A stretch of DNA of 64,000 nt from Pseudarthrobacter defluvii (GTDB taxonomy: Bacteria > Actinomycetota > Actinomycetes > Actinomycetales > Micrococcaceae). The stretch spans positions 4,278,001 to 4,342,000 of the forward strand of contig NZ_JAUSYG010000001.1 of assembly GCF_030816725.1 (NCBI RefSeq), read 5' to 3'. Below, piece by piece: positions 1-64,000 of the stretch (position 1 is the stretch's first letter; each line of letters begins with the position of its first letter). The position numbers and the translations under genes were made by a program. The notes beneath the pieces were generated by a model. That model had not been told where the DNA came from and ran no database searches. It was given only the letters and a program-made list of their open reading frames with translations.

Positions 1-2
1 AC

Positions 3-15
3 AAGTTATCAACTT
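3..15. promoter_or_regulatory. Palindromic operator candidate upstream of the dehydratase
   Basis: The sequence AAGTT-ATC-AACTT is a perfect inverted repeat with a three-base centre, 54 bases upstream of the start codon at 69. Dyads of this size are typical operators of GntR-family regulators, and a GntR/FCD regulator is encoded just downstream. Assigning this regulator to this site is inference. The window edge cuts off anything further upstream. Confidence 0.45.
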
Positions 16-68
16 ATACCCTAGGGGTGCGGGCGAAGAAGCCCCACCCGTCTTCCAGGAGAATCCAC

Positions 69-1196
69 ATGAGTTCCGTCGATCTGATCCGGCACGTCAA
101 GCTGTCCACCGCCCGCCTTCCCCTCGCCGTGCCCATCAGCGACGCCAAGGTGTTTACCGGTCGGCAGAAACCCATGACCGAGGTGGTTTTCCTGTTCGCA
201 GAAATCACCACGGAGCTGGGCCACTCGGGCATCGGTTTCAGCTACTCCAAACGCGCCGGCGGCCCTGCACAGTACGCCCACGCCAAAGAGGTGGCCGAAG
301 GCCTCATCGGCGAGGACCCCAACGACATCGCCAGGATCTACACCAAGCTCCTGTGGGCAGGTGCCTCCGTGGGGCGCTCCGGCGTCGCCACCCAGGCCCT
401 CGCCGCCGTCGACATCGCCTTGTATGACCTCAAGGCCAAGCGCGCAGGCCTGCCGCTGGCCAAGTTCCTTGGCTCCTACCGGGACTCGGTGCGGACCTAC
501 AACACCTCCGGGGGCTTCCTGAACGCCAGCCTTGACGAGGTTAAGGCACGCGCCACGCAATCCATTGGAGAAGGCATCGGCGGCATCAAGATCAAAGTGG
601 GCCTGCCGGACAGCAAAGAGGACCTGCGCCGCGTCCAGGGCATCCGCGACCACATCGGCCCGGACGTTCCGCTCATGGTGGACGCCAACCAGCAGTGGGA
701 TCGGGCCACCGCCCTGCGCATGGGCCGCCGGCTCGAGGACTACGATTTGGTCTGGATCGAGGAACCCCTGGATGCCTACGACTTCGAAGGCCATGCCCAC
801 CTGGCACAGGTCCTGGATACCCCCATCGCCACCGGCGAAATGCTCGCCTCCGTGGCGGAACACAAGAGCCTGATCGCCGCCGACGGCTGTGACATCATCC
901 AGCCGGACGCCCCGCGCGTGGGCGGCATCACCCAGTTCCTCCGGCTCGCCGCCCTGGCCGACGAGCGCGGGCTGGGCCTGGCCCCGCACTTCGCCATGGA
1001 GATCCATCTCCACCTGGCGGCCGCCTACCCCCGCGAACCCTGGGTGGAGCACTTCGACTGGCTGGACCCGCTGTTCAATGAGCGCCTGGAAACCAAGGAC
1101 GGCCGCATGATCGTTCCGGACCGCCCCGGCCTCGGCGTCACCCTGAGTGACCAGGCCCGCGCCTGGACCACCGAAAGCGTGGAGTTCGGCGCGTAA
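69..1196 (+). CDS. Enolase-superfamily sugar-acid dehydratase (L-talarate/galactarate dehydratase-like)
   Basis: The 375-residue protein belongs to the mandelate racemase/muconate lactonizing branch of the enolase superfamily, which removes a proton next to a carboxylate using a Mg2+-bound enolate. Visible signatures are the KxK base pair K174/K176, metal ligands D205, E231/E232 and E257, and the catalytic H307 in an APHFAME stretch. The MVDANQQWDR, PDAPRVGGIT and HLHLAAAYP segments match my memory of L-talarate/galactarate dehydratase, so hexarate catabolism is the likely role. The ATG at 69 is chosen because AGGAG lies six bases upstream. A GntR/FCD regulator follows after 23 bp. The exact sugar acid is not proven. 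Confidence 0.85.
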   Translation: MSSVDLIRHVKLSTARLPLAVPISDAKVFTGRQKPMTEVVFLFAEITTELGHSGIGFSYSKRAGGPAQYAHAKEVAEGLIGEDPNDIARIYTKLLWAGASVGRSGVATQALAAVDIALYDLKAKRAGLPLAKFLGSYRDSVRTYNTSGGFLNASLDEVKARATQSIGEGIGGIKIKVGLPDSKEDLRRVQGIRDHIGPDVPLMVDANQQWDRATALRMGRRLEDYDLVWIEEPLDAYDFEGHAHLAQVLDTPIATGEMLASVAEHKSLIAADGCDIIQPDAPRVGGITQFLRLAALADERGLGLAPHFAMEIHLHLAAAYPREPWVEHFDWLDPLFNERLETKDGRMIVPDRPGLGVTLSDQARAWTTESVEFGA

Positions 1197-1219
1197 CCCT
1201 GAAGCCGTAACCTTGAGCC

Positions 1220-1924
1220 ATGACCCGGAACCTCACCGCGGACCTCGCCGCTGACCTTCGCAACCGCATCGTCGAGGGCGTGATCCAGCCGGGTGAAAAG
1301 CTGCCCAGCGAGAACACGCTGATCAGCGATTTCGGTGTCAGCCGGACCGTGGTCCGCGCCGCCCTCACCCGGCTGCAGGCTGAGGGACTGGTTGAGACCG
1401 AGCGCGGCCGCGGCAGTTTCGCCCTCACTCCCCCAACGGACGGGCCCTCGGCAGTGCCCGGGGGCCGGCCGGTGGCCACCACCGAGGACAGGCTGCACCT
1501 GCTGGCGTTCCGCATGGGAGTGGAGACGGAAGCCGCTGCGCTGGCCGCCCGCAACCGCACCGAGCGGCAGTTGCGGGCTGTGGGCACCGCGCTGGACACC
1601 TTTGCCGCCAGTGCCGGGCACCCGGCGCACGCCATGAAGGCGGACTTCGATTTCCACCGCGCGGTGGCCACGGCTTCCGGCAACCCCTATTACTCCGATT
1701 GCCTCGCCGCCCTGGGCCAGACCATGATCGCCATGCCGCGCACCCGCCTGATGACCGGCGTCGAACACTACGCGCGGGATCACTTCGACCAGGTGGTGCT
1801 GGAACACCGGTCCATCCTGGACGCCATCGCCGATGGTGACGAGGCTGCCGCGGCCGCGGCCATGCGCAGCCACCTGGCCAATTCACGACGCCGGTTCAGG
1901 GCTTCATCGCGTCCGTCCAGCTAG
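1220..1924 (+). CDS. GntR-family (FadR/FCD) transcriptional regulator
   Basis: The 234-residue protein has an N-terminal winged helix (residues about 5-70) with the GntR signature around PGEKLPSE and GVSRTVVRAAL, followed by an all-helical FCD ligand domain (about 90-225). The FCD domain shows DFHRAVATASGN and the EHRSILDAI helix, whose histidines usually bind a metal that contacts an organic-acid effector. It probably represses the adjacent dehydratase gene and responds to its substrate or product. This follows from adjacency and the palindrome at 3-15 and is inference. No strong ribosome binding site precedes the ATG, so translation may be coupled to the upstream gene. Confidence 0.88.
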   Translation: MTRNLTADLAADLRNRIVEGVIQPGEKLPSENTLISDFGVSRTVVRAALTRLQAEGLVETERGRGSFALTPPTDGPSAVPGGRPVATTEDRLHLLAFRMGVETEAAALAARNRTERQLRAVGTALDTFAASAGHPAHAMKADFDFHRAVATASGNPYYSDCLAALGQTMIAMPRTRLMTGVEHYARDHFDQVVLEHRSILDAIADGDEAAAAAAMRSHLANSRRRFRASSRPSS

Positions 1925-1950
1925 GCGGACCCCAAGCCCGCGGAAACGCA

Positions 1951-1982
1951 GAAGAGCCCCGGTCCAAAGACCGGGGCTCTTC
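1951..1982. terminator. Strong bidirectional hairpin terminator
   Basis: A perfect 14-bp stem (1951-1964 with 1969-1982) encloses a CAAA loop. It lies between the GntR gene on the plus strand and the converging tRNA-Leu, and can end transcription from both sides. Confidence 0.85.
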
Positions 1983-1990
1983 CATTTGCG

Positions 1991-2073
1991 TGCGCGAGGG
2001 GGGATTTGAACCCCCACGCCCTTTCGGACACTGGCACCTGAAGCCAGCGCGTCTGCCGTTCCGCCACTCGCGC
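1991..2073 (-). tRNA. tRNA-Leu (anticodon CAG)
   Basis: Read on the minus strand, the 83-nt sequence has a 7-bp acceptor stem GCGCGAG/CTCGCGC, the class II variable arm expected of leucine tRNA, a GGTTCAAATC T-loop and the anticodon loop TTCAGGT, giving CAG. The 3' CCA is not encoded. In mycobacteria a leucine tRNA also adjoins fhaA, so the position is conserved. Confidence 0.95.
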
Positions 2074-2468
2074 GCAACTTCTTTCACTTGGCCGGCCGGT
2101 TTCCCGTTTCCGCGCCTCGTAAAAGCAGCGAGATCAAGCATAACGGACAGTTGCCGCAAATTACCAATTGGCCTCCATCCGCCCTGTACTGCCCCGCCCT
2201 GGCCTGCGGAAGAGCCACTGAAAATGCGGGCGCCTGCCTGCGCGGGAACCCGCGGAAAGACAGCACCGCGGCGGGCCGCAGCGGGCCGGAATCCGAACTT
2301 TCGCCGGCGTCCGGCCGTTGCGGATTAAGGCCATTCACAGGGGTGGCAAGTAGTATCGGATGTAGGAGTGGGCACTGCCCGTGGGTGAACCGCACAGCGG
2401 TGGGCTGCCCTGCAGGTGCTGGTCAGCAACAACTACTGCCCCGGAGCCGGGGGGAAAGGAGAAGAACC
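2074..2468. promoter_or_regulatory. Intergenic leader and promoter region of the fhaA-pknB operon
   Basis: This 395-bp gap lies between divergent tRNA-Leu and fhaA and holds no convincing gene. It must contain the promoter of the cell-wall kinase operon. TAGTAT at 2351-2356 is a fair -10 hexamer, but no good -35 sits 17 bp upstream. That leaves about 110 bases of untranslated leader before the GGAAAGGAG ribosome binding site. Confidence 0.4.
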
Positions 2469-3209
2469 ATGGGTCTGCTGGACAAGGTTGAACGTGGCAT
2501 TGAAAAGGCCGTCCGCGGCGTCTTCTCCACCGGTTCCAAGGCGCAGGTGGAACCGGTGGAGATCGCCAGCAGGCTCCGCCGCGAGGTGGACCACAAAGCC
2601 CTCACCGTGGCGGCCGGACGCACGCTGGTCCCCAACGTCTTCGACGTCCAGCTCAGCGATGACGACTTCGGGCGGGCGCAGGAATGGGGCACGCCGCTGG
2701 CCGAAGAGCTCTGCGACGTCGTGATCAACCACGTCCGCAGCCAGGGGTACATCCTCCAGGGCCCGGTGCGCATTTCCTTCCGCCGGGACGCCGAGCTTCG
2801 CGCCGGAGATTTCGAAATTGCTTCAACAACCGAAAAATCCCAAGGCGGGGGCACTGCCCAGCCACGCCCCAACGTTCCGGCGGCGCCGAGCCGGCAGCCT
2901 GTACGGCTCCAGCCGGTACTGGACATCGACGGCCAGCGCTATTCGCTGAACGCACCGTCCATCGTTTTGGGACGGTCATCCGAAGCGGACATCCACGTCG
3001 AAGATACGGGAGTCTCCCGGCGCCACCTGGAAATCCGCACGGCCAACGGCGTGACCAGCGCCGTGGACCTGGGATCAACCAACGGCAGCTACGTCAACGG
3101 CCAGAAGGTCTCCGGAAGCACGGAACTCACCGACGGCTCCACCATCACGATGGGACGGACAAAGATCATTTTCCGCCTGCTTCCTGCCAACCCGGGTGGC
3201 CGCGCATGA
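2469..3209 (+). CDS. fhaA: FHA-domain protein FhaA with N-terminal DUF3662 domain
   Basis: The 246-residue cytoplasmic phosphothreonine-reading adaptor opens with the DUF3662 domain (about 1-115, beginning MGLLDKVERGIEKAVRGVF) and ends with a forkhead-associated domain (about 155-240) containing LGRSSEADIHV, SRRHLEI and DLGSTNGSYVNG. In mycobacteria FhaA binds the phosphorylated pseudokinase part of MviN and restrains peptidoglycan precursor export. The linker is short: the M. tuberculosis protein is roughly twice as long. The ATG at 2469 follows a GGAAAGGAG ribosome binding site. The stop overlaps the fhaB start in an ATGA. A counterpart of its known partner is encoded at 44910-46595. Confidence 0.93.
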   Translation: MGLLDKVERGIEKAVRGVFSTGSKAQVEPVEIASRLRREVDHKALTVAAGRTLVPNVFDVQLSDDDFGRAQEWGTPLAEELCDVVINHVRSQGYILQGPVRISFRRDAELRAGDFEIASTTEKSQGGGTAQPRPNVPAAPSRQPVRLQPVLDIDGQRYSLNAPSIVLGRSSEADIHVEDTGVSRRHLEIRTANGVTSAVDLGSTNGSYVNGQKVSGSTELTDGSTITMGRTKIIFRLLPANPGGRA

Positions 3210-3688
3210 GCGACCTGACCATCACCGCCCTGCGGTTCGGCTTCCTGCTGCTCCTCTGGGTGCTTGTCTTCAGCATCGTCTCAGCCATGCGGAGGGACCT
3301 CATGGTGGGCCGCAAGGCCGCCGCGGGCGCCCCCACTGCGCGGCAGGTCCGCCGGAACCCGGAACTGGCCGAGGCACCGGCGCAGCCCGTGAAGCAGCAG
3401 GCGCGGCAGCTCGTGGTCGTCGAAGGCCCGCTCAAGGGCCGTACCCTGCCCCTGGCCGCCAGCCCCATCCTCCTGGGGCGGGCACAGGAAGCCACCCTGG
3501 TCCTCGAGGACGATTACGCCTCGGGCCGCCACGCCCGGCTCTTCCCGCAGGGCAGCCGCTGGTTCATCGAGGACCTGGGCTCCACCAACGGCACCTACCT
3601 GGGAGACCAGCAACTTACCCGTGCCCTGCCGGTTGAACCAGGGGTACCCGTGAGAATCGGCAAGACGGTCATTGAATTGAGGCCGTAA
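3206..3688 (+). CDS. fhaB: FHA-domain membrane protein FhaB (FipA)
   Basis: The 160-residue protein has one N-terminal transmembrane segment (about 7-27) and a C-terminal FHA domain (about 70-155) with ILLGRAQEATLVL, SGRHARLFP and DLGSTNGTYLG. Its mycobacterial counterpart FipA/FhaB links Ser/Thr-kinase signalling to the divisome. It overlaps fhaA by four bases and is followed by pstP after two bases, so translation of the three is probably coupled. Confidence 0.92.
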   Translation: MSDLTITALRFGFLLLLWVLVFSIVSAMRRDLMVGRKAAAGAPTARQVRRNPELAEAPAQPVKQQARQLVVVEGPLKGRTLPLAASPILLGRAQEATLVLEDDYASGRHARLFPQGSRWFIEDLGSTNGTYLGDQQLTRALPVEPGVPVRIGKTVIELRP

Positions 3689-3690
3689 CC

Positions 3691-5442
3691 GTGGCGGTTC
3701 CTGAAAAGCCCGCAACCGGCTCCAGTCCGGCGCAGCGGCCCCTCATCATGCGCTTCGCGGCGCGGTCGGACGTCGGCAGGATCCGTTCCAAGAACGATGA
3801 CTCCGCCTACGCTGGCCGCCACCTCGCGGTCGTTGCGGACGGCATGGGCGGGCACGCCGGTGGCGACGTGGCCTCCGCCGCAACCGTCCTGGACATGATC
3901 CACCTGGACAGCCCGGACCACGGGGACGACGCCGGGACCGTCCTTGCCGACGAAATCCAGACCGCCAACTCGCTGCTTTCCGAACTGGTGCACATCAACC
4001 CGAAGCTCGCCGGGATGGGCACCACAGTCACCGCGCTCCTGCTGGCGGAAGACAGACTCCATTTCGCGCATATCGGCGATTCCCGCGCCTACCGGCTCCG
4101 CGACGGTGAATTCAAGCAGATCAGCGTGGACCACACCTTTGTGCAGCGGCTTATCGATGAAGGCCGGCTCCGCCCGGAGGAAGCGGAAACGCACCCCCAC
4201 AAGAACGTCCTCATGCGCGTCCTCGGCGATGTCGACGCCAGTCCTGAACTGGATCTGGACACCCTGGACGCCAAGCCTGGTGACCGCTGGCTGCTGTGCT
4301 CCGACGGGCTGAACTACGTGGCCGGACATGCCGTGGAGCGGACGGTCCGGGAGACCCACAACCTGCATGAATGCGCCGAAACCCTGGTTGAACTGACCCT
4401 TGAGGCCGGTTCCCCGGACAACGTCACCGTGGTCATGGTGGACATCGTGGAGGAAACGGCCGACGACGTCAGCACCGCCGCCGTCGAAATCGTCCCGCCG
4501 GTGCCGGGCAGCAAGCCCGCTGCCGCGGCTGCCGGCGCCACCGCCGCCAACGCTGCTGCCACCGGTCCTGCCGGTCATGACGACGGCACCGAAGCCGGCA
4601 CTAAAGCCGCGCCGGACCGCGAGGACGGCAGGCAAACCCCGGAGCCTGCGAAGGAACAGTCAGCAAGCGGTGCCACCGAAGGCGGCGCTGATGATGGGGA
4701 CGCCGGCTCCACGGACCCGGGCAGCACCGATCCGCACCTCGGCGAACACCTGTCAGCCGAGGTCCTGCGGGAAGAACTTGCCTCGCGCCCGCACGAACTG
4801 GTGGGTGCGGCCGCAGCCGCCGCGGAATCCGGGTCCATCCCCACCGTTGCCGGACGCACGGTGGCCCGGCGGGCCGCCACGCTCCTTACCCACAAGGCAG
4901 AACCTTCCGCCGATCCCGACGACAACCTGGTGCCCCTGAAGCCGCGCCGGTGGCTTGCATGGTCCATTGCCGCCGCCGTGCTGCTTGTGGTGGCCATTGG
5001 GCTCTGGCTCGGTTACGCATGGACCCAGACCCGTTATTACGTGGGCGAATTCGATTCACGGGTTGCCATCTACAACGGCGTTTCGCAACGGCTGGGACCC
5101 ATCCAGTTGTCCTCCCTCGAGGCAGTGACGGATATCAGGATGGACACCCTGCCCCAGTTCTCGCAGCAGCGGGTCCGCCAGACAGTTCCGGCCAATGACC
5201 TGTACGACGCGCAGCGGATCGTGAAGAACCTGGAGCTTACGGGAACCACCTCACCGGAGGAGGAGTGCCCCAAGCCTTCAGGCTCTGCCTCGGCCACAGC
5301 CCCACCCGGCAGCCCCGCCCCGTCTCCCAGCGCACCTCCCGCCAGCGCAGCGGCTCCGCCCGCCCCGAACGCATCGGCCCCGGCGCCGTCGGCGGCGTCC
5401 CCAACACCTACTCCCACCATCACTTGCGAGGCGGCGAAATGA
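3691..5442 (+). CDS. pstP: PP2C-type Ser/Thr protein phosphatase PstP
   Basis: The 583-residue membrane phosphatase reverses phosphorylation by PknA and PknB. The cytoplasmic PP2C domain (about 20-255) shows the metal-binding motifs SDVGRIRSKNDDS, VADGMGGHAGGD, HIGDSRAYR, LLCSDGLNY and SPDNVTVV. An Ala/Pro/Glu-rich linker precedes a transmembrane helix at about 422-445. The external part ends in a Pro/Ala/Ser-rich tail. The GTG start is two bases after the fhaB stop, and its stop overlaps the rodA ATG. Linker and tail are longer than in the mycobacterial protein as I recall it. Confidence 0.93.
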   Translation: MAVPEKPATGSSPAQRPLIMRFAARSDVGRIRSKNDDSAYAGRHLAVVADGMGGHAGGDVASAATVLDMIHLDSPDHGDDAGTVLADEIQTANSLLSELVHINPKLAGMGTTVTALLLAEDRLHFAHIGDSRAYRLRDGEFKQISVDHTFVQRLIDEGRLRPEEAETHPHKNVLMRVLGDVDASPELDLDTLDAKPGDRWLLCSDGLNYVAGHAVERTVRETHNLHECAETLVELTLEAGSPDNVTVVMVDIVEETADDVSTAAVEIVPPVPGSKPAAAAAGATAANAAATGPAGHDDGTEAGTKAAPDREDGRQTPEPAKEQSASGATEGGADDGDAGSTDPGSTDPHLGEHLSAEVLREELASRPHELVGAAAAAAESGSIPTVAGRTVARRAATLLTHKAEPSADPDDNLVPLKPRRWLAWSIAAAVLLVVAIGLWLGYAWTQTRYYVGEFDSRVAIYNGVSQRLGPIQLSSLEAVTDIRMDTLPQFSQQRVRQTVPANDLYDAQRIVKNLELTGTTSPEEECPKPSGSASATAPPGSPAPSPSAPPASAAAPPAPNASAPAPSAASPTPTPTITCEAAK

Positions 5443-6827
5443 GCCAGGTAAGCAGCGTGCCCAAGCCTCGCCGCAACGTTGAGCTCGCGTTGTTGCTGCT
5501 GGCCCTCGCCGTGGGCATCGGTGCCAACATGCTGGTGGGCGTGGACCAGGAAAAGGCCTTCGACTCTGACTTTTGGTTCCAGTCCAGCCTGCTGGCCGTC
5601 GCGGCCCTCGTGTTCCACGGCGTCCTGCGCTTCCGCGCCAAGTATGCGGATCCGGTAATACTTCCAATCGTGGTGGCCTTGAACGGCCTGGGCCTGGCGA
5701 TGATCCACCGCCTCGACGCACCCGGTGAGGATACGGGGAACAACCAACTCCGGTGGACCCTCATTGCCATGGCCGTCGCAATTGCCGTGGTGTTCTTCCT
5801 CAAGGACCACCGCATCCTGCGCCGGTTCACCTACATTTCCCTGGCTGCATCCGCCCTGTTGCTGATCCTCCCCCTTGTTCCGGGGATCAGCGCCGGTGAG
5901 ATCCTCGGCGCCCGGGTCTGGATCCGGTTCGGCCCAATGACGTTCCAGCCGGGTGAAGTGGCAAAAATTACCCTCGCCATATTCTTCGCCGGGTATCTTT
6001 CCTCCAACCGCGACCTCATCCTGCTGGCAGGCCGGAAGATCGGTCCCATGCAGTTCCCGCGTTTCAAGGACATGGGTCCCATGATCACCGCATGGCTGGT
6101 CAGCATCGGCGTCCTGATCTTCCAGCGGGACCTGGGATCGTCTGTGCTGTTCTTCGGCCTGTTCATTGTCATGATTTATGTCGCCACCAGCCGGATCAGC
6201 TGGGTTGTGATCGGCCTGGCCTTGATCCTTGGCGGCGGTTTTGTGGCGGCGCAGGTCTTTTCCCATGTCCAGCAACGCGTTTACGGCTGGCTCAACGCTT
6301 TCTCCCCCGACGTCTACGAGAACGGCAGCCGCCAGGTCATCGAAGGCCTGTTTGGGATGGCGAACGGCGGACTGGTGGGCACCGGCCTGGGTCAAGGACG
6401 GCCGGACCTGGTCCCGTTCGCCAACAGCGACATGATTATTGCCTCGCTGGGTGAGGAACTGGGCCTGATCGGCCTCTTCGCCGTCGTCCTGTTGTACCTG
6501 CTGTTCTTCACCCGTGGTTTCCGCGCCGCCCTGGGCACCAGGGATGCCTTTGGAAAGCTGCTCGCCTGCGGCCTTTCTTTCGCAGTAGCCCTCCAGTGCT
6601 TCGTGGTGATCGGCGGGGTCACCCGGCTGATTCCCCTGACGGGCCTCACCACGCCGTTCCTGGCCGCCGGCGGTTCCTCGCTGCTGGCGAACTGGATCAT
6701 CGTGGGACTGCTCCTGATGATTTCCCACGTCGCGCGCGGCCCCGTGGACACCACCCCGCTCCCGCCCACGGGAACGGCAGCGGCAACCGGCATTGACACT
6801 CCCACCGAGGCGGTGAAGCAGGCATGA
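5439..6827 (+). CDS. rodA: Peptidoglycan glycosyltransferase RodA (SEDS family)
   Basis: The 462-residue polytopic membrane protein of the FtsW/RodA/SpoVE family polymerises lipid II into glycan strands during elongation, paired with a class B transpeptidase. SEDS hallmarks include GARVWIRFGPMTFQPGEVAKI, the FQRDLGSSVLFFGLF stretch and ANSDMIIASLGEELGLIG. About ten membrane helices can be counted. The ATG overlaps the pstP stop, and its own stop overlaps the pbpA start as ATGA, so RodA and its partner are made together. Confidence 0.94.
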   Translation: MSQVSSVPKPRRNVELALLLLALAVGIGANMLVGVDQEKAFDSDFWFQSSLLAVAALVFHGVLRFRAKYADPVILPIVVALNGLGLAMIHRLDAPGEDTGNNQLRWTLIAMAVAIAVVFFLKDHRILRRFTYISLAASALLLILPLVPGISAGEILGARVWIRFGPMTFQPGEVAKITLAIFFAGYLSSNRDLILLAGRKIGPMQFPRFKDMGPMITAWLVSIGVLIFQRDLGSSVLFFGLFIVMIYVATSRISWVVIGLALILGGGFVAAQVFSHVQQRVYGWLNAFSPDVYENGSRQVIEGLFGMANGGLVGTGLGQGRPDLVPFANSDMIIASLGEELGLIGLFAVVLLYLLFFTRGFRAALGTRDAFGKLLACGLSFAVALQCFVVIGGVTRLIPLTGLTTPFLAAGGSSLLANWIIVGLLLMISHVARGPVDTTPLPPTGTAAATGIDTPTEAVKQA

Positions 6828-8284
6828 ACCAGGCAGTACGACACGCGTGGGTAGCCGCCGTCGCCATGTTTGCGCTGCTCTTCGGCGCCATCAGCTTTGT
6901 GCAGGTGGTGGGTGCGGACGATCTCAAGACCAACCCCCTGAACCAGCGGGCCATCCTGCAGAACTACTGCAATGACCGCGGCGCCATCATTGTTGGCGGA
7001 ACTCCCGTCGCTGAATCGGTGGAGACAACGTCGGAGACCTGCAAATTCCAGCGCACCTACCCGCAGCCCGAGCTGTACGCAGGGATCACCGGCTACTTCT
7101 CGAAGAACTACGGTGCCACAGGGCTGGAGCAGACCATGGGCGCCGAACTGGCGGGCAACTCGGACCAGCTCTTCCTGGACAGGGTTGGCCAGCTCTTCCT
7201 GGGCAACCAGCCCAAGGGCGCCTCCGTGGAACTCACCCTCGATCCCCAGATCCAGCAGCTGGTCTACAACCTCATCCCGGACGGCCAGCGCGGCTCGATC
7301 GTGGTCAGCAACCCCAAGACCGGTGCCATCCTTGCCATGGTCTCCAAGCCGTCCTACAACCCAAACCTGATAGCCACCCAGGATCCAAAGGCTGAAAGCG
7401 CCAACATCAATGAGCTGGTAAAGGTCCCGGGCATCAACCTGAACCAGAACGTCAGCGGTCCCACCGGCGAACTGCTCGCACCGGGTTCCGTCTTCAAGCT
7501 CGTGGACACCGCCGCCGCACTCGCTTCGGGGAAGTACAACAAGGACAGCGTGCTGCCCAACCCCGCCGAGATGCCCTTTGACGGCATCCAGTACAAACTG
7601 CCCAACTACGCAGGCGGCAACTGCTACACCAGGGATACCGCAGGCTTCGCCTTCGCGCTGCAACAGTCCTGCAACACCCCCTTCGCGAGCATCGCCCTGG
7701 ATCTTGGCCGCGACGCCATCGCCGCGCAGTACAAGAAGTTCGGCTTCGGCGAAGACGTCGGGGACCAGCTGAAGCTGGGCCATGCCGAGGGCAACAGCTT
7801 CCCGGACAACCTGGACGCCCCCGGCCTTGCCCAGTCAGCCATTGGCCAGAAGGATGTCCGGGTCACGCCGTTGCAGGTCAACATGATGACCAACGCCATC
7901 GCCAATGGCGGCGCCCAGATGGCGCCCAGCCTGATCAAGGCCCTGCGGTCCCCGGACCTGCGGGTGATCAATGAGCCCCAGCCGGCCCAGCTCAGGACGT
8001 CCACCACCCCGGAGATCGCAAAGCAGATCACCGAGTGGATGACCAGTGTGGTCACTGACGGCATAGCCAAGGGTGCTGCGGTTCCGGGCGTGCAGGTAGC
8101 CGGCAAGACCGGCACCGCCGAACTGGGCAACGGAACCAACAATTCGTGGTTCACCGGGTTCGCCCCCGCTGACAACCCCAAGGTCAGCGTCACGATCGTC
8201 ATGGAAGGCGTAGACATCTACGCGGGTGCAAAGCTAACCAGTCCCAACGCGAAAAAGATTTTTGAGGCGGTGTTGAATAAGTGA
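6824..8284 (+). CDS. pbpA: Class B penicillin-binding protein PbpA
   Basis: The 486-residue D,D-transpeptidase is anchored by an N-terminal helix (about 8-28). The catalytic triad motifs are S222-VFK225, SCN, and KTGTAE. It cross-links strands made by RodA, encoded immediately upstream with a 4-bp overlap. In mycobacteria PbpA is a PknB substrate. The stop codon overlaps the pknA start as GTGA, which continues the tightly coupled operon. Confidence 0.93.
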
Positions 8285-10020
8285 GGCCTACAACGGGAAT
8301 CACCCTCGGCGGCAGATTCCAGCTGACCACACGGATCGCGATTGGCGGCATGGGGGAAGTCTGGAAAGCCAAGGACCTCGTCCTGGGCCGCATCGTCGCC
8401 ATCAAGGTGCTCAAGGAGGAATACACGGGCGACCCCGGATTCCTCCAGCGCTTCCGTGCAGAGGCCCGCCACACCGCCCTCCTGAACCACGTAGGCATCG
8501 CCAACGTTTTCGACTACGGCGAAGAGGAAGGCTCCGCGTACCTGGTCATGGAACTGGTCCCGGGTCAGCCGCTGAGCAGCATCATCGAGCACGAACAGGT
8601 CCTCTCACCGGACCGCACGCTTTCGATCATCGCGCAGACCGCCCGCGCCCTGGCCGTCGCGCACGCCCAGGGCCTGGTCCACCGTGACGTGAAGCCCGGG
8701 AACCTCCTGATCACTCCCGATGGACGGGTCAAGGTCACCGACTTCGGCATTGCCCGCCTGGCCGACCAGGTGCCGCTCACCCAGACCGGCCAGGTTATGG
8801 GAACGGCCCAGTACCTGGCACCGGAGCAGGCAACCGGCCAGACCGCCACGGGATCTTCTGACATCTACTCGCTCGGCGTCATCGGCTACGAGTGCCTCAG
8901 CGGCCACCGTCCCTTCTCCGGCGAATCGCAGATCGCCATTGCGCTGGCCCAAGTGAATGACGCTCCGCCGCCGCTTCCGGAGAGCCTGCCTGCCCCGGTC
9001 CGCGCGCTCCTGATGTCCATGCTTGCCAAGGACCCCAAGGACCGGCCGGCGAACGCCATCAAGCTCGCAGAGGCAGCGGAGGCCATCCGCAACGGCGACA
9101 TCAGTGCAGCCCGCGCCGCCGTGCCGGGCATGCTTCTCTTCGACGCCGACACCGGTCCCATAACGGCCCCGGTCGACACCGCCACCGCGCCCACCGGCGT
9201 CATTGGTGCCCAGCGGGATTCACCTACGGCCACGTCCGCCCTGCCGGTGCTTGGTGCAGGTGCGGCAGGTGCTGCTGCCGGAATGGCTGCCGGCGCCGCG
9301 GGCGCCGCCGCCGCTGAGGGCGACGCCCCTCAGGGGGCGTTGGCGCGTGCCAATGCGCTGGCTGCCCAGCGGAACTGGGACCAGGAGGAGGAAACGTACG
9401 ACGACGAGCCCTCCGATGAGCCCCGGCGGAAGGGCCGCAGCCCCTGGACGTGGCCTTTGGTCGCCTTGATCCTGCTGCTCCTGTTTGCCCTGGTGGGTTT
9501 CCTCCTGAACCAGGTGGGGCTCTTCTCGCCGTCCGGCAACCCCACGTCCGGCACCACCACCAGCAGTGCGCCGCCGTCGTCCGCAACGCCGAGCAAGACG
9601 CCGACGCCTTCGGCCACGCCTACGCAGACGCGGAGCACGCCGACGCCCACGCCTACACCGGAACCCACCCAAGCCACCGTCAACGTGATCCCGGCCGCCT
9701 ACCTGGGCAAGGACTACCGGCAGGTCCAGGCAGCCCTGGCCGGCCTGGGACTCCAGGTGACGGTCCTGCCCCAGGAAAGCAGCTCCGCCGCCCCCGGCAC
9801 CGTCCTGGAACTGAACCCCACGGGCGTCGTCCCCAAGGGATCGCCCATCACCGTGGTCTACGCAACGGCGCCGTCGCCGGCCCCTGCACCCACCACGGCA
9901 GCACCAGCACCAACCCCCACGCCCACCACGTCCTCCCAGGCGGGGCCCACACCCATCTCGCCGCTGGCAACCTGCGCGGCGGGGCAAACGCCCGGCACAC
10001 CCCCCACCTGCACGCCCTAA
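8281..10020 (+). CDS. pknA: Ser/Thr protein kinase PknA with one PASTA domain
   Basis: The 579-residue receptor kinase has a complete cytoplasmic catalytic domain (about 8-268): glycine loop at 21-26, lysine K42, HRD with D136, DFG with D154, and APEQ. A transmembrane helix lies at about 389-415. Outside are a Thr/Pro-rich stalk and one PASTA repeat (about 466-535), then a low-complexity tail. PASTA domains sense muropeptides or lipid II, and mycobacterial PknA lacks one as far as I recall. The name rests on synteny and kinase-domain order. The GTG start overlaps the pbpA stop. Confidence 0.9.
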
Positions 10021-10035
10021 ACGTCAGGAACACCA

Positions 10036-12051
10036 GTGAATGAGTCACCACGCACACCGTTGCACCGGGAGGACAGCCTGCCGGTGGATAACCGGCGTGT
10101 CCTCAGCGGCCGCTACGAACTGGGGAACCTCATCGGCCGCGGCGGCATGGCGGACGTCTACAAGGGAACCGACACCAGGCTGGGCAGGACGGTTGCCATC
10201 AAGCTGCTGCGGCCGGACATGGCCAGGGACCCGCAGTTCCAGGGACGGTTCAAGCGCGAAGCCCAGGCCGTGGCCGCCCTGAACCACCCCTCCATCGTGG
10301 CCATCTTCGATACCGGCGAGCACACCGTCCATGACGGGTCCGCCGACGACGTCCGGGTGCCTTACATCGTCATGGAATACGTTGAGGGCAAGACCCTGCG
10401 CGACCTGATCCGCGCCAAGGACGTCACCGTCAGCCAGGCGATCGACTACTGCCTCGGGGTGCTGGGGGCGCTCGAGTACAGCCACAAGGCCGGGATTGTC
10501 CACCGTGACATCAAGCCGGCCAACGTCATGTACTGTCAGGGCACCAACTCGGTGAAGGTGATGGACTTCGGGATTGCCCGGGCCATCGCCGATTCCTCCG
10601 CCACCATGACACAAACCCAGGCCGTGGTGGGAACAGCCCAGTACCTGTCGCCCGAGCAGGCCCGGGGTGAGACCGTGGATGCGCGGAGCGACCTCTATTC
10701 CGCTGCCTGCCTGCTCTACGAAATGCTCACCTCGCGGCCGCCGTTTGTTGGCGACAGTCCTGTGTCCGTCGCCTACCAGCATGTCCGTGAGATTCCGGAG
10801 CCGGCCAGCCGCCTGAACCCCCAGGTGTCACCGGCGCTGGACAGTGTCCTGGCGAAGGCCCTGCAGAAAAACCGGGACGACAGGTTCCAGGACGCTGCCG
10901 CTTTCCGGCGTGCCCTGCGCGCTGCAAAGGCCGGAGTCCCCGTCCCGGCGGTACCGGCGTCCGAGGCACCCACCGATCCAAACGACCACGTTCCCGAACC
11001 AGCGCCGCCCACCGAGGCATTCGCTGCCACCGGGGCGGGTTTCCTTGATGACCGGCCCACAGGCCGGCTGGCCGCCACCAACTTTTTCCACGACGACGGC
11101 GGACCAGCCGTTCCACTGGAACTGGCCGATGAACGCGGGTCAGCTGAGTATGCGCCAGATGGATACGGCACCGGCGGGTACAGTGCAGCCGCAGCCCTGC
11201 CGCTCGGCCTCCCCCCGGAACGTGAGCGGACCGAGCGGCAGAAGTCGCGCCGTCGCGCCTGGATTGCCACCCTGGTGATTTTCACCCTGCTGGTCCTCGC
11301 CGGCGGCGGCTTGTGGCTTTACCAAACCGTCAACCGCCCTGCCCCTGCTCCGGCGAAAGTGCAGATCCCATCTGTGGCCTCCATGACGGAAACTGCGGCA
11401 CTGCAGGAACTGTACAACGCGGGGCTCCGGCCCAAGATTGCGAGGGCGGCAAACGACACGGTACCCAAGGGGACCGCCGTCGGGACTGACCCCGCGGCTG
11501 GCGGGTCACTGGACCCGGGGGCCGAAATAGTCCTCAATGTCTCCGACGGGCCCAGTTCGGTGAAGATCCCGGACAGCCTCCCCGGCAAGACTGAAGCTGC
11601 CGCACGCGACATCCTGCGGCAGGTGGGGCTGGTTGGTGCCCCGTCCACCACCACGGCCAACAGCGCCACCGTGCCGGCCGGAATCGTCATCACCTCCAAC
11701 CCGGCGCCGGGGCAGAGCGTCGGCGTCGGCACCAGCGTGGAGCTGATCGTTTCCACCGGCAAGGTGGTAGTCCCCGAACTTCGCAGCCTGAGCCGTGACG
11801 AGGCCGAAGCGGCCCTAAAGCAGCTGGGCCTGGTCCCCTCGGTGATAGAGATGGAGAATTCGCAGGTGGAACCGGGCAAGGTCACGGACCAGAGTGATCC
11901 GGCCAACGCCGCTGTCGACCAGGGGAAGACCATCACGATCGTGGTGGCCAAGGCCCCGCCACCGCCGCCGGCACCAACGGAAACCCCCACGCCCACGCCC
12001 ACGGCAACGCCGACACCAACGCCAACGCCAAAGCCCACCAAAAAGGGCTAA
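10036..12051 (+). CDS. pknB: Ser/Thr protein kinase PknB with three PASTA domains
   Basis: The 671-residue transmembrane kinase is the main growth-control kinase of Actinobacteria. The kinase domain spans about 27-290 with K56, HRDIKPANVM and DFGIAR. A juxtamembrane linker rich in Pro/Ala follows, then a helix at about 409-431. Three PASTA repeats lie outside (about 440-507, 508-576 and 577-640), and a Pro/Thr tail may cross the wall. Mycobacterial PknB has four PASTA repeats. The GTG at 10036 is taken as the start. It ends the operon, converging on the trpG-like gene after 27 bp without an obvious terminator. Confidence 0.93.
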   Translation: MNESPRTPLHREDSLPVDNRRVLSGRYELGNLIGRGGMADVYKGTDTRLGRTVAIKLLRPDMARDPQFQGRFKREAQAVAALNHPSIVAIFDTGEHTVHDGSADDVRVPYIVMEYVEGKTLRDLIRAKDVTVSQAIDYCLGVLGALEYSHKAGIVHRDIKPANVMYCQGTNSVKVMDFGIARAIADSSATMTQTQAVVGTAQYLSPEQARGETVDARSDLYSAACLLYEMLTSRPPFVGDSPVSVAYQHVREIPEPASRLNPQVSPALDSVLAKALQKNRDDRFQDAAAFRRALRAAKAGVPVPAVPASEAPTDPNDHVPEPAPPTEAFAATGAGFLDDRPTGRLAATNFFHDDGGPAVPLELADERGSAEYAPDGYGTGGYSAAAALPLGLPPERERTERQKSRRRAWIATLVIFTLLVLAGGGLWLYQTVNRPAPAPAKVQIPSVASMTETAALQELYNAGLRPKIARAANDTVPKGTAVGTDPAAGGSLDPGAEIVLNVSDGPSSVKIPDSLPGKTEAAARDILRQVGLVGAPSTTTANSATVPAGIVITSNPAPGQSVGVGTSVELIVSTGKVVVPELRSLSRDEAEAALKQLGLVPSVIEMENSQVEPGKVTDQSDPANAAVDQGKTITIVVAKAPPPPPAPTETPTPTPTATPTPTPTPKPTKKG

Positions 12052-12078
12052 TCCCTCTGCGGCGGGTGCCGGCTCCGG

Positions 12079-12717
12079 CTAATGCTGGATCAGCGGGCTC
12101 AGCTTCGCGGCCCGCGCAGCTGCGCCCTTCATGCCCAGCGACTCCAGCCAGTTGCCCAGCATCTGGTATCCGCCCTCGGTGAGTACCGATTCAGGGTGGA
12201 ACTGCACCCCGCACAGCGGCGCCGTCCGGTGCTGCAGTCCCATGACCACGCCGGACGCAGTCTGTGCCGTGACTTCCAGGACATCAGGAATGGATTCCCG
12301 GACGGCTGCCAGCGAGTGGTAGCGGGTGGCCGTGATGGGGGAGGGGAGTCCGGCGAACACGCTGGTGCCGATGTGCTCCACCTGGGAGGTCTTGCCGTGC
12401 ATGAGTTCCGGGGCGTGGGTTACTTTGCCGCCGAAGGCCTCTGCCAGCGCCTGGTGCCCAAGGCACACGCCGAACATGGGGACGCTGTTCTCACCGCACC
12501 ACTTGATCAGTTCGATGCTGACTCCAGCTTCGGCGGGGTTCCCGGGACCGGGGGAAATCAGGACGCCGTCACGGGTTCTGGCAAGTTCAATCGCCTCCGC
12601 CAGCGTGACGTCGTCGTTGCGGACCACTGTGGTCTCGGCGCCCAGTTCCTGGAGGTAGCCCACCAGAGTGTAGACGAAGCTGTCGTAGTTATCCACTACA
12701 AGGATCTTGGTTGTCAT
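12079..12717 (-). CDS. Class I glutamine amidotransferase (anthranilate/aminodeoxychorismate synthase component II)
   Basis: The 212-residue amidotransferase supplies ammonia to a chorismate-using synthase. The catalytic triad is visible: the nucleophile in FGVCLGHQAL, the histidine of GVQFHPES and the adjacent glutamate. SPGPGNPAEAG is the oxyanion region. The ATG at 12717 starts the conserved MTTKILVVDNYDSF. Its place next to pknB matches the gene called trpG in mycobacteria. Whether it serves tryptophan (TrpG), folate (PabA) or both cannot be decided here, since no trpE or pabB is in view. It overlaps the stop of the small gene upstream. Confidence 0.88.
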   Translation of the reverse strand: MTTKILVVDNYDSFVYTLVGYLQELGAETTVVRNDDVTLAEAIELARTRDGVLISPGPGNPAEAGVSIELIKWCGENSVPMFGVCLGHQALAEAFGGKVTHAPELMHGKTSQVEHIGTSVFAGLPSPITATRYHSLAAVRESIPDVLEVTAQTASGVVMGLQHRTAPLCGVQFHPESVLTEGGYQMLGNWLESLGMKGAAARAAKLSPLIQH

Positions 12718-12884
12718 GGCTGGTCTGCGGAACCAATCGTTGAGTCGGTGAATTGGGTGAAGTGGGACATCCAGGGGAAAAGGAACTGGACCATCAGGAC
12801 CAGGGCAATGAAGACCAGTACCAGCGAAATGATGATCCTGGCCCAGAGCGGGCCGGGCAGGTGGCGGAAAATCCAGGCGTACAC
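12714..12884 (-). CDS. Small single-pass membrane protein, function unknown
   Basis: This 56-residue protein starts at a GTG with AAGGA seven bases upstream and reads from YAWIFRHLPGP into one long hydrophobic helix (about 15-38), ending in a short polar tail. The GTG lies two bases after the sortase stop, and the stop overlaps the ATG of the amidotransferase (ATGA), so it sits in a three-gene coupled unit. I recognise no named family. Possible roles include a sortase partner or a small elongasome/divisome component. Confidence 0.7.
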   Translation of the reverse strand: MYAWIFRHLPGPLWARIIISLVLVFIALVLMVQFLFPWMSHFTQFTDSTIGSADQP

Positions 12885-12886
12885 GG

Positions 12887-13681
12887 TCAGGTCCTTCCGG
12901 TGGCTGCCGCAACCTGGGCCGCGATCTCGGCGGGCGGCCCGGCGGAGGCAGGTCGCCAGCTGTCCAGCAGGGCGTAGGCGATGATGCGTTCTTCCGCGCC
13001 GAAGCGGGGGTTGCAGCTGGTCATGGTGAGGTAGCTTTCGGTGGGTGCGGCGCCGGGCTGGGTTGGCACCGGTTCCAGCACGTCTGTGCGGGACGGCATT
13101 ACGATCTGGTTGTTCCGGAAGACGTAGACGTAATAGCCGTCCTTGGTCTGTACATAGATCTTGTCGCCCGGGACCAGCGTGTGGATGTTGTCCAGCACCG
13201 CACCGTGGGTCTGGCGGTGGCCCGCCACCGCGAAGTTGCCCACTGCCCCCGGCATCGCCGTGTTGCTGTAGTGTCCAAGGCCCAGGGTGTCCAGGACGTC
13301 CTGGCTGGTTCCCTGGACGATGGGGCGCGTGTAGGTGGGACCGAACCGGGGGATGTAGATGATGCCGATGGTGCCGGCGTGGCCGGGAGCGGCTCCCACG
13401 ACGGGCTTGCCGAAGTCCTCCACCCCTGCAGCAGGCGCAGAAGGGGCCGTGGCTGCGGGGGCAGGGGCCTCCCCGCCCAGGTCCTTGGCGAATTCTTTGA
13501 TGACCTGGCTTTGCTTTGCGTCGGACTCCACGTTGGTCCACCACAGCTGCCACGCCACGAAGAGCAGGAGGATGATGCCGGCAGTGATCAGCAGTTCGCC
13601 CAGCACTTGGATGGTGCCGCGCAGCACGGCACCACGGGGCGCTGGCGCAGTGGCCTGCCCCGCCTTCTCCTGCACTACCAC
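12887..13681 (-). CDS. srtE: Class E sortase
   Basis: The 264-residue membrane-anchored transpeptidase has a transmembrane helix at about 25-47, an Ala/Pro linker, and a sortase beta-barrel with H155 (AVAGHRQTH), C223 (TMTSCNPRF) and R232. The NPRF after the cysteine suggests the housekeeping class E form of high-GC Gram-positives, which cuts LAxTG-type signals. The GTG start at 13681 follows an AGGAGG ribosome binding site. It is divergent from crgA. Confidence 0.88.
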   Translation of the reverse strand: MVVQEKAGQATAPAPRGAVLRGTIQVLGELLITAGIILLLFVAWQLWWTNVESDAKQSQVIKEFAKDLGGEAPAPAATAPSAPAAGVEDFGKPVVGAAPGHAGTIGIIYIPRFGPTYTRPIVQGTSQDVLDTLGLGHYSNTAMPGAVGNFAVAGHRQTHGAVLDNIHTLVPGDKIYVQTKDGYYVYVFRNNQIVMPSRTDVLEPVPTQPGAAPTESYLTMTSCNPRFGAEERIIAYALLDSWRPASAGPPAEIAAQVAAATGRT

Positions 13682-13872
13682 GCGTTCCCCTCCTGGCGTT
13701 TACCCTGGCAGGCCCCGGTCAGGCCGGCACCGGCTGGCCATCAACTGCGGCTAGAATTGGCTGCTAGTAAGAATCCAGATTTGACCAAGATCGCGCAGAC
13801 CGCTGGCAATTTCCTTCTTGCAGGATACCAAGCCCGGACCGCCGAGCTTGCCCAGCCCGTCAAGGAGAGCCA

Positions 13873-14124
13873 GTGCCCGAGTCAAAGCCTCGCAAGAAGA
13901 CCGCCAGCACCGCCCAGCCGGCTTCCCCGCAGGCTTACAAGCCCAATCCCGTCTGGTTTAAGCCGGTCATGTTTGGCCTGATGATTATCGGCCTCCTGTG
14001 GATCATCACTTTCTACATCAGCGAGGGCCGCTTCCCGGTCCAGGCCTGGCAGTCCTGGAACATCGTCGCCGGCTTCGGCATTGCCATCCTGGGATTCCTG
14101 ATGACCACCCGCTGGCGTTCCTAG
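13873..14124 (+). CDS. crgA: Cell division protein CrgA
   Basis: The 83-residue protein has two transmembrane helices (about 32-50 and 62-80), the classic CrgA layout. CrgA interacts with FtsZ, FtsI and FtsQ in Actinobacteria, inhibits Z-ring formation in Streptomyces and stabilises septal proteins in mycobacteria. The GTG at 13873 follows AAGGAG. Its location between the pknB group and ppiA matches other actinobacterial origins. Confidence 0.9.
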   Translation: MPESKPRKKTASTAQPASPQAYKPNPVWFKPVMFGLMIIGLLWIITFYISEGRFPVQAWQSWNIVAGFGIAILGFLMTTRWRS

Positions 14125-14164
14125 CGGGCCGCCGGACGTACAACCGTTACCGAGGAGGCCTGCA

Positions 14165-14776
14165 GTGGCTCCCGACTCCGCCGGGATGATTGTCGGCGAA
14201 GATGGCCTTGCCCGGCCTGCCTGGGCTGCCACAGATCCGCTCCTGCGGAACTATTACGACCAAGAGTGGGGCCTGCCCGTCACCGACGAGCAGGGACTGT
14301 ACGAACGGATCTGCCTGGAGGGCTTCCAGGCAGGTCTTTCCTGGGCCACCATCCTGCGGAAGCGCCCTGCCTTTCGCGTGGCCTTTGCCGGCTTCGACCC
14401 GGAACAGGTTGCCTTGTTCAGCGGCTCGGACGTGGAACGGCTGATGCAGGATCCGGGAATCATCAGGAACCGGCTCAAAATCCTTGCCGCAGTCAAAAAT
14501 GCACAGGCCACCCTGGAACTTCGCAACGACGGCGGACTGGTGGACTTTGTGTGGAGCTTCCGCCCGGCCAGCACTCCCGAGCCCGCGGTGCATGCCGATA
14601 TTCCCACGCAGTCGGCGGAGTCCGTGGCCCTGTCCAAGGCGCTCCGGAAGCGCGGCTTCTCCTTCGTGGGTCCCACCACCATGTTCGCGCTGATGGAGGC
14701 TGTGGGGATGGTGGACACGCATCTGTTGGGCAGCCACCGTCGCGGTTCCTCCGGCATCTGGTCCATACAGACCTAA
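14165..14776 (+). CDS. tag: DNA-3-methyladenine glycosylase I (Tag family)
   Basis: The 203-residue enzyme cuts 3-methyladenine from alkylated DNA. Tag motifs include DPLLRNYYDQEWGLPVTDE, YERICLEGFQAGLSWATILRKR and RNRLKI. E. coli Tag has a zinc snap made by an N-terminal cysteine and histidine with a C-terminal histidine and cysteine. Here the N-terminal cysteine is absent (RPAWAATDPLL) and the C-terminal end reads DTHLLGSHRRG, so the zinc site looks lost or altered. The GTG start follows GAGGAGG. The gene ends just before a DnaA-box field. Confidence 0.88.
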   Translation: MAPDSAGMIVGEDGLARPAWAATDPLLRNYYDQEWGLPVTDEQGLYERICLEGFQAGLSWATILRKRPAFRVAFAGFDPEQVALFSGSDVERLMQDPGIIRNRLKILAAVKNAQATLELRNDGGLVDFVWSFRPASTPEPAVHADIPTQSAESVALSKALRKRGFSFVGPTTMFALMEAVGMVDTHLLGSHRRGSSGIWSIQT

Positions 14777-14804
14777 AGAGGCCTAAAGACCCTACCGCTG
14801 CCCG

Positions 14805-14953
14805 TTATCCCCAGCTGTTGGGAAAGTTATCCACACTGTGGATAAATGATGCTCGCTGCCTTGGGAAAGCTGTTTTGGCAGCGGAGCGCGGTGAGCTGTC
14901 CCGTCCACCCCTTCACCGGCCGCTTATTAACAGTGTGGAATACCTGTGGATAA
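14805..14953. other. DnaA-box cluster, left part of an origin-like field
   Basis: Perfect 9-mers TTATCCACA occur at 14827-14835 (plus), 14837-14845 (minus) and 14945-14953 (minus), with TTATCCCCA at 14805-14813. The first two boxes face each other across a single base and form a 19-bp perfect palindrome. TTATTAACA at 14924-14932 is also found in oriC. The cluster lies between tag and the AhpD-like gene, about 16.5 kb from dnaA. Confidence 0.8.
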
Positions 14954-15000
14954 CCGCGCGGGCGGCGTGGACGGACGCTCCGCGCAGTGGAGCCCGAAAG

Positions 15001-15468
15001 CTACGGGCGGTCCCGCCGGACGGGATGATGGCTGGTGATGGAGACCCTGTTGAAGGCGTTCATCGTCACGGCGACCCAGCTCACCGCAGAAAATTCTTCA
15101 GCCGTGAGGCATTTGCGCGCCATTGCCTCAGCATACTCCCTGGCATGTTCGTCAGGGAGCCCGGTAATGCTCTCCACCAGCCCCAGTGCGGCCCGTTCCT
15201 TGTCCGTAAACAGTGCTGTCTCCCGCCAAGCGGGCAGTACCGCCAACCGCTGCGGGGTTTCTCCTGCCTCGCCGGCCCTCCTCACGTGGAGGTCCAGGCA
15301 GTAGGCGCATCCGTTGATTTGGGAGATCCGGACGTTGAGCAGCTCCAGCAGGCCGCGACCGATCCCGGCTTCCTCTGCCGCTTCCTGAACCTTGAGGCCC
15401 AAGCCGCTGATGGCCTTCCACAGGGCTGGATGCTGTTTGTCGAGGTACAGGTGCTCGGTAACGCTCAC
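15001..15468 (-). CDS. AhpD-like carboxymuconolactone decarboxylase-family protein
   Basis: The 155-residue protein carries the alkylhydroperoxidase core with the redox pair in INGCAYCLDLHVRRA, as in AhpD/CMD-family thiol peroxidases, and is expected to act in peroxide detoxification as a small oligomer. The GTG at 15468 follows AAGGA by five bases and replaces a longer open frame reaching back into the DnaA-box spacer. DnaA boxes flank it on both sides, so its transcription might be influenced by DnaA; this is speculation. Confidence 0.8.
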   Translation of the reverse strand: MSVTEHLYLDKQHPALWKAISGLGLKVQEAAEEAGIGRGLLELLNVRISQINGCAYCLDLHVRRAGEAGETPQRLAVLPAWRETALFTDKERAALGLVESITGLPDEHAREYAEAMARKCLTAEEFSAVSWVAVTMNAFNRVSITSHHPVRRDRP

Positions 15469-15538
15469 GGGTGTCCTTCTCGTTGGAACGGCTCGGCAGG
15501 CACCATCATAGGCAGGATATCGCCGGTGCTGGGGCCCC

Positions 15539-15945
15539 TTATCCACTTACCAACATCGCAATACCCACAAGTTATCCACAGCTGTGGGAAACCGAGTGGA
15601 AATCCCGCCACCCCCCGGCCCGCTGCCCTACTCCCACGGCGAGGGGCGGGACGTGAACTACAGGAGTGTGACTTATTAACAGTGTGTATAACGCTGTTAA
15701 TAACCACAGGAATGCACCGGCAGGAGGGCTTCCACGCGCTTGGCCGGGGAGTGTTTTCCACAGAACGGCGGTTAATCCTCAGCTTATCCACTTACGCACA
15801 GTGATATCCCCACAGGTTATCCACAGATGTGGAGAACGAAGATCCGTGGTCAGCCGAGGGCCCGAACGGAGCCGTCAGAGGCGGGCGCGACGTCCAAACT
15901 ACAGCCTTGTAAGTTATTAACACTGTGGACAACCACTGTGGATAA
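15539..15945. other. DnaA-box cluster, right part of an origin-like field
   Basis: Perfect boxes lie at 15572-15580 (plus), 15817-15825 (plus) and 15937-15945 (minus). One-mismatch boxes lie at 15539-15547 and 15784-15792 (TTATCCACT) and at 15924-15932 (TGTGGACAA). TTATTAACA-type 9-mers occur at 15673-15681, 15695-15703 (inverted) and 15914-15922. No gene is visible between 15469 and 16006. Confidence 0.8.
15673..15703. repeat. AT-rich inverted repeat with TTATTAACAG arms
   Basis: TTATTAACAG at 15673-15682 is matched by its exact reverse complement at 15694-15703, around an 11-base centre. The arm resembles a DnaA box with CC changed to TA and recurs at 14924, 15914, 31146 and 31364. Confidence 0.75.
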
Positions 15946-15990
15946 CAGAAACGCCCCTTGCACCAATGGTGCGAGGGGCGTTTCTGTTTT
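15946..15990 (-). terminator. Hairpin terminator downstream of the rhomboid gene
   Basis: A 19-bp stem with one wobble pair (15946-15964 with 15968-15986) and an AAT loop lies 16 bases past the rhomboid stop. It abuts the last DnaA box of the field. T residues follow on both strands. Confidence 0.8.
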
Positions 15991-16006
15991 ACAGGGATTC
16001 AGGGGA

Positions 16007-16885
16007 CTAGAGCGCCACCTTCACCCAGCTCACGGCGATCAGCAGGGCAAACACAGCAGCAAGGCCAAGTGCCTGGATGAGTCCCCGGCGGCGCCCACGG
16101 GGGGCATAGGCAAGGACGGCAGCGCAGAGTCCGCCAGTAATGAGGCCACCGAGGTGGGCCTGCCACGCAATCTGTGGGATGAGGAAGCCAATGACGCCGT
16201 TGATGGCGATCAGGATCCACAACTGGCGGGTATCTCCACCGCGTTGACGCTGGACCAGGAGCATGGCGCCGAAGAGGCCGAAGATGGCACCGGAGGCACC
16301 CACCAGTCCCACGAGGCCCTGTCCGGGCACCAGCAGGGGGTTCAGCAGCAGGTAGCCCACCGAGCCGCCCAGTGCGGAGATGAGGTACAGCGCCAGGAAT
16401 CGCACCCGGCCAAGGATGGGTTCCAGGGCCTGGCCAAAAATCCACAGCGTATACATGTTCAGGAGGATGTGCAGCAGCGAATCCGGGGAATGGAGGAAGG
16501 CTGACGTGATCATCCGCCACGGCTCGAACGCGCCGAACTGGGGGACGGCAAAGTAGTTGTTGTAGGCGAACTGCTTGTAGACCCAGTCGCCGGGAATGAG
16601 CATCTGCAGTGCGTAGACGACGACGCAGGCCGCGATGATCCCAAACGTCACCAATGGTTTGCCAGTGGCAACGGCACCGCCGTAGACAGTCCGTACCTCC
16701 GGCGTCGTGCGTTGTGTTTCGTTGACGCAGTCAACGCATTGGAATCCGACGGCGGCCGCCCGCTGGCAGTCGGGGCACGCCGGGCGCCCGCAGCGCTGGC
16801 AACGCACATAGGACGGCCGGTCCGGATGCCGGGGGCAGACCGGAACCTGGGCGGACGGCTCAGCCGACGGAATTCCGTAACTCAT
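16007..16885 (-). CDS. Rhomboid-family intramembrane serine protease with N-terminal zinc finger
   Basis: The 292-residue protein begins with a B-box-like zinc-binding module (C17, H20, C29, C32, C37, C40, C50, C53) and continues into a rhomboid domain of about six to seven helices. Catalytic S198 lies in GASGAIFG and H244 in QAHLGGL, with H139 and N143 in the conserved HILLNMY segment. Rhomboids cut transmembrane helices. The substrate is unknown. It sits nine bases downstream of ppiA and is probably cotranscribed with it. Confidence 0.92.
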   Translation of the reverse strand: MSYGIPSAEPSAQVPVCPRHPDRPSYVRCQRCGRPACPDCQRAAAVGFQCVDCVNETQRTTPEVRTVYGGAVATGKPLVTFGIIAACVVVYALQMLIPGDWVYKQFAYNNYFAVPQFGAFEPWRMITSAFLHSPDSLLHILLNMYTLWIFGQALEPILGRVRFLALYLISALGGSVGYLLLNPLLVPGQGLVGLVGASGAIFGLFGAMLLVQRQRGGDTRQLWILIAINGVIGFLIPQIAWQAHLGGLITGGLCAAVLAYAPRGRRRGLIQALGLAAVFALLIAVSWVKVAL

Positions 16886-16894
16886 GCTTGAGCG

Positions 16895-17440
16895 TTACAG
16901 CTGTTCGATGTCGATGCTGTTGATGGTCACGTCCTCCACAGGACGGTCGCCCATGCCGGTGCGCACACCCTCGATGGCGTCAACAACCTTCTTGGATTCC
17001 TCATCAGCCACTTCACCGAAGATGGTGTGCTTGCCCTGGAGCCAGTCCGTGGGGATGGTGGTGATGAAGAACTGTGAACCGTTGGTGCCCTTGCCCATCT
17101 GGATGCCGGCGTTGGCCATGGCGAGCTTGTAGGGCTGGTTGAAGCTCAGTTCCGGGTGGATCTCGTCATCGAAGCGGTAGCCGGGGCCGCCGGTTCCACG
17201 GCCCAGCGGATCGCCCGCCTGGATCATGAAGTCCTTGATGATGCGGTGGAAAATGGTTCCGTTGTACAACGGGGTGCCCGTCTTGTCCTCGCCGGTTTCC
17301 GGGTGGGTCCACGCCTGCTCGCCGGTGGCAAGGCCCACGAAGCTCTTGACCGTCTTGGGCGCGTGGTTGCCGAAGAGGTTAACCACGATGTCGCCGAGGC
17401 TGGTGTGGATGGTTGCTTTTGCAGTTGCGATGGCAGTCAT
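16895..17440 (-). CDS. ppiA: Cyclophilin-type peptidyl-prolyl cis-trans isomerase
   Basis: The 181-residue cytoplasmic cyclophilin assists protein folding by isomerising X-Pro bonds. Active-site signatures are the FHRIIKDFMIQAGDP stretch, GTNGSQFFIT and the tryptophan/histidine segment DWLQGKHTIFGEV. It has no signal peptide. The synteny with pknB and gyrA matches ppiA at mycobacterial origins. Confidence 0.94.
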   Translation of the reverse strand: MTAIATAKATIHTSLGDIVVNLFGNHAPKTVKSFVGLATGEQAWTHPETGEDKTGTPLYNGTIFHRIIKDFMIQAGDPLGRGTGGPGYRFDDEIHPELSFNQPYKLAMANAGIQMGKGTNGSQFFITTIPTDWLQGKHTIFGEVADEESKKVVDAIEGVRTGMGDRPVEDVTINSIDIEQL

Positions 17441-17553
17441 GGCCCCATTCTCCCATGCCAGTTCCGGCCGGCAGCGGCAGCGGAGGCAGTTCCGCGCTGG
17501 GTGAAATCGCCCTAAAAACTGCAGAGTGAATAGCCCCTGTAGATCTGGGCACG

Positions 17554-17559
17554 TAGGCT
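17554..17559 (+). promoter_or_regulatory. Candidate -10 element for the helical-repeat protein gene
   Basis: TAGGCT lies 36 bases before the GTG at 17595, a hexamer common at actinobacterial housekeeping -10 sites. No clear -35 is visible. Confidence 0.3.
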
Positions 17560-17594
17560 AGCGACAGAACCGTCACATTAATCGGGAGGTAGTT

Positions 17595-18536
17595 GTGAAG
17601 AAATCGGATCGTATTGCCCGTGACCTTGAGCAGTCGGTCACCAGCGCGGTGGTAAACGCCAAGGATTGGGCGGCCCCCCGGGTGGAAGCTGCCGTGGACT
17701 GGGCTGTTCCGCGCCTCCAGCAGAGTCTGGACACCGCATCTCCCAAGATTCAGGAGGGCCTGAAGTCGGCAGCGCACAACCTGGCTGACGGCGTAGCCAC
17801 CGTGACTCCCCGGATCCAGGACGGGCTGGCCCAGCTGGCCCCCAAGATCAATGATGTTGTGGAAGGCGCCTCGCCCAGGCTGCACGACGCCCTGGATAGG
17901 GCCACCCCGGTTGTCCTGAATGCGCGCGACCGCGTGGTGGTGGAATACTTGCCCAAGCTCTCGGACCAGATCGGCGTGGCATCCGGTGCAGTCCACCGGA
18001 CCCTGGAGAACACACCGGCACGGGTGGACGCCGTGGCCCAGAAGCTGGGCGATGTGGGGCTCATCCACGCCCTCCAGGAGCAGGCCCAGTTGACCGGAAC
18101 CCAGCTCAAGGCAGCCGCTACCGGCGCCGGCCGGGCGGTGGATGTCCAGTTGGCCCAGCCGGAGAAGCCCAAGAAGCGCGGATGGCTGGTGTTTGGCGTG
18201 GTGGCCGCTGCCGTGGCCGCCGGCGTTGCGGCATGGAAGGCATCCAAGCCTGTGGAGGACCCCTGGAAGACTCCTTCGCCGGTCACCCCCACTCCCGCGC
18301 CGGTTCCTGCCACCACCGTCAGCGACGTCAAGGAAACCACCGCAAGTGCAGCTGACAAGGCTGCTGATGCAACCGGTTCGGCCGCGGACGCCGTCGCGGA
18401 CAAGGCAGCCGACGCAGCGGAGACCGTCAAGGAGAAGTCTGCTGACGCCGCCGAGAAGGCAAAGCACGTGGCCGACGACGCCGCAGAAGGTTCAAAGACT
18501 GCCTCAAAGGACGGCGAGGGCAGCAGCCCGGCCTAG
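17595..18536 (+). CDS. Membrane-anchored amphipathic helical-repeat protein, function unknown
   Basis: The 313-residue protein starts at a GTG behind GGGAGG. Residues 1-190 form repeated amphipathic helices with a recurring pattern (AAPRVEAAVDWAVPRLQQSL, SPKIQEGLKSA, TPRIQDGLAQ, SPRLHDALDRA), roughly one repeat per 18-22 residues with proline breaks. A hydrophobic stretch at about 196-213 (WLVFGVVAAAVAAGVAAW) follows. After a Pro/Thr linker the C-terminal third is an Ala/Asp/Lys-rich ADKAADA/AEKAKHVADDA coil like LEA or apolipoprotein repeats. It could coat membranes or scaffold the envelope. I do not recognise a named family. Confidence 0.8.
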   Translation: MKKSDRIARDLEQSVTSAVVNAKDWAAPRVEAAVDWAVPRLQQSLDTASPKIQEGLKSAAHNLADGVATVTPRIQDGLAQLAPKINDVVEGASPRLHDALDRATPVVLNARDRVVVEYLPKLSDQIGVASGAVHRTLENTPARVDAVAQKLGDVGLIHALQEQAQLTGTQLKAAATGAGRAVDVQLAQPEKPKKRGWLVFGVVAAAVAAGVAAWKASKPVEDPWKTPSPVTPTPAPVPATTVSDVKETTASAADKAADATGSAADAVADKAADAAETVKEKSADAAEKAKHVADDAAEGSKTASKDGEGSSPA

Positions 18537-18551
18537 TTTCCTGCCGCAGCC

Positions 18552-18597
18552 AAAGGGGGCTCCGTCCAGTGACCAGTTCACCGTGCGGGGCCCCTTT
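18552..18597 (+). terminator. Hairpin terminator candidate
   Basis: AAAGGGG at 18552-18558 pairs with CCCCTTT at 18591-18597, extended by further imperfect pairing. It lies just after the stop of the helical-repeat gene. Confidence 0.55.
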
Positions 18598-18688
18598 CCT
18601 GTGCCTGCGCACCATCCCCGGCGGGGATGGGCACGGGTGCTAGATTTGTGGTGATGCCAGCCAATCCAATCGACCCTCTGGGGATGCC

Positions 18689-19534
18689 TTGAACGACGCA
18701 GACGTACAGCTCCGCGTATCCATCGTTATCCCGGCGTACAACGAGGAGAGCGTGATCAGGCAGTGCCTCATCGCTGCCATCTACCAGTCTGTTCCCGCGC
18801 ACGAGATCATCGTGGTGGACAACCTTTCGAAAGACCGTACCTCCGACATTGTCCGCCAAATGCAGCTCGAGTATCCGGAAAGCCCCCTCATCCTTCTCAG
18901 CCAGGACCGGGAGCAGGGACTGATCCCCACCCGGAACTTCGGGCTGGACAGCGCCACCGGGGACGTCCTGGGACGCATCGACGCCGACTCCATCGTCGAG
19001 CCGGACTGGGTGGAGCAGGTGCAGAAGGCATTCGCCGACCCGTCAGTCCAGGCTGCCACCGGCCCGGTGGTCTACTACGACATGCCGATGCGCCGCTTTG
19101 GGCTCAAGGCCGATGACAAGATGCGCCAGCTCATGCTGAAGCTGGCCAAGCACCAGTACCACTTCCTCTTCGGTTCCAATATGGCGCTGCGTGCCAGCGC
19201 CTGGGAGACCATCCGATCCGAGACCTGCCGGGACGAGAAGGACGAGATGCATGAGGACATCGATTTGTCCCTGCACCTCGCCGACCATGAACTCCCGGTG
19301 CGCTACTGGCCGCAAATGGTGTCCGGGATGTCTGCGCGCCGGCTGGAGGATTCACCGCGTGACTACCGCTATTACGTCACCCGGTTTGACCGCACGTACA
19401 AGGCGCACAACGTCAAGAAAATGGCCCTGAAGGCTCCCATGGTGGTCTTCTTCTCGGTGTATTTCCCGGCCAAGCTGCTCAGGGCAATCCACACTGTCAA
19501 CACGGCCCAGCCGATGCGCCGCGGCGGCCAGTAG
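18689..19534 (+). CDS. Family 2 glycosyltransferase
   Basis: The 281-residue protein has a GT-A fold. The nucleotide-sugar-binding start is VSIVIPAYNEES, the DxD motif is in GRIDADSIVE, and the likely base is in the HEDIDLSLHL segment. The C-terminal end has one hydrophobic stretch (about 245-265). It probably transfers a sugar to a lipid or polysaccharide at the membrane. The best in-frame start is TTG at 18689 with GGGG five bases upstream; this start is less certain than the rest. Confidence 0.85.
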   Translation: MNDADVQLRVSIVIPAYNEESVIRQCLIAAIYQSVPAHEIIVVDNLSKDRTSDIVRQMQLEYPESPLILLSQDREQGLIPTRNFGLDSATGDVLGRIDADSIVEPDWVEQVQKAFADPSVQAATGPVVYYDMPMRRFGLKADDKMRQLMLKLAKHQYHFLFGSNMALRASAWETIRSETCRDEKDEMHEDIDLSLHLADHELPVRYWPQMVSGMSARRLEDSPRDYRYYVTRFDRTYKAHNVKKMALKAPMVVFFSVYFPAKLLRAIHTVNTAQPMRRGGQ

Positions 19535-19537
19535 CCT

Positions 19538-20494
19538 TTAGTCGGTTCCCAGCTCGGCGAGGCGTTCCGACGGCGGTTCCTCCTGGGGTGCCGCCCCGTC
19601 CGTGCCGTCCCTGCCGGTCCGTTCGCCCCTGCCGGTCCTTTGGCCCAGGACCACGACGGCGAGTCCCGCCAGGATCAGGCCGAGCCCCGCGTACGTTCCC
19701 GCAGGAAGCGTTTCATGCAGGAACACGGCAGCCAGCAAGGCTGCCCCGGGGATTTCCAGGAGGATGATCATGGAGACGATGAGCGGGCTCATGGTGGCCA
19801 GCAGGTGGTTGAACGCCGTGTGGCCCACCAGCTGCGCGCACACGGTAATGGCGGCGATGCCAAGCCATCCCGCAGCCTCGAAGCCGGCCAGGGGCTGGCC
19901 TGTGAAGAGGGCGAGTACGGCCACAAGTGCGGCGCACATACCGTAGCAGAGGGTGGTGTAGGTTCCGGTGGTCATGCTCTGCCGTGCCTTGCCGCCGGCC
20001 AGCGTATAGAGCCCCGCTAAAGCACCGCCGGCCATTGCCAACAGGTCTCCGGTAACGGCCTGCGGGGAAGATCCCAGGTCGAAGCCGGTGATGGCTACGA
20101 CACCGCCGAAGGCTATGCCCAGCCCTGCCAGTACCTGCCAGCGGTGGCGCGTGCCGCGCAACAGCTGGAAGACCGCAATCCATGCCGACTGCAGGCACAC
20201 CAGGGCCGTGGCCGCTGCCACGGAGGTGAGCTGGAGGGAGGTGATGAAGCAGGCAAAGTGCAGCGCAAGGGCGACGGCTGCCAGCGCGGACCAGCGGAAC
20301 TCGCGGCTGGTGATGCTGCCGAACTGGCGGGGGTTCCCGACCAGGGTCGGGGTGGCCATGACGGCGGAACCGATGGCGTTGCGCCAGAAGGCAATGGCCA
20401 GGGCGCTGACACTGGTGGCCCCGAGGGTGGCCGCAATCAAGGGGCCTGACGAAGCGACGCCCAGCACGCCCAGGGCCGCGATGATCGAGTTCAC
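19538..20494 (-). CDS. EamA/DMT-superfamily transporter
   Basis: The 318-residue protein has about ten predicted helices in two EamA repeats (about 5-135 and 150-285), as in drug/metabolite exporters such as RhtA or YdcZ relatives. The tail after residue 290 is charged and Gly/Arg-rich. The substrate is unknown. It converges on the glycosyltransferase gene with a three-base gap. Confidence 0.88.
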   Translation of the reverse strand: MNSIIAALGVLGVASSGPLIAATLGATSVSALAIAFWRNAIGSAVMATPTLVGNPRQFGSITSREFRWSALAAVALALHFACFITSLQLTSVAAATALVCLQSAWIAVFQLLRGTRHRWQVLAGLGIAFGGVVAITGFDLGSSPQAVTGDLLAMAGGALAGLYTLAGGKARQSMTTGTYTTLCYGMCAALVAVLALFTGQPLAGFEAAGWLGIAAITVCAQLVGHTAFNHLLATMSPLIVSMIILLEIPGAALLAAVFLHETLPAGTYAGLGLILAGLAVVVLGQRTGRGERTGRDGTDGAAPQEEPPSERLAELGTD

Positions 20495-20537
20495 TGCAGC
20501 CCCCTGAATACTGGTTTTCCCGCGACCGTGGAAAGCA

Positions 20538-20574
20538 AAAGTCCCGGCCTGCGTTTTACGCTGACCGGGACTTT
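20538..20574 (-). terminator. Terminator downstream of tRNA-Ala
   Basis: AAAGTCCCGG (20538-20547) pairs with CCGGGACTTT (20565-20574). Read on the minus strand, the hairpin is followed by a T-rich TTTTGCTTT run. Confidence 0.75.
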
Positions 20575-20578
20575 CCTA

Positions 20579-20654
20579 TGGTGGAGGCACGGGGACTCGA
20601 ACCCCGAACCCCCTGCTTGCAAAGCAGGTGCGCTACCAATTGCGCCATGCCCCC
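20579..20654 (-). tRNA. tRNA-Ala (anticodon TGC)
   Basis: The 76-nt minus-strand sequence has the acceptor stem GGGGGCA/TGCCTCC, a GGTTCGAGTCC T-arm, and the anticodon loop TTGCAAG giving TGC. The 3' CCA is encoded, unlike in the two other tRNA genes of the window. Confidence 0.95.
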
Positions 20655-20723
20655 ATAAGAAGCAACCCGTCCATCATACCCTAGAACCTGGGAGCCTTTG
20701 ACAGCTCCCGGCGGGCGTCCGGG

Positions 20724-20840
20724 CTAGTCCACCGTATCGGTTGACTTGCTCCAGACCGTTTTCCGGGCTTCAGACTCCTGTGCTTTTCGGTAGACCAGGA
20801 CGCCTGCGATTGCCGCTGCCAGTACGAGCAACTTTTTCAC
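20724..20840 (-). CDS. Micro-protein resembling the DLW-39 family
   Basis: A 38-residue reading frame starts at a GTG behind GGGGGAG: MKKLLVLAAAIAGVLVYR, then KAQESEARKTVWSKSTDTVD. It has one short hydrophobic helix and a charged tail. The KKLL start, the VYRK end of the helix and the tail fit what I recall of the DLW-39 family, tiny actinobacterial proteins of about 39 residues found by origin tRNA genes. Here it lies between tRNA-Ile and tRNA-Ala, all on the minus strand. Function is unknown. Confidence 0.7.
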   Translation of the reverse strand: MKKLLVLAAAIAGVLVYRKAQESEARKTVWSKSTDTVD

Positions 20841-20908
20841 ATGCTCCCCCTTCCGGCCAGGTACGGGCGAACCGTACCAACCTCCGTTTGAAACCTGCAC
20901 AGGTTCCG

Positions 20909-20982
20909 TGGGCGTACCAGGACTTGAACCTGGGACCTCTTCGTTATCAGCGAAGCGCTCTAACCGCCTGAGCTATACGCCC
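20909..20982 (-). tRNA. tRNA-Ile (anticodon GAT)
   Basis: The 74-nt minus-strand sequence has the acceptor stem GGGCGTA/TACGCCC, the D-arm TAGCTCAGGCGGTTAGAGC, the anticodon loop CTGATAA giving GAT and the T-loop GGTTCAAGTCC. CCA is not encoded. Ile and Ala tRNAs downstream of gyrA are typical of actinobacterial origins. Confidence 0.95.
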
Positions 20983-21079
20983 CGATCCCTCATCGGGCCG
21001 AGACATGACTTTACAGCACACCCCGGCCCGATCTCAAATCGGGCCTTTCCGCCGGTCCGGAACCGGGCGAAATGGCTTC

Positions 21080-21743
21080 CTAATCGTCGGTGAGGGTTAC
21101 CCCGATGCCGCCCACCAGGGTGGCAGAGATGTTGTACAGGACCGCGGAAAGCATGGAGAGCGCCGTAAGCAGGACAACGTTAACCACGGCAATGATGGTG
21201 GCGAACGAGGCCACCTGCCCCAGCGAGGCAACCTTCTTCAGCTCAAAACCGCCGCTTTCAGAGCCGGCGAGCGTGCCGAGAAGGCTGTCCACCTGGTCGA
21301 AAATCCCGGTCAGGTCAAGGACCGTCCAGAGGACGATGGCAGCCACCACGGTGACGATGCCCAGTGCCACGGAAAGCAGGAATGCCATCTTCAGGACGGA
21401 CCACGGGTCCACCCTGCTGATCAGCAGCCGGGCACGGCGGACTTTCGCCTTGGGGGCCGGTTTGACCAGTCCGGGGGTGCCCTGGCCGGCCGATCCCTGC
21501 ACAGGGCGCTGGCCTGCAGCCGAGGGGCGCTGCCCCTGTTGGCCCTGGAAGGGCCGCTGCCCGGGCTGCACGGGGCGGTCACCCTGCTGCGGACGCTGGC
21601 CGGGGGCGGCTGGCCGCTGGCCTGGTGCACCCGCGGGGGCTGCGGGGCGCTGCTGCGGACGAACGGGAGCGTTCACGCGGGGTGCCGCTGAAGGTCGGTT
21701 CCCGTCGGGAACAGCGCTGTTCGGCTTGGGAAATGAGTCGGAA

Positions 21744-21751
<8 letters not shown>
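21080..21751 (-). CDS. DUF3566 membrane protein
   Basis: The 223-residue protein has a long Pro/Gln/Arg-rich disordered N-terminus (about 1-105, with repeated GQRP units) and a conserved DUF3566 region with two transmembrane helices (about 120-150 and 185-215), starting [22 protein letters not shown]3566 proteins are regularly found after gyrA in Actinobacteria (the Rv0007 position). Their function is unknown. The start codon lies inside the end of gyrA (8-bp overlap). Confidence 0.88.
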
Positions 21752-24422
<2,671 letters not shown>

Positions 24423-24477
24423 TCTTTATTTTCCGTTTCAGGTATATGTCTGGTTCCGAATACTTTGGAGCGGGTCC

Positions 24478-26565
24478 TTAGATGTCCAGGAACCTGACGT
24501 CCTTGGCGTTCTGCTGGATGAAGTTGCGGCGTGATTCCACGTCTTCGCCCATGAGGACGGAGAAGATCTGGTCGGCGGCAAGGGCGTCGTCCATGGTGAC
24601 CTGCAACAGGGTGCGGTGATCCGGGTCCATGGTGGTATCCCACAGCTCGGTGTAGTCCATCTCGCCCAGGCCCTTGTAGCGCTGGATGCCGTTGTCCTTG
24701 GGGATGCGGCGTCCCGCTGCCTGCCCTGCCACCAGCTTGGCATCGCGTTCGCGGTCGCTGTAGACGTAGTCGTGCGGGGCGTTGGACCACTTGATCCGGT
24801 ACAGCGGGGGCTGCGCCAGGTACACGTAACCGTTCTCGATCAGCGGCCGCATGTAACGGAACAGCAGGGTCATCAGCAGGGTTGTGATGTGCTGGCCATC
24901 CACGTCCGCGTCTGCCATGAGGACGATCTTGTGGTACCGCAGCTTGGCGAGGTCGAAGTCCTCGCCGATGCCGGTGCCGAAGGCAGTGATCATGGACTGG
25001 ACCTCCGCGTTGCCCAGGGCCTTGTCCAGGCGGGCCCGCTCCACGTTCAGGATCTTGCCGCGCAGCGGCAGGATGGCCTGCGTTTCAGGGTTGCGGCCGC
25101 GCTTGGCGGAACCGCCGGCGGAGTCACCCTCCACGATGTAGACCTCGCACTTTTCCGGGTCTTTCGAGGAGCAGTCGGAAAGCTTGCCGGGCATGCCGAA
25201 CGATTCCAGCGGGCTCTTGCGACGGGCGTTGTCGCGCGCCTTCCTGGCCGCCATCCTGGCCTGTGCGGCGGAAATGGCCTTGCGGATCACATCGCGGGCG
25301 GGGCCGGGGTTGCGCTCCAGCCAGTCGCCCAGGCCGTCGGTGACCACGCGCTGGACGAAGCCCTTGACCTCGGAGTTGCCCAACTTGGTCTTGGTCTGGC
25401 CCTCGAACTGGGGTTCGGCCAGTTTGACGGAGATGACAGCGGTGAGGCCCTCGCGGATGTCATCGCCCGTGAGGTTGTCGTCCTTCTCCTTGATGATGCC
25501 CTTTTCCCGGGCATACCGGTTGATAAGGGACGTCATGGCAGCGCGGAAACCCTCTTCGTGGGTGCCGCCCTCGTGGGTGTTGATGGTATTGGCGTAGGTG
25601 TGCACGCTCTCGGAGTAGGCATTGGTCCACTGCATGGCCATTTCCAGGGCGACGCGGCGTTCCTTGTCCTCGGTTTCGAAGGCGATGACGTCCTCGTGGA
25701 CCACTTCGACTTTCTTGCCCGAGTTCAGGTGCTTGACGTAGTCCAACAGGCCTTCGTCGTACTGGTACACCACCGTGCGGTGTTCTGCGCTGACCTCACC
25801 CTCGGTGCTGAGGTCATCGAGGTCCAGGTCGCCGTCGGCCTCACTTGATGCGGCGTCGCGCTCATCCGTGAGCGTGATGCGCAGGCCCTTGTTGAGGAAC
25901 GCCATCTGCTGGAAGCGGGCACGGAGCGTTTCGAAGTCGAACTCGGTGCTTTCGAAGATCGCCGGATCCGGGTAGAACGTCTGGCTGGTACCGGTGGCAT
26001 CCGTTTCTTCGCCCTTGACCAGGCTGCCCTGCGGCTTGCCTCCGTCGGCAAAGGACATTCGCCACACGTGCCCCTGGCGCCGCACTTCGGTGTTCACGCG
26101 GCTGGACAGGGCGTTGACCACTGAAATGCCGACACCATGGAGGCCGCCGGACACGGCGTACCCGCCGCCGCCGAACTTGCCGCCTGCGTGCAGGATGGTC
26201 ATGACCACCTCGACGGTGGGCTTGTGTTCTGTCGGGTGCATGTCCACGGGGATGCCGCGGCCGTCGTCAACCACTTTGACGCCGCCGTCGGCCTGCAGGA
26301 CTACCTCGATGTGGCTGCAGTAGCCTGCCAGCGCCTCGTCCACGGAGTTGTCCACCACTTCGTAAACCAGGTGGTGGAGGCCGCGGGGACCAGTCGAGCC
26401 GATGTACATGCCGGGACGCTTGCGGACAGCCTCGAGGCCTTCAAGGACAGTGATGTCACTGGCGCCGTATTCCCTTGGAGTGGCTGCCGCAGGTGGAGTA
26501 TCAGGGGTGCGGCCATCCTCGACTGCTGTATCTGCTGCCAGAATATCTGTATTGTCGTTAGCCAC
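24478..26565 (-). CDS. gyrB: DNA gyrase subunit B
   Basis: The 695-residue ATPase subunit has the GHKL domain with [14 protein letters not shown] and [10 protein letters not shown], the transducer, and the TOPRIM domain with EGDSAGG and DADVDGQHI, ending in the PLYRIKW-type tail domain. I place the start at the GTG at 26565 (reading [13 protein letters not shown]). It follows GGAG, and GyrB homology begins only about 40 residues later. An earlier in-frame start up to 26727 is possible but would add a non-conserved leader. Confidence 0.95.
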
Positions 26566-26943
26566 AGGCGCTGCGACTCCTCTGTTCTCGATTATGGCCG
26601 GCCGGTTTCTCTTCCCAAGGGAAAAGCCACCCGCCAACAGGCACAAACTTATGGCGCCGGTGACTTGCTGACGATGGTGGTCCATGCCCCGCACACGAAA
26701 AGTGCGCGGAGAACGGACTGAAGTCAACGTTTCATCCGCGCCCAGTTATCTGCACCAATTCTACCGCGAACAGCCGCATATCCCCGCATTCCAGGGGCTT
26801 CGCCCGCAGCGAATATGGCTCTGCGAGGCTCTAGGCCCTGCCTAGGGCGGCCCAGCGGTGCGCCCTCCGGGTGCCTATACGCCCTCGAGTCCTTACAGCG
26901 CCGTACACGGCCTGGGAAGCAGTTTCAAGAGCTGCCGCGCGGA
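26566..26943. promoter_or_regulatory. gyrB upstream spacer
   Basis: This 378-bp stretch between dciA and gyrB carries no convincing gene. On the minus strand a TTGACT hexamer (26722-26727) could be a -35 for gyrB, but the matching -10 is poor. An open plus-strand frame crosses it but looks like antisense shadow. Confidence 0.35.
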
Positions 26944-27498
26944 CTATCCGTACGTGTCCCGCGGCCCGCGGCCGTTGACACTGCGCCCACCCTTGCGCCA
27001 ACTCGGTGCCGAGGGGCCAAGTACCTGGATGCTGGTGACCACGCCGTCGCCCAGTTCACGGCGGAATTTGTCGAGCAGGCTGCTGCTCAGAAGCCGCAGC
27101 TGGGTGGCCCAGGCAGTGGAATCACACCGTACGTGGAGGGTGGTGTCGGTGAAGCTTTCCGGTGTGCAGTGGGCGGAGATTTCGGGTCCCACCAGGGTGG
27201 ACCACTCGGCCATGACGGATCCGACGGCCACGGGTGAGGTCCAGCCCCGCTCCGCCACCAGCCGTCCGACAACCTTTCCCAGGCCCAGCGGGTCACGGCC
27301 GGTGGCGTGGAACTGGCTGAAGCCGCGGGTGTCGCGGATACTGCCTTTGGCCTTTTGCGAACCCGGCCGCGCCACTTTCCTGCGGACTTCGCCGCGCGCC
27401 GCCGCGGCCTCGCGCATGCGGTTCAGCGCAGCCTGCGGGGCATCGATGTTGTCAGGTTCCCGGCCGGGCTGCAGCCCGCCGCCTTGGTCACTGCTCAT
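26944..27498 (-). CDS. dciA: DciA-type replication protein (DUF721)
   Basis: The 184-residue protein has a charged flexible N-terminus and a C-terminal DUF721/DciA domain (about 75-165) with VAERGWTSPVAVGSVMAEWSTLVGP and the LTVRCDSTAWATQL-like segment. DciA recruits or loads the replicative helicase DnaB in bacteria lacking DnaC. Its start lies inside the end of recF (11-bp overlap), a linkage conserved in Actinobacteria (the Rv0004 position). Confidence 0.88.
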   Translation of the reverse strand: MSSDQGGGLQPGREPDNIDAPQAALNRMREAAAARGEVRRKVARPGSQKAKGSIRDTRGFSQFHATGRDPLGLGKVVGRLVAERGWTSPVAVGSVMAEWSTLVGPEISAHCTPESFTDTTLHVRCDSTAWATQLRLLSSSLLDKFRRELGDGVVTSIQVLGPSAPSWRKGGRSVNGRGPRDTYG

Positions 27499-28693
27499 CG
27501 ATACCTCCCGGGATGACTTTCACCCGCCGCCCGGACAGCTCTTCCGGAATATCGGCGTCGACGGCGGCGGTCACCAGGACCTGTTCCGCGCCGGAGACTA
27601 TTGCCGCCAGTTTACGCCGGCGCTGGACGTCCAGTTCTGCGAAGACGTCGTCAAGAATGAGGATGGGGGCTGAACCGCCGGTCCGGGCATCATCCAGCAT
27701 GACGTAGTAGGAGGCCAGCCGGAGGGACAGGCACATGGACCAGGTTTCCCCGTGCGAGGCGTAGCCCTTGGCCGGCGCCTGGCCGAGCATCAGCTCCAGT
27801 TCGTCGCGGTGCGGACCGACCAGGGAGATGCCCCGTTCCAGTTCCTTTTTCCGCGATTCCGCGAACGCCCGGACATACCGGTCGGTGAGTTGTTCAACGG
27901 AGAGCAGGCGGAGGTCGTCCGGTTCGCCTGAAGAACCTCCCGCTGCGGCGGGCTGCCCTGCGGCGGCCGGGACGCCGTCGTCGTCCATCTGGTTCTGGAG
28001 GGTGGACCGGTAGGTGGCGTCAGCGGGCTTGGACGCGTCCGTGAGTTCCGCATAGGCCCGGGCGAGGTGCGGGCGGAGCCGTTCCACCAGTTCCAGCCGT
28101 GCATGCAGCAATTCCGCTCCGGCCCGGGCCATGTGCTGGTCCCACACGTCCAGGGTTGACTCATGCGCGGCGGTAAACCGCCCGGCGCGGGCCGACTTGA
28201 GCAGGGCGTTGCGCTGTTTCAGTACGCGGTCATAGTCGCTGCGCGTGGCGGCATGGTGCGGAACCAGGCTGGCCAGCAACTCGTCCAGGAAGCGACGGCG
28301 GTTGGAGGGATCACCCTTGACCAGGGCCAGGTCTTCCGGGGCAAAGAGGACAGTCTGGCAGATGCCAAGAAGGTCGCGGGCGCGCACCGGGTTGCTGCGG
28401 TTGATGCGGCCCCGGTTGGCCCGGCCGGCGTTGATTTCCAGCTCAAGGACAGTGGTTTGGGTTCCACGGACCAGGCGGGCGCGGACAAGGGCCCGTTCCG
28501 TGCCAAACCTCAGCAGCGGAGCATCGGAGCTGACCCGGTGTGAGCTGAGGGTGGCCAGGTACCCGATGGCTTCCATCAGGTTGGTCTTGCCAATGCCGTT
28601 GTATCCCACCAGGACGGTAACGCCGGGACCCAGGGCAAGGTCAACCTGGGCGTAACTGCGGAAGTCGGTCAGTGAAAGGTGTTCCAGATACAC
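27488..28693 (-). CDS. recF: DNA replication and repair protein RecF
   Basis: The 401-residue SMC-like ATPase loads RecA at gaps behind stalled forks. The Walker A motif is GYNGIGKTN (30-38), the ABC signature lies in the LSLRLASYYVM region, and Walker B is ILILDDVFAELD. An insertion rich in Gly/Ala/Pro at about 225-240 is not typical of the core. It lies 45 bp after gnd. Confidence 0.95.
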   Translation of the reverse strand: MYLEHLSLTDFRSYAQVDLALGPGVTVLVGYNGIGKTNLMEAIGYLATLSSHRVSSDAPLLRFGTERALVRARLVRGTQTTVLELEINAGRANRGRINRSNPVRARDLLGICQTVLFAPEDLALVKGDPSNRRRFLDELLASLVPHHAATRSDYDRVLKQRNALLKSARAGRFTAAHESTLDVWDQHMARAGAELLHARLELVERLRPHLARAYAELTDASKPADATYRSTLQNQMDDDGVPAAAGQPAAAGGSSGEPDDLRLLSVEQLTDRYVRAFAESRKKELERGISLVGPHRDELELMLGQAPAKGYASHGETWSMCLSLRLASYYVMLDDARTGGSAPILILDDVFAELDVQRRRKLAAIVSGAEQVLVTAAVDADIPEELSGRRVKVIPGGIDEQ

Positions 28694-28738
28694 GCGGTTT
28701 TCGGCAATTCTGGGAACGCTGTTGGTTCCCGATGGATG

Positions 28739-29623
28739 CTACTTGGCGGGACGGGTTGCGTGGCCGCCGAACTGGTGGCGCAGCGCGGAAACCATCTTCA
28801 TGGCGGGCGAGGCGTCCTCCCGGGATGCGAAGCGGGCGAACAGTGCAGCGGTGATGGCCGGCGCGGGGACAGCGTTGGCGATTGCCTCTTCCACCGTCCA
28901 CCGTCCTTCGCCGGAGTCCTCTACATAATCGTCGATCGAGGCCAGGCCCGGGTCCTCGTCCAGGGCCTTGACCATGAGGTCAAGGAGCCAGGAACGTACC
29001 ACCGTTCCCTTTTGCCAAGCCCGGAATGTGCCGGGCAGGTCCGTGACAATCTCCTTGGCGGCGAGCAGTTCGTAGCCCTCGGCGTACGCCTGCATCAGGC
29101 CGTATTCGATCCCGTTGTGGACCATCTTGGCGTAGTGGCCCGCGCCGATACCGCCAACGTGGACAAAGCTGTCCGCCCGCTCTCCTTCCGGGCGCAGGGC
29201 ATCAAAGACCGGGAGTGCCCGTTCGATGTCCGCCGCGTCGCCGCCGGCCATCAGCCCGTACCCGTTCTGCAGGCCCCAGACTCCGCCCGAGACGCCGCAG
29301 TCAGCGAAGCGGATGCCCTTGGCGGCGAGCAGTTCGCCATGCTTCTGGTCTTCAGTGAACCGGGAATTGCCGCCATCGATGATCAGGTCTCCCGGCTGCA
29401 GCTTTTCGCTAAGCTCAGTAATCACAGCGTCCGTGATGGCACCCGACGGTACCATGACCCAGACGATCCTTGGTGCTGGAACGGCGGCGATCAGCTCATC
29501 GACGCTGGCGGCGTCGGTGACGTCCGGGTTCCGGTCGTAGCCGGTGACCTCCACGCCTCCCTTGCGCAAGCGTTCGCGCATGTTGAATCCCATTTTGCCG
29601 AGGCCGATCAGTCCAATGTGCAT
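28739..29623 (-). CDS. gnd: 6-phosphogluconate dehydrogenase, short decarboxylating form
   Basis: The 294-residue enzyme converts 6-phosphogluconate to ribulose 5-phosphate, reducing NAD(P)+. The Rossmann start is MHIGLIGLGKMGFNM, followed by the DGGNS and GVSGGVWGLQNGY substrate motifs and the catalytic lysine in GAGHYAKMVHNGIEYG. The length is that of the short GndA/YqeC class (about 300 residues) rather than the 470-residue class. Its place between dnaN and recF is common in Micrococcales. The ATG at 29623 fits the Rossmann start. Confidence 0.93.
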   Translation of the reverse strand: MHIGLIGLGKMGFNMRERLRKGGVEVTGYDRNPDVTDAASVDELIAAVPAPRIVWVMVPSGAITDAVITELSEKLQPGDLIIDGGNSRFTEDQKHGELLAAKGIRFADCGVSGGVWGLQNGYGLMAGGDAADIERALPVFDALRPEGERADSFVHVGGIGAGHYAKMVHNGIEYGLMQAYAEGYELLAAKEIVTDLPGTFRAWQKGTVVRSWLLDLMVKALDEDPGLASIDDYVEDSGEGRWTVEEAIANAVPAPAITAALFARFASREDASPAMKMVSALRHQFGGHATRPAK

Positions 29624-29739
29624 GGTGGAACTCTTTTCTGCGCTAGTGGGAGGAACGGGGTTGGCGGTGGGAGGCGGTGGGTGGGCCCAGGCCGTCCGGG
29701 TTCCCTGGCCGAGCTTGCGAGGCAAGGGGGCGGTGGGGA

Positions 29740-30864
29740 CTAGTTGGGAAGGCGGACCGGCATCACCAGGTAGCGGTAGTCGTCCTGGTCTTCACCGTCG
29801 GCGTCGGCCTGGGCGGTGATCATGGCCGGCTTGGGCGCCGTGGTGAAGGAGAACCGCACGAACTTGGTCTCAATGACGCTGAGTCCCTCGATGAGGTAGT
29901 GCGGGTTGAAGGCAACGGTGATGTCATCGCCTGACAGCTGGGCCTCGAGTTCCTCCGACGCCTGCGCATCCTCACCCGTGCCGGCATCCAGGTTCAGCAA
30001 GCCGGCAGTGAAGGCGAGCCGGACCGGGGTGTTGCGTTCGGCCACCAGCGATACACGGCGGACGGCTTCCACCAGTTCCTGGGTCTGGACCGTGGCGTGG
30101 ATGGGTGTGGATTCGGGGAATAGCGACCGGATCTTCGGGTAGTCGCCGTCCACGAGCAGGGACGTGGTGGTGCGGCCGCCGCTCTCGAAGCCGATCAGGC
30201 GGCTGTCGTCGTTGGACAATGCCAGGTTGATGTCTCCACTGTTGCCCAGGGTCTTGGCTACCTCGTTGAGGGTTTTGGCTTTGACCAGCGCGCTGGTGGA
30301 GATGCCCGGTGTAACGGGCTTCCATGGGACTTCGCGCATGGCCAGCCGGTAGCGGTCGGTGGCCAGCAGGGTGATCAGATCATCTTCGATCTCCATCCGC
30401 ACGCCGGTGAGGATGGGCAGGGTGTCGTCCTTGCTTGCCGCAATGATGACCTGGGAGACAGCCTGCGAGAAGGCATCGCCGGCTACCGTTCCGCTGATTG
30501 CGGGCAGGGCAGGCAACGGCGGGTATTCGGCTTCGGGCATGGTGGCCAGGTGGAAGCTGCTCCGGCGGCACGTAAGCGTGACTTTGTTGCCGTCGGTTTC
30601 AACGTCCACCGGCGCGGAAGGCAGGCTGCGGCAAATATCGGCAAGCAGCCGGCCGGAGACCAGGATGGTGCCTTCGTCCCGGATGTCTGCCGTGATCTCA
30701 AGCCGCGCTGAGGTCTCGTAGTCAAAGCTGGAGAGGCTGACGGTTCCCGCTTCAGCCTTCAGGAGCAGGCCGGAAAGGACGGGTACGGGCGGCCGCGGAG
30801 ACAAGGACCGGGCTGTCCAGGTAACGGCTTCTGCCAGGACGTCCCGATCGACTCTGAACTTCAC
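29740..30864 (-). CDS. dnaN: DNA polymerase III beta subunit (sliding clamp)
   Basis: The 374-residue protein forms the ring-shaped processivity clamp, with three similar domains of about 120 residues. The start KFRVDRDVLAEAVTWTARSL and the end DDYRYLVMPVRL are typical. The GTG at 30864 is chosen because clamp homology begins there and AAGGCGG lies upstream. An upstream ATG at 30981 would add a non-conserved leader reaching into the origin spacer. Confidence 0.96.
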   Translation of the reverse strand: MKFRVDRDVLAEAVTWTARSLSPRPPVPVLSGLLLKAEAGTVSLSSFDYETSARLEITADIRDEGTILVSGRLLADICRSLPSAPVDVETDGNKVTLTCRRSSFHLATMPEAEYPPLPALPAISGTVAGDAFSQAVSQVIIAASKDDTLPILTGVRMEIEDDLITLLATDRYRLAMREVPWKPVTPGISTSALVKAKTLNEVAKTLGNSGDINLALSNDDSRLIGFESGGRTTTSLLVDGDYPKIRSLFPESTPIHATVQTQELVEAVRRVSLVAERNTPVRLAFTAGLLNLDAGTGEDAQASEELEAQLSGDDITVAFNPHYLIEGLSVIETKFVRFSFTTAPKPAMITAQADADGEDQDDYRYLVMPVRLPN

Positions 30865-31400
30865 GGAAGGGTGCCGCCTTTCATTGCTGCTGCCAAATGA
30901 CCCGGGAGTTTCGCTGGAAAACTCCGGAAGAAGTTGGGCGCAACCCGGCTGGTGCATGGTCCGCGGAGACGGGAACCACACGAAAACCCAGGGATGGGAG
31001 CGCTGCTGACAGCTTAGCCGGAAGATCGGGGATTAACCCATCCCCCGGGTCTGCTCCGCCTGCTCCATTGGGCCGGCAGGCCCCCTCGGAGGACGGGCGC
31101 ATCGATCTTGTTGTTTGAGGGACTTCAATTTTTTGGGATTTGTAGTGTTAATAACTGCTGTGGAAACTGTGGATAACCCAGTCCTGTCGCACGGATCCGC
31201 GGTTAAGCCCTGTTCATCGAATGTGCGTAGCTGGGTTTTAAACAGGGTGTGGATGGGGACAACGCAAAAGCCGGTTTTCGACGATCCACAGACGGCTTAA
31301 GGGTTTTAAGCCCATTAATGGCGCTTGTCCCCTTAACTATCCACAGGCTTATCCACATGCCCCTGTTAATAAGGTATAGAGTGCGGGGCGCCGTGTGGAT
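30865..31400. other. oriC: oriC part 1, dnaA-dnaN spacer
   Basis: This 536-bp spacer holds perfect DnaA boxes at 31168-31176 (minus) and 31349-31357 (plus), a one-mismatch box CTATCCACA at 31337-31345, and weaker ones at 31159-31167, 31248-31256 and 31394-31402. An AT-rich run at 31121-31158 beside the first perfect box is a plausible unwinding element. TGTTAATAA occurs at 31146-31154 and 31364-31372. No gene is seen. Confidence 0.85.
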
Positions 31401-32822
31401 TCAGGAGTCGCGTTGCTGCTGCTTGATCCGGTTGGTCAGCTCCGTCACCTGGTTGTAAATCACACGGCGCTCGGCCATCAGCTCGCGGATCTTGCGGTCC
31501 GCGTGGATGACGGTGGTGTGGTCACGGCCGCCGAGTTCCTGGCCGATCTTGGGAAGCGACATGTCAGTCAGCTCCCGGCAGAGGTACATCGCGATCTGGC
31601 GGGCGGTGACCAGAGTCCGCGTGCGGGATTTGCTGCAGAGTTCCTCCATGCTGAGCTTGAAGTAGTCCGCGGTCTGCTGGAGGATCTGCGCAGACGTGAT
31701 CTCCTGTGCACCGTCGTCGGTGATGAGGTCCTTCAGGACCATCTCGGCAAGGGCCACGTCCACGGGCTGGCGGTTCAGGCTGGCGAATGCCGTGACCCGG
31801 ATCAGTGCGCCCTCGAGCTCGCGGATGTTGCTGGAGATCTTGGAGGCGATGTATTCCAGGGCATCATCGGGGGCGGAGAGTCCCTCGCTCAGGGCCTTCT
31901 TGCGAAGGATGGCGATACGGGTTTCAAGTTCCGGCGGCTGGATGTCGGTGAGCAGGCCCCATTCGAAGCGGGACTTCATGCGGTCTTCGAAACCAGCCAA
32001 CAGCTTGGGCGGCTGGTCGGACGTGATGACCACCTGCTTGTTGTTGTTGTGCAGCGAATTGAACGTATGGAAAAACTCCTCCAGCGTCCGGTCCTTGCCG
32101 GCCAGGAACTGGATGTCGTCAATCAGCAGCACGTCCACGTTGCGGTACGTGGTCTTGAAGCTGGCACCCTCATCGTCACGGATGGAGTTGATGAAGTCGT
32201 TGGTGAATTCCTCGGAATTGACATAGCGGACACGGATGCCGCTGTACAACCGCCGGGCGTAGTGGCCGATCGCGTGCAGGAGGTGGGTCTTGCCCAGCCC
32301 GGAGTCGCCATAGATGAACAGCGGGTTGTATGCCTTGGCGGGAGCTTCAGCGACAGCGACGGCGGCGGCGTGGGCAAAGCGGTTGGAGGAGCCGATCACA
32401 AAGGTATCGAACACGTATTTGGGGTTCAGCCGGCCAAATTCGTGCGAAGTACTGGGCAGCATGGGCTGCGGCTTCTGCTCGATCAACTGGTCCGGTGCGT
32501 AGGCGGGTTCGACGACGGGCTCGGGCTCCGCGTGGATGGGAACCAGGTCAGTGTCGACGTCGATGGCGCAGCGGATGTCCTCGGAGAAGACATTGTGCAG
32601 CGCGTCGTCAAGCGCATCCTTGACCTGCGTCTGCAGCACTTCCCGGGTGAGCTCGTTGGGGACGGCCACGAGGAGGGTTGAACCAATGAGACCCTGCGCC
32701 TGCGCAAGAATGACAAAGCCCCGCTGCCGGGGGGAAACACGGTGGTCCTGTTCCAGCAGGCTGACAACCCGGCGCCAGGAACTTCCGACAGTATTGGCGT
32801 GGTTGGCTTCGTCTACTGTCAT
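31401..32822 (-). CDS. dnaA: Chromosomal replication initiator protein DnaA
   Basis: The 473-residue AAA+ initiator binds DnaA boxes and melts oriC. Domain I (about 10-90) is followed by a short linker, the AAA+ domain with GDSGLGKTH (172-180) and LLIDDIQFL, and the C-terminal DNA-binding domain with the signature [15 protein letters not shown] chose the ATG at 32822. An adjacent in-frame TTG at 32825 is slightly better spaced from GAGGG and cannot be excluded. Origin spacers flank the gene on both sides. Confidence 0.97.
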
Positions 32823-33289
32823 CAATCGGTTCCCTCAAAACTTGCTATGCCTGCATTGCCTGCAGCCCAGGTCCGGAACCAGGGTCCTGGCCCAAGTTCA
32901 TCCACAGGGTTATGCACAGCCCGTGGATAATCGGCTACTGGGACACTCTAGGGGATGAAAAGCCTAGAAGATAGCTGGCTATCCGGCTGTGGATAATTAC
33001 ACGGGTGTGGTTCTCCAGCCGGCCCTGTGAGGCACTTCATCCACAGGGTTGTGGGGATACTTAGGCACAGCTGGGGACAGCCGGAGAGGCACCTTCCGGT
33101 TTGACTCCTGACCGCGGATTGCCCTAACGTTGTGAAGTCCTTTGTGTCCGCTTTTGGCCCCAACCGAACTATCCAAGCGCAGCGCGCCTGGGCAGCCGGG
33201 GCAAGCGTACATATACAAAACTTAGCGTCGGCCAGTTCTTCCCCATACTGATCGGGTGGGCGCACCTTTGATCCACTGGAGTAACTAAC
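32823..33289. other. oriC: oriC part 2, dnaA-rpmH spacer
   Basis: This 467-bp divergent spacer has one perfect DnaA box at 32988-32996 (minus). One-mismatch boxes are TCATCCACA at 32898-32906 and 33037-33045, TTATGCACA at 32910-32918 and CGTGGATAA at 32922-32930. The promoters of dnaA and of rpmH must also lie here. TATACA at 33212-33217 is a candidate -10 for rpmH. Confidence 0.75.
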
Positions 33290-33427
33290 GTGAGCAAGCG
33301 GACTTTTCAGCCGAATAACCGCCGTCGAGCCAAGAAGCACGGCTTCCGCCTTCGTATGCGTACCCGTGCCGGCCGTGCCATCCTGGCAGCCCGTCGTGGC
33401 AAGGGCCGCACCGAACTGTCGGCCTAA
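33290..33427 (+). CDS. rpmH: Ribosomal protein bL34
   Basis: The 45-residue basic ribosomal protein reads [20 protein letters not shown] and ends [11 protein letters not shown], an almost invariant family. It starts at a GTG and is the first gene rightward from oriC, as in most bacteria. It is followed by rnpA after 41 bp. Confidence 0.97.
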
Positions 33428-33468
33428 ATAACTGGCTCGTCGGTAGACATCCCCATTGCGAGTTTAAG

Positions 33469-33879
33469 GTGCTGGCCGCCCGCAACCGCTTGAGGACCTC
33501 AACCGACTTTTCAACAACTGTACGTTCCGGTGTCCGCAATGGGCGCCGGAACGTAGTGTTATATGCGGCAGCCATTGCTGCCGACGAACCCAGCCGGATC
33601 GGGTTCATTGTTTCCAAGAGTGTAGGGAACGCTGTGGTCAGGAACCTCGTTAAGAGGAGACTGAGAGAAGCAGCTGCTGCATCGCTGGGTGGGCACCCCA
33701 CGGGGCTCGCCATTGTGGTGCGGGCGCTTCCCGCGTCTGCCGCCGCCAGCTGGGACCAGCTGCTGGCGGACTACAACGCTGCACTGGGATCTGCGCTGAA
33801 CCGGCTGGCCGGCCGCCCTCCACGGGCTGCCGCCAAAGGTTCGGCCGGTACAACACAGGAGGGGACAACGCGTGCCTAA
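33469..33879 (+). CDS. rnpA: Ribonuclease P protein component
   Basis: The 136-residue basic protein assists the catalytic RNase P RNA in cutting tRNA 5' leaders. The RNR motif reads SVGNAVVRNLVKRRLREA, and the central sheet starts RIGFIVSK. A Gly/Ala/Thr-rich tail of about 20 residues overlaps the start of yidD by eight bases. It starts at the GTG at 33469. Confidence 0.94.
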   Translation: MLAARNRLRTSTDFSTTVRSGVRNGRRNVVLYAAAIAADEPSRIGFIVSKSVGNAVVRNLVKRRLREAAAASLGGHPTGLAIVVRALPASAAASWDQLLADYNAALGSALNRLAGRPPRAAAKGSAGTTQEGTTRA

Positions 33880-34264
33880 CGCCACTGCCGTCGTCGCCCG
33901 TCTCCGGAATGTGACCGCCGCCGTCGGGAAGTTCCTCTGGAACCTGCCCCGGAACATCCTCATTCTCCTGCTGATGGCATACCGCAAGGTGGTTTCTCCC
34001 TTGTACGGCCCGGTCTGCCGATTCTTCCCTTCGTGCTCGGCCTATGCCCTTGAAGCGGTCACTGTACACGGCGCCGTCAAAGGAAGCTGGTTCGCAGCCC
34101 GTCGCCTTGGCCACTGCCATCCATGGAACGCCGGCGGAGTGGACCACGTCCCCGCCGGCGGCAGGGAATGGCCTGAAGGCCAGACCCCCACAATTGTTGT
34201 GCTTAACAACCCGGACAAGTTCCTGGTTGTTAAGACTGATGAAGAAGGCCGCAGTGCGGCCTGA
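33872..34264 (+). CDS. yidD: Membrane protein insertion efficiency factor YidD
   Basis: The 130-residue protein has the YidD core (about 28-100): AYRKVVSPLYGPVCRFFPSCSAYALEAV and GSWFAARRLGHCHPWNAGGVD, with its conserved cysteines. YidD helps YidC insert inner-membrane proteins. The core is preceded by about 25 extra residues and followed by a polar tail. GTG start, overlapping rnpA, 15 bp before yidC. Confidence 0.93.
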   Translation: MPNATAVVARLRNVTAAVGKFLWNLPRNILILLLMAYRKVVSPLYGPVCRFFPSCSAYALEAVTVHGAVKGSWFAARRLGHCHPWNAGGVDHVPAGGREWPEGQTPTIVVLNNPDKFLVVKTDEEGRSAA

Positions 34265-34279
34265 CGAATAGGGATAAGT

Positions 34280-35251
34280 ATGGACTTCTTTGGAACAATC
34301 ATGGCCCCGTTCAAGTGGCTGGTTTCCATCATCATGATTGGATTCCACGATGGCCTCAGTGCCATCGGGATGCCCGCCGCGAACGGCTGGACCTGGACTT
34401 TGTCCATCATCGGACTGGTGTTGGTGATCCGTGCCGCCCTGATCCCGGTATTCGTCAAGCAGATCAAGGCCCAGCGTGGCATGCAGCTGCTGCAGCCCGA
34501 CCTGAAGAAGCTCCAGGACAAGTACAAGGGCAAAACCGACCAGCTGTCCCGCCAGGCCATGGCGCAGGAACAGATGGCCATGTACAAGAAGCACGGAACC
34601 AACCCGTTCTCCGCCTGCCTGCCCATGCTGATCCAGATGCCGTTCTTCTTCGCTCTGTTCCAGGTGCTGTCCGGTATTTCGGGGGCCAAGGAGCAGGGCC
34701 AGGGCATCGGTGCCATGAGCCACGAGCAGGTGGTGGAATTCGACGCCTCAAGCATTTTCGGGGCTCCGCTGTCCGCCTCCCTGCTGCATGGCGGGGGTGG
34801 CGGCGGTCAGGTTGCCGTGGTGGTGCTGTCGATCGTGATGATCCTGGCCATGACGGCCTCGCAGTTCATCACCCAGAAGCAGATCATGGCGAAGAACATG
34901 TCTGAAGAAGCCATGGCCAGCCCGTTCATGCGCCAGCAGAAGATGATGCTGTACATCCTGCCCCTCGTCTTCGGCGTAGGCGGCATCAACTTCCCCATCG
35001 GCGTGCTGATCTACTGGACCACCACCAACCTCTGGACCATGGGCCAGCAGTTCTTCGTCATCCGCCGCATGCCGACGCCGGGATCCCCCGCAGCCAAGGC
35101 CCTCGCCGAACGCCGCGCCGCCAAGGGTCTGCCGGCACTGTCCGTCCTGACCGGCAAGCGGGACGAAGCAGCCGACGACGCCGCGGCCGCCGCAGTTGAG
35201 ATCAAGGGACAGCGCGTCCAGCCCCAGCGCAAGAACAGGAAGAAGAAGTAA
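34280..35251 (+). CDS. yidC: Membrane protein insertase YidC
   Basis: The 323-residue Oxa1-family insertase has five to six hydrophobic segments and the YidC signature around PVFVKQIKAQRGMQLLQPDLKKLQDKYKG. ACLPMLIQMPFFFALFQVL holds the second conserved helix. The C-terminal tail is basic (KNRKKK), suitable for ribosome contact. The TAA stop overlaps the ATG of jag by one base. Confidence 0.95.
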   Translation: MDFFGTIMAPFKWLVSIIMIGFHDGLSAIGMPAANGWTWTLSIIGLVLVIRAALIPVFVKQIKAQRGMQLLQPDLKKLQDKYKGKTDQLSRQAMAQEQMAMYKKHGTNPFSACLPMLIQMPFFFALFQVLSGISGAKEQGQGIGAMSHEQVVEFDASSIFGAPLSASLLHGGGGGGQVAVVVLSIVMILAMTASQFITQKQIMAKNMSEEAMASPFMRQQKMMLYILPLVFGVGGINFPIGVLIYWTTTNLWTMGQQFFVIRRMPTPGSPAAKALAERRAAKGLPALSVLTGKRDEAADDAAAAAVEIKGQRVQPQRKNRKKK

Positions 35252-35814
35252 TGTCAGCTGAGAGCACCGAGCACGCCTTTTCTGAAGAGATCGAAGATCA
35301 GGACGATTCCGTGAACCAGGATGATTCCGCCGTCAAGGGTTCTGCCGCCAGCCGCCTCGAGGAAGAGGGGGACGTGGCTGCGGACTACCTGGAGGAGCTG
35401 CTGGACATCGCCGATATTGACGGCGACATCGACATCGAGGTCCGCAACGGCCGCACGTATATCTCCATTGTCTCCGACGAGGAAGTTGAAGGGCTTGAGG
35501 GCCTGGTTGGCGAAGACGGAGAGGTCCTCGAAGCACTTCAGGAATTGACGCGGCTGGCAGTACTGTCAGCCACGGAAAACCGTTCCCGGCTTGTCCTTGA
35601 TATTAACGGTTACCGGCAGGAGCGCACCGGCCACCTGCAGAAGATCGCCGAAGATGCCGCAGCCTCTGTGAAGGAAACCGGCAAGTCTGTGGCGCTGGAA
35701 CCTATGAGCGCCTACGAACGCAAGATTGTGCACGATGCTGTGGCCGACCTCGGCCTGGTCAGCGAGTCCGAGGGCGAAGGCGCCGGACGCCATATTGTTG
35801 TTTCCGCGGACTAG
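35251..35814 (+). CDS. jag: Jag/KhpB RNA-binding protein (KH and R3H domains)
   Basis: The 187-residue protein has an acidic N-terminus (about 1-45), a KH-like domain (about 48-115) and an R3H domain (about 120-185) ending in PMSAYERKIVHDAVADL and the SEGEGAGRHIVV motif. KhpB/Jag proteins bind RNA and are linked to cell elongation and division in Firmicutes. It is translationally coupled to yidC. Confidence 0.92.
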   Translation: MSAESTEHAFSEEIEDQDDSVNQDDSAVKGSAASRLEEEGDVAADYLEELLDIADIDGDIDIEVRNGRTYISIVSDEEVEGLEGLVGEDGEVLEALQELTRLAVLSATENRSRLVLDINGYRQERTGHLQKIAEDAAASVKETGKSVALEPMSAYERKIVHDAVADLGLVSESEGEGAGRHIVVSAD

Positions 35815-35834
35815 AGAATGCTGGCCCAATAACC

Positions 35835-36485
35835 ATGGTTGACATCACGGCAGCAGAGCTACTCGCTGCTGAGAAAATCTTCGGCGACCGGCTGGACCTG
35901 GCCAAGCGCTACGTGGAGCACCTGGCCACGTCCGGAACTGAGCGGGGCCTCATTGGTCCGCGGGAGGTTCCCAGGCTGTGGAGCCGGCATGTCCTAAATT
36001 GTGCAGTCATCGAAAGCGAGATTGCCCCCGGAAGCCACGTGGCCGACGTCGGAAGCGGCGCCGGGCTGCCCGGCCTGTGCCTTGCCATCGCGCGCCCGGA
36101 CCTTGAGCTGACCCTGATTGAACCGCTGGAGCGCAGGGTCATTTGGCTCCAGGAAGTAGTGGATGACCTCGGGTTGGATAACGTCACGGTGATGCGTACC
36201 CGGGCTGAGTTGGCTGTGGGGCACGTGGACGCCGACGTAGTAACGGCCCGGGCCGTATCTGCACTGACAAACCTCGCCGGCCTGACCATCCCGCTTCTGG
36301 GTGGGCGGGGTGAAGTGGTGGCTATCAAGGGCCGCAGTGCCGGTGAAGAGATTGAGAAGGCCGCCAAGACTATCCGTAAGCTGGGTGGTGTTGAGACGTC
36401 GGTGCTGACTGTAGGCGACAACCTCCTCGAGGAGCCCACCACGGTGGTCCGCATCGTGGTGAACAAGTCCCAAAAGAAGTCCTGA
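35835..36485 (+). CDS. rsmG: 16S rRNA (guanine527-N7)-methyltransferase RsmG (GidB)
   Basis: The 216-residue SAM-dependent methyltransferase modifies G527 of 16S rRNA. Loss of this mark gives low-level streptomycin resistance in many bacteria. Motifs: GPREVPRLWSRHVLNCAV, the SAM loop VADVGSGAGLPGLCLAIARPD and VTARAVSALTNLA. It sits 20 bp after jag and 88 bp before parA, the usual order. Confidence 0.95.
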   Translation: MVDITAAELLAAEKIFGDRLDLAKRYVEHLATSGTERGLIGPREVPRLWSRHVLNCAVIESEIAPGSHVADVGSGAGLPGLCLAIARPDLELTLIEPLERRVIWLQEVVDDLGLDNVTVMRTRAELAVGHVDADVVTARAVSALTNLAGLTIPLLGGRGEVVAIKGRSAGEEIEKAAKTIRKLGGVETSVLTVGDNLLEEPTTVVRIVVNKSQKKS

Positions 36486-36524
36486 CCCGGGCCCGCTGAC
36501 GGCTGTCAGCAGACCGGAGCAGTT

Positions 36525-36530
36525 AGGCTA
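36525..36530 (+). promoter_or_regulatory. Candidate -10 element of the parAB operon
   Basis: TAGGCT lies 43 bases before the parA GTG and just after a small hairpin (GCTGAC-GGCT-GTCAGC, 36496-36511). The -35 is weak. Confidence 0.3.
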
Positions 36531-36573
36531 GACACGGCAGCAAAATTGGCTGAACGAGAGTGAGTGTGCCCCA

Positions 36574-37656
36574 GTGACCAGTAGTGAAGCCTCCGCACAA
36601 CGGATCCCGCCGTTTGTGTCCTTGGGGTCGGCACGTTCTGTCGCTGGGTCCGGGCTTACCGGAACCGGCATGGCTCCTGCCCGAGGAGGAAACCACCCTA
36701 AAACGGTTTCCTCTCCAGCTCCCAGCAAAACAGTTTCACGTGAAACAACCTCCAATGGTCGATCCAACGTTATTGACGCCATCGACGACTCCAGCCCCAT
36801 CGCACGCGAGCTCGCCCACGAGACGAAGCGCCGTGAGCGCCTGATGGGACGCCAGCTTCCACGCCCTGAAAAGACCCGGATCTTCACTGTGTCCAACCAG
36901 AAGGGCGGGGTGGGCAAGACCACCACCACGGTGAACATTGCGGCCGCCCTGGCAGCTGCCGGACTGAACGTACTGGTCATTGATATCGACCCGCAGGGCA
37001 ACGCCTCCACCGCCCTGGGGATCGAACACCACGCGGATGTGGACAGCATCTACGATGTCCTGATCAACGACGTTCCGCTCGCTGACGTGGTGGCCCCGTG
37101 CCCGGATATTGGCAAGCTGATCTGTGCACCTGCCACGATCCACCTGGCAGGAGCCGAGATTGAGCTCGTGTCCCTCGTGGCCCGGGAACAGCGGCTGCGC
37201 CGCGCCATCGATGTGTATGCCAAGACGCGGGAGAAGAACGGCGAGGAGCGGCTGGACTACGTCTTTATTGACTGCCCGCCCAGCCTGGGCCTGCTGACTG
37301 TAAACGCGTTTTGCGCGGCCAGTGAAGTACTGATTCCCATCCAGTGCGAATACTACGCACTGGAGGGCCTCAGCCAGCTGCTCAAGAATATCGAGATGAT
37401 CCAGAAACACCTCAACGCGGACCTCGTTGTGTCGACCATCCTGCTCACCATGTATGACGGCCGTACCAACCTTGCTGCCCAGGTTGCCGCGGAGGTACGC
37501 CAGCACTTCCCCGACCAGGTGCTCTCGGCCGTTGTCCCGCGGTCCGTGCGGATCTCCGAAGCCCCCAGCTACCAGCAGACTGTCATGACGTACGATCCGT
37601 CCTCAAGCGGTGCCCTGTCCTACCTGGAAGCCGCTGCCGAAATAGCGGAACGATAA
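36574..37656 (+). CDS. parA: Chromosome-partitioning ATPase ParA (Soj)
   Basis: The 360-residue deviant Walker ATPase drives ParB-parS complexes apart. The P-loop [11 protein letters not shown] (108-118) carries the signature lysine, followed by DIDPQGNAS and FIDCPPSLG. The first ~100 residues are a poorly conserved, probably disordered extension. Its VSRET peptide (54-58) is encoded by a perfect parS palindrome. The GTG at 36574 is chosen because the frame between it and the P-loop is continuous. parB follows after 65 bp. Confidence 0.95.
36733..36746. other. parS: parS site inside parA
   Basis: GTTTCACGTGAAAC, the perfect 14-bp core of the ParB-binding palindrome, lies within the coding sequence for the ParA N-terminal extension. 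Confidence 0.93.
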
Positions 37657-37721
37657 AATCTTCAATACCGCAACGCACGGAGCAAGGCTTGGCCTCGCTC
37701 TACCACTGGAGGGATTTACCC

Positions 37722-39011
37722 ATGAGCGATAAGCGACGAGGCCTAGGCCGCGGTCTTGGCGCGCTGATTCCAAGTTCCGCCGCAACCAATGGTTCCGGCA
37801 ACAGTGGGGCGGTATCCCGGCCTGTGGATCTCTTCTTCCCAGAAGGGCGGAAGAAAACAGAATCGGCCGAGCAGCCCGCTGCGGTGGCAGCCGCCCGGTT
37901 GCAGGAGAAGGAAGCCGCAGCCCCGGCCGCCCGTCCTTCTACGGCTAAGACAGCTGCCTCCAAATCCGCTCCCGCGACGGGCAACAGGAAATCCGCGCCA
38001 GCACCCTCGGATCCGCCCATGCCGGCCAAAAGGACTCCTGCCACGAAGTCCCCCACCGCCGAGTCCAAGCCGGCAGCCGAGTCTGATGCCGCCGTAGGCG
38101 ATCCAGCAGCAACGACGCCGACGGATACTGCAACTCCCGCTGGGAATGCCACGGCCAGCAAGACAGCTGACTCAGGCATCGAGCTCGTCGAGGTTCCCGG
38201 CGCCCGTTTCGCCGAGATTCCGGTGGCCGACATCCACCCGAACCGGAAGCAGCCCCGAAATGTCTTCGACGAAGACGACATGGCCGAGCTGGTCCACTCC
38301 GTACGCGAGATCGGGGTTCTTCAACCCATCGTCGTTCGGACATCAACCGAATCGGGTAGCGAGCCCTATGAGCTCGTCATGGGTGAACGCCGTTGGCGCG
38401 CTGTCCAGGCCGCGGGGCTCGAAACTGTCCCTGCCATCATTCGTGATACAGCGGACGACGACCTTCTCCGGGACGCGTTGCTTGAGAACCTCCACCGCAG
38501 CCAGCTTAATCCGCTTGAAGAGGCTGCGGCCTACCAGCAGCTCCTTGAAGACTTCGGGACCACCCACGAGCAGCTCGCGGACCGCATCGGCCGTTCAAGG
38601 CCCCAGGTATCCAACACTCTCCGCCTCCTGAAGCTTCCCCCGCTGGTACAGCGCCGCGTGGCCGCCGGTGTGCTCTCTGCAGGACATGCCCGGGCCCTTC
38701 TCTCGCTTCCTGATGCTGCAGCCATGGAGCGCCTTGCGCAGAAGATCGTGGCAGAGGGAATGTCCGTACGCGCCACAGAGGAGGCTGTGACCCTCTACCA
38801 GGACCCCGCAAAGCCTGCAAAGAACAACATTCCGCGCCCTGGGGCCCGACATGAACGTCTGGACTACCTGGCTTCCTCGCTCTCCGACCGCCTTGATACG
38901 AACGTCAAGATTTCCCTTGGCGTAAGGAAGGGGAAGGTAAGCATCGAATTTGCCAGCGTAGAGGACCTGAACCGAATCATGGATGTTTTAGCTCCCGGTT
39001 CGACGAACTGA
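37722..39011 (+). CDS. parB: Chromosome-partitioning CTPase ParB (Spo0J)
   Basis: The 429-residue clamp protein binds parS and spreads by a CTP-driven sliding-clamp mechanism. The N-terminal [15 protein letters not shown] patch is the usual ParA-contacting segment. An Ala/Pro/Lys-rich linker (about 30-160) is unusually long. The CTP-binding domain follows with [12 protein letters not shown] and the GERRWRA motif. The helix-turn-helix that reads parS spans about 270-310, and the C-terminal dimer domain ends the protein. The ATG at 37722 follows GGAGGG. Confidence 0.95.
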
Positions 39012-39020
39012 AACGCCGAG

Positions 39021-39051
39021 AAGGCCCGATTCCTCGGAATCGGGCCTTTTT
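39021..39051 (+). terminator. Terminator of the rpmH-parB gene string
   Basis: A 13-bp perfect stem (39021-39033 with 39036-39048) runs into TTTTT. It marks the left edge of the parS gene desert. Confidence 0.92.
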
Positions 39052-39476
39052 CTATGCAATATCGGTGTGGTAGCCGGTCGTTGCCGAGGATCGCTGGATG
39101 CCGTGAAGGACAAGGCCGTTTGCTCCCCCTTGGCGCTCTTCCGCTACAGCGGCGCAGCCTGTGCTTGCCACCTGCAACTTAGCAGCACCAGTAGAGGACA
39201 TAAGTGCCCTTCAGGCAGCCGATATTGCAGCAGATTTTGCCCGACTCCATGCGGGCGGTACTTGATGGCGGGTATGTCGCCGTCCCCTCCAGTTGGCACC
39301 AGCTTCTTCGGTGGCCTACTGTTCGATTACTAGCTCCACGCTTTCGTCTCTTTAGTCCCAGCTCCCCGTCTCCATGTGCCTTCTTCATGGATCCCAGCAA
39401 ATATCAGTTCGCGTTGATGGACGAGTAGGCGAACCGAGATTTGGGCTTTGTTCATTTCCAGGCTAGAGGAACGCAC

Positions 39477-39490
39477 GTTTCACGTGAAAC
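39477..39490. other. parS: parS site
   Basis: Perfect GTTTCACGTGAAAC core, flanked by C and A. It is the first site after the parB terminator. Confidence 0.95.
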
Positions 39491-40050
39491 ACGCCTGCCC
39501 CAGTAGCGGCGGCGCGGGCGAGTGGGGTACGCCACTCAGACGCCCACGCTCGTTTTGCCGTGTCCATGTCGGTGTCCTCCGTCTCTGCTGCTGAGCCTCG
39601 ATGCGTAGATCTACAGTGATGGGCAACTTAGACAGCGTGGTGTTTACTCTCGAGTCACTTCCATTTCTGCCGACTGAAAGACGCCAGTTCAGTGGAACGG
39701 TACACGGGAGTCTACGGATGACACCCGCTCAGACTGACGTGTCGGCGCTGGCCTTCCTCTTGTGCGTCAGCGGCCGTACGATTCCTGCGCAATTAAGTGT
39801 ATTCATGCGATTCCGTCGAGCACCTTTTCGGGTGGCCTGTCCCTTCAGCAGGATCTTGGCTTCGGAAGGGCCGGAGTAACCGCGGCGCATAGGCGTTTGC
39901 CATCCGTTCACCGATACCGTTAGCATGCCCGCGCGTTCTCTTGTCGCTTTGTGATACCTGCGCACTCGTTCTGTAGATGGATTGAGGGGGGCTAGCTCTC
40001 TACCTCGGATACTTCCGTGGTGACTGGCAGGCGGAAGGAGGAGCAGGCAC

Positions 40051-40064
40051 GTTTCACGTGAAAC
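40051..40064. other. parS: parS site
   Basis: Perfect 14-bp core flanked by C and A. The next parS starts 206 bp further on. Confidence 0.95.
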
Positions 40065-40256
40065 AGCGCGGCCTGGGCCAAGGACCGCTCAACCGCTTGC
40101 CCCGTCTCGCAGCTTTGGATAGTGCACGCTCCCCTCGCATGCTCGGACAGGTTTCCTTCCATCTATGGCATCTGCTGTCTCCGCTGGGCTCGTTCTCTCG
40201 TCCAGCGTTGTGGATGCATCGCCATCGCCCCAGCATCCGCGCTTATCACCGGGGAT

Positions 40257-40270
40257 GTTTCACGTGAAAC
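40257..40270. other. parS: parS site
   Basis: Perfect 14-bp core flanked by T and T. Confidence 0.95.
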
Positions 40271-40538
40271 TACTTCTCTCCCGCCTGCAGTCCTGATGCA
40301 CGACGCCCAACATCTAAATCGCGATCAGCTCCTAAGGCCGTCGACGCGAGATGCTCGTGCAGGGATGAGCGCACGATCCGTTTGCGCGCCGCGCTGCTCT
40401 GTATACGGAGGTGTACCGACGTCTGCATGGGTGCTTATGAACCCGCGCGTATCCCGCTGGCGCTCATGATGTGCGTAGCGGTTAGGGCGAATGGCATGAT
40501 GCACAGCTTTGCGCCGCTGTGAGGATGAGCTAAAGTAC

Positions 40539-40558
40539 ACGGCCCCTACCGGGGCCGT
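40539..40558. repeat. Hairpin inside the gene desert
   Basis: ACGGCCCC-TACC-GGGGCCGT is a perfect 8-bp stem with a 4-base loop, like a terminator but without a T run. No gene ends here. Confidence 0.5.
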
Positions 40559-40928
40559 TCCTCCGAGGTCTGCAAGGCGCCGCTATCCCTACTCGACATG
40601 TAGCGGCGAGACCCGTTCGCACGTCCGTCCAGGACGGCCAGGCATCGAGCCAGTGACGGTGGACAGCCGTACGACTGCCATCTCAGGGCCACAGCACGCC
40701 AACGGACACCAGGTACCTCTGCACCATGGTTCGACTCGGGTTTGCAGGAAGAAGCTGCTTGCCGGCCCCTATCGCTGTGAGATCCGCCCGGGCGAGGACT
40801 AGTTGGAGATGCTGGTACCGCCTGAGCAAACCCACCGGATAGCGTCTTTCCTATTTGAGCTGTCTCCTTACGCCTATTATTAGGAACTAGCGGTACGCGG
40901 GCTTCGCCTCGCGTGGGAATCCAGGACC

Positions 40929-41312
40929 TGTGGATAACGAGGTGGATAACCGCGGCGGTCTGGGGATATCTCGGTGCATCCTCCATCCCCCTGCAGCGAC
41001 ACGAGCATCCCGTAAGAGCGCCCGTCGGGTGCAGCGGAGCGAAGCAACCGCGCTGTTTCACGTGAAACGATCGTCAGCGCCCAGCCGTGCCGCTGCTCTG
41101 CCTCGGAGTCGCCGCGGATCGGTTGCATTGACTGCTCCCTGCACGCCCCTTGTGGCTCCTGGGAGCTTCCGTACGCGACCGGTAATATCGGTGCTAGGGC
41201 GCACGCCGACGTACGCAGCTCCGACTGTTCAGGCGTTCGGCAATCCCGACTCGTGAAGGTTCATGGACGCTGTGGATAATCCTGTGGATGGCCGCGCGGC
41301 GACTGTGGATAA
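40929..41312. other. DnaA-box group within the parS region
   Basis: TGTGGATAA (perfect DnaA box, minus orientation) occurs at 40929-40937, 41271-41279 and 41304-41312. Near matches lie at 40941-40949 (GGTGGATAA) and 41283-41291 (TGTGGATGG). All face the same way and lie on both sides of the parS site at 41055. Confidence 0.75.
41055..41068. other. parS: parS site
   Basis: Perfect 14-bp core flanked by T and G, roughly in the middle of the array and surrounded by DnaA boxes. Confidence 0.95.
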
Positions 41313-41876
41313 GATTGGGGACGACTGCGTTGCCAGGAGTGCGGTCGGTACCCCCAAGGGCGTCATCGTGGCCGAGGAAGACGCGTTGGCTCCGCTTCCC
41401 CACAGGGCCGTCACGTCTCCGCGTACGCTGAGCAGACCGCCATACCCACTGTGAGTACGACGGCCTTAGGCTGCGCCCTTCGAGACAGCCGCGACCAAAC
41501 TGCTGATACTTTGACGTCCAATGTTCGCACGCGGATCACTCAGGGAGGCTTTCTACCATGCGGACGACATCGACTAGCCGAGGCTGCCGCAGGCTCCGAC
41601 AGAGACCTTAAGATGCACGGGCAGGCGCCGGTGTTCGCGGCGATTCGTGGGACGCGACCACAAGCGCTACCCAGGCATGAGGTGCTGATACGGCGCCGGT
41701 GCGGTTACCGAACTCCGCACGCCACCACGGCTCATGTTCTGGCAGCGATTGCTCCTAAGTGGTTCGCCACGCCGGCCTGGTTCCTGACTCTCCTCATCGG
41801 AGGACGCTCTTCTGTTCACTGATACTGACGTCGCAACGCTCATTTTCGTTCCTTCTCTTGCAGTAGAGGGGCGACA

Positions 41877-41890
41877 GTTTCACGTGAAAC
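41877..41890. other. parS: parS site
   Basis: Perfect 14-bp core flanked by A and A. Confidence 0.95.
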
Positions 41891-42086
41891 ATGTGTGCGG
41901 CAGGGTCTGTTCGTCCGCAGTGCGGCGTGGTGCCTAGGCACGGCGACGGAGGGCTCATTATCCCGGGGTCGCGGCAAGGCGCGGGCCCTGCCTTATGAGC
42001 AGGGCGCACGCCGCGCTCCATCACGCATCAGCAGTCGTTGCGCGCGTTATCGGACCTCATACATGCAGGTTGCCGGCACGGCACCA

Positions 42087-42100
42087 GTTTCACGTGGAAC
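42087..42100. other. parS: Degenerate parS site
   Basis: GTTTCACGTGGAAC differs from the core by one base in the right arm. It sits 210 bp from the preceding perfect site. Confidence 0.65.
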
Positions 42101-42980
42101 ATCCGCGCAGTCGCAGCCGCCGCCTCGTGGGAACACACGGACCGAGTGAGAGGAGGGCTGGTGGCACCGCTGGAAGGGGCGGGGGGTCGCTGACTCCCCG
42201 TGGCGGCTGGCAACTCTGCCCTAGGAGTACCACGTCTGCGGACTGCTATAGGCGGCGTCGCTCTTGGGAATACGTTGATTCTTTGGTACTCCTTCAAGAC
42301 CAGGTTCCATCATCGTGCAGCCCTGACGCAAGGGGCCTCATTGTGGCCTCATTGCTAACTGACCAGGTCAAGCTCCATGTGCAGGCGGTGGTGCCGATGG
42401 AAAGCTGATGGAGGATAACCTTGCGAGAGGGAGAGGCAGAGACATATCGGGTCTCCCACGGGCTGCGCCTACTGCTAGCCGCCGTGGTCTACATGTGGGT
42501 TTGTCCGCGCGGCCCGACTAGGTGCGTTCAGGGTGATGTCGTCCGTCTTCATCCGCACGGCAGAGCGGAGTCACGCTCAGTACTGTGGGTAGACAGTGTG
42601 GTGCAAGACGGCTGGCCTGCGTTTCGGCAGGTGGGATTCAACAGGAATGTGCAAAGGCAATTTCGGCTTGAGGCGCGTGTAAGCCGCAGTCAGGCGTACG
42701 GCGGCCCCGGTGTTACGAGCCTTCGGCCGGGCTGTGAAGCCCAGGGCTGCGGTGCAGGTCAGTACGCGATCGGCTTGTTCTAGACGAGACTGCACTGCGC
42801 GGGGTCAGTCCTCGTGCTTGGGGAGTGTGTGCTGGCCCTGGTGCGTTCGGTTGTCCGTTTGCCTAACTGCCTAGTGGGGCATCATCGAGCGGCTCCCAAC
42901 ATACGCAAGATAGTTGGATATGTTGCGAAGTAGGTTGCGTGCTTGCAGTGCGTCATGCCCTAACGCGGGTGGCTCGTACT

Positions 42981-42994
42981 GTTTCACGTGAAAC
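42981..42994. other. parS: parS site
   Basis: Perfect 14-bp core flanked by T and G. Confidence 0.95.
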
Positions 42995-43275
42995 GGCACC
43001 GCGATTAGGCGCGCCGGGTAGCATTGCGCGGCGAAGGAATAGACAGCGTCTTGTAACCCCGGGATGGAGGGCAAGCTCTTCGTACTGCAGCGCACAGTCG
43101 CCGAACCTCCTCATGCCCTGCTAGAACGCAGGATGTAGCGGCACGCGCTCCTATGCTCTGAACGCCGCACACCGCAGCAGTGGCACTCGTCCCGTTCCGA
43201 CGACATGAGGCAAACATAGGAGCTCTACCTCCAGTCCCTCCCCCTCACTCGCGACCTGGGGCGGAAGCTGCCAGT

Positions 43276-43289
43276 GTTTCACGTGAAAC
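43276..43289. other. parS: parS site with full 16-bp palindrome
   Basis: The core is extended by T and A to the complete 16-bp palindrome (43275-43290), the best match in the window. It lies just outside the trxA terminator. Confidence 0.96.
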
Positions 43290-43360
43290 AGCAGCCACGC
43301 GTCTGCCCAGAGTCGGCGCCGGAGTGTCAGCAGGTATAGACGTCGCGTTCCTGATTCGCA

Positions 43361-43399
43361 AAAAAAACAGTGGCCATCGCCTTCCGGCAACGGCCACTG
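43361..43399 (-). terminator. Terminator downstream of trxA
   Basis: CAGTGGCC (43368-43375) pairs with GGCCACTG (43392-43399). Read on the minus strand, a run of eight T follows. It closes the right edge of the desert. Confidence 0.92.
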
Positions 43400-43440
43400 C
43401 TTTACGAAACGCGCCCCAGAATCAGCCCGGGCGCTTGCGA

Positions 43441-43767
43441 TTAGGAAAGAACGTCCGAGAATTCCTTCTCAAAGAACTGCTTCGGCTTGGCTCCGATAAC
43501 GGTGCTCTTCACTTCGCCACCCTGGAAGAGGTACACGGCAGGGATGGAGGTGATGCCGTATTCCGAAGCGATAGCAGGGTTGTCGTCGACGTTCACCTTG
43601 ACCACATCGACCTTTTCGCCGTACTCAACGGAGATTTCATCGAGGATGGGGCCCAGCTTGCGGCAGGGGCCGCACCATTCCGCCCAAAAGTCCACGATGA
43701 CGGGCTTTTCGGCCGACAGGACGTCCGTGCTGAAACTCGCGTCAGTTACTTCTTTAGCGTTGCTCAT
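43441..43767 (-). CDS. trxA: Thioredoxin
   Basis: The 108-residue protein has the classical active site FWAEWCGPCRK with C32 and C35 and the cis-proline segment ITSIPAVYLF. It reduces cytoplasmic disulfides using electrons from the neighbouring thioredoxin reductase, 34 bp upstream. The ATG at 43767 gives the usual thioredoxin length. Confidence 0.95.
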   Translation of the reverse strand: MSNAKEVTDASFSTDVLSAEKPVIVDFWAEWCGPCRKLGPILDEISVEYGEKVDVVKVNVDDNPAIASEYGITSIPAVYLFQGGEVKSTVIGAKPKQFFEKEFSDVLS

Positions 43768-43801
43768 AACCTTATCTTTCTCTTGGATAACAGTGCGCAG
43801 A

Positions 43802-44758
43802 TTATGCCGGCAGGTCTGCCAGGTAGTGTTCGACGTCAATGGCTGCCACACACCCGGAGCCGGAGGCCGTAATGGCCTGGCGGTAGGTGGGGTCAACAAC
43901 GTCCCCGGCCGCGAATACGCCGGGCACGCTGGTACGGGAGCTCCGCCCTTCCACTGCGATGGTTCCCTCCGTCGTCAGATCGAGTACGTCCTTGACGAGG
44001 TCGGTGCGCGGGTCATTGCCGATGGCTACGAACACACCTGTGACGGCGAGCTCTGATACCGTACCGTCCAGCAGGTTCTTCAGTCGAAGACCTGTCACCT
44101 TGTCTGTTCCCAATACGTCGTCAACAGTGCTGTTCCAGACAAAGTTGATCTTATCGTGGGCAAGCGCGCGGTCCGCCATGATTTTTGAGGCCTTCAGCGT
44201 ATCGCGGCGGTGGACAACCGTTACCGACTTCGCAAACTTCGTGAGGAAGAGAGCCTCCTCCATGGCGGAGTCGCCTCCACCGATCACAGCGATGTCCTGA
44301 TCCTTGAAAAAGAAACCGTCACAGGTTGCACACCAGCTAACACCGTGGCCTGACAGCCGCTTCTCGTTGGGCAACCCCAGTTCCCGGTATGCGGAACCGG
44401 TGGAGAGAATGACGGCCTTTGCCTTGAAGGTCTCCCCCGTGGCGATGGTGACGGTCTTGACCGGCCCTTCCAGTTCAAGCGCGGTTACATCCTCGAACTG
44501 GATCTCCGTCCCAAAGCGGGCAGCCTGCTTCTCGAAGTTTTCCATCAGGTCCGGCCCCATAATCCCTTCAGGGAAACCCGGATAATTCTCCACATCCGTG
44601 GTGTTCATCAGCTCACCGCCGGCAGTCACTGAGCCGGCCAACAGCAGCGGGTTGAGGTTTGCCCTGGCGGTGTAGACGGCTGCGGTATAGCCCGCAGGGC
44701 CCGAACCGACAATGATGACGTCGCGGACGTCGGACGCCGCCTTCTCTTCGATGGTCAC
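43802..44758 (-). CDS. trxB: Thioredoxin reductase
   Basis: The 318-residue flavoprotein passes electrons from NADPH through FAD and the C143-C146 disulfide (WCATCDG) to thioredoxin. The FAD motif is [13 protein letters not shown] (17-29), the NADPH motif [13 protein letters not shown], and the C-terminal FAD motif [10 protein letters not shown]. The GTG at 44758 is selected because the FAD motif then sits at the normal distance. Upstream in-frame starts would add a non-conserved leader of up to 80 residues. Confidence 0.95.
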
Positions 44759-44909
44759 TGGACCGTGAACCTCTTCCTTGTTCGACTCGCCTCCCCATGG
44801 AGGCCGGCCACATGGCACAACTGTGTCCGTGTGCTGAATATTCCAGCGCCCAGGCATGGTGGACAAAGGGTAAGGCAGACGACGAGCCGTCGCAGCGCCT
44901 GCCTTGGAC

Positions 44910-46595
44910 CTACTGAACCTTGATCTCAGCCAGCCGGAGTCCGTAGCCATAGCGGGTCTTGGGGGCTGCGAGCTTGGGCAGCGAATTGATGGACACAATC
45001 ACGTACTGTGTCTGCACCGGCTCCGGGAGGGGCACGTTCAGATCAGTCGAAGTGAAGCTGTTGGTTCCAACAACCTTGGCACCTTCAGTGGTGGGCCGGT
45101 CATTGGTGTACACGGTGATGTTGCCGCCCGAACCACCAAGCTGGGAAAGCGTGATGGAAGAGATGGTGGACTGGCTCTCCAGCTTCACCACCAGGGGAAC
45201 ACCCTGCGGGGCCAAACCGCCCCAGTTTTCCGTGGCGAACTCCATGTCGGACCAGTAGCTTGCGGCGTTGCCGTCATATGCCTTGATCAAGTCGCGGTCG
45301 AAGGTGGCGGCGAAATCGAAATTACCCTGCCGACTGACGCTTTCGATCACCGGCGGAACAACGGGGGGCTTCGAAGGAGCTGCCTGCGTTGCCGGCGCGG
45401 AGGCCTGCGGAGCATTGGTGCTGACCGGCGCGGCCGTCGGCTTGGCCTGCGGGTCCGAGCTGAACAGGCTGCCCAGGTTGGTCACGGCGAAGATGAGGCC
45501 GGCGATCAGCACGACAGCAAGCAGTCCCCCGACCAACCAGCGCATGGAACGCGGCTGGTTTTGGGACTCATCACGGTCATCGTCGGTGTCGTCCCGGTCG
45601 GCAAAGGTGACTCCGGCGGCAGCGGGTGCTGCTGCGCGTGGGAAGAGGCCCGGCTTGCCCTTGGCAGGCCGCGATTCCTGCTGAGCTACGTCCCTGTCCT
45701 CGTAATGGTCCTGGTCATCCACTTGCGCATAGTCGTCCTCGGACCATAGGGAAACCTTTGGCTTGCGCTGCTGCTGGGAGGCGGGCTGTGCCTGGGTGCT
45801 GCCCACAGCAGCCGTGTCGTTCGGGCCTGTGTCTGTATCTGCGGCAACTGCCCGTCCGGGAGCAGCAGGGGCACGGCCGGCTACTGGGTGGGCGGCAGTG
45901 GCATCCGGATCAACCCGGGAGGCGCCTGCCCCCGCCTTGGATGCCGCGGTACCGGAAGCACCTGAACCGGCAGCGGCGGCGCCCGCGGCTGCAGCAGCTC
46001 CAGCACCCGCAGCGGCCACGCCAGCACCAGCACCAGCACCGCGGTAACCGTTGGAAGAGGGTTGCTGCGAAGAGGGCTGTTGGGCAGCGGGACGAACGGG
46101 CGGCCGGGGCGGTACGGAGGGAGCGGAACGGTACGGATCAACCTGGCTGGGATGTGAATCGGCGTAGCTGATGTATCCGGCGTCGACGTGGTCTTCTTCG
46201 TCGTACGGTTCGGGCTCGTGGGACCGCGGCTGTCCGAAGATTTCGCTGCCAAGCGTGTCCGTGAAAAACGGCTCAACATAGGGCGGGCTGGGGGCCACCA
46301 CCAGGTCCAGCAGGTCGGCGGCGGAGGTGTGGTTGGTAATCAGGTACGTGGCGTCCTCGGTTACGCCGAGGTCCAGGACCTGCACGCTGCCGGGACGTTC
46401 GCCCGTGGCCACCTCGCGGGCGCTCTGCGCAACCTGTTCCGTGTTCTCTGGGCCTGCAACCAGGATGCTGACCGGACGGTTTAGGACCTGGTCCACACCA
46501 TCCAGCACCAGATCGTGGTCATGCGAGGCCAACACCGTGGCAGTCACTTTATAGCGGCCGCCCAGTACTGATCCGACATCGATCGGGTTGGACAC
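44910..46595 (-). CDS. MviN-associated pseudokinase-like membrane protein with C-terminal discoidin-like domain
   Basis: The 561-residue protein has an N-terminal region (about 1-115) that resembles a decayed protein kinase N-lobe: [37 protein letters not shown] has the kinase strand order but no glycine loop, and no catalytic loop is visible. A disordered Pro/Ala/Gly/Asp linker follows (about 120-355), then one transmembrane helix (about 358-378) and an external F5/8 type C (discoidin)-like carbohydrate-binding fold (about 425-560). In M. tuberculosis these parts are fused to the C-terminus of MviN/MurJ. Here they form a separate gene after murJ. It is a likely PknB target and FhaA partner; this is inference from that system. 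Confidence 0.78.
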
Positions 46596-46759
46596 GTGTT
46601 CCTCCTAGACTGTCCGGGTTTGCCGGCCTCGATGACGCAACCGCTGTTCAGGCGCCGCGCACGACCAAACCCTGACTGCAACTACCCCTGTACCTGTTCG
46701 ATCCTAGCCGATCCGCCCCGGACGGCCGCGGAGAAGACAAGCCCCAAAGCATGCACGCG

Positions 46760-48913
46760 TCACTTTTTACGCTTGCGCCGGCTGCTGAAATACGGGTTCT
46801 CACCGGCTTTCCCCTGGTAGGTGCGGCGGCCGGGAAGTGGAATCTGTTCGCTGAGCAGGCCTCCGCGGGCCGTGCCCGGCTGGTCTTCGCCCGGCAGGTA
46901 GGTCGCTTCGGAGCCTGGGTCGGCACTGTGGCGGGTGCCGTCGTCGTGCGTTTCCTGGCGGCGGCCACCCCGCTCCGGGTCGGGCCCGGCGCGGAAGGAG
47001 ACGGCGTCGAACTCACCAGAGATCCTGGGAATGAGGCCGGTGTCCACGGAGGTGGTGGCCCGTTCGGGGCGGGGCCTGGAGGGTTCGTCGGCAGGAGCGG
47101 ACGACGGCGCGTCCCCGGCTTCCGGCGCAGGGGCCTGGCCGCCGCGGCCAAGCCGTCCGAGCAGGGGCCGGAGCATATCGCTGAGTTCGGAGACCCGGAA
47201 CAGCTTGAGCAGCAGGAAGTAGACGGCCAGCATGACCGGGCCCGCCACGACGACCGTCACCAGTGCCTGAAGTCGCCCGCTCCATGCGAAGCCGTCGGGG
47301 TTGTAGCTGCCCATCAGCCACAGGGCGACGGCACCGGCGATGGCGGAGCCGAGGGCCGCGTACCCCATCCGGATGTATGCGTTGGCAATCCGGGGACCGT
47401 CGAGGCTGCCCAGCATGCGGCGCAGGAAGAACGCGCTGATGACCACCGACAGGATGTTGCCCACCATATAGAGGACGGCAATGGCGTAGATAATCTGGCC
47501 TACCGGCAGGAACTGGATGGCGAAGGCACCAGCCACGTACACCACCGCGAGGAGCAGCTGTACGTAGAACGGGGTGCGGGCGTCCTCGTTGGCGTAGAAG
47601 ACGCGGGACATCATGAAATTGGCGCTCATGAACGGGGTGCTGAGGGCCAGGATGGTGAGCGTCTGGGCCAGCATGACGCCGTCCTGGCGCAGGCCGCCGG
47701 AGAAGAACATGCCCAGCGGACCTGCCAGGGCAAACAGGGCCAGGGCTCCGAAGACGGTGGCCACGGCCATGGTCCGCAGACCGTGCGAGAGCGCATCCCG
47801 CAGTTCCCCCCGGTTGCCCTCCTGGGAGGCGCGCGTCATGCGGTTGAACAGCACGGTGGCCAGGGACAGCGCGATGATTGAGTGCGGCAGCAGGTACAGC
47901 TGGCTGGCGACTTCCAGGACCGCGTTGCCGGGAAGGGTGGAGGCCGAGGGGTCCCCCGCCTGCTGCAGCCGGATGCGTTCCGCACCGGGAATGGTGGCGA
48001 TACGCATGACATAGAGGAAGGCCAACTGCCCGACGGCGGCCGTCAGGAGCGTCCATACGCTCAGCCTGGCGGCGTGGCCCAGGCCCACGCCCCGCCAGCC
48101 GAAACGCGGCCGGAGTCCGAGCTTGAGGCGGAAGACCGGTACCAGCAGGATGGCGGTCTGGGACAGCACGCCGATGGTGGAGAACCCGGCCACCAGCAGG
48201 GTTTGGGTGGCACCCCAGTTGTCCAGCGTATGCGGGCTGAACTCGTTGGTGCCGAAGATCCAGATGAACATGCCCAGGCCGGCGATGGCCACCACGTTGT
48301 TCAGAATGGGCGCCCACATGGCGGGGCCGAACGCGCCGTTGGCGTTGAGGACCTGGGTGAGCAGGGCGTAGAGGCCGTAGAAGAAGATCTGCGGCAGGCA
48401 CCAGAAGGCAAACGTGACCGCCAGGGCCTTCTGCTGGGGCGAGTAGCCTTGCGTGGTCAGCTCGATAACCGCCGGGGCGGCCAAGGTCACCAGCGCGGTC
48501 AGGCCCAACAAAAGCAGGACCGCCAGCGTGAGCAGCCGGCTGATGTAGTCGGCTCCCCTGTCCGGAGCCTTGCTGGCCTTGATGATCTGCGGGACCAGCA
48601 CGGCATTGAACACGCCGCCGGCCACCAGGAGGAAGATCAAGTTGGGCAGGTTGTTGGCATTGATGAATGTGTCGTTGACCGTTGATCCCAGACCCAGTGC
48701 GGTGCCAAGCATCCAGGTTTTGCCGAAGCCCAGGAACCGTGAAACGAGCGTCCCGGCAGCCATGATGGCACTGGAGCGTGTCTCGCTGGCACCCGCTGCC
48801 GCTGGCTGGGCAATGTCCGGCGCCGCCGGCTCCGGAGGCACGCCGTCGGGTGCGGCGTCATCGGGCCGGCCGGACCGGTCGGAAGGAAAGTTGGTAGCTG
48901 ACATCGACTTCAT
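46760..48913 (-). CDS. murJ: Lipid II flippase MurJ (MviN)
   Basis: The 717-residue MOP-superfamily protein moves lipid II across the membrane. About fourteen helices occupy residues 45-590, starting SSAIMAAGTLVSRFLGFGKTWMLGTALG, with conserved arginines. The last ~120 residues are polar, rich in Pro/Arg/Gly, and end in SSRRKRKK. Unlike mycobacterial MviN it has no pseudokinase; that function appears to be in the next gene. The ATG at 48913 is chosen, and one at 48904 is an alternative. No sigM lies between this gene and trxB. Confidence 0.92.
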   Translation of the reverse strand: MKSMSATNFPSDRSGRPDDAAPDGVPPEPAAPDIAQPAAAGASETRSSAIMAAGTLVSRFLGFGKTWMLGTALGLGSTVNDTFINANNLPNLIFLLVAGGVFNAVLVPQIIKASKAPDRGADYISRLLTLAVLLLLGLTALVTLAAPAVIELTTQGYSPQQKALAVTFAFWCLPQIFFYGLYALLTQVLNANGAFGPAMWAPILNNVVAIAGLGMFIWIFGTNEFSPHTLDNWGATQTLLVAGFSTIGVLSQTAILLVPVFRLKLGLRPRFGWRGVGLGHAARLSVWTLLTAAVGQLAFLYVMRIATIPGAERIRLQQAGDPSASTLPGNAVLEVASQLYLLPHSIIALSLATVLFNRMTRASQEGNRGELRDALSHGLRTMAVATVFGALALFALAGPLGMFFSGGLRQDGVMLAQTLTILALSTPFMSANFMMSRVFYANEDARTPFYVQLLLAVVYVAGAFAIQFLPVGQIIYAIAVLYMVGNILSVVISAFFLRRMLGSLDGPRIANAYIRMGYAALGSAIAGAVALWLMGSYNPDGFAWSGRLQALVTVVVAGPVMLAVYFLLLKLFRVSELSDMLRPLLGRLGRGGQAPAPEAGDAPSSAPADEPSRPRPERATTSVDTGLIPRISGEFDAVSFRAGPDPERGGRRQETHDDGTRHSADPGSEATYLPGEDQPGTARGGLLSEQIPLPGRRTYQGKAGENPYFSSRRKRKK

Positions 48914-48964
48914 CGTCTCACCCGCGGGCACAGAACACCGCAATGGCGACGGCGGCGGGCTGGC

Positions 48965-49513
48965 TTAGAGGTGCCCGGGCAGGACCTCGCGGGCGAGGTC
49001 GGCGATGCGGCGTTCGTTGGGGAAGGACAGCTTCCGGGCCAGCTCGTGGATGGGTACCCACGCGACATCCACGGCTTCCTGGTCCGGATCGTTCTCGATG
49101 GTGAGCTCGCCGCCGGTGGCGCGCAGGAGGTAGTGGTGAACGGTCTTGTGGACCCGGTGGCCGCTGACGGTGAACCAGTAGTCGATGCTGCCAAGCGGGG
49201 CCAGGATGACGCCCTCGATCCCGGTTTCCTCGGCAATTTCCCGGACAGCGGCCTCTTCGTTGTTTTCCTTGCCTTCCGGGTGGCCCTTCGGCAGGCACCA
49301 CTCGAGGCGTCCGCCCCTGTTAAGGCGGGCGATAATCGCCACCCTCAATTCGGCGTCGGACGTGTCCACTACAACGCCGCCGGCCGAGACTTCCTCAACC
49401 GTGGGCAGCGACGCCGGTGCCGACTGCTGGGCAGGGGCAACGTGCGCACCGATCGCCGACGGCAACGGTGCGTTTGTCCTCCTGCCTGGAGCGCTCGGTA
49501 CTGGATGGGCCAT
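48965..49513 (-). CDS. Nudix hydrolase (MutT4-like)
   Basis: The 182-residue protein has the Nudix box GHPEGKENNEEAAVREIAEETGIEG with all catalytic glutamates, inside a domain at about 42-175. A Pro/Ala-rich leader of about 40 residues precedes it. Nudix enzymes hydrolyse nucleoside diphosphate derivatives. The position next to cca and murJ matches MutT4 of mycobacteria. The substrate is not determined. It is divergent from cca. Confidence 0.9.
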   Translation of the reverse strand: MAHPVPSAPGRRTNAPLPSAIGAHVAPAQQSAPASLPTVEEVSAGGVVVDTSDAELRVAIIARLNRGGRLEWCLPKGHPEGKENNEEAAVREIAEETGIEGVILAPLGSIDYWFTVSGHRVHKTVHHYLLRATGGELTIENDPDQEAVDVAWVPIHELARKLSFPNERRIADLAREVLPGHL

Positions 49514-49673
49514 GGAGTCCACTCTAACGACTGTTGCCCTCCGGTGATGACCGGAACATGACCCCAACATGGACGGGATGTGACGTACTTTCGGGAAGGG
49601 AACACCATTCAGCGCGGATCGTGACGCTTTTTTGGACTGCCGTGGCGCTGGTTTCTGCCAAGCTTAAGGAACT

Positions 49674-51182
49674 ATGGCGCACGCACATCACAAGATTGAT
49701 ACCCACACTGTCGACTTCAAGGTGGATCCGGTGGTCCTGGAGCTCGGGCAGCGCTTCGTGGACGCCGGCCACGAGTTGTCCCTTGTGGGTGGTCCCGTGC
49801 GCGACCTGTTCCTTGGCCGGACCTCCCCAGACCTGGACTTCACCACTGACGCCACTCCCGACCAGACGGTGGCCCTGATCAAGAAGTGGGCGGACAACTT
49901 CTGGGAGATCGGCAAGGCCTTCGGCACCATCGGCATGCGCAAGGCCGGTTTCCAGATCGAGATCACCACCTACCGCGCGGAGGCCTACGATCCGGACTCC
50001 CGCAAACCGGTGGTGGCGTTCGGTTCCTCCCTGACCGATGACCTGCTGCGCCGCGACTTCACCATTAATGCCATGGCGCTGAAGCTGCCTTCCATGGAGC
50101 TGGTGGATCCTTTTGGCGGCGTGCGTGACCTTCACGCCTCCCTGCTGGCCACGCCCGGTTCGCCCGAGGCGTCCTTCTCGGATGACCCCCTGCGGATGAT
50201 GCGTGCGGCCAGGTTCGCCGCCCAGCTGGGGGTCTCCGTCCGCGACGACGTCCGGGAGGCCATGACCAACATGGCGGACCGGATCAAGATCATCTCCGCG
50301 GAGCGGGTCCGGGACGAGCTGGTCAAGCTGATCTGCGGGGCACGGCCCCGCGTGGGCGTGGACCTGCTGGTGGACACGGGCCTGGCCGAGCACGTGCTGC
50401 CCGAGGTGTCCGCCCTTCGCCTGGAAGCCGACGAGCACCACCGGCACAAGGACGTCTACCAGCACTCCCTCCAGGTCCTGGAACAGGCTGCCGGTTTGGA
50501 AACCGGCGCAGAGGGCCCCGTGCCCGGGCCGGACTTCGTGTTGCGCTTCGCAGCATTAATGCACGACGTCGGGAAGCCGGCTACGCGCCGTTTCGAACCG
50601 GGCGGCGCGGTGAGCTTCCGGCACCATGACATGGTGGGTGCCAAGCTCACCACCAAGAGGATGAAGGCGCTGCGGTTCGACAACGACACCACCAAGGCCG
50701 TGGCACGCCTGGTGGAGCTCCATATGCGTTTCTATGGCTACGGCGACGCCGGCTGGAGCGACTCAGCCGTCCGGCGCTACGTCACTGACGCCGGCCCGCT
50801 GCTGGAACGGCTGCACCGGCTCACCCGCTCCGACGTGACCACCCGCAACCAGCGCAAGGCCGAACGGCTCGCCTTCGCCTACGACCACCTCGAATCCCGG
50901 ATCGCCGCACTTCGCGAACAGGAATCCCTGGACGCGGTGCGCCCGGACCTGGACGGAGCGGCGATCATGGCCCTCCTGGGACTAAAACCGGGGCCGGTAG
51001 TGGGCCGCGCCTACAAATTCCTCCTCAACGAGCGCATGGAAGACGGACCGCTGCCCACGGAGGAAGCGGAGGCGCGCCTGCTCCGTTGGTGGGCCGAACA
51101 GCCTGAATCAGCACCTGCCGGACCCGGGGCAGATGCCTCTCCCGCCGTCGTCGAACCTTCACCCGCTGAGGAGTCCAAGTGA
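49674..51182 (+). CDS. cca: CCA-adding tRNA nucleotidyltransferase
   Basis: The 502-residue class II enzyme adds or repairs the 3' CCA of tRNAs. The head domain has LVGGPVRDLFLGRTSPDLDFTTDA with the two metal-binding aspartates, then RRDFTINAMAL and the RRAARFA template region. A C-terminal HD domain (about 255-400) shows HKDVYQHSLQVL and LRFAALMHDVGKP. Because two of the three tRNA genes in this window lack an encoded CCA, the enzyme is essential. The GTG of the next gene overlaps its stop. Confidence 0.94.
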   Translation: MAHAHHKIDTHTVDFKVDPVVLELGQRFVDAGHELSLVGGPVRDLFLGRTSPDLDFTTDATPDQTVALIKKWADNFWEIGKAFGTIGMRKAGFQIEITTYRAEAYDPDSRKPVVAFGSSLTDDLLRRDFTINAMALKLPSMELVDPFGGVRDLHASLLATPGSPEASFSDDPLRMMRAARFAAQLGVSVRDDVREAMTNMADRIKIISAERVRDELVKLICGARPRVGVDLLVDTGLAEHVLPEVSALRLEADEHHRHKDVYQHSLQVLEQAAGLETGAEGPVPGPDFVLRFAALMHDVGKPATRRFEPGGAVSFRHHDMVGAKLTTKRMKALRFDNDTTKAVARLVELHMRFYGYGDAGWSDSAVRRYVTDAGPLLERLHRLTRSDVTTRNQRKAERLAFAYDHLESRIAALREQESLDAVRPDLDGAAIMALLGLKPGPVVGRAYKFLLNERMEDGPLPTEEAEARLLRWWAEQPESAPAGPGADASPAVVEPSPAEESK

Positions 51183-51763
51183 CCAATCCCGCCTTTGCCC
51201 CGCGCCCCCAGCTCTGGATCCTCCGCCACGGCGAGACCGAATGGTCCAAGAGCGGGCAGTACACAGGCCTCACCGACCTTCCCCTGACTGTGGAAGGCGA
51301 ACAGCAGGCCGTGGAGGCCCGCAAGGTGCTGGACGGCGTCGACTTTGACCTGGTGCTCACCTCACCGCTGCGGCGGGCACGGCGGACGGCCGAACTCGCC
51401 GGCTTCCCCGACGCACGGCACGAACCGCTCGCCGTCGAATGGAACTACGGCGACTATGAGGGCATCAGCTCCGACCTGATCCGCAAGGACAACCCCGATT
51501 ACTTGATCTGGACGCACGGCGTGCCCAATGGCGAAACGCTGGACGAGGTGGCAGCGCGGGCGGACAAGATCATCGGCCGGGTCCTGGAATCCGGAATGGA
51601 CAATGTACTGATCGTGGCGCACGGACATTTTTCCCGGATCCTCACCGCGCGCTGGTTGGAACTGCCGCCCACGGAGGGCCGGCACTTTATTTTGGGTACC
51701 GCCAAGGTTTGCACATTGGGGTGGGATAAAAAGACGCCCGCTATTGTCCGGTGGGGACTCTGA
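51179..51763 (+). CDS. Histidine phosphatase family protein
   Basis: The 194-residue protein carries the phosphoglycerate-mutase-like RHGETEWSKSGQYTG motif, the second arginine in TSPLRRARRTAEL, the acid in WNYGDYEG and the second histidine in VAHGHFSRIL. It is a phosphatase of unknown substrate, perhaps acid phosphatase or a sugar-phosphate hydrolase. It is translationally coupled to cca through GTGA. Confidence 0.9.
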   Translation: MTNPAFAPRPQLWILRHGETEWSKSGQYTGLTDLPLTVEGEQQAVEARKVLDGVDFDLVLTSPLRRARRTAELAGFPDARHEPLAVEWNYGDYEGISSDLIRKDNPDYLIWTHGVPNGETLDEVAARADKIIGRVLESGMDNVLIVAHGHFSRILTARWLELPPTEGRHFILGTAKVCTLGWDKKTPAIVRWGL

Positions 51764-51788
51764 ATCTTTTTTCCAAGAAGTTTTGCCT

Positions 51789-51830
51789 TTACCCCAGGAA
51801 TTGCTGGCCTTCTGCTGATTCCTGGGGTAA
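51789..51830 (+). terminator. Terminator after the histidine phosphatase
   Basis: TTACCCCAGGAAT (51789-51801) pairs perfectly with ATTCCTGGGGTAA (51818-51830). The following CTTTGTT is only moderately T-rich. Confidence 0.75.
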
Positions 51831-51839
51831 CTTTGTTCC

Positions 51840-51866
51840 TGACCCAAGGTGATCTGCCTGGGTCTT
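51840..51866 (+). promoter_or_regulatory. Small hairpin in the leader of the first micro-ORF
   Basis: GACCCA-(A)-GG pairs with CC-TGGGTC around TGATCTG, just after the terminator and about 50 bases before the AAAGGAGG of the micro-ORF. It may be a leader structure; its role is unknown. Confidence 0.35.
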
Positions 51867-51916
51867 AGACCGCATCGCAATCAACGCAGCGGACAGCAGA
51901 AAAGGAGGTTGGGATA

Positions 51917-52051
51917 ATGATGACTTTGACTGGCGAATGGAATGCCCCCGTCAATGCGTTCCCGGCCTTTGCTGATCACGCGCGCGTAGCCTCGGTCTAC
52001 TCCGGTTCCCGCCGCACGGTTGCCTTCCCGGGCTCGCCGCGGCGCCGCTAA
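51917..52051 (+). CDS. Micro-ORF 1, 44 residues, function unknown
   Basis: An ATG at 51917 follows a perfect AAAGGAGG (51901-51907 region) at eight bases and opens a 44-residue frame MMTLTGEWNAPVNAFPAF, ending in the very basic GSRRTVAFPGSPRRR. No signal peptide or helix is evident. The strong ribosome binding site argues for real translation. It could be a leader peptide or a stand-alone small protein. I recognise no family. Confidence 0.55.
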   Translation: MMTLTGEWNAPVNAFPAFADHARVASVYSGSRRTVAFPGSPRRR

Positions 52052-52378
52052 CCGGCACCAGCATCAGCAGGCGGGCCGGAGCTTTGGCTCCCGCCCGGCT
52101 CCGGACCGCTGCGTTTCCCCGCTGACTCCCTGGAAAAGCTCCTGGCATAGCCCCTGCGCTGTACTCGAATAGTCCCTGCCCGAAAGAGTTCTGAGGCAAT
52201 TCCCTTACGGCTTCTTTCCTGGGCAGCACCCATTAAATTGCGCTGCCTGCGTGCAATTTCCGCTAATTCCCTTTGTGGAGTCCCCGCGCCCGTATTTATG
52301 CGGTTTGTTGCGCCTAAAAGCCGGGCTAATTCAACGTGCCATTTTTCACTCAGTGATCAAAGAAAGGAGGTGGCTTCC
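52052..52378. promoter_or_regulatory. Spacer between two micro-ORFs
   Basis: This 327-bp stretch is AT-richer than its surroundings toward the right and contains no convincing gene. TTGTTG (52305-52310) and TAATTC (52327-52332), 16 bases apart, are a possible promoter for the second micro-ORF. CCGGAGC/GCTCCGG forms a small hairpin near 52075-52103. Confidence 0.35.
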
Positions 52379-52510
52379 TTGATGGAAAAGATCATGGGAC
52401 TCCTGTCCCGCACCCTGCAGCGCCGCAGTTCCTTCAACAGCGCCCTGCTGGAGCACCATCGGAACGATGTCTTCGTGCTCCTGCACCAGCAGCTGGGCGG
52501 CCTGCGCTGA
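52379..52510 (+). CDS. Micro-ORF 2, 42-43 residues, function unknown
   Basis: A TTG at 52379 lies eight bases after a perfect AAAGGAGG and is followed directly by an in-frame ATG (52382). The product reads MEKIMGLLSRTLQRRSSFN, then SALLEHHRNDVFVLLHQQLGGLR. It should form two amphipathic helices with basic faces. No family is recognised. It shares the AAAGGAGG design with the micro-ORF 460 bp upstream, which suggests both are highly translated. Confidence 0.55.
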   Translation: MMEKIMGLLSRTLQRRSSFNSALLEHHRNDVFVLLHQQLGGLR

Positions 52511-52573
52511 CGGCCGGCCCCGTTCCTGCCAACACTGATCCGCCAGGACGGGGCCGGCGGTAAGCTCGATGCC

Positions 52574-54007
52574 ATGCACGAGACCCAGCCGCCGGAGGAT
52601 GCACGACGGCCCCGAATCGTGGTGCCCAGCCGCAGCGACAACCTGCTGCGGAATTTCACGGAGGTGGTCGGTGGCCCGTTGGGGACCAGGACGGAACCGG
52701 GCGTGGTCTCCCCCGGCCGCTTTACGGTGGAGAGGGTGCTCATCGTCCTTACGGCGCTGGCAGCCCTGCTGGGGATCCTGCTGAAGGGGTACTGCCGGGC
52801 CAACGGCTGGGAGACGCCCACACAGTTCTACGCCACCTGCTACTCGGACTTCCCTGAACTGTTCCGGAACCGTGGGATGGCGGATGGCATCTTCCCCATC
52901 CTGGGCAGCGGCAGCCAGTTCGAATACCCGGTGCTCATCGGACTGATCGCAGGCATCACTGCCTGGTTGGTGCCCGGCGGAGATATCAACGCCATGGCTC
53001 TGGCCTACTTCGATATCAACACCCTGCTGCTGGCGGCGGTGGCCATGGTCACCGTGGTGGTGGTGGCGCGCATGCCCGGCCGCCGGCCCTGGGATGCGGC
53101 CATGGTGGCGGTTGCACCGGGGATCGTGCTCGCCGGCACCATCAACTGGGATCTGTGGGCTGCCTGCCTGCTTGCCGTGGGCATGTATTTTTTCGCCAGG
53201 AGGCGGCCCGTACTTGCGGGCGTGCTGATCGGGCTGGCCACCGCCACCAAGCTGTATCCACTCCTGGTCCTGGGAGCCATACTGCTGCTCGCGGTCCGGA
53301 CCGGTAAATGGCGGCCGTTCCTGGTCACTGCGGGCAGTGCGGCCGGGACGTGGCTGCTGGTTAATCTTCCGTTCGCGGCGGTAAACCCTTCCGGGTGGGG
53401 CTATTTCTTCCAGTACAGTGCCGACAGGGGCGCGGGATACAGCTCGGCCTGGTTTGCCTACAACCTGGTGGCGGGCAGGTTGGGCTGGTCCACGCTGGGG
53501 GCCGACGGTGTCAGCGTCCTGTCCGCGGGGTTCTTTGTGCTGGCCTGTGCCGGGATTGCGGTTGTCGCCCTGACGGCGCCCCGTCGTCCCCGTTTGGCCC
53601 AGCTCGCCTTCCTGATCGTCGCAGCGTTCATCTTCACCAGCAAGGTCTATTCACCCCAGTACGTGGTGTGGCTGATCCCGCTCCTGGCCCTGGCCCGGCC
53701 GCGGTGGCGCGACTTCATGGTCTGGCAGGGCATCGAAGCCCTGCATTGGGCTGCGGTCTGGATGTACCTTGGACAAGTGACCAGCGCAGGTTCCTCCCAG
53801 CACAACCTGGACATGCCGTACTACGTCCTGGCCGTTGCCGCGCACATGGCCGCGGTGGCGTACCTCATGGTGCGGGTCACCTGGGACATCTACAACCCCG
53901 CTTACGACCCCATCCGCCGGCACCACGTTGACGATCCTCATGGCGGTCCCTTCGCCGACGCCGCGGACCGTTCGCCTCTACCTTTGAAAGCAAGGTCCCA
54001 TGCCTGA
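52574..54007 (+). CDS. GT87-family membrane glycosyltransferase (DUF2029)
   Basis: The 477-residue protein has about ten to twelve membrane helices, a conserved external loop after the first helix (YCYSDFPELFRNRGM-like) with DFPELF acids, and GVLIGLATATKLYPLLVLGA, the family's typical mid-protein motif. GT87 enzymes use polyprenyl-phosphate sugars to build envelope mannans or arabinans in Actinobacteria. The acceptor is unknown. It overlaps the next gene by eight bases. Confidence 0.85.
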   Translation: MHETQPPEDARRPRIVVPSRSDNLLRNFTEVVGGPLGTRTEPGVVSPGRFTVERVLIVLTALAALLGILLKGYCRANGWETPTQFYATCYSDFPELFRNRGMADGIFPILGSGSQFEYPVLIGLIAGITAWLVPGGDINAMALAYFDINTLLLAAVAMVTVVVVARMPGRRPWDAAMVAVAPGIVLAGTINWDLWAACLLAVGMYFFARRRPVLAGVLIGLATATKLYPLLVLGAILLLAVRTGKWRPFLVTAGSAAGTWLLVNLPFAAVNPSGWGYFFQYSADRGAGYSSAWFAYNLVAGRLGWSTLGADGVSVLSAGFFVLACAGIAVVALTAPRRPRLAQLAFLIVAAFIFTSKVYSPQYVVWLIPLLALARPRWRDFMVWQGIEALHWAAVWMYLGQVTSAGSSQHNLDMPYYVLAVAAHMAAVAYLMVRVTWDIYNPAYDPIRRHHVDDPHGGPFADAADRSPLPLKARSHA

Positions 54008-55439
54008 TGTCACGGTAGTAGGCTCCGGTCCGAACGGGCTCTCGGCAGCGGCGGTCATGGCACGCGCCGGGCTCTCAGTGGAGGTCTTCGAGGCAGCATC
54101 AAAGATCGGTGGTGGCACACGGACCACCGAGTTGATGCAGCCCGGCCACTTCCACGACGTTTGCTCCGCCGTGCATCCGATGGCCGTGGCTTCCCCGTTC
54201 TTCCGCGCCTTCGAGCTGCCCCGAAGGGTTGACCTGATCACCCCGGAGATCTCCTTTGGGTCGCCGCTGGAGGGTGGCCGCGCAGCGCTGGCGTACAAGT
54301 CGCTGGACAGGACGGCGGAAGCACTTGGACAGGATGGCCCGGCCTACCGCCGGCTCATGGAACCGCTGGTCCGCCATATCGATGACGTCATGGACTTGAC
54401 CCAGAACCAGCTCCTCCGGGTCCCCCGGAACCCGCTCATAGCGGGCATCTACGGGCTGCGGACCCTGGAACAAGGCACCGGTCTCTGGAACCTCCGGTTC
54501 CGGGAAGAGCTTGCACCGGCCCTCCTGAGCGGGGTGGCTGCCCACGCCATTTCACACCTGCCGTCCCTGGCAGCCTCCGGGGCGGGTCTCATGCTTGGTG
54601 CCCTGGGACATGCAGGGGGATGGCCCATCCCCCGCGGCGGTTCCGCCTCGATCGCGGCAGCACTGGCGGATGACATCCGCGCCCACGGCGGCGTGATCCA
54701 CACTGAAACACCCATAGACAGGCTGGAGCAGCTCCCGGCCGCCCGGGCCACCCTGCTGGACGTGGCCCCCCGGGGACTTCTAAACATGGCAGGCAGCTCA
54801 CTTCCGGGCCACTATCGGCGGGCTCTGGAGCGTTTCCGCTACGGCAACGGTTCCTGCAAGGTCGATTTCATCCTGTCCGGCCCGGTGCCCTGGCAAGGTG
54901 CGGGACTTTCCGACGCCGGTACCGTCCATGTCGGCGGTACGAGGGCTGAATTGGCACGCTCCGAAAACGAAGTCAGTGCCGGTCGCCATCCCGAGCGGCC
55001 TTACGTACTCGTGGCCCAGCCGTCCCGCTTTGACTCCAGCCGGGCCCCTGCAGGCAGGCACACGTTGTGGACCTACTGCCATGTCCCCTCCGGCTCCACC
55101 AAGGACATGACCAGCCAGGTGGTGGCCCAGCTGGAACGGTTCGCGCCCGGCTTCCGCGACCTGGTGGTGGAATCGCACGTCATCACAGCGGCGGAGTTGG
55201 CTGAGTACAACCGCAACTACGTCGGTGGCGACTTCAGCGCCGGCATCATGGACGTGCGCGGGCTGATCCAGAAGCCGGTGGTCTCCCCAGTTCCGTGGCG
55301 GACGCCGTTGCTGGGCGTCTACCTGTGCTCGTCCTCCACGCCGCCGGGCCCGGGGGTGACGGGCATGCCCGGGATGCATGCCGCCAGGTACGCCCTCAAG
55401 GACGTCTTCAAGCTGCCGCTCCCGGACCTGGGCTTTTAG
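54000..55439 (+). CDS. FAD-dependent phytoene-desaturase-like oxidoreductase
   Basis: The 479-residue protein opens with the dinucleotide-binding VTVVGSGPNGLSAAAVMARAGLSVEVFEA and GGGTRTTEL motifs of the NAD(P)/FAD amine oxidase and carotenoid desaturase group. The C-terminal FAD contact is VYLCSSSTPPGPGVTGMPGMHAA. Carotenoid partners (crtB, crtE) are not in view, so a carotenoid role is not supported by context. Start and glycosyltransferase stop overlap. Confidence 0.85.
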   Translation: MPDVTVVGSGPNGLSAAAVMARAGLSVEVFEAASKIGGGTRTTELMQPGHFHDVCSAVHPMAVASPFFRAFELPRRVDLITPEISFGSPLEGGRAALAYKSLDRTAEALGQDGPAYRRLMEPLVRHIDDVMDLTQNQLLRVPRNPLIAGIYGLRTLEQGTGLWNLRFREELAPALLSGVAAHAISHLPSLAASGAGLMLGALGHAGGWPIPRGGSASIAAALADDIRAHGGVIHTETPIDRLEQLPAARATLLDVAPRGLLNMAGSSLPGHYRRALERFRYGNGSCKVDFILSGPVPWQGAGLSDAGTVHVGGTRAELARSENEVSAGRHPERPYVLVAQPSRFDSSRAPAGRHTLWTYCHVPSGSTKDMTSQVVAQLERFAPGFRDLVVESHVITAAELAEYNRNYVGGDFSAGIMDVRGLIQKPVVSPVPWRTPLLGVYLCSSSTPPGPGVTGMPGMHAARYALKDVFKLPLPDLGF

Positions 55440-55447
55440 GGTCCTGA

Positions 55448-55471
55448 CCTGCTGCGCCGTGGCGCAGCAGG
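55448..55471. repeat. Tight hairpin between the oxidoreductase and PBP genes
   Basis: CCTGCTGCGCC and GGCGCAGCAGG are perfect complements separated by two bases, eight bases past the oxidoreductase stop. There is no T run, so it may slow polymerase or protect RNA rather than terminate. Confidence 0.5.
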
Positions 55472-55497
55472 CGGCCGGGCCGGGGGATAATGGCGCG

Positions 55498-57486
55498 ATG
55501 GGGAAATCAACAAAACTTTCGCTGGCCGTAGCTGCGCTCATCCTCGGAACCTCGCTGGTGGCCTGCGACGACGGAAAATCCGGGGCGGAAGCCGCCGCAC
55601 AACAGTTGGCCGGCGCGGTCTCGGCACTGGATGTCGGGTCCGTGGCCTTTGACGGCAAGGACGCCGCAGCGGCCAACGACCAGCTCAAGCAGGTCTTCGC
55701 GGCCCTGGACCCGCAAAAACCAGAGGTCCAGGCAGGCGGACTCACGCTGGACGGGGACAAGGCATCCGCACCGCTGGACTACACCTGGAAGTTCGGCGAT
55801 GCGGAGTGGAAGTACACCCTGGCGGCGAACTTCAAGAAGTCCGGCGACAAGTGGCTTACCGTCTGGGACCCGGCCATGCTGGCACCGGGCCTTGCGGACA
55901 GCGAGATTGTGACAAAGGGCTCCCAGTCACCCAAACGGGCAGACATCCTGGGTGCCGGTGATGTCCCGCTGGTGACCTACCGTCCGGTGGTGAACGTGGG
56001 GATCGACAAACCGCAGCTTGGCGGCGCAGATCCCGCGGATTCGGCAGGAAAGCTGGCAGCGTTGGTAGGCGTGGACCCCGCCGCTTACGTGCAGCAGGTC
56101 AAGGCAGCAGGTGCCCAGGCCTTCGTGTCCGCAATCACCCTGCGGGAAGAGGGCCGGACCATCTCCAATGAGCAGATCCAGGCCATCCCGGGTGCCCGTG
56201 GCATTCCAGCATCAATCCCGCTGGCCCCGAGCCGGACGTTCGCCCGTGCCGTGCTCGGCTCGGTGGGGGAAGCCTCCGCCGAGCAGATCGAGGCATCAAA
56301 CGGCGCCCTGGTTGCCGGCGACGTCACCGGCATCGGCGGGCTCCAGCAGCAGTACGATGAACAGCTCCGCGGATCGGATGCCGTCGTGGTCCGTGCACAG
56401 CGTGCCGACCTGACCCGCGAACAGATCCAGTCCGCGGGCACCGACCCCCGCCGCGTCCTCTTCCAGGTGGACCCCAAGCCCGGGACCCCGCTGAAGACCA
56501 CCCTCGATCCCCGGCTGCAGACGCTGGCCGAGAGCACCTTGGACAAAGTGGGGCCCGCGTCCGCCATCGTGGCGCTGCGTCCTTCCACGGGGGCCGTGCT
56601 GGCAGCGGCCTCCGGGCCGGGCAGCAACGGTTACAACACTGCGATGCTGGGGCAGTACGCCCCGGGCTCCATCTTCAAGATGGTTGATTCCCTTGCCATG
56701 TTCCGCAACGGCATGACGCCGGACTCCACCGTCCAGTGCACCCCCACCCTTACCGTGGACGGACGGACCTTCAAGAACTCCGAAGGCTATCCGGAATCCT
56801 CGCTGGGGGCGGTGACACTGCGGGATGCCTTCGCGCATTCCTGCAATACGGCCTTCATCTCGCAGCGCGATTCCGTCTCACAGGGCCAGCTCGAAGCCGC
56901 CGCCACGTCCATGGGAGTGGCGGTCGAGGCGCCCAAACTTGGTGCGGAAGCCTTCCTGGGTTCCGTCCCCGGTGAGGCCCAGGGCACCGAACACGCGGCA
57001 TCCATGATCGGCCAGGGCAAGGTGCTGCTGTCCCCGCTGGCTGCGGCGATCATGGCCGGATCCGTCGCCAAGGGTGCCCCGGTTTCGGCTCAACTGGTCC
57101 TTAATCCCGACGCCGGTGCTCCCGCCGCCGGAACGACCGCAGGCTCGACCGCTCCAGCAGCCGAAGCGTCGGCCACCGCTACGGCTGAAGCGCCCTCAAC
57201 GGCGTCGGACAAACCCATCACCGCAGCCGAAGCGGCCTCGCTGGCCGACATGATGCGCGCCGTCGTAACGTCCGGGCACGCAGGCTTCCTCTCCAGCGTC
57301 CCGGGGGCACCGGTGGGGGCCAAGACCGGAACCGCCGAATTCGGCACAGAGAACCCGCCCAAGACCCACGCCTGGATCGTTGCCGTCCACGGCGACCTGG
57401 CCGTGGCCGTCTTCGTGGAGGACGGCGGCCTGGGCGCCACCACCTCCGGCCCGCTGCTGAAGCAGTTCCTTACCGCCGCCGGCTAG
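55498..57486 (+). CDS. Lipoprotein class B penicillin-binding protein (transpeptidase)
   Basis: The 662-residue protein has a lipoprotein signal with LVAC lipobox (C23), an NTF2-like MecA_N domain (about 30-150), a dimerisation region and a transpeptidase domain (about 330-660). The active serine is S391 in PGSIFKMV, followed by the SCN motif in AHSCNTAF and KTGTAEFG. An Ala/Thr/Ser-rich insertion (about 545-580) interrupts the domain before KTG. This layout resembles PBP2a/PBP3-type low-affinity enzymes, but beta-lactam affinity cannot be read from sequence. ATG chosen at 55498 before the signal peptide. Confidence 0.88.
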   Translation: MGKSTKLSLAVAALILGTSLVACDDGKSGAEAAAQQLAGAVSALDVGSVAFDGKDAAAANDQLKQVFAALDPQKPEVQAGGLTLDGDKASAPLDYTWKFGDAEWKYTLAANFKKSGDKWLTVWDPAMLAPGLADSEIVTKGSQSPKRADILGAGDVPLVTYRPVVNVGIDKPQLGGADPADSAGKLAALVGVDPAAYVQQVKAAGAQAFVSAITLREEGRTISNEQIQAIPGARGIPASIPLAPSRTFARAVLGSVGEASAEQIEASNGALVAGDVTGIGGLQQQYDEQLRGSDAVVVRAQRADLTREQIQSAGTDPRRVLFQVDPKPGTPLKTTLDPRLQTLAESTLDKVGPASAIVALRPSTGAVLAAASGPGSNGYNTAMLGQYAPGSIFKMVDSLAMFRNGMTPDSTVQCTPTLTVDGRTFKNSEGYPESSLGAVTLRDAFAHSCNTAFISQRDSVSQGQLEAAATSMGVAVEAPKLGAEAFLGSVPGEAQGTEHAASMIGQGKVLLSPLAAAIMAGSVAKGAPVSAQLVLNPDAGAPAAGTTAGSTAPAAEASATATAEAPSTASDKPITAAEAASLADMMRAVVTSGHAGFLSSVPGAPVGAKTGTAEFGTENPPKTHAWIVAVHGDLAVAVFVEDGGLGATTSGPLLKQFLTAAG

Positions 57487-57511
57487 GAACAGGCATGGGA
57501 GGATTGACGGC

Positions 57512-59194
57512 GTGGCCCATATTGACGTTTCCGGCATCGACTACTTCCTCTCCGACGGCACCCAGCTCCTGAACGGGGTGACCTTCAAGGTTCCGGACGG
57601 CACCAAGACCGCCCTGATCGGGCCCAACGGCACAGGTAAGACCACGCTGTTCCGCATCATCGCCGGGGATCTTGTTCCCGACGAGGGCGTGGTGGGACGC
57701 TCCGGAACCATGGGCATCATGCGCCAGTTCGTGGGCCAGGTCCGGGACGGCTCCTCCGTGCGGGACCTCCTGGTCTCTGCCGCTCCTCCGGCCCTCGCGG
57801 CCGCTGCCCGCGAGGTTGATGAGGCAGAACTGGCCATGATCGAACACGACGACGAGCCCACCCAGATGCGGTACGCCCAGGCGATCGTCGACTGGGGGGA
57901 CGCGGGCGGCTACGACGTCGAAACCGTCTGGGACGAGGTCTGCACGGCCGCGCTGGGAATGCCCTTTGACCGTGCGCAGCACCGCCCGGCGTCGAGCCTT
58001 TCCGGCGGTGAGCAGAAGCGTCTGGTGCTGGAGGCACTGTTTGCCGGCCCGGACGACCTCCTGCTCCTGGACGAGCCGGACAACTACCTGGACGTCCCGG
58101 GGAAGCGCTGGCTTGAGGAAAAGCTGAACGACTCAAAGAAAACCGTCTTCTTCATCAGCCATGACCGGGAACTGCTGAACAACGCCGCCGGGCGCATCGT
58201 CACCCTGGAACCGAGCATCAACGGGGCAGGGGCCTGGATCCACGGCGGCGGCTTCGGCTCCTACGTGGAGGCGCGCGCAGACCGCAACGCGCGCTTTGAG
58301 GAACTGCGCAAACGCTGGGACGAGGAGCACATCAAGCTCAAGGAACTCGTCAACATGTACAAGAACAAGGCCGCCTTCCGTTCCGACATGGCCAACCGCT
58401 ACCACGCTGCCCAGACGCGTCTGGCCAAGTTCCTGGAAGTGGGACCGCCCGAGGCCCTGCCCATCGAGCAGAACGTCCAGATGCGGCTCAAGGGCGGGCG
58501 GACCGCCAAACGCGCCATTGTGGCCGAGCGGCTCGAGCTGACGGGCCTCATGAAGCCGTTCTCAACCGAGGTGTGGTTCGGCGACCGGGTGGGCGTCCTG
58601 GGTTCCAACGGCTCCGGAAAGTCACACTTCCTGCGGCTGCTGGCCACCGGCGGCACGGACCCCGAACGCGAACACCTGCCCGTCTCGGACGTGGACATAG
58701 CCGAGGTGCCGCACGAAGGGACCGTGAAACTGGGTGCGCGGATCCGCCCCGGCTTCTTCGCCCAGACCCATGTTCGCCCCGATCTCCTGGGCAAAACCCT
58801 GCTGGAGATCCTGCACCGTGGCGACGAACACCGCTCCGGGCTGGGCCGCGAGGCCGCCGCGGGCGCCTTGGACGGCTACGGCCTGGCGGCGCAGTCGGAG
58901 CAGAAGTACGAGTCCCTTTCCGGCGGGCAGCAGGCACGGTTCCAGATCCTGCTCCTGCAGCTCAGCGGTGCCACACTGCTCCTGCTGGACGAGCCCACGG
59001 ACAACCTGGACCTGCATTCGGCCGAAGCCCTGGAACGTGCCATCGACCACTTCGAGGGCACTGTGCTGGCTGTGACGCACGACCGGTGGTTCGCGCGGAC
59101 GTTCGACAGGTTCCTGGTGTTCGGCTCGGACGGCAAAGTGTACGAGTCCACAGAACCCGTGTGGGATGAGCAGCGCGTACAGCGCACCCGCTGA
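57512..59194 (+). CDS. ABC-F family ATPase
   Basis: The 560-residue soluble protein has two ABC domains: the first with GPNGTGKTT, LSGGEQKRLVLEALF and LLLLDEPDNYLD, the second with GSNGSGKSH, LSGGQQARFQIL and LLLDEPTDNLD. They are joined by a charged linker (about 255-325) that would reach the ribosomal P-site tRNA. There are no membrane segments. ABC-F proteins act on translation, and some give resistance to ribosome-targeting antibiotics. The sequence alone does not say which. GTG start, 26 bp after the PBP gene. Confidence 0.9.
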   Translation: MAHIDVSGIDYFLSDGTQLLNGVTFKVPDGTKTALIGPNGTGKTTLFRIIAGDLVPDEGVVGRSGTMGIMRQFVGQVRDGSSVRDLLVSAAPPALAAAAREVDEAELAMIEHDDEPTQMRYAQAIVDWGDAGGYDVETVWDEVCTAALGMPFDRAQHRPASSLSGGEQKRLVLEALFAGPDDLLLLDEPDNYLDVPGKRWLEEKLNDSKKTVFFISHDRELLNNAAGRIVTLEPSINGAGAWIHGGGFGSYVEARADRNARFEELRKRWDEEHIKLKELVNMYKNKAAFRSDMANRYHAAQTRLAKFLEVGPPEALPIEQNVQMRLKGGRTAKRAIVAERLELTGLMKPFSTEVWFGDRVGVLGSNGSGKSHFLRLLATGGTDPEREHLPVSDVDIAEVPHEGTVKLGARIRPGFFAQTHVRPDLLGKTLLEILHRGDEHRSGLGREAAAGALDGYGLAAQSEQKYESLSGGQQARFQILLLQLSGATLLLLDEPTDNLDLHSAEALERAIDHFEGTVLAVTHDRWFARTFDRFLVFGSDGKVYESTEPVWDEQRVQRTR

Positions 59195-59205
59195 TAGAGC
59201 GCCCA

Positions 59206-59352
59206 TTGTCTCAAGCGCAGGTGCCGTGGTTACGCCGTCTGCCGCTCGTGGCGGGCCTCGACCGGGCGGACCTCATCGTGACAGACCGGCAATTCAGCGT
59301 ACAGGACCGCGCTGAACTCGACAAATACCCAGTGGAAGTAGTGAGTGTATGA
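59206..59352 (+). pseudogene. C-terminal remnant of a DeoR-like regulator
   Basis: The frame reads SQAQVPWLRRLPLVAGLDRADLIVTD and ends EVVSV, with the LDRADLIVTD segment and a final VEVV strand like the last part of DeoR-family sugar-phosphate sensors. Only about 48 residues remain, with no start or DNA-binding domain. Its stop overlaps the ATG of the MFS gene, as if an intact regulator once preceded it. The family match is from memory of the pattern only. Confidence 0.4.
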
Positions 59353-60620
59353 GCAGCAATACCGGAACCGAAGAGCGGGCAGGATTAAAAGCAGCGGCCG
59401 CGGCCACGTTCGTGGTCTTCGGCGTCAACGGATTGGTCTTCGCCAGCTGGGCGGCCAGGATTCCCGCCGTTACGCAAACGCTGCAGATCACCTCCGGCCA
59501 AATGGGCACCCTGCTGCTGTGCACGGCCATCGGCTCGCTGCTTGCGCTTCCCACGGCTGGCCTGGTGGTCGGCCGGATCGGTACAGCCAACACCGTGCGC
59601 TTTGCGGGCGTGCTGGCGGCGGCAGCAGGCATGGGCATTGCCCTCTCCCTTTCGCTGACATCCATCCCCGGAACGGCGGTGTCGCTGTTCTTCTTCGGCA
59701 TCGGGATCGGGCTATGGGACGTGGCGCAGAACATAGAAGGGGCCGACGTAGAGCACAAGCTCCGGCGGACCATCATGCCGCAGTTCCATGCGGCCTTCAG
59801 CGGCGGTGCCTTTGTGGGGGCGCTCATCGGGGCAGCGCTGTCCACTTTGGGTGTGGACCTTCCGCTGCATCTTCTGGTGATCGCAGCCGTGGTGGTGGTG
59901 GTGGCCCTGGTCGTGCCACGCCACTTCCTTCCCCACCTGTCAACGGCCGTCGCGGTGGGAGAGCCGAAACCTGCCAAGGGGCCTTCCGCGTGGCGGGACA
60001 GCAGGACGCTGCTGATCGGGGTGGTGGTTCTGGGCGCCACTCTCACGGAGGGGGCCGGAAACGACTGGATCGCCAAGGCGTCCGTGGACGGCATTGGCGC
60101 CTCCGAATCCACGGGTGCCCTCATGTTCGCCCTGTTCGTCCTGGCCATGACGGCGATGCGTTTCCTGGGCGGCCAGGTCATCGACAGGTACGGGCGTGTT
60201 GCGGTATTGCGGGCCAGCATGGCGGCAGCGGCTGCGGGCCTGGGACTCTTTGTACTGGCATCCAACATCTGGCTGGCTGGAATTGGTGCGGCGCTTTGGG
60301 GCGTGGGTGCCGCCCTCGCCTTTCCAATGGGGATGTCCGCGGCATCTGACGACCCGAAACATTCAGCGGCGCGGGTTTCCGTTGTATCCACGTTGGGGTA
60401 TATTTCGTTCCTCGCCGGGCCGCCTCTGCTCGGCTACCTCGGTGACCTCACGGGGATCCACACGGCACTGCTGGCCATCATGGCGCCCATCCTGGTGGCA
60501 CTGTTGCTCGCCGGAGCTGCGAGGCCCCTGCAAGTGGATCAGGAGCCCGGTGTGCTGGATCCGGGTCAGGAGTCGATGTCCGGGGACGCCGCGGCCCCGG
60601 AGTCCAGCAAGCGGGAGTAA
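59349..60620 (+). CDS. MFS transporter
   Basis: The 423-residue protein has about twelve predicted helices. It carries the GLVVGRIGTANTVR-type loop between helices 2 and 3 and a matching FLGGQVIDRYGRVAVLR in the second half. The N-terminus FVVFGVNGLVFASWAARIPAV resembles the YbjJ/FucP-like subgroup often found with sugar regulators. Substrate unknown. It starts inside the stop of the regulator remnant. Confidence 0.88.
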   Translation: MSSNTGTEERAGLKAAAAATFVVFGVNGLVFASWAARIPAVTQTLQITSGQMGTLLLCTAIGSLLALPTAGLVVGRIGTANTVRFAGVLAAAAGMGIALSLSLTSIPGTAVSLFFFGIGIGLWDVAQNIEGADVEHKLRRTIMPQFHAAFSGGAFVGALIGAALSTLGVDLPLHLLVIAAVVVVVALVVPRHFLPHLSTAVAVGEPKPAKGPSAWRDSRTLLIGVVVLGATLTEGAGNDWIAKASVDGIGASESTGALMFALFVLAMTAMRFLGGQVIDRYGRVAVLRASMAAAAAGLGLFVLASNIWLAGIGAALWGVGAALAFPMGMSAASDDPKHSAARVSVVSTLGYISFLAGPPLLGYLGDLTGIHTALLAIMAPILVALLLAGAARPLQVDQEPGVLDPGQESMSGDAAAPESSKRE

Positions 60621-60642
60621 CCGTTGGGGTTAGGGTGATCAC

Positions 60643-62139
60643 ATGCACAGCAGCAGGCCGCGAGGCCGGACGTGGATCAGCCGGTTCGATAGATACCTTT
60701 TGGCGCATGTTTCCCGCTTGCCGGGCGGCAACCACGATGTCTTCTTCCGACGGCTTTCCGCCTCAGCCAACCAGGGCAAGCTGTGGATGGGGACTGCGGC
60801 GGTCCTGGCACTCTTTCCTGGCAGGACGCGGAGGGCGGCGCTGCACGGCCTGATTGCCCAAGGGGTGGCCTCGGCTGTGACCAACGTGGTGTTTAAGACG
60901 CTGCTCCCCCGAACCCGTCCGCTGCCTGAACATCTGCCGGTCTTCCGCTTCGTGCACCCGCAACCCACCAGTTCCTCAATGCCGTCCGGCCATTCAGCAT
61001 CCGCCGTGGCGTTCGCTGTGGGTGCTGGCCTGGTCCGGCCTACCCTGGGAGCCGCGCTTGCCCCGGCGGCCCTGGGGGTGGCGTACTCGAGGGTGCACAC
61101 CGGCGCGCACTGGCCCTCCGACGTCCTGTTCGGTTCAGCGCTGGGGGCCGGTGCCGCCCTGGTGACCCGCCACTGGTGGCCGGTCCGCCCGCCGACCCCG
61201 GCAACTACCCGCGCATGGACCACCGCGCCCGAGCTGCCTGGCGGTGAAGGCCTCAGCATCGTCGTGAACACGTTGGGTGGATCCTTCAAAGAGGAAACAG
61301 CCAGCGCACTCCAGGAAGTATTTCCCAAAGCGCATATAAACACGGTGCAGCCTGATGAAGACCTGGTGAAACGGATCGCGGACACCGCCGATTTCACCGG
61401 CACCCGCGCGCTTGGCGTGTGGGGTGGTGACGGGACCGTCGGCGCCGCGGCCGCTGCCGCCGTCGCACGATCCTTGCCCTTGCTGGTCCTGCCCGGCGGA
61501 ACCCTCAACCACTTTGCCCGGGATGCGGGGACGGGCAGCCTGAAGGACGCGGTGCGGGCGGCAAGCAACGGTGAGGCGGCCTTGGCGGACATTGGGGTGG
61601 TATCCGCGGAACGCGGCCTTGCCGGGGATCCCGAAGTATCGGAAGTGGCAATGCTGAACACGTCCAGCATCGGCCTCTACCCAAACTTTGTCCGGCGCCG
61701 GGAGCACCTGCAGCCCGCACTCGGAAAGCCGCTGGCCGGTGTTGTTGCCATGTTCAGGACCTTTGCCGGGGGCACGCCCACCACGCTGACGGTGGACGGC
61801 GTCCGGCACAAGGTGTGGATTGCCTACCTGGGCCGGGGACGCTACTACCCACGCGACCACGCACCCCTGATCCGGCCCGTCATGGACGACGGAGTGCTGG
61901 ATGTCCGGCTGATCACGGCTGACGAGTCCTTCGCCCGGCTCCGGCTGCTCTGGTCCGTGCTCACGGGAACAGTGGCAAGTTCCAGGATCACCCACCTCCG
62001 CGAGGCCAAGGAGGTCAGGGTTGACGCCGATGGCACACCCATGGCGCTGGCGGTGGACGGGGAGGCGCTGGCCGGAGTCCGAAGCGTCGCCTACCATGTC
62101 CGGCCGAGGGCACTGACGTACTACTCACCCCGTTCCTGA
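60643..62139 (+). CDS. PAP2 phosphatase fused to diacylglycerol kinase-like domain
   Basis: The 498-residue protein joins two lipid enzymes. The N-terminal PAP2 domain (about 20-190) shows the three phosphatase motifs KTLLPRTRP, PSGH and SRVHTGAHWPSD. The C-terminal DAGK/sphingosine-kinase-type catalytic domain (about 205-495) shows VWGGDGTVGA and LPGGTLNHFARD, then a YxxGRG-like segment. Such fusions may interconvert phosphatidate-like lipids or undecaprenyl species. Hydrophobic stretches are modest, so membrane topology is unclear. Confidence 0.9.
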   Translation: MHSSRPRGRTWISRFDRYLLAHVSRLPGGNHDVFFRRLSASANQGKLWMGTAAVLALFPGRTRRAALHGLIAQGVASAVTNVVFKTLLPRTRPLPEHLPVFRFVHPQPTSSSMPSGHSASAVAFAVGAGLVRPTLGAALAPAALGVAYSRVHTGAHWPSDVLFGSALGAGAALVTRHWWPVRPPTPATTRAWTTAPELPGGEGLSIVVNTLGGSFKEETASALQEVFPKAHINTVQPDEDLVKRIADTADFTGTRALGVWGGDGTVGAAAAAAVARSLPLLVLPGGTLNHFARDAGTGSLKDAVRAASNGEAALADIGVVSAERGLAGDPEVSEVAMLNTSSIGLYPNFVRRREHLQPALGKPLAGVVAMFRTFAGGTPTTLTVDGVRHKVWIAYLGRGRYYPRDHAPLIRPVMDDGVLDVRLITADESFARLRLLWSVLTGTVASSRITHLREAKEVRVDADGTPMALAVDGEALAGVRSVAYHVRPRALTYYSPRS

Positions 62140-62279
62140 CTCAGCGGCCACGGCGGACCCTGATTCTCCCCTGAATCATCCCTGATTCCGGCGAAAAGCC
62201 GCCTGGACCTCGGTAGCGTGGGCCATGAACACCCACCGAAACCCTCCGCGGCCCCGCGCTGCTGTTCAAAGGATGATTC

Positions 62280-63203
62280 ATGATCGAGGCAAACGGGCTG
62301 ACCAAGGTCTACGGCGCCAAAACCGCCGTGGCCGGCGTCAGCTTCACCGTCAGTGCAGGGCAGGTCACAGGCTTCCTGGGCCCCAACGGGGCAGGAAAGT
62401 CCACCACCATGCGCATGATCATGGGACTGGACCGGCCCACGTCCGGATCTGTAACGGTGAACGGCCTGCCATATGTCCGGCACAAAGCACCCCTGCGCCA
62501 GGTGGGTGCCCTGCTTGACGCCAAAGCGGTCCACACCAGCCGCAGTGCCTACAACCACCTGCTGGCCATGGCGGCAACGCACAGCATCCCCAAAGCCCGG
62601 GTGCACGAGGTAATCGAAATGACCGGCCTGGACGCTGTGGCACGCAAGAAGGCAGGTGGTTTCTCCCTGGGCATGGGCCAACGGCTGGGTATTGCGGCGG
62701 CCCTCCTGGGGGACCCGCAGACCCTGATCCTCGACGAACCGGTCAACGGACTGGACCCTGAGGGCGTGGTGTGGGTGCGGAACCTGGTCCGCTACCTCGC
62801 CGGACAGGGGCGCACCGTATTCCTCTCGAGCCACCTGATGAGCGAAATGGCACAGACCGCCGACCACCTCATCGTCATCGGCCGAGGCCGGGTCATTGCT
62901 GACGCCCCCATCCGGGACATCATCACCGGCAAGGGCCAGTCCCGCGTCCGCGTCCGCACCGATCAACCCGACCGGCTCCATCAGCTGCTGGCCGCAAGGG
63001 GTGCATTCATCAACGTCCCGGAACGGGAGCTGCTCGAAGTAACGGGCCTGGAGCCCAGGACAATCGCCTCGACGGCCTTGGAAAACCAGGTCATGGTCTA
63101 CGAACTCACGCCCCTCGTTGCCAGCCTCGAGGAGGCATACATGGAACTGACCAAGGACGACGTCGAATACCATTCCCTGCCCGCTGCGGAGGTAAGCAAG
63201 TAA
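62280..63203 (+). CDS. ABC transporter ATP-binding protein
   Basis: The 307-residue ATPase of an ABC-2 type exporter has Walker A GPNGAGKSTTM, signature FSLGMGQRLGIAAALLG and Walker B LILDEPVNGLDP. A C-terminal extension (about 215-305, DUF4162-like) is typical of drug and natural-product exporters. The ATG at 62280 follows AAAGGA. Its TAA overlaps the permease ATG by one base. Confidence 0.92.
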   Translation: MIEANGLTKVYGAKTAVAGVSFTVSAGQVTGFLGPNGAGKSTTMRMIMGLDRPTSGSVTVNGLPYVRHKAPLRQVGALLDAKAVHTSRSAYNHLLAMAATHSIPKARVHEVIEMTGLDAVARKKAGGFSLGMGQRLGIAAALLGDPQTLILDEPVNGLDPEGVVWVRNLVRYLAGQGRTVFLSSHLMSEMAQTADHLIVIGRGRVIADAPIRDIITGKGQSRVRVRTDQPDRLHQLLAARGAFINVPERELLEVTGLEPRTIASTALENQVMVYELTPLVASLEEAYMELTKDDVEYHSLPAAEVSK

Positions 63204-64000
63204 TGAGCTCCCTGACCACTGAATCCACACCGTCCCGCGAACCGGCGGCCTCTCCCGCCGGCCCGGTCCACAGCAAGGCGGGACGGCCGCTTCCGGGCCC
63301 CACCTTTTTCCGGGTCCTCAACTCGGAAATCATCAAGTTCCGCAGCCTCCTTTCCACCCTGATCCTGCTTGCTTCCACCGCAGTGGTCATGGTGGGGTTC
63401 GGTGCGCTGTCCGCGTGGGGGACCGGCCAGTTCGCTGATGCGGCCACCCGCGATCCGCAGGCGGCCGCCAGGATGGCCAGCCAGGGCGGAGACCTTGCCG
63501 TCAGTGTGCCCACCTCGGGCATCGCCTTCGCCCAACTGATCCTGGGGTCCCTGGGCGTGCTCCTGATGAGCTCGGAATTCACCACCGGCATGGCACGGTC
63601 CACCTTCGCAGCCGTGCCCAAGCGGCTCCCCGCCTTCGCCGCGAAGCTCGTGGTGGTGATCGTGGCCTCCTTCGCCGTCACCGCCGTGTCCACCTGGATT
63701 GCCGGCCTGGTGGCTGTTCCCATCCTGGACAACTACGGCCTCACACTGGACCTGGCCAGCTCCCAGTCCGTGAAGCTGCTCCTGGTCAACAGCATCTACG
63801 TGGCAGCCGTCGCCGCGATCGGCATGGCACTGGGAACGTTGCTGAGGAATTCCGCGGGCGGCATCATGAGCCTTGTGGGCATCTTCTTCGTGGCACCGAT
63901 CGCCTTCCAGCTCATCCCGGGGGACTTCTTCGAGGAAGCCCGCAAGTACCTGCCTGGCAACACCGTCGATCCCCTGACGGCTTCCCAGCACGTTCCGGAC
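63203..64000 (+). CDS. ABC-2 type permease, truncated by the window end
   Basis: The first 266 residues are present, beginning MSSLTTESTPSREPAASPAG. A polar N-terminus of about 45 residues is followed by at least five hydrophobic helices, with the coupling-helix-like LNSEIIKFRSLLSTL segment and LLMSSEFTTGMARSTFAAVPKR, both common in ABC-2 permeases. It pairs with the ATPase just upstream. The 3' end is outside the window. Confidence 0.85.
   Translation, partial: MSSLTTESTPSREPAASPAGPVHSKAGRPLPGPTFFRVLNSEIIKFRSLLSTLILLASTAVVMVGFGALSAWGTGQFADAATRDPQAAARMASQGGDLAVSVPTSGIAFAQLILGSLGVLLMSSEFTTGMARSTFAAVPKRLPAFAAKLVVVIVASFAVTAVSTWIAGLVAVPILDNYGLTLDLASSQSVKLLLVNSIYVAAVAAIGMALGTLLRNSAGGIMSLVGIFFVAPIAFQLIPGDFFEEARKYLPGNTVDPLTASQHVPD

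Follow-up and report, generated by a model that had tools for sequence, protein, structure and literature searches.

Why would a compact chromosome hold more than four kilobases of DNA with many parS sites and no credible gene? The interval between parB and trxA of the soil bacterium Pseudarthrobacter defluvii (genome 4.58 Mb) raises this question. Coordinates are positions in the window, the whole 64,000-nucleotide stretch that was analysed. As in a chromosomal ParABS system, parA and parB (identified by Pfam) are linked, and parB and trxA converge on the block:

36574..37656, plus strand: parA, start codon uncertain, with one parS inside (Pfam AAA_31/CbiA)
37722..39011, plus strand: parB (Pfam ParB_N, HTH_ParB, ParB_C)
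39012..43440, no strand: gene-free block, candidate centromere, from the parB stop to the trxA 3' end, 4429 bp
39018..39051, plus strand: terminator-like hairpin 3' of parB, -27.5 kcal/mol, with a T run
43360..43402, minus strand: terminator-like hairpin 3' of trxA, pointing into the block, -46.1 kcal/mol
43441..43770, minus strand: trxA, convergent with parB (Pfam Thioredoxin)

An earlier note on this DNA, made from the sequence alone, had described the block as lying between two strong terminators. The folding energies agree with this, but in a consensus terminator scan neither hairpin came up in the direction expected of it. What the scan did list at the parB hairpin was one overlapping site on the minus strand, and the promoter and terminator scan was otherwise uninformative. 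Judging from sequence, the block is predicted to be transcriptionally silent.

The note's view that the block holds no credible gene was borne out. Open reading frames of at least 60 aa number 27, against a mean of 27.9 in shuffled sequence, and the longest (171 aa) is ordinary by the same comparison (p=0.71). Ten block ORFs gave no Pfam match above the family cut-off and one below it, tblastn of 39 block ORFs against 80 relatives returned nothing better than E=0.003, and Rfam had no match within the block. There is only the slightest chance that small proteins or RNAs encoded here have gone unrecognised: the sub-threshold Pfam match speaks for them, while the shuffled-level ORFs, the empty Rfam search and the lack of convincing conservation of any of the 39 ORFs in the 80 relatives speak against them. 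With ORF statistics, Pfam, tblastn and Rfam all negative, hidden genes were dropped as a candidate. Over 304 kb of the genome, a scan with a codon-bias filter, set to let parB and trxA pass, returned 39012-43440 as the longest ORF-free stretch, the second longest being 1046 bp. A laxer scan of 304 kb split the block, with the top stretch (1834 bp) within it. The median uncovered stretch between ORFs in the 304 kb is 82 bp.

The block contains seven perfect parS sites (GTTTCACGTGAAAC) and one with a single mismatch (GTTTCACGTGGAAC), spanning 39477 to 43289, and the site scan thus returned the seven perfect cores and one degenerate core of the earlier note. Another perfect site lies in parA, where most clade loci have one at a similar position. 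The sites, given without strand, are:

36733..36746: parS inside the 5' part of the parA ORF, perfect (pattern scan)
39477..39490: parS 1, perfect
40051..40064: parS 2, perfect
40257..40270: parS 3, perfect
41055..41068: parS 4, perfect, the module parS, 126 bp past the first box of array A (below)
41877..41890: parS 5, perfect
42087..42100: parS 6, one mismatch
42981..42994: parS 7, perfect
43276..43289: parS 8, perfect

From base composition, about 7e-6 perfect sites would be expected in the block, and 3e-4 with at most one mismatch. At that same tolerance all nine sites of the 4.58-Mb genome fall in the same 6.6 kb, the one in parA being the sole site outside the block; the backwards-pattern control gave one. 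The cluster is near oriC, with the eight block sites about 8-12 kb and the parA site about 5 kb from dnaA-dnaN.

We compared the parB-trxA interval across relatives, as the earlier note had proposed. In all 23 clade loci with the gap spanned (Sinomonas excluded), it measures 4.1-9.1 kb and holds 7-12 parS, counts across related genomes being non-independent. The tree behind the clade, used for naming only, covers 73 of the 81 loci and rests in effect on yidC, rsmG and parB. Length and parS number are kept within the clade but sequence is not: the DNA between parS sites turns over, and the interval hardly aligns from species to species. Selection would appear to maintain the length and the sites rather than the sequence. 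The 23 loci support the idea of an intergenic centromere that has expanded and been kept clear of genes, as a strong tendency though not an absolute rule. An integrase-core transposase gene is present in the block of one clade locus (L006), and a possible transposase in that of another (L017; one of two ORFs, with a Pfam match below the curated cut-off). Relatives with a short gap and no parS cluster, which the note had named as the case against it, do occur outside the clade: in Micrococcus, Kocuria, Psychromicrobium and three Rothia loci the gap is 58-330 bp long and contains 0-1 parS, which makes the trait lineage-specific. A literature search on Arthrobacter and relatives found neither a gene-free parB-trxA block nor a DnaA-parS module in the portions of the sources available.

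The same comparison makes it highly improbable that the block is neutral debris of lost genes where parS accumulated. An amidase gene lies downstream of parB in 7 of the 81 loci, all outside the clade, and the P. defluvii genome has no Amidase_3 match, as debris might predict. Against this, none of the 24 clade loci checked has an amidase match (E 0.01), for which a decayed amidase was dropped as a candidate, and the length is never under 4.1 kb in the 23 clade loci, compared with the 82-bp median uncovered stretch.

The more surprising part of the locus, which the earlier note missed, is its DnaA arrays. Across 28 such blocks, parS and the DnaA box TTATCCACA come out as the most enriched words. 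In the middle of the block these boxes are arranged as two tandem arrays with a 12-bp step, in a single orientation and about 350 bp apart:

40929..40949, minus strand: DnaA array A, TTATCCACA at 40929 and TTATCCACC at 40941, a 12-bp step
41271..41312, minus strand: DnaA array B, TTATCCACA at 41271 and 41304, with a weak box CCATCCACA at 41283

Every one of the 26 clade loci has tandem arrays, as against 0 of the 38 other loci examined; family members without arrays still have parS-bearing gaps. All 49 exact boxes in 30 blocks lie on one strand. We restrict the strand argument to exact boxes because weak, two-mismatch matches favor that strand as well in the coding DNA upstream that served as a control (96 of 121).

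The geometry of arrays and parS is constrained, and it is conserved in DNA that otherwise hardly aligns. The arrangement of array A and parS recurs in 19 of the 24 loci with an exact box (null mean 2.3, maximum 10). A parS lies about 116 bp inside array A in 153 of 198 genomes of the genus, compared with 0 for the reversed-pattern control, and among the 150 distances listed there are peaks at 104-107, 115-118 and 125-129 bp. Eighteen of the remaining 45 genomes have a parS 84-105 bp outside array A, bringing those with parS at a preferred distance, inside or outside, to 171 of 198. Forty genomes were then chosen on array A and parS alone, 3 of them repeating named loci. All 40 have a same-strand box at the array-B position, +186 to +298, with at most one mismatch (35 exact), and none has an exact box on the opposite strand there. 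Array-to-array spacing is 324-423 bp in 25 clade loci, giving two box groups at constrained spacing.

These observations also bear on a different account, in which the arrays are a DnaA-regulating or titration locus like datA or DARS, parked in the gene-free zone, and the nearby parS has no direct function. Two box clusters around a predicted bend resemble Escherichia coli datA (PMC4585315), array-to-array spacing is similar when parS lies outside, and the Sinomonas locus L019 has arrays without a nearby parS. From the 18 genomes with parS outside and from L019, a parS between the arrays is not obligatory. A parked locus would, however, have no need of the preferred distance between parS and array A in 171 of 198 genomes, and we consider this account possible but unlikely. 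As described in the available part of the datA report, datA depends on DnaA boxes 2 and 3, on the IHF site lying between the two and on how they are spaced (PMC4585315). The locus is like datA in having two DnaA-box groups at constrained spacing, with a predicted bending site between them in more than half of the relatives' modules. It differs in that the datA bend is an IHF site, whereas the bend predicted here consists of phased T-tracts in relatives, absent in the window, and in the parS beside the arrays; the same part of PMC4585315 mentions no parS.

The bend is predicted from relatives, with phased T-tracts near the module midpoint in more than half of their modules:

41090..41180, no strand: position of the relatives' 10.5-bp phased T-tracts (predicted bend), undetectable in the window's own copy

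Midpoints between arrays were entered by hand and the best spot was sought at most 30 bp away. In L006 a transposase gene separates the module parS from the next array, and the locus was omitted from the midpoint search because it has no array B at the usual distance. A/T power at 10.5 bp is 4.5 in 37 further modules versus 1.1 at 105 other parS, and is strong in 22 of the 37 further and 11 of the 20 named modules. The window's own module lacks the predicted bend, with 3 degrees at the family peak; it reaches 29 degrees near the midpoint, a value equalled or exceeded in 20% of the block. Bend angles use Bolshoy wedge values, while T-tract autocorrelation and 10.5-bp power need no such parameters.

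DnaA arrays might also mark a second, or the true, replication origin. The likely origin lies elsewhere:

30982..31400, no strand: probable oriC, dnaN-dnaA intergenic, 54% GC, with DnaA boxes, about 10 kb from the module
31401..32825, minus strand: dnaA (Pfam Bac_DnaA)

Tandem same-facing boxes fit an origin, as does an AT-richer stretch beside the module parS in most relatives. But the dnaN-dnaA gap carries boxes of its own at 54% GC, GC skew averaged over 27 relatives stays positive through every eighth of the block and never changes sign, and at +50 to +100 of the module parS, where relatives are AT-rich, GC content in the window is 66%. An origin here is very doubtful, and the idea was dropped after the skew and composition tests. 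The skew of the window's own block is mixed. Cumulative GC skew, both window-wide and over 304 kb, has its minimum at position 12252, neither at dnaA nor in the block, and was not used for origin placement.

We favor, with a probability of roughly 0.55, the reading that the chromosome has its main centromere in this block, a zone of ParB loading and spreading with an embedded DnaA module that would link DnaA state to the centromere. Length and parS number would be kept while sequence drifts, and the two convergent genes with their terminators would wall the block off from transcription. The composite element near its middle would run from array A, through a parS some 116 bp away and, in over half of the relatives, a predicted bent segment, to array B. 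DnaA-ATP oligomers on the two same-facing arrays could fold together across the middle into a loop or clamp at the module parS. The state of DnaA and the loading or spreading of ParB clamps could then be coupled, and segregation thereby timed to initiation. Binding of DnaA and ParB, looping and a regulatory effect of the module are predicted from the sites and their arrangement. For V. cholerae and D. radiodurans, contacts between ParB and DnaA have been reported (PMC7022226). More tentatively, at less than even odds, the module may be an ATP-DnaA-dependent gate on ParB loading, with arrays A and B joined across the central bend as a replication sensor in a gene-free centromere and the surrounding kilobases kept only as an obstacle-free track for ParB clamps. 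One ParB-sliding model reportedly fitted ChIP data without an effect of transcription (PMC10387095), which weakens the case for ParB needing gene-free DNA.

Like Caulobacter crescentus, the locus has DnaA sites, here predicted, at an oriC-proximal centromere, and a parS close to DnaA boxes, as in a DnaA-bound centromere of that type. In Caulobacter, DnaA acts at a DnaA site within parS and drives segregation (Mera et al. 2014, as cited in PMC6399470 and PMC4468827). There the site is within the one main parS, whereas here the arrays lie about 100-280 bp from one of eight block parS. In the window no DnaA site lies within a parS, the nearest exact boxes being 126 bp before and 216 bp after the start of the module parS. 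Caulobacter also belongs to a different phylum. At rctA/parS2 of Vibrio cholerae chromosome II, parS is similarly embedded among initiator-binding sites, but the initiator is RctB, not DnaA, and the chromosome is secondary (PMC6399470). Corynebacterium glutamicum, also an actinobacterium, likewise has a group of parS near oriC, ten in all and nine of those intergenic; they are spread over 35 kb, 73 kb from oriC, and the available part of PMC7083940 mentions no DnaA array.

How bacteria couple initiation to segregation is known from a few models, and the module could be where replication start is tied to chromosome segregation. It is small, its geometry is constrained, and it survives in DNA that hardly aligns, so the proposed coupling lends itself to a direct test by altering a few chosen bases. 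Unusually for a compact bacterial genome, selection apparently preserves kilobases of non-coding sequence here, and the block would also allow a test of whether ParB needs gene-free DNA.

The interval between parB and trxA spans 4429 bases in the window and holds seven perfect parS sites and one with a mismatch, the same count made in an earlier note on this DNA. The two genes converge on this block and each ends in a stable hairpin, in agreement with the bounding terminators proposed there. The block lies between:

39011, end of the parB stop codon
43441, 3' end of trxA, on the strand opposite to parB

A ninth parS, also perfect, is inside the parA ORF, toward its 5' end. The nine sites near parA and parB are all those with at most one mismatch in the 4.58-Mb genome; a backwards-pattern control gave one. 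In 304 kb of this genome no longer stretch lacks a codon-biased ORF of at least 90 aa (runner-up 1046 bp). It contains 27 ORFs of at least 60 aa versus 27.9 in shuffled sequence, and the longest has p = 0.71. Neither Pfam (10 block ORFs, above cut-off) nor Rfam (whole block, gathering scores) gave a match, and tblastn of 39 block ORFs against 80 named loci from relatives gave no convincing one (best E 0.003), upholding the earlier view that the block has no credible gene.

Compared across relatives, the long, parS-rich gap described in the earlier note holds for one clade and not for some genera outside it. The clade, defined by a tree, has 26 loci (L001-L020, L024, L026, L027, L028, L066 and the window) named Arthrobacter, Pseudarthrobacter and Paenarthrobacter, plus Sinomonas (L019). 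In the 23 clade loci spanned to trxA, Sinomonas excluded, gap lengths range over 4.1-9.1 kb (median 5.2). These gaps have 7-12 parS each, counting sites of at most one mismatch, at a median spacing of 574 bp, and parS number rises with gap length (r = 0.67). Outside the clade, the gaps of Micrococcus, Kocuria, Psychromicrobium and three Rothia loci are short (58-330 bp, 0-1 perfect parS), those of other Micrococcaceae measure 0.2-9.2 kb with 1-6 perfect parS, and Cellulomonas-type loci have a gap mostly with coding-like ORFs and zero perfect parS. All 41 genus genomes have 6-12 perfect parS each, spread over at most 8.2 kb of one contig in all eight with a complete site listing. Many Micrococcaceae (e.g. 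L009, L017, L018, L045, L055 and L066) have a parS directly behind the parB stop (~20-35 bp); the window does not. In Janibacter (L076) a compact cluster of five parS within 0.8 kb has a different place, ~2.1-2.9 kb before the parB stop. An N-acetylmuramoyl-L-alanine amidase gene is downstream of parB in L022 (14923-16107), L023, L044, L021, L039, L046 and L075, all outside the clade, with trxA not reached in two of them; the window's genome has zero Amidase_3 matches.

Among 30 blocks compared pairwise, only 66 of 435 pairs gave any blastn match, totaling at most 159 bp per pair except for L022/L023, which share the amidase end. The window block matched 5 of 58 other genomes, in pieces of 29-55 bp only. 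The top words in 28 blocks are variants of parS and of the DnaA box TTATCCACA, with weaker enriched words including one from the trxA terminator. Length, parS and DnaA boxes are thus kept while the remainder drifts.

Three of the 32 exact DnaA boxes in the genome are within the block and so form a cluster. In 30 blocks all 49 exact boxes are on one strand, with at least one exact box in 24 of the 30; a 150-kb upstream control had zero. The commonest spacing is 12 bp (39 of 99 same-strand pairs with at most one mismatch, up to 60 bp apart). At least one tandem pair is found in 26/26 clade loci versus 0/38 others, counting loci whose gap, or the part of it available, exceeds 1 kb (17 loci fall below this length and are outside the count). 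Such tandem same-facing boxes are the expected layout for DnaA oligomers. Exact boxes also group at two other places. One, a second cluster at window 14827-15945, ~16 kb from oriC on its other side, has six exact TTATCCACA and one TTGTCCACA on both strands, with some inverted pairs; among 31 genus genomes just two have the inverted pair TTATCCACANTGTGGATAA, this genome being one of them. The other, ~68 kb past the block at G000 4387642-4387950 (this genome, beyond the window), has two exact boxes 300 bp apart. The block is very unlikely to be a replication origin: the mean skew of 27 relatives is positive across all of it; the skew of the window's own block is mixed.

The boxes tend to lie at preferred distances from a parS. 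A parS lies 100-130 bp after an exact box in 19 of the 24 loci with exact boxes (circular-shift null mean 2.3, max 10 in 20000), and 16 of the 24 have a further box 200-280 bp past this module parS (mean 0.8, max 6 in 20000). In the window, the module parS (41055-41068) is between DnaA arrays A (40929-40949) and B (41271-41312), both on the minus strand. Of 198 genus genomes with a completeness of 90% or more, this genome among them, 153 have the array A-parS pattern and 0 the reversed one; these genomes are kin, so the counts are not independent trials, though the spacers scarcely align. In a family sample the array A-parS pattern is in 3 of 61, all three from the window's own genus, and in 0 of 58 genomes from 30 other genera. 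Among 150 distances listed, peaks are at 104-107 (19), 115-118 (86) and 125-129 bp (26), neighbors differing by about one helical turn. In 40 modules picked by A-parS match alone, three of them copies of named loci, a same-strand box was at the array B position in 40/40 with at most one mismatch (35 exact), and an exact opposite-strand box in none.

In more than half of the modules the DNA between the arrays is predicted to bend. A GC dip +50 to +100 past the module parS in the first 20 modules was repeated in the further 40 (0.485 in all 60 versus 0.601 at 108 other parS). T-tracts that follow the helical repeat make up this dip: at 10.5 bp the 60 modules have an A/T power of 4.1 versus 1.1 at 105 other parS, and the autocorrelation of TTT is highest at lags 10-11 and 20-22. 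The curvature predicted is maximal at +68 (46 degrees versus 26 in shuffles), near the estimated midpoint between the arrays. The 37 modules without overlap with the named set average a power of 4.5 at a mean segment identity of only 27%; power of at least 3 is found in 22 of them and in 11/20 named modules. The midpoint region is in its block's top 2% by power in 15 of 25 clade loci (null mean 2.6, max 6) and by curvature in 13. The window's own module departs from this, with a power of 1.8, 66% GC and no notable curvature.

Less probably than a coupling of DnaA to the centromere, the arrays could be a DnaA-regulating locus like datA or DARS, parked in a gene-free zone with no direct function for the nearby parS. 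In favor of this alternative, Sinomonas has arrays without parS nearby, and in 18 of the 45 genomes lacking the A-parS pattern the parS is outside array A by 84-105 bp (by subtraction from listed ranges). In 29 of the 45, two same-facing partial boxes are about the array-to-array distance apart, some maybe elsewhere in the genome. Against it, 171 of 198 genomes have parS at one of the preferred distances from array A, whether inside or outside it, and because of this spacing we favor a coupling of DnaA to the centromere. In L006 an integrase-core transposase gene, ~2.25-3.25 kb after parB, separates the module parS from the DnaA array that follows, and may have disrupted this module naturally.

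In E. coli, datA has DnaA boxes flanking an IHF site at a critical spacing and lowers DnaA-ATP (PMC4585315), and in Caulobacter DnaA triggers segregation through a site inside parS (PMC4468827, PMC6399470). The module shares features with both without matching the full definition of either. DnaA self-assembly is described as starting from anchor boxes (PMC6399470). ParB clamps load at parS and then slide, and can be blocked by DNA-bound proteins; a model of this sliding fitted the data with no effect of transcription included (PMC10387095). Roadblock bypass is also reported (PMC9242446). With its many loading sites, flanking terminators and lack of genes, the block may offer ParB a clean landing zone. 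If DnaA is coupled to the centromere here, arrays A and B, with a bend midway between them, could close into a loop beside the module parS.
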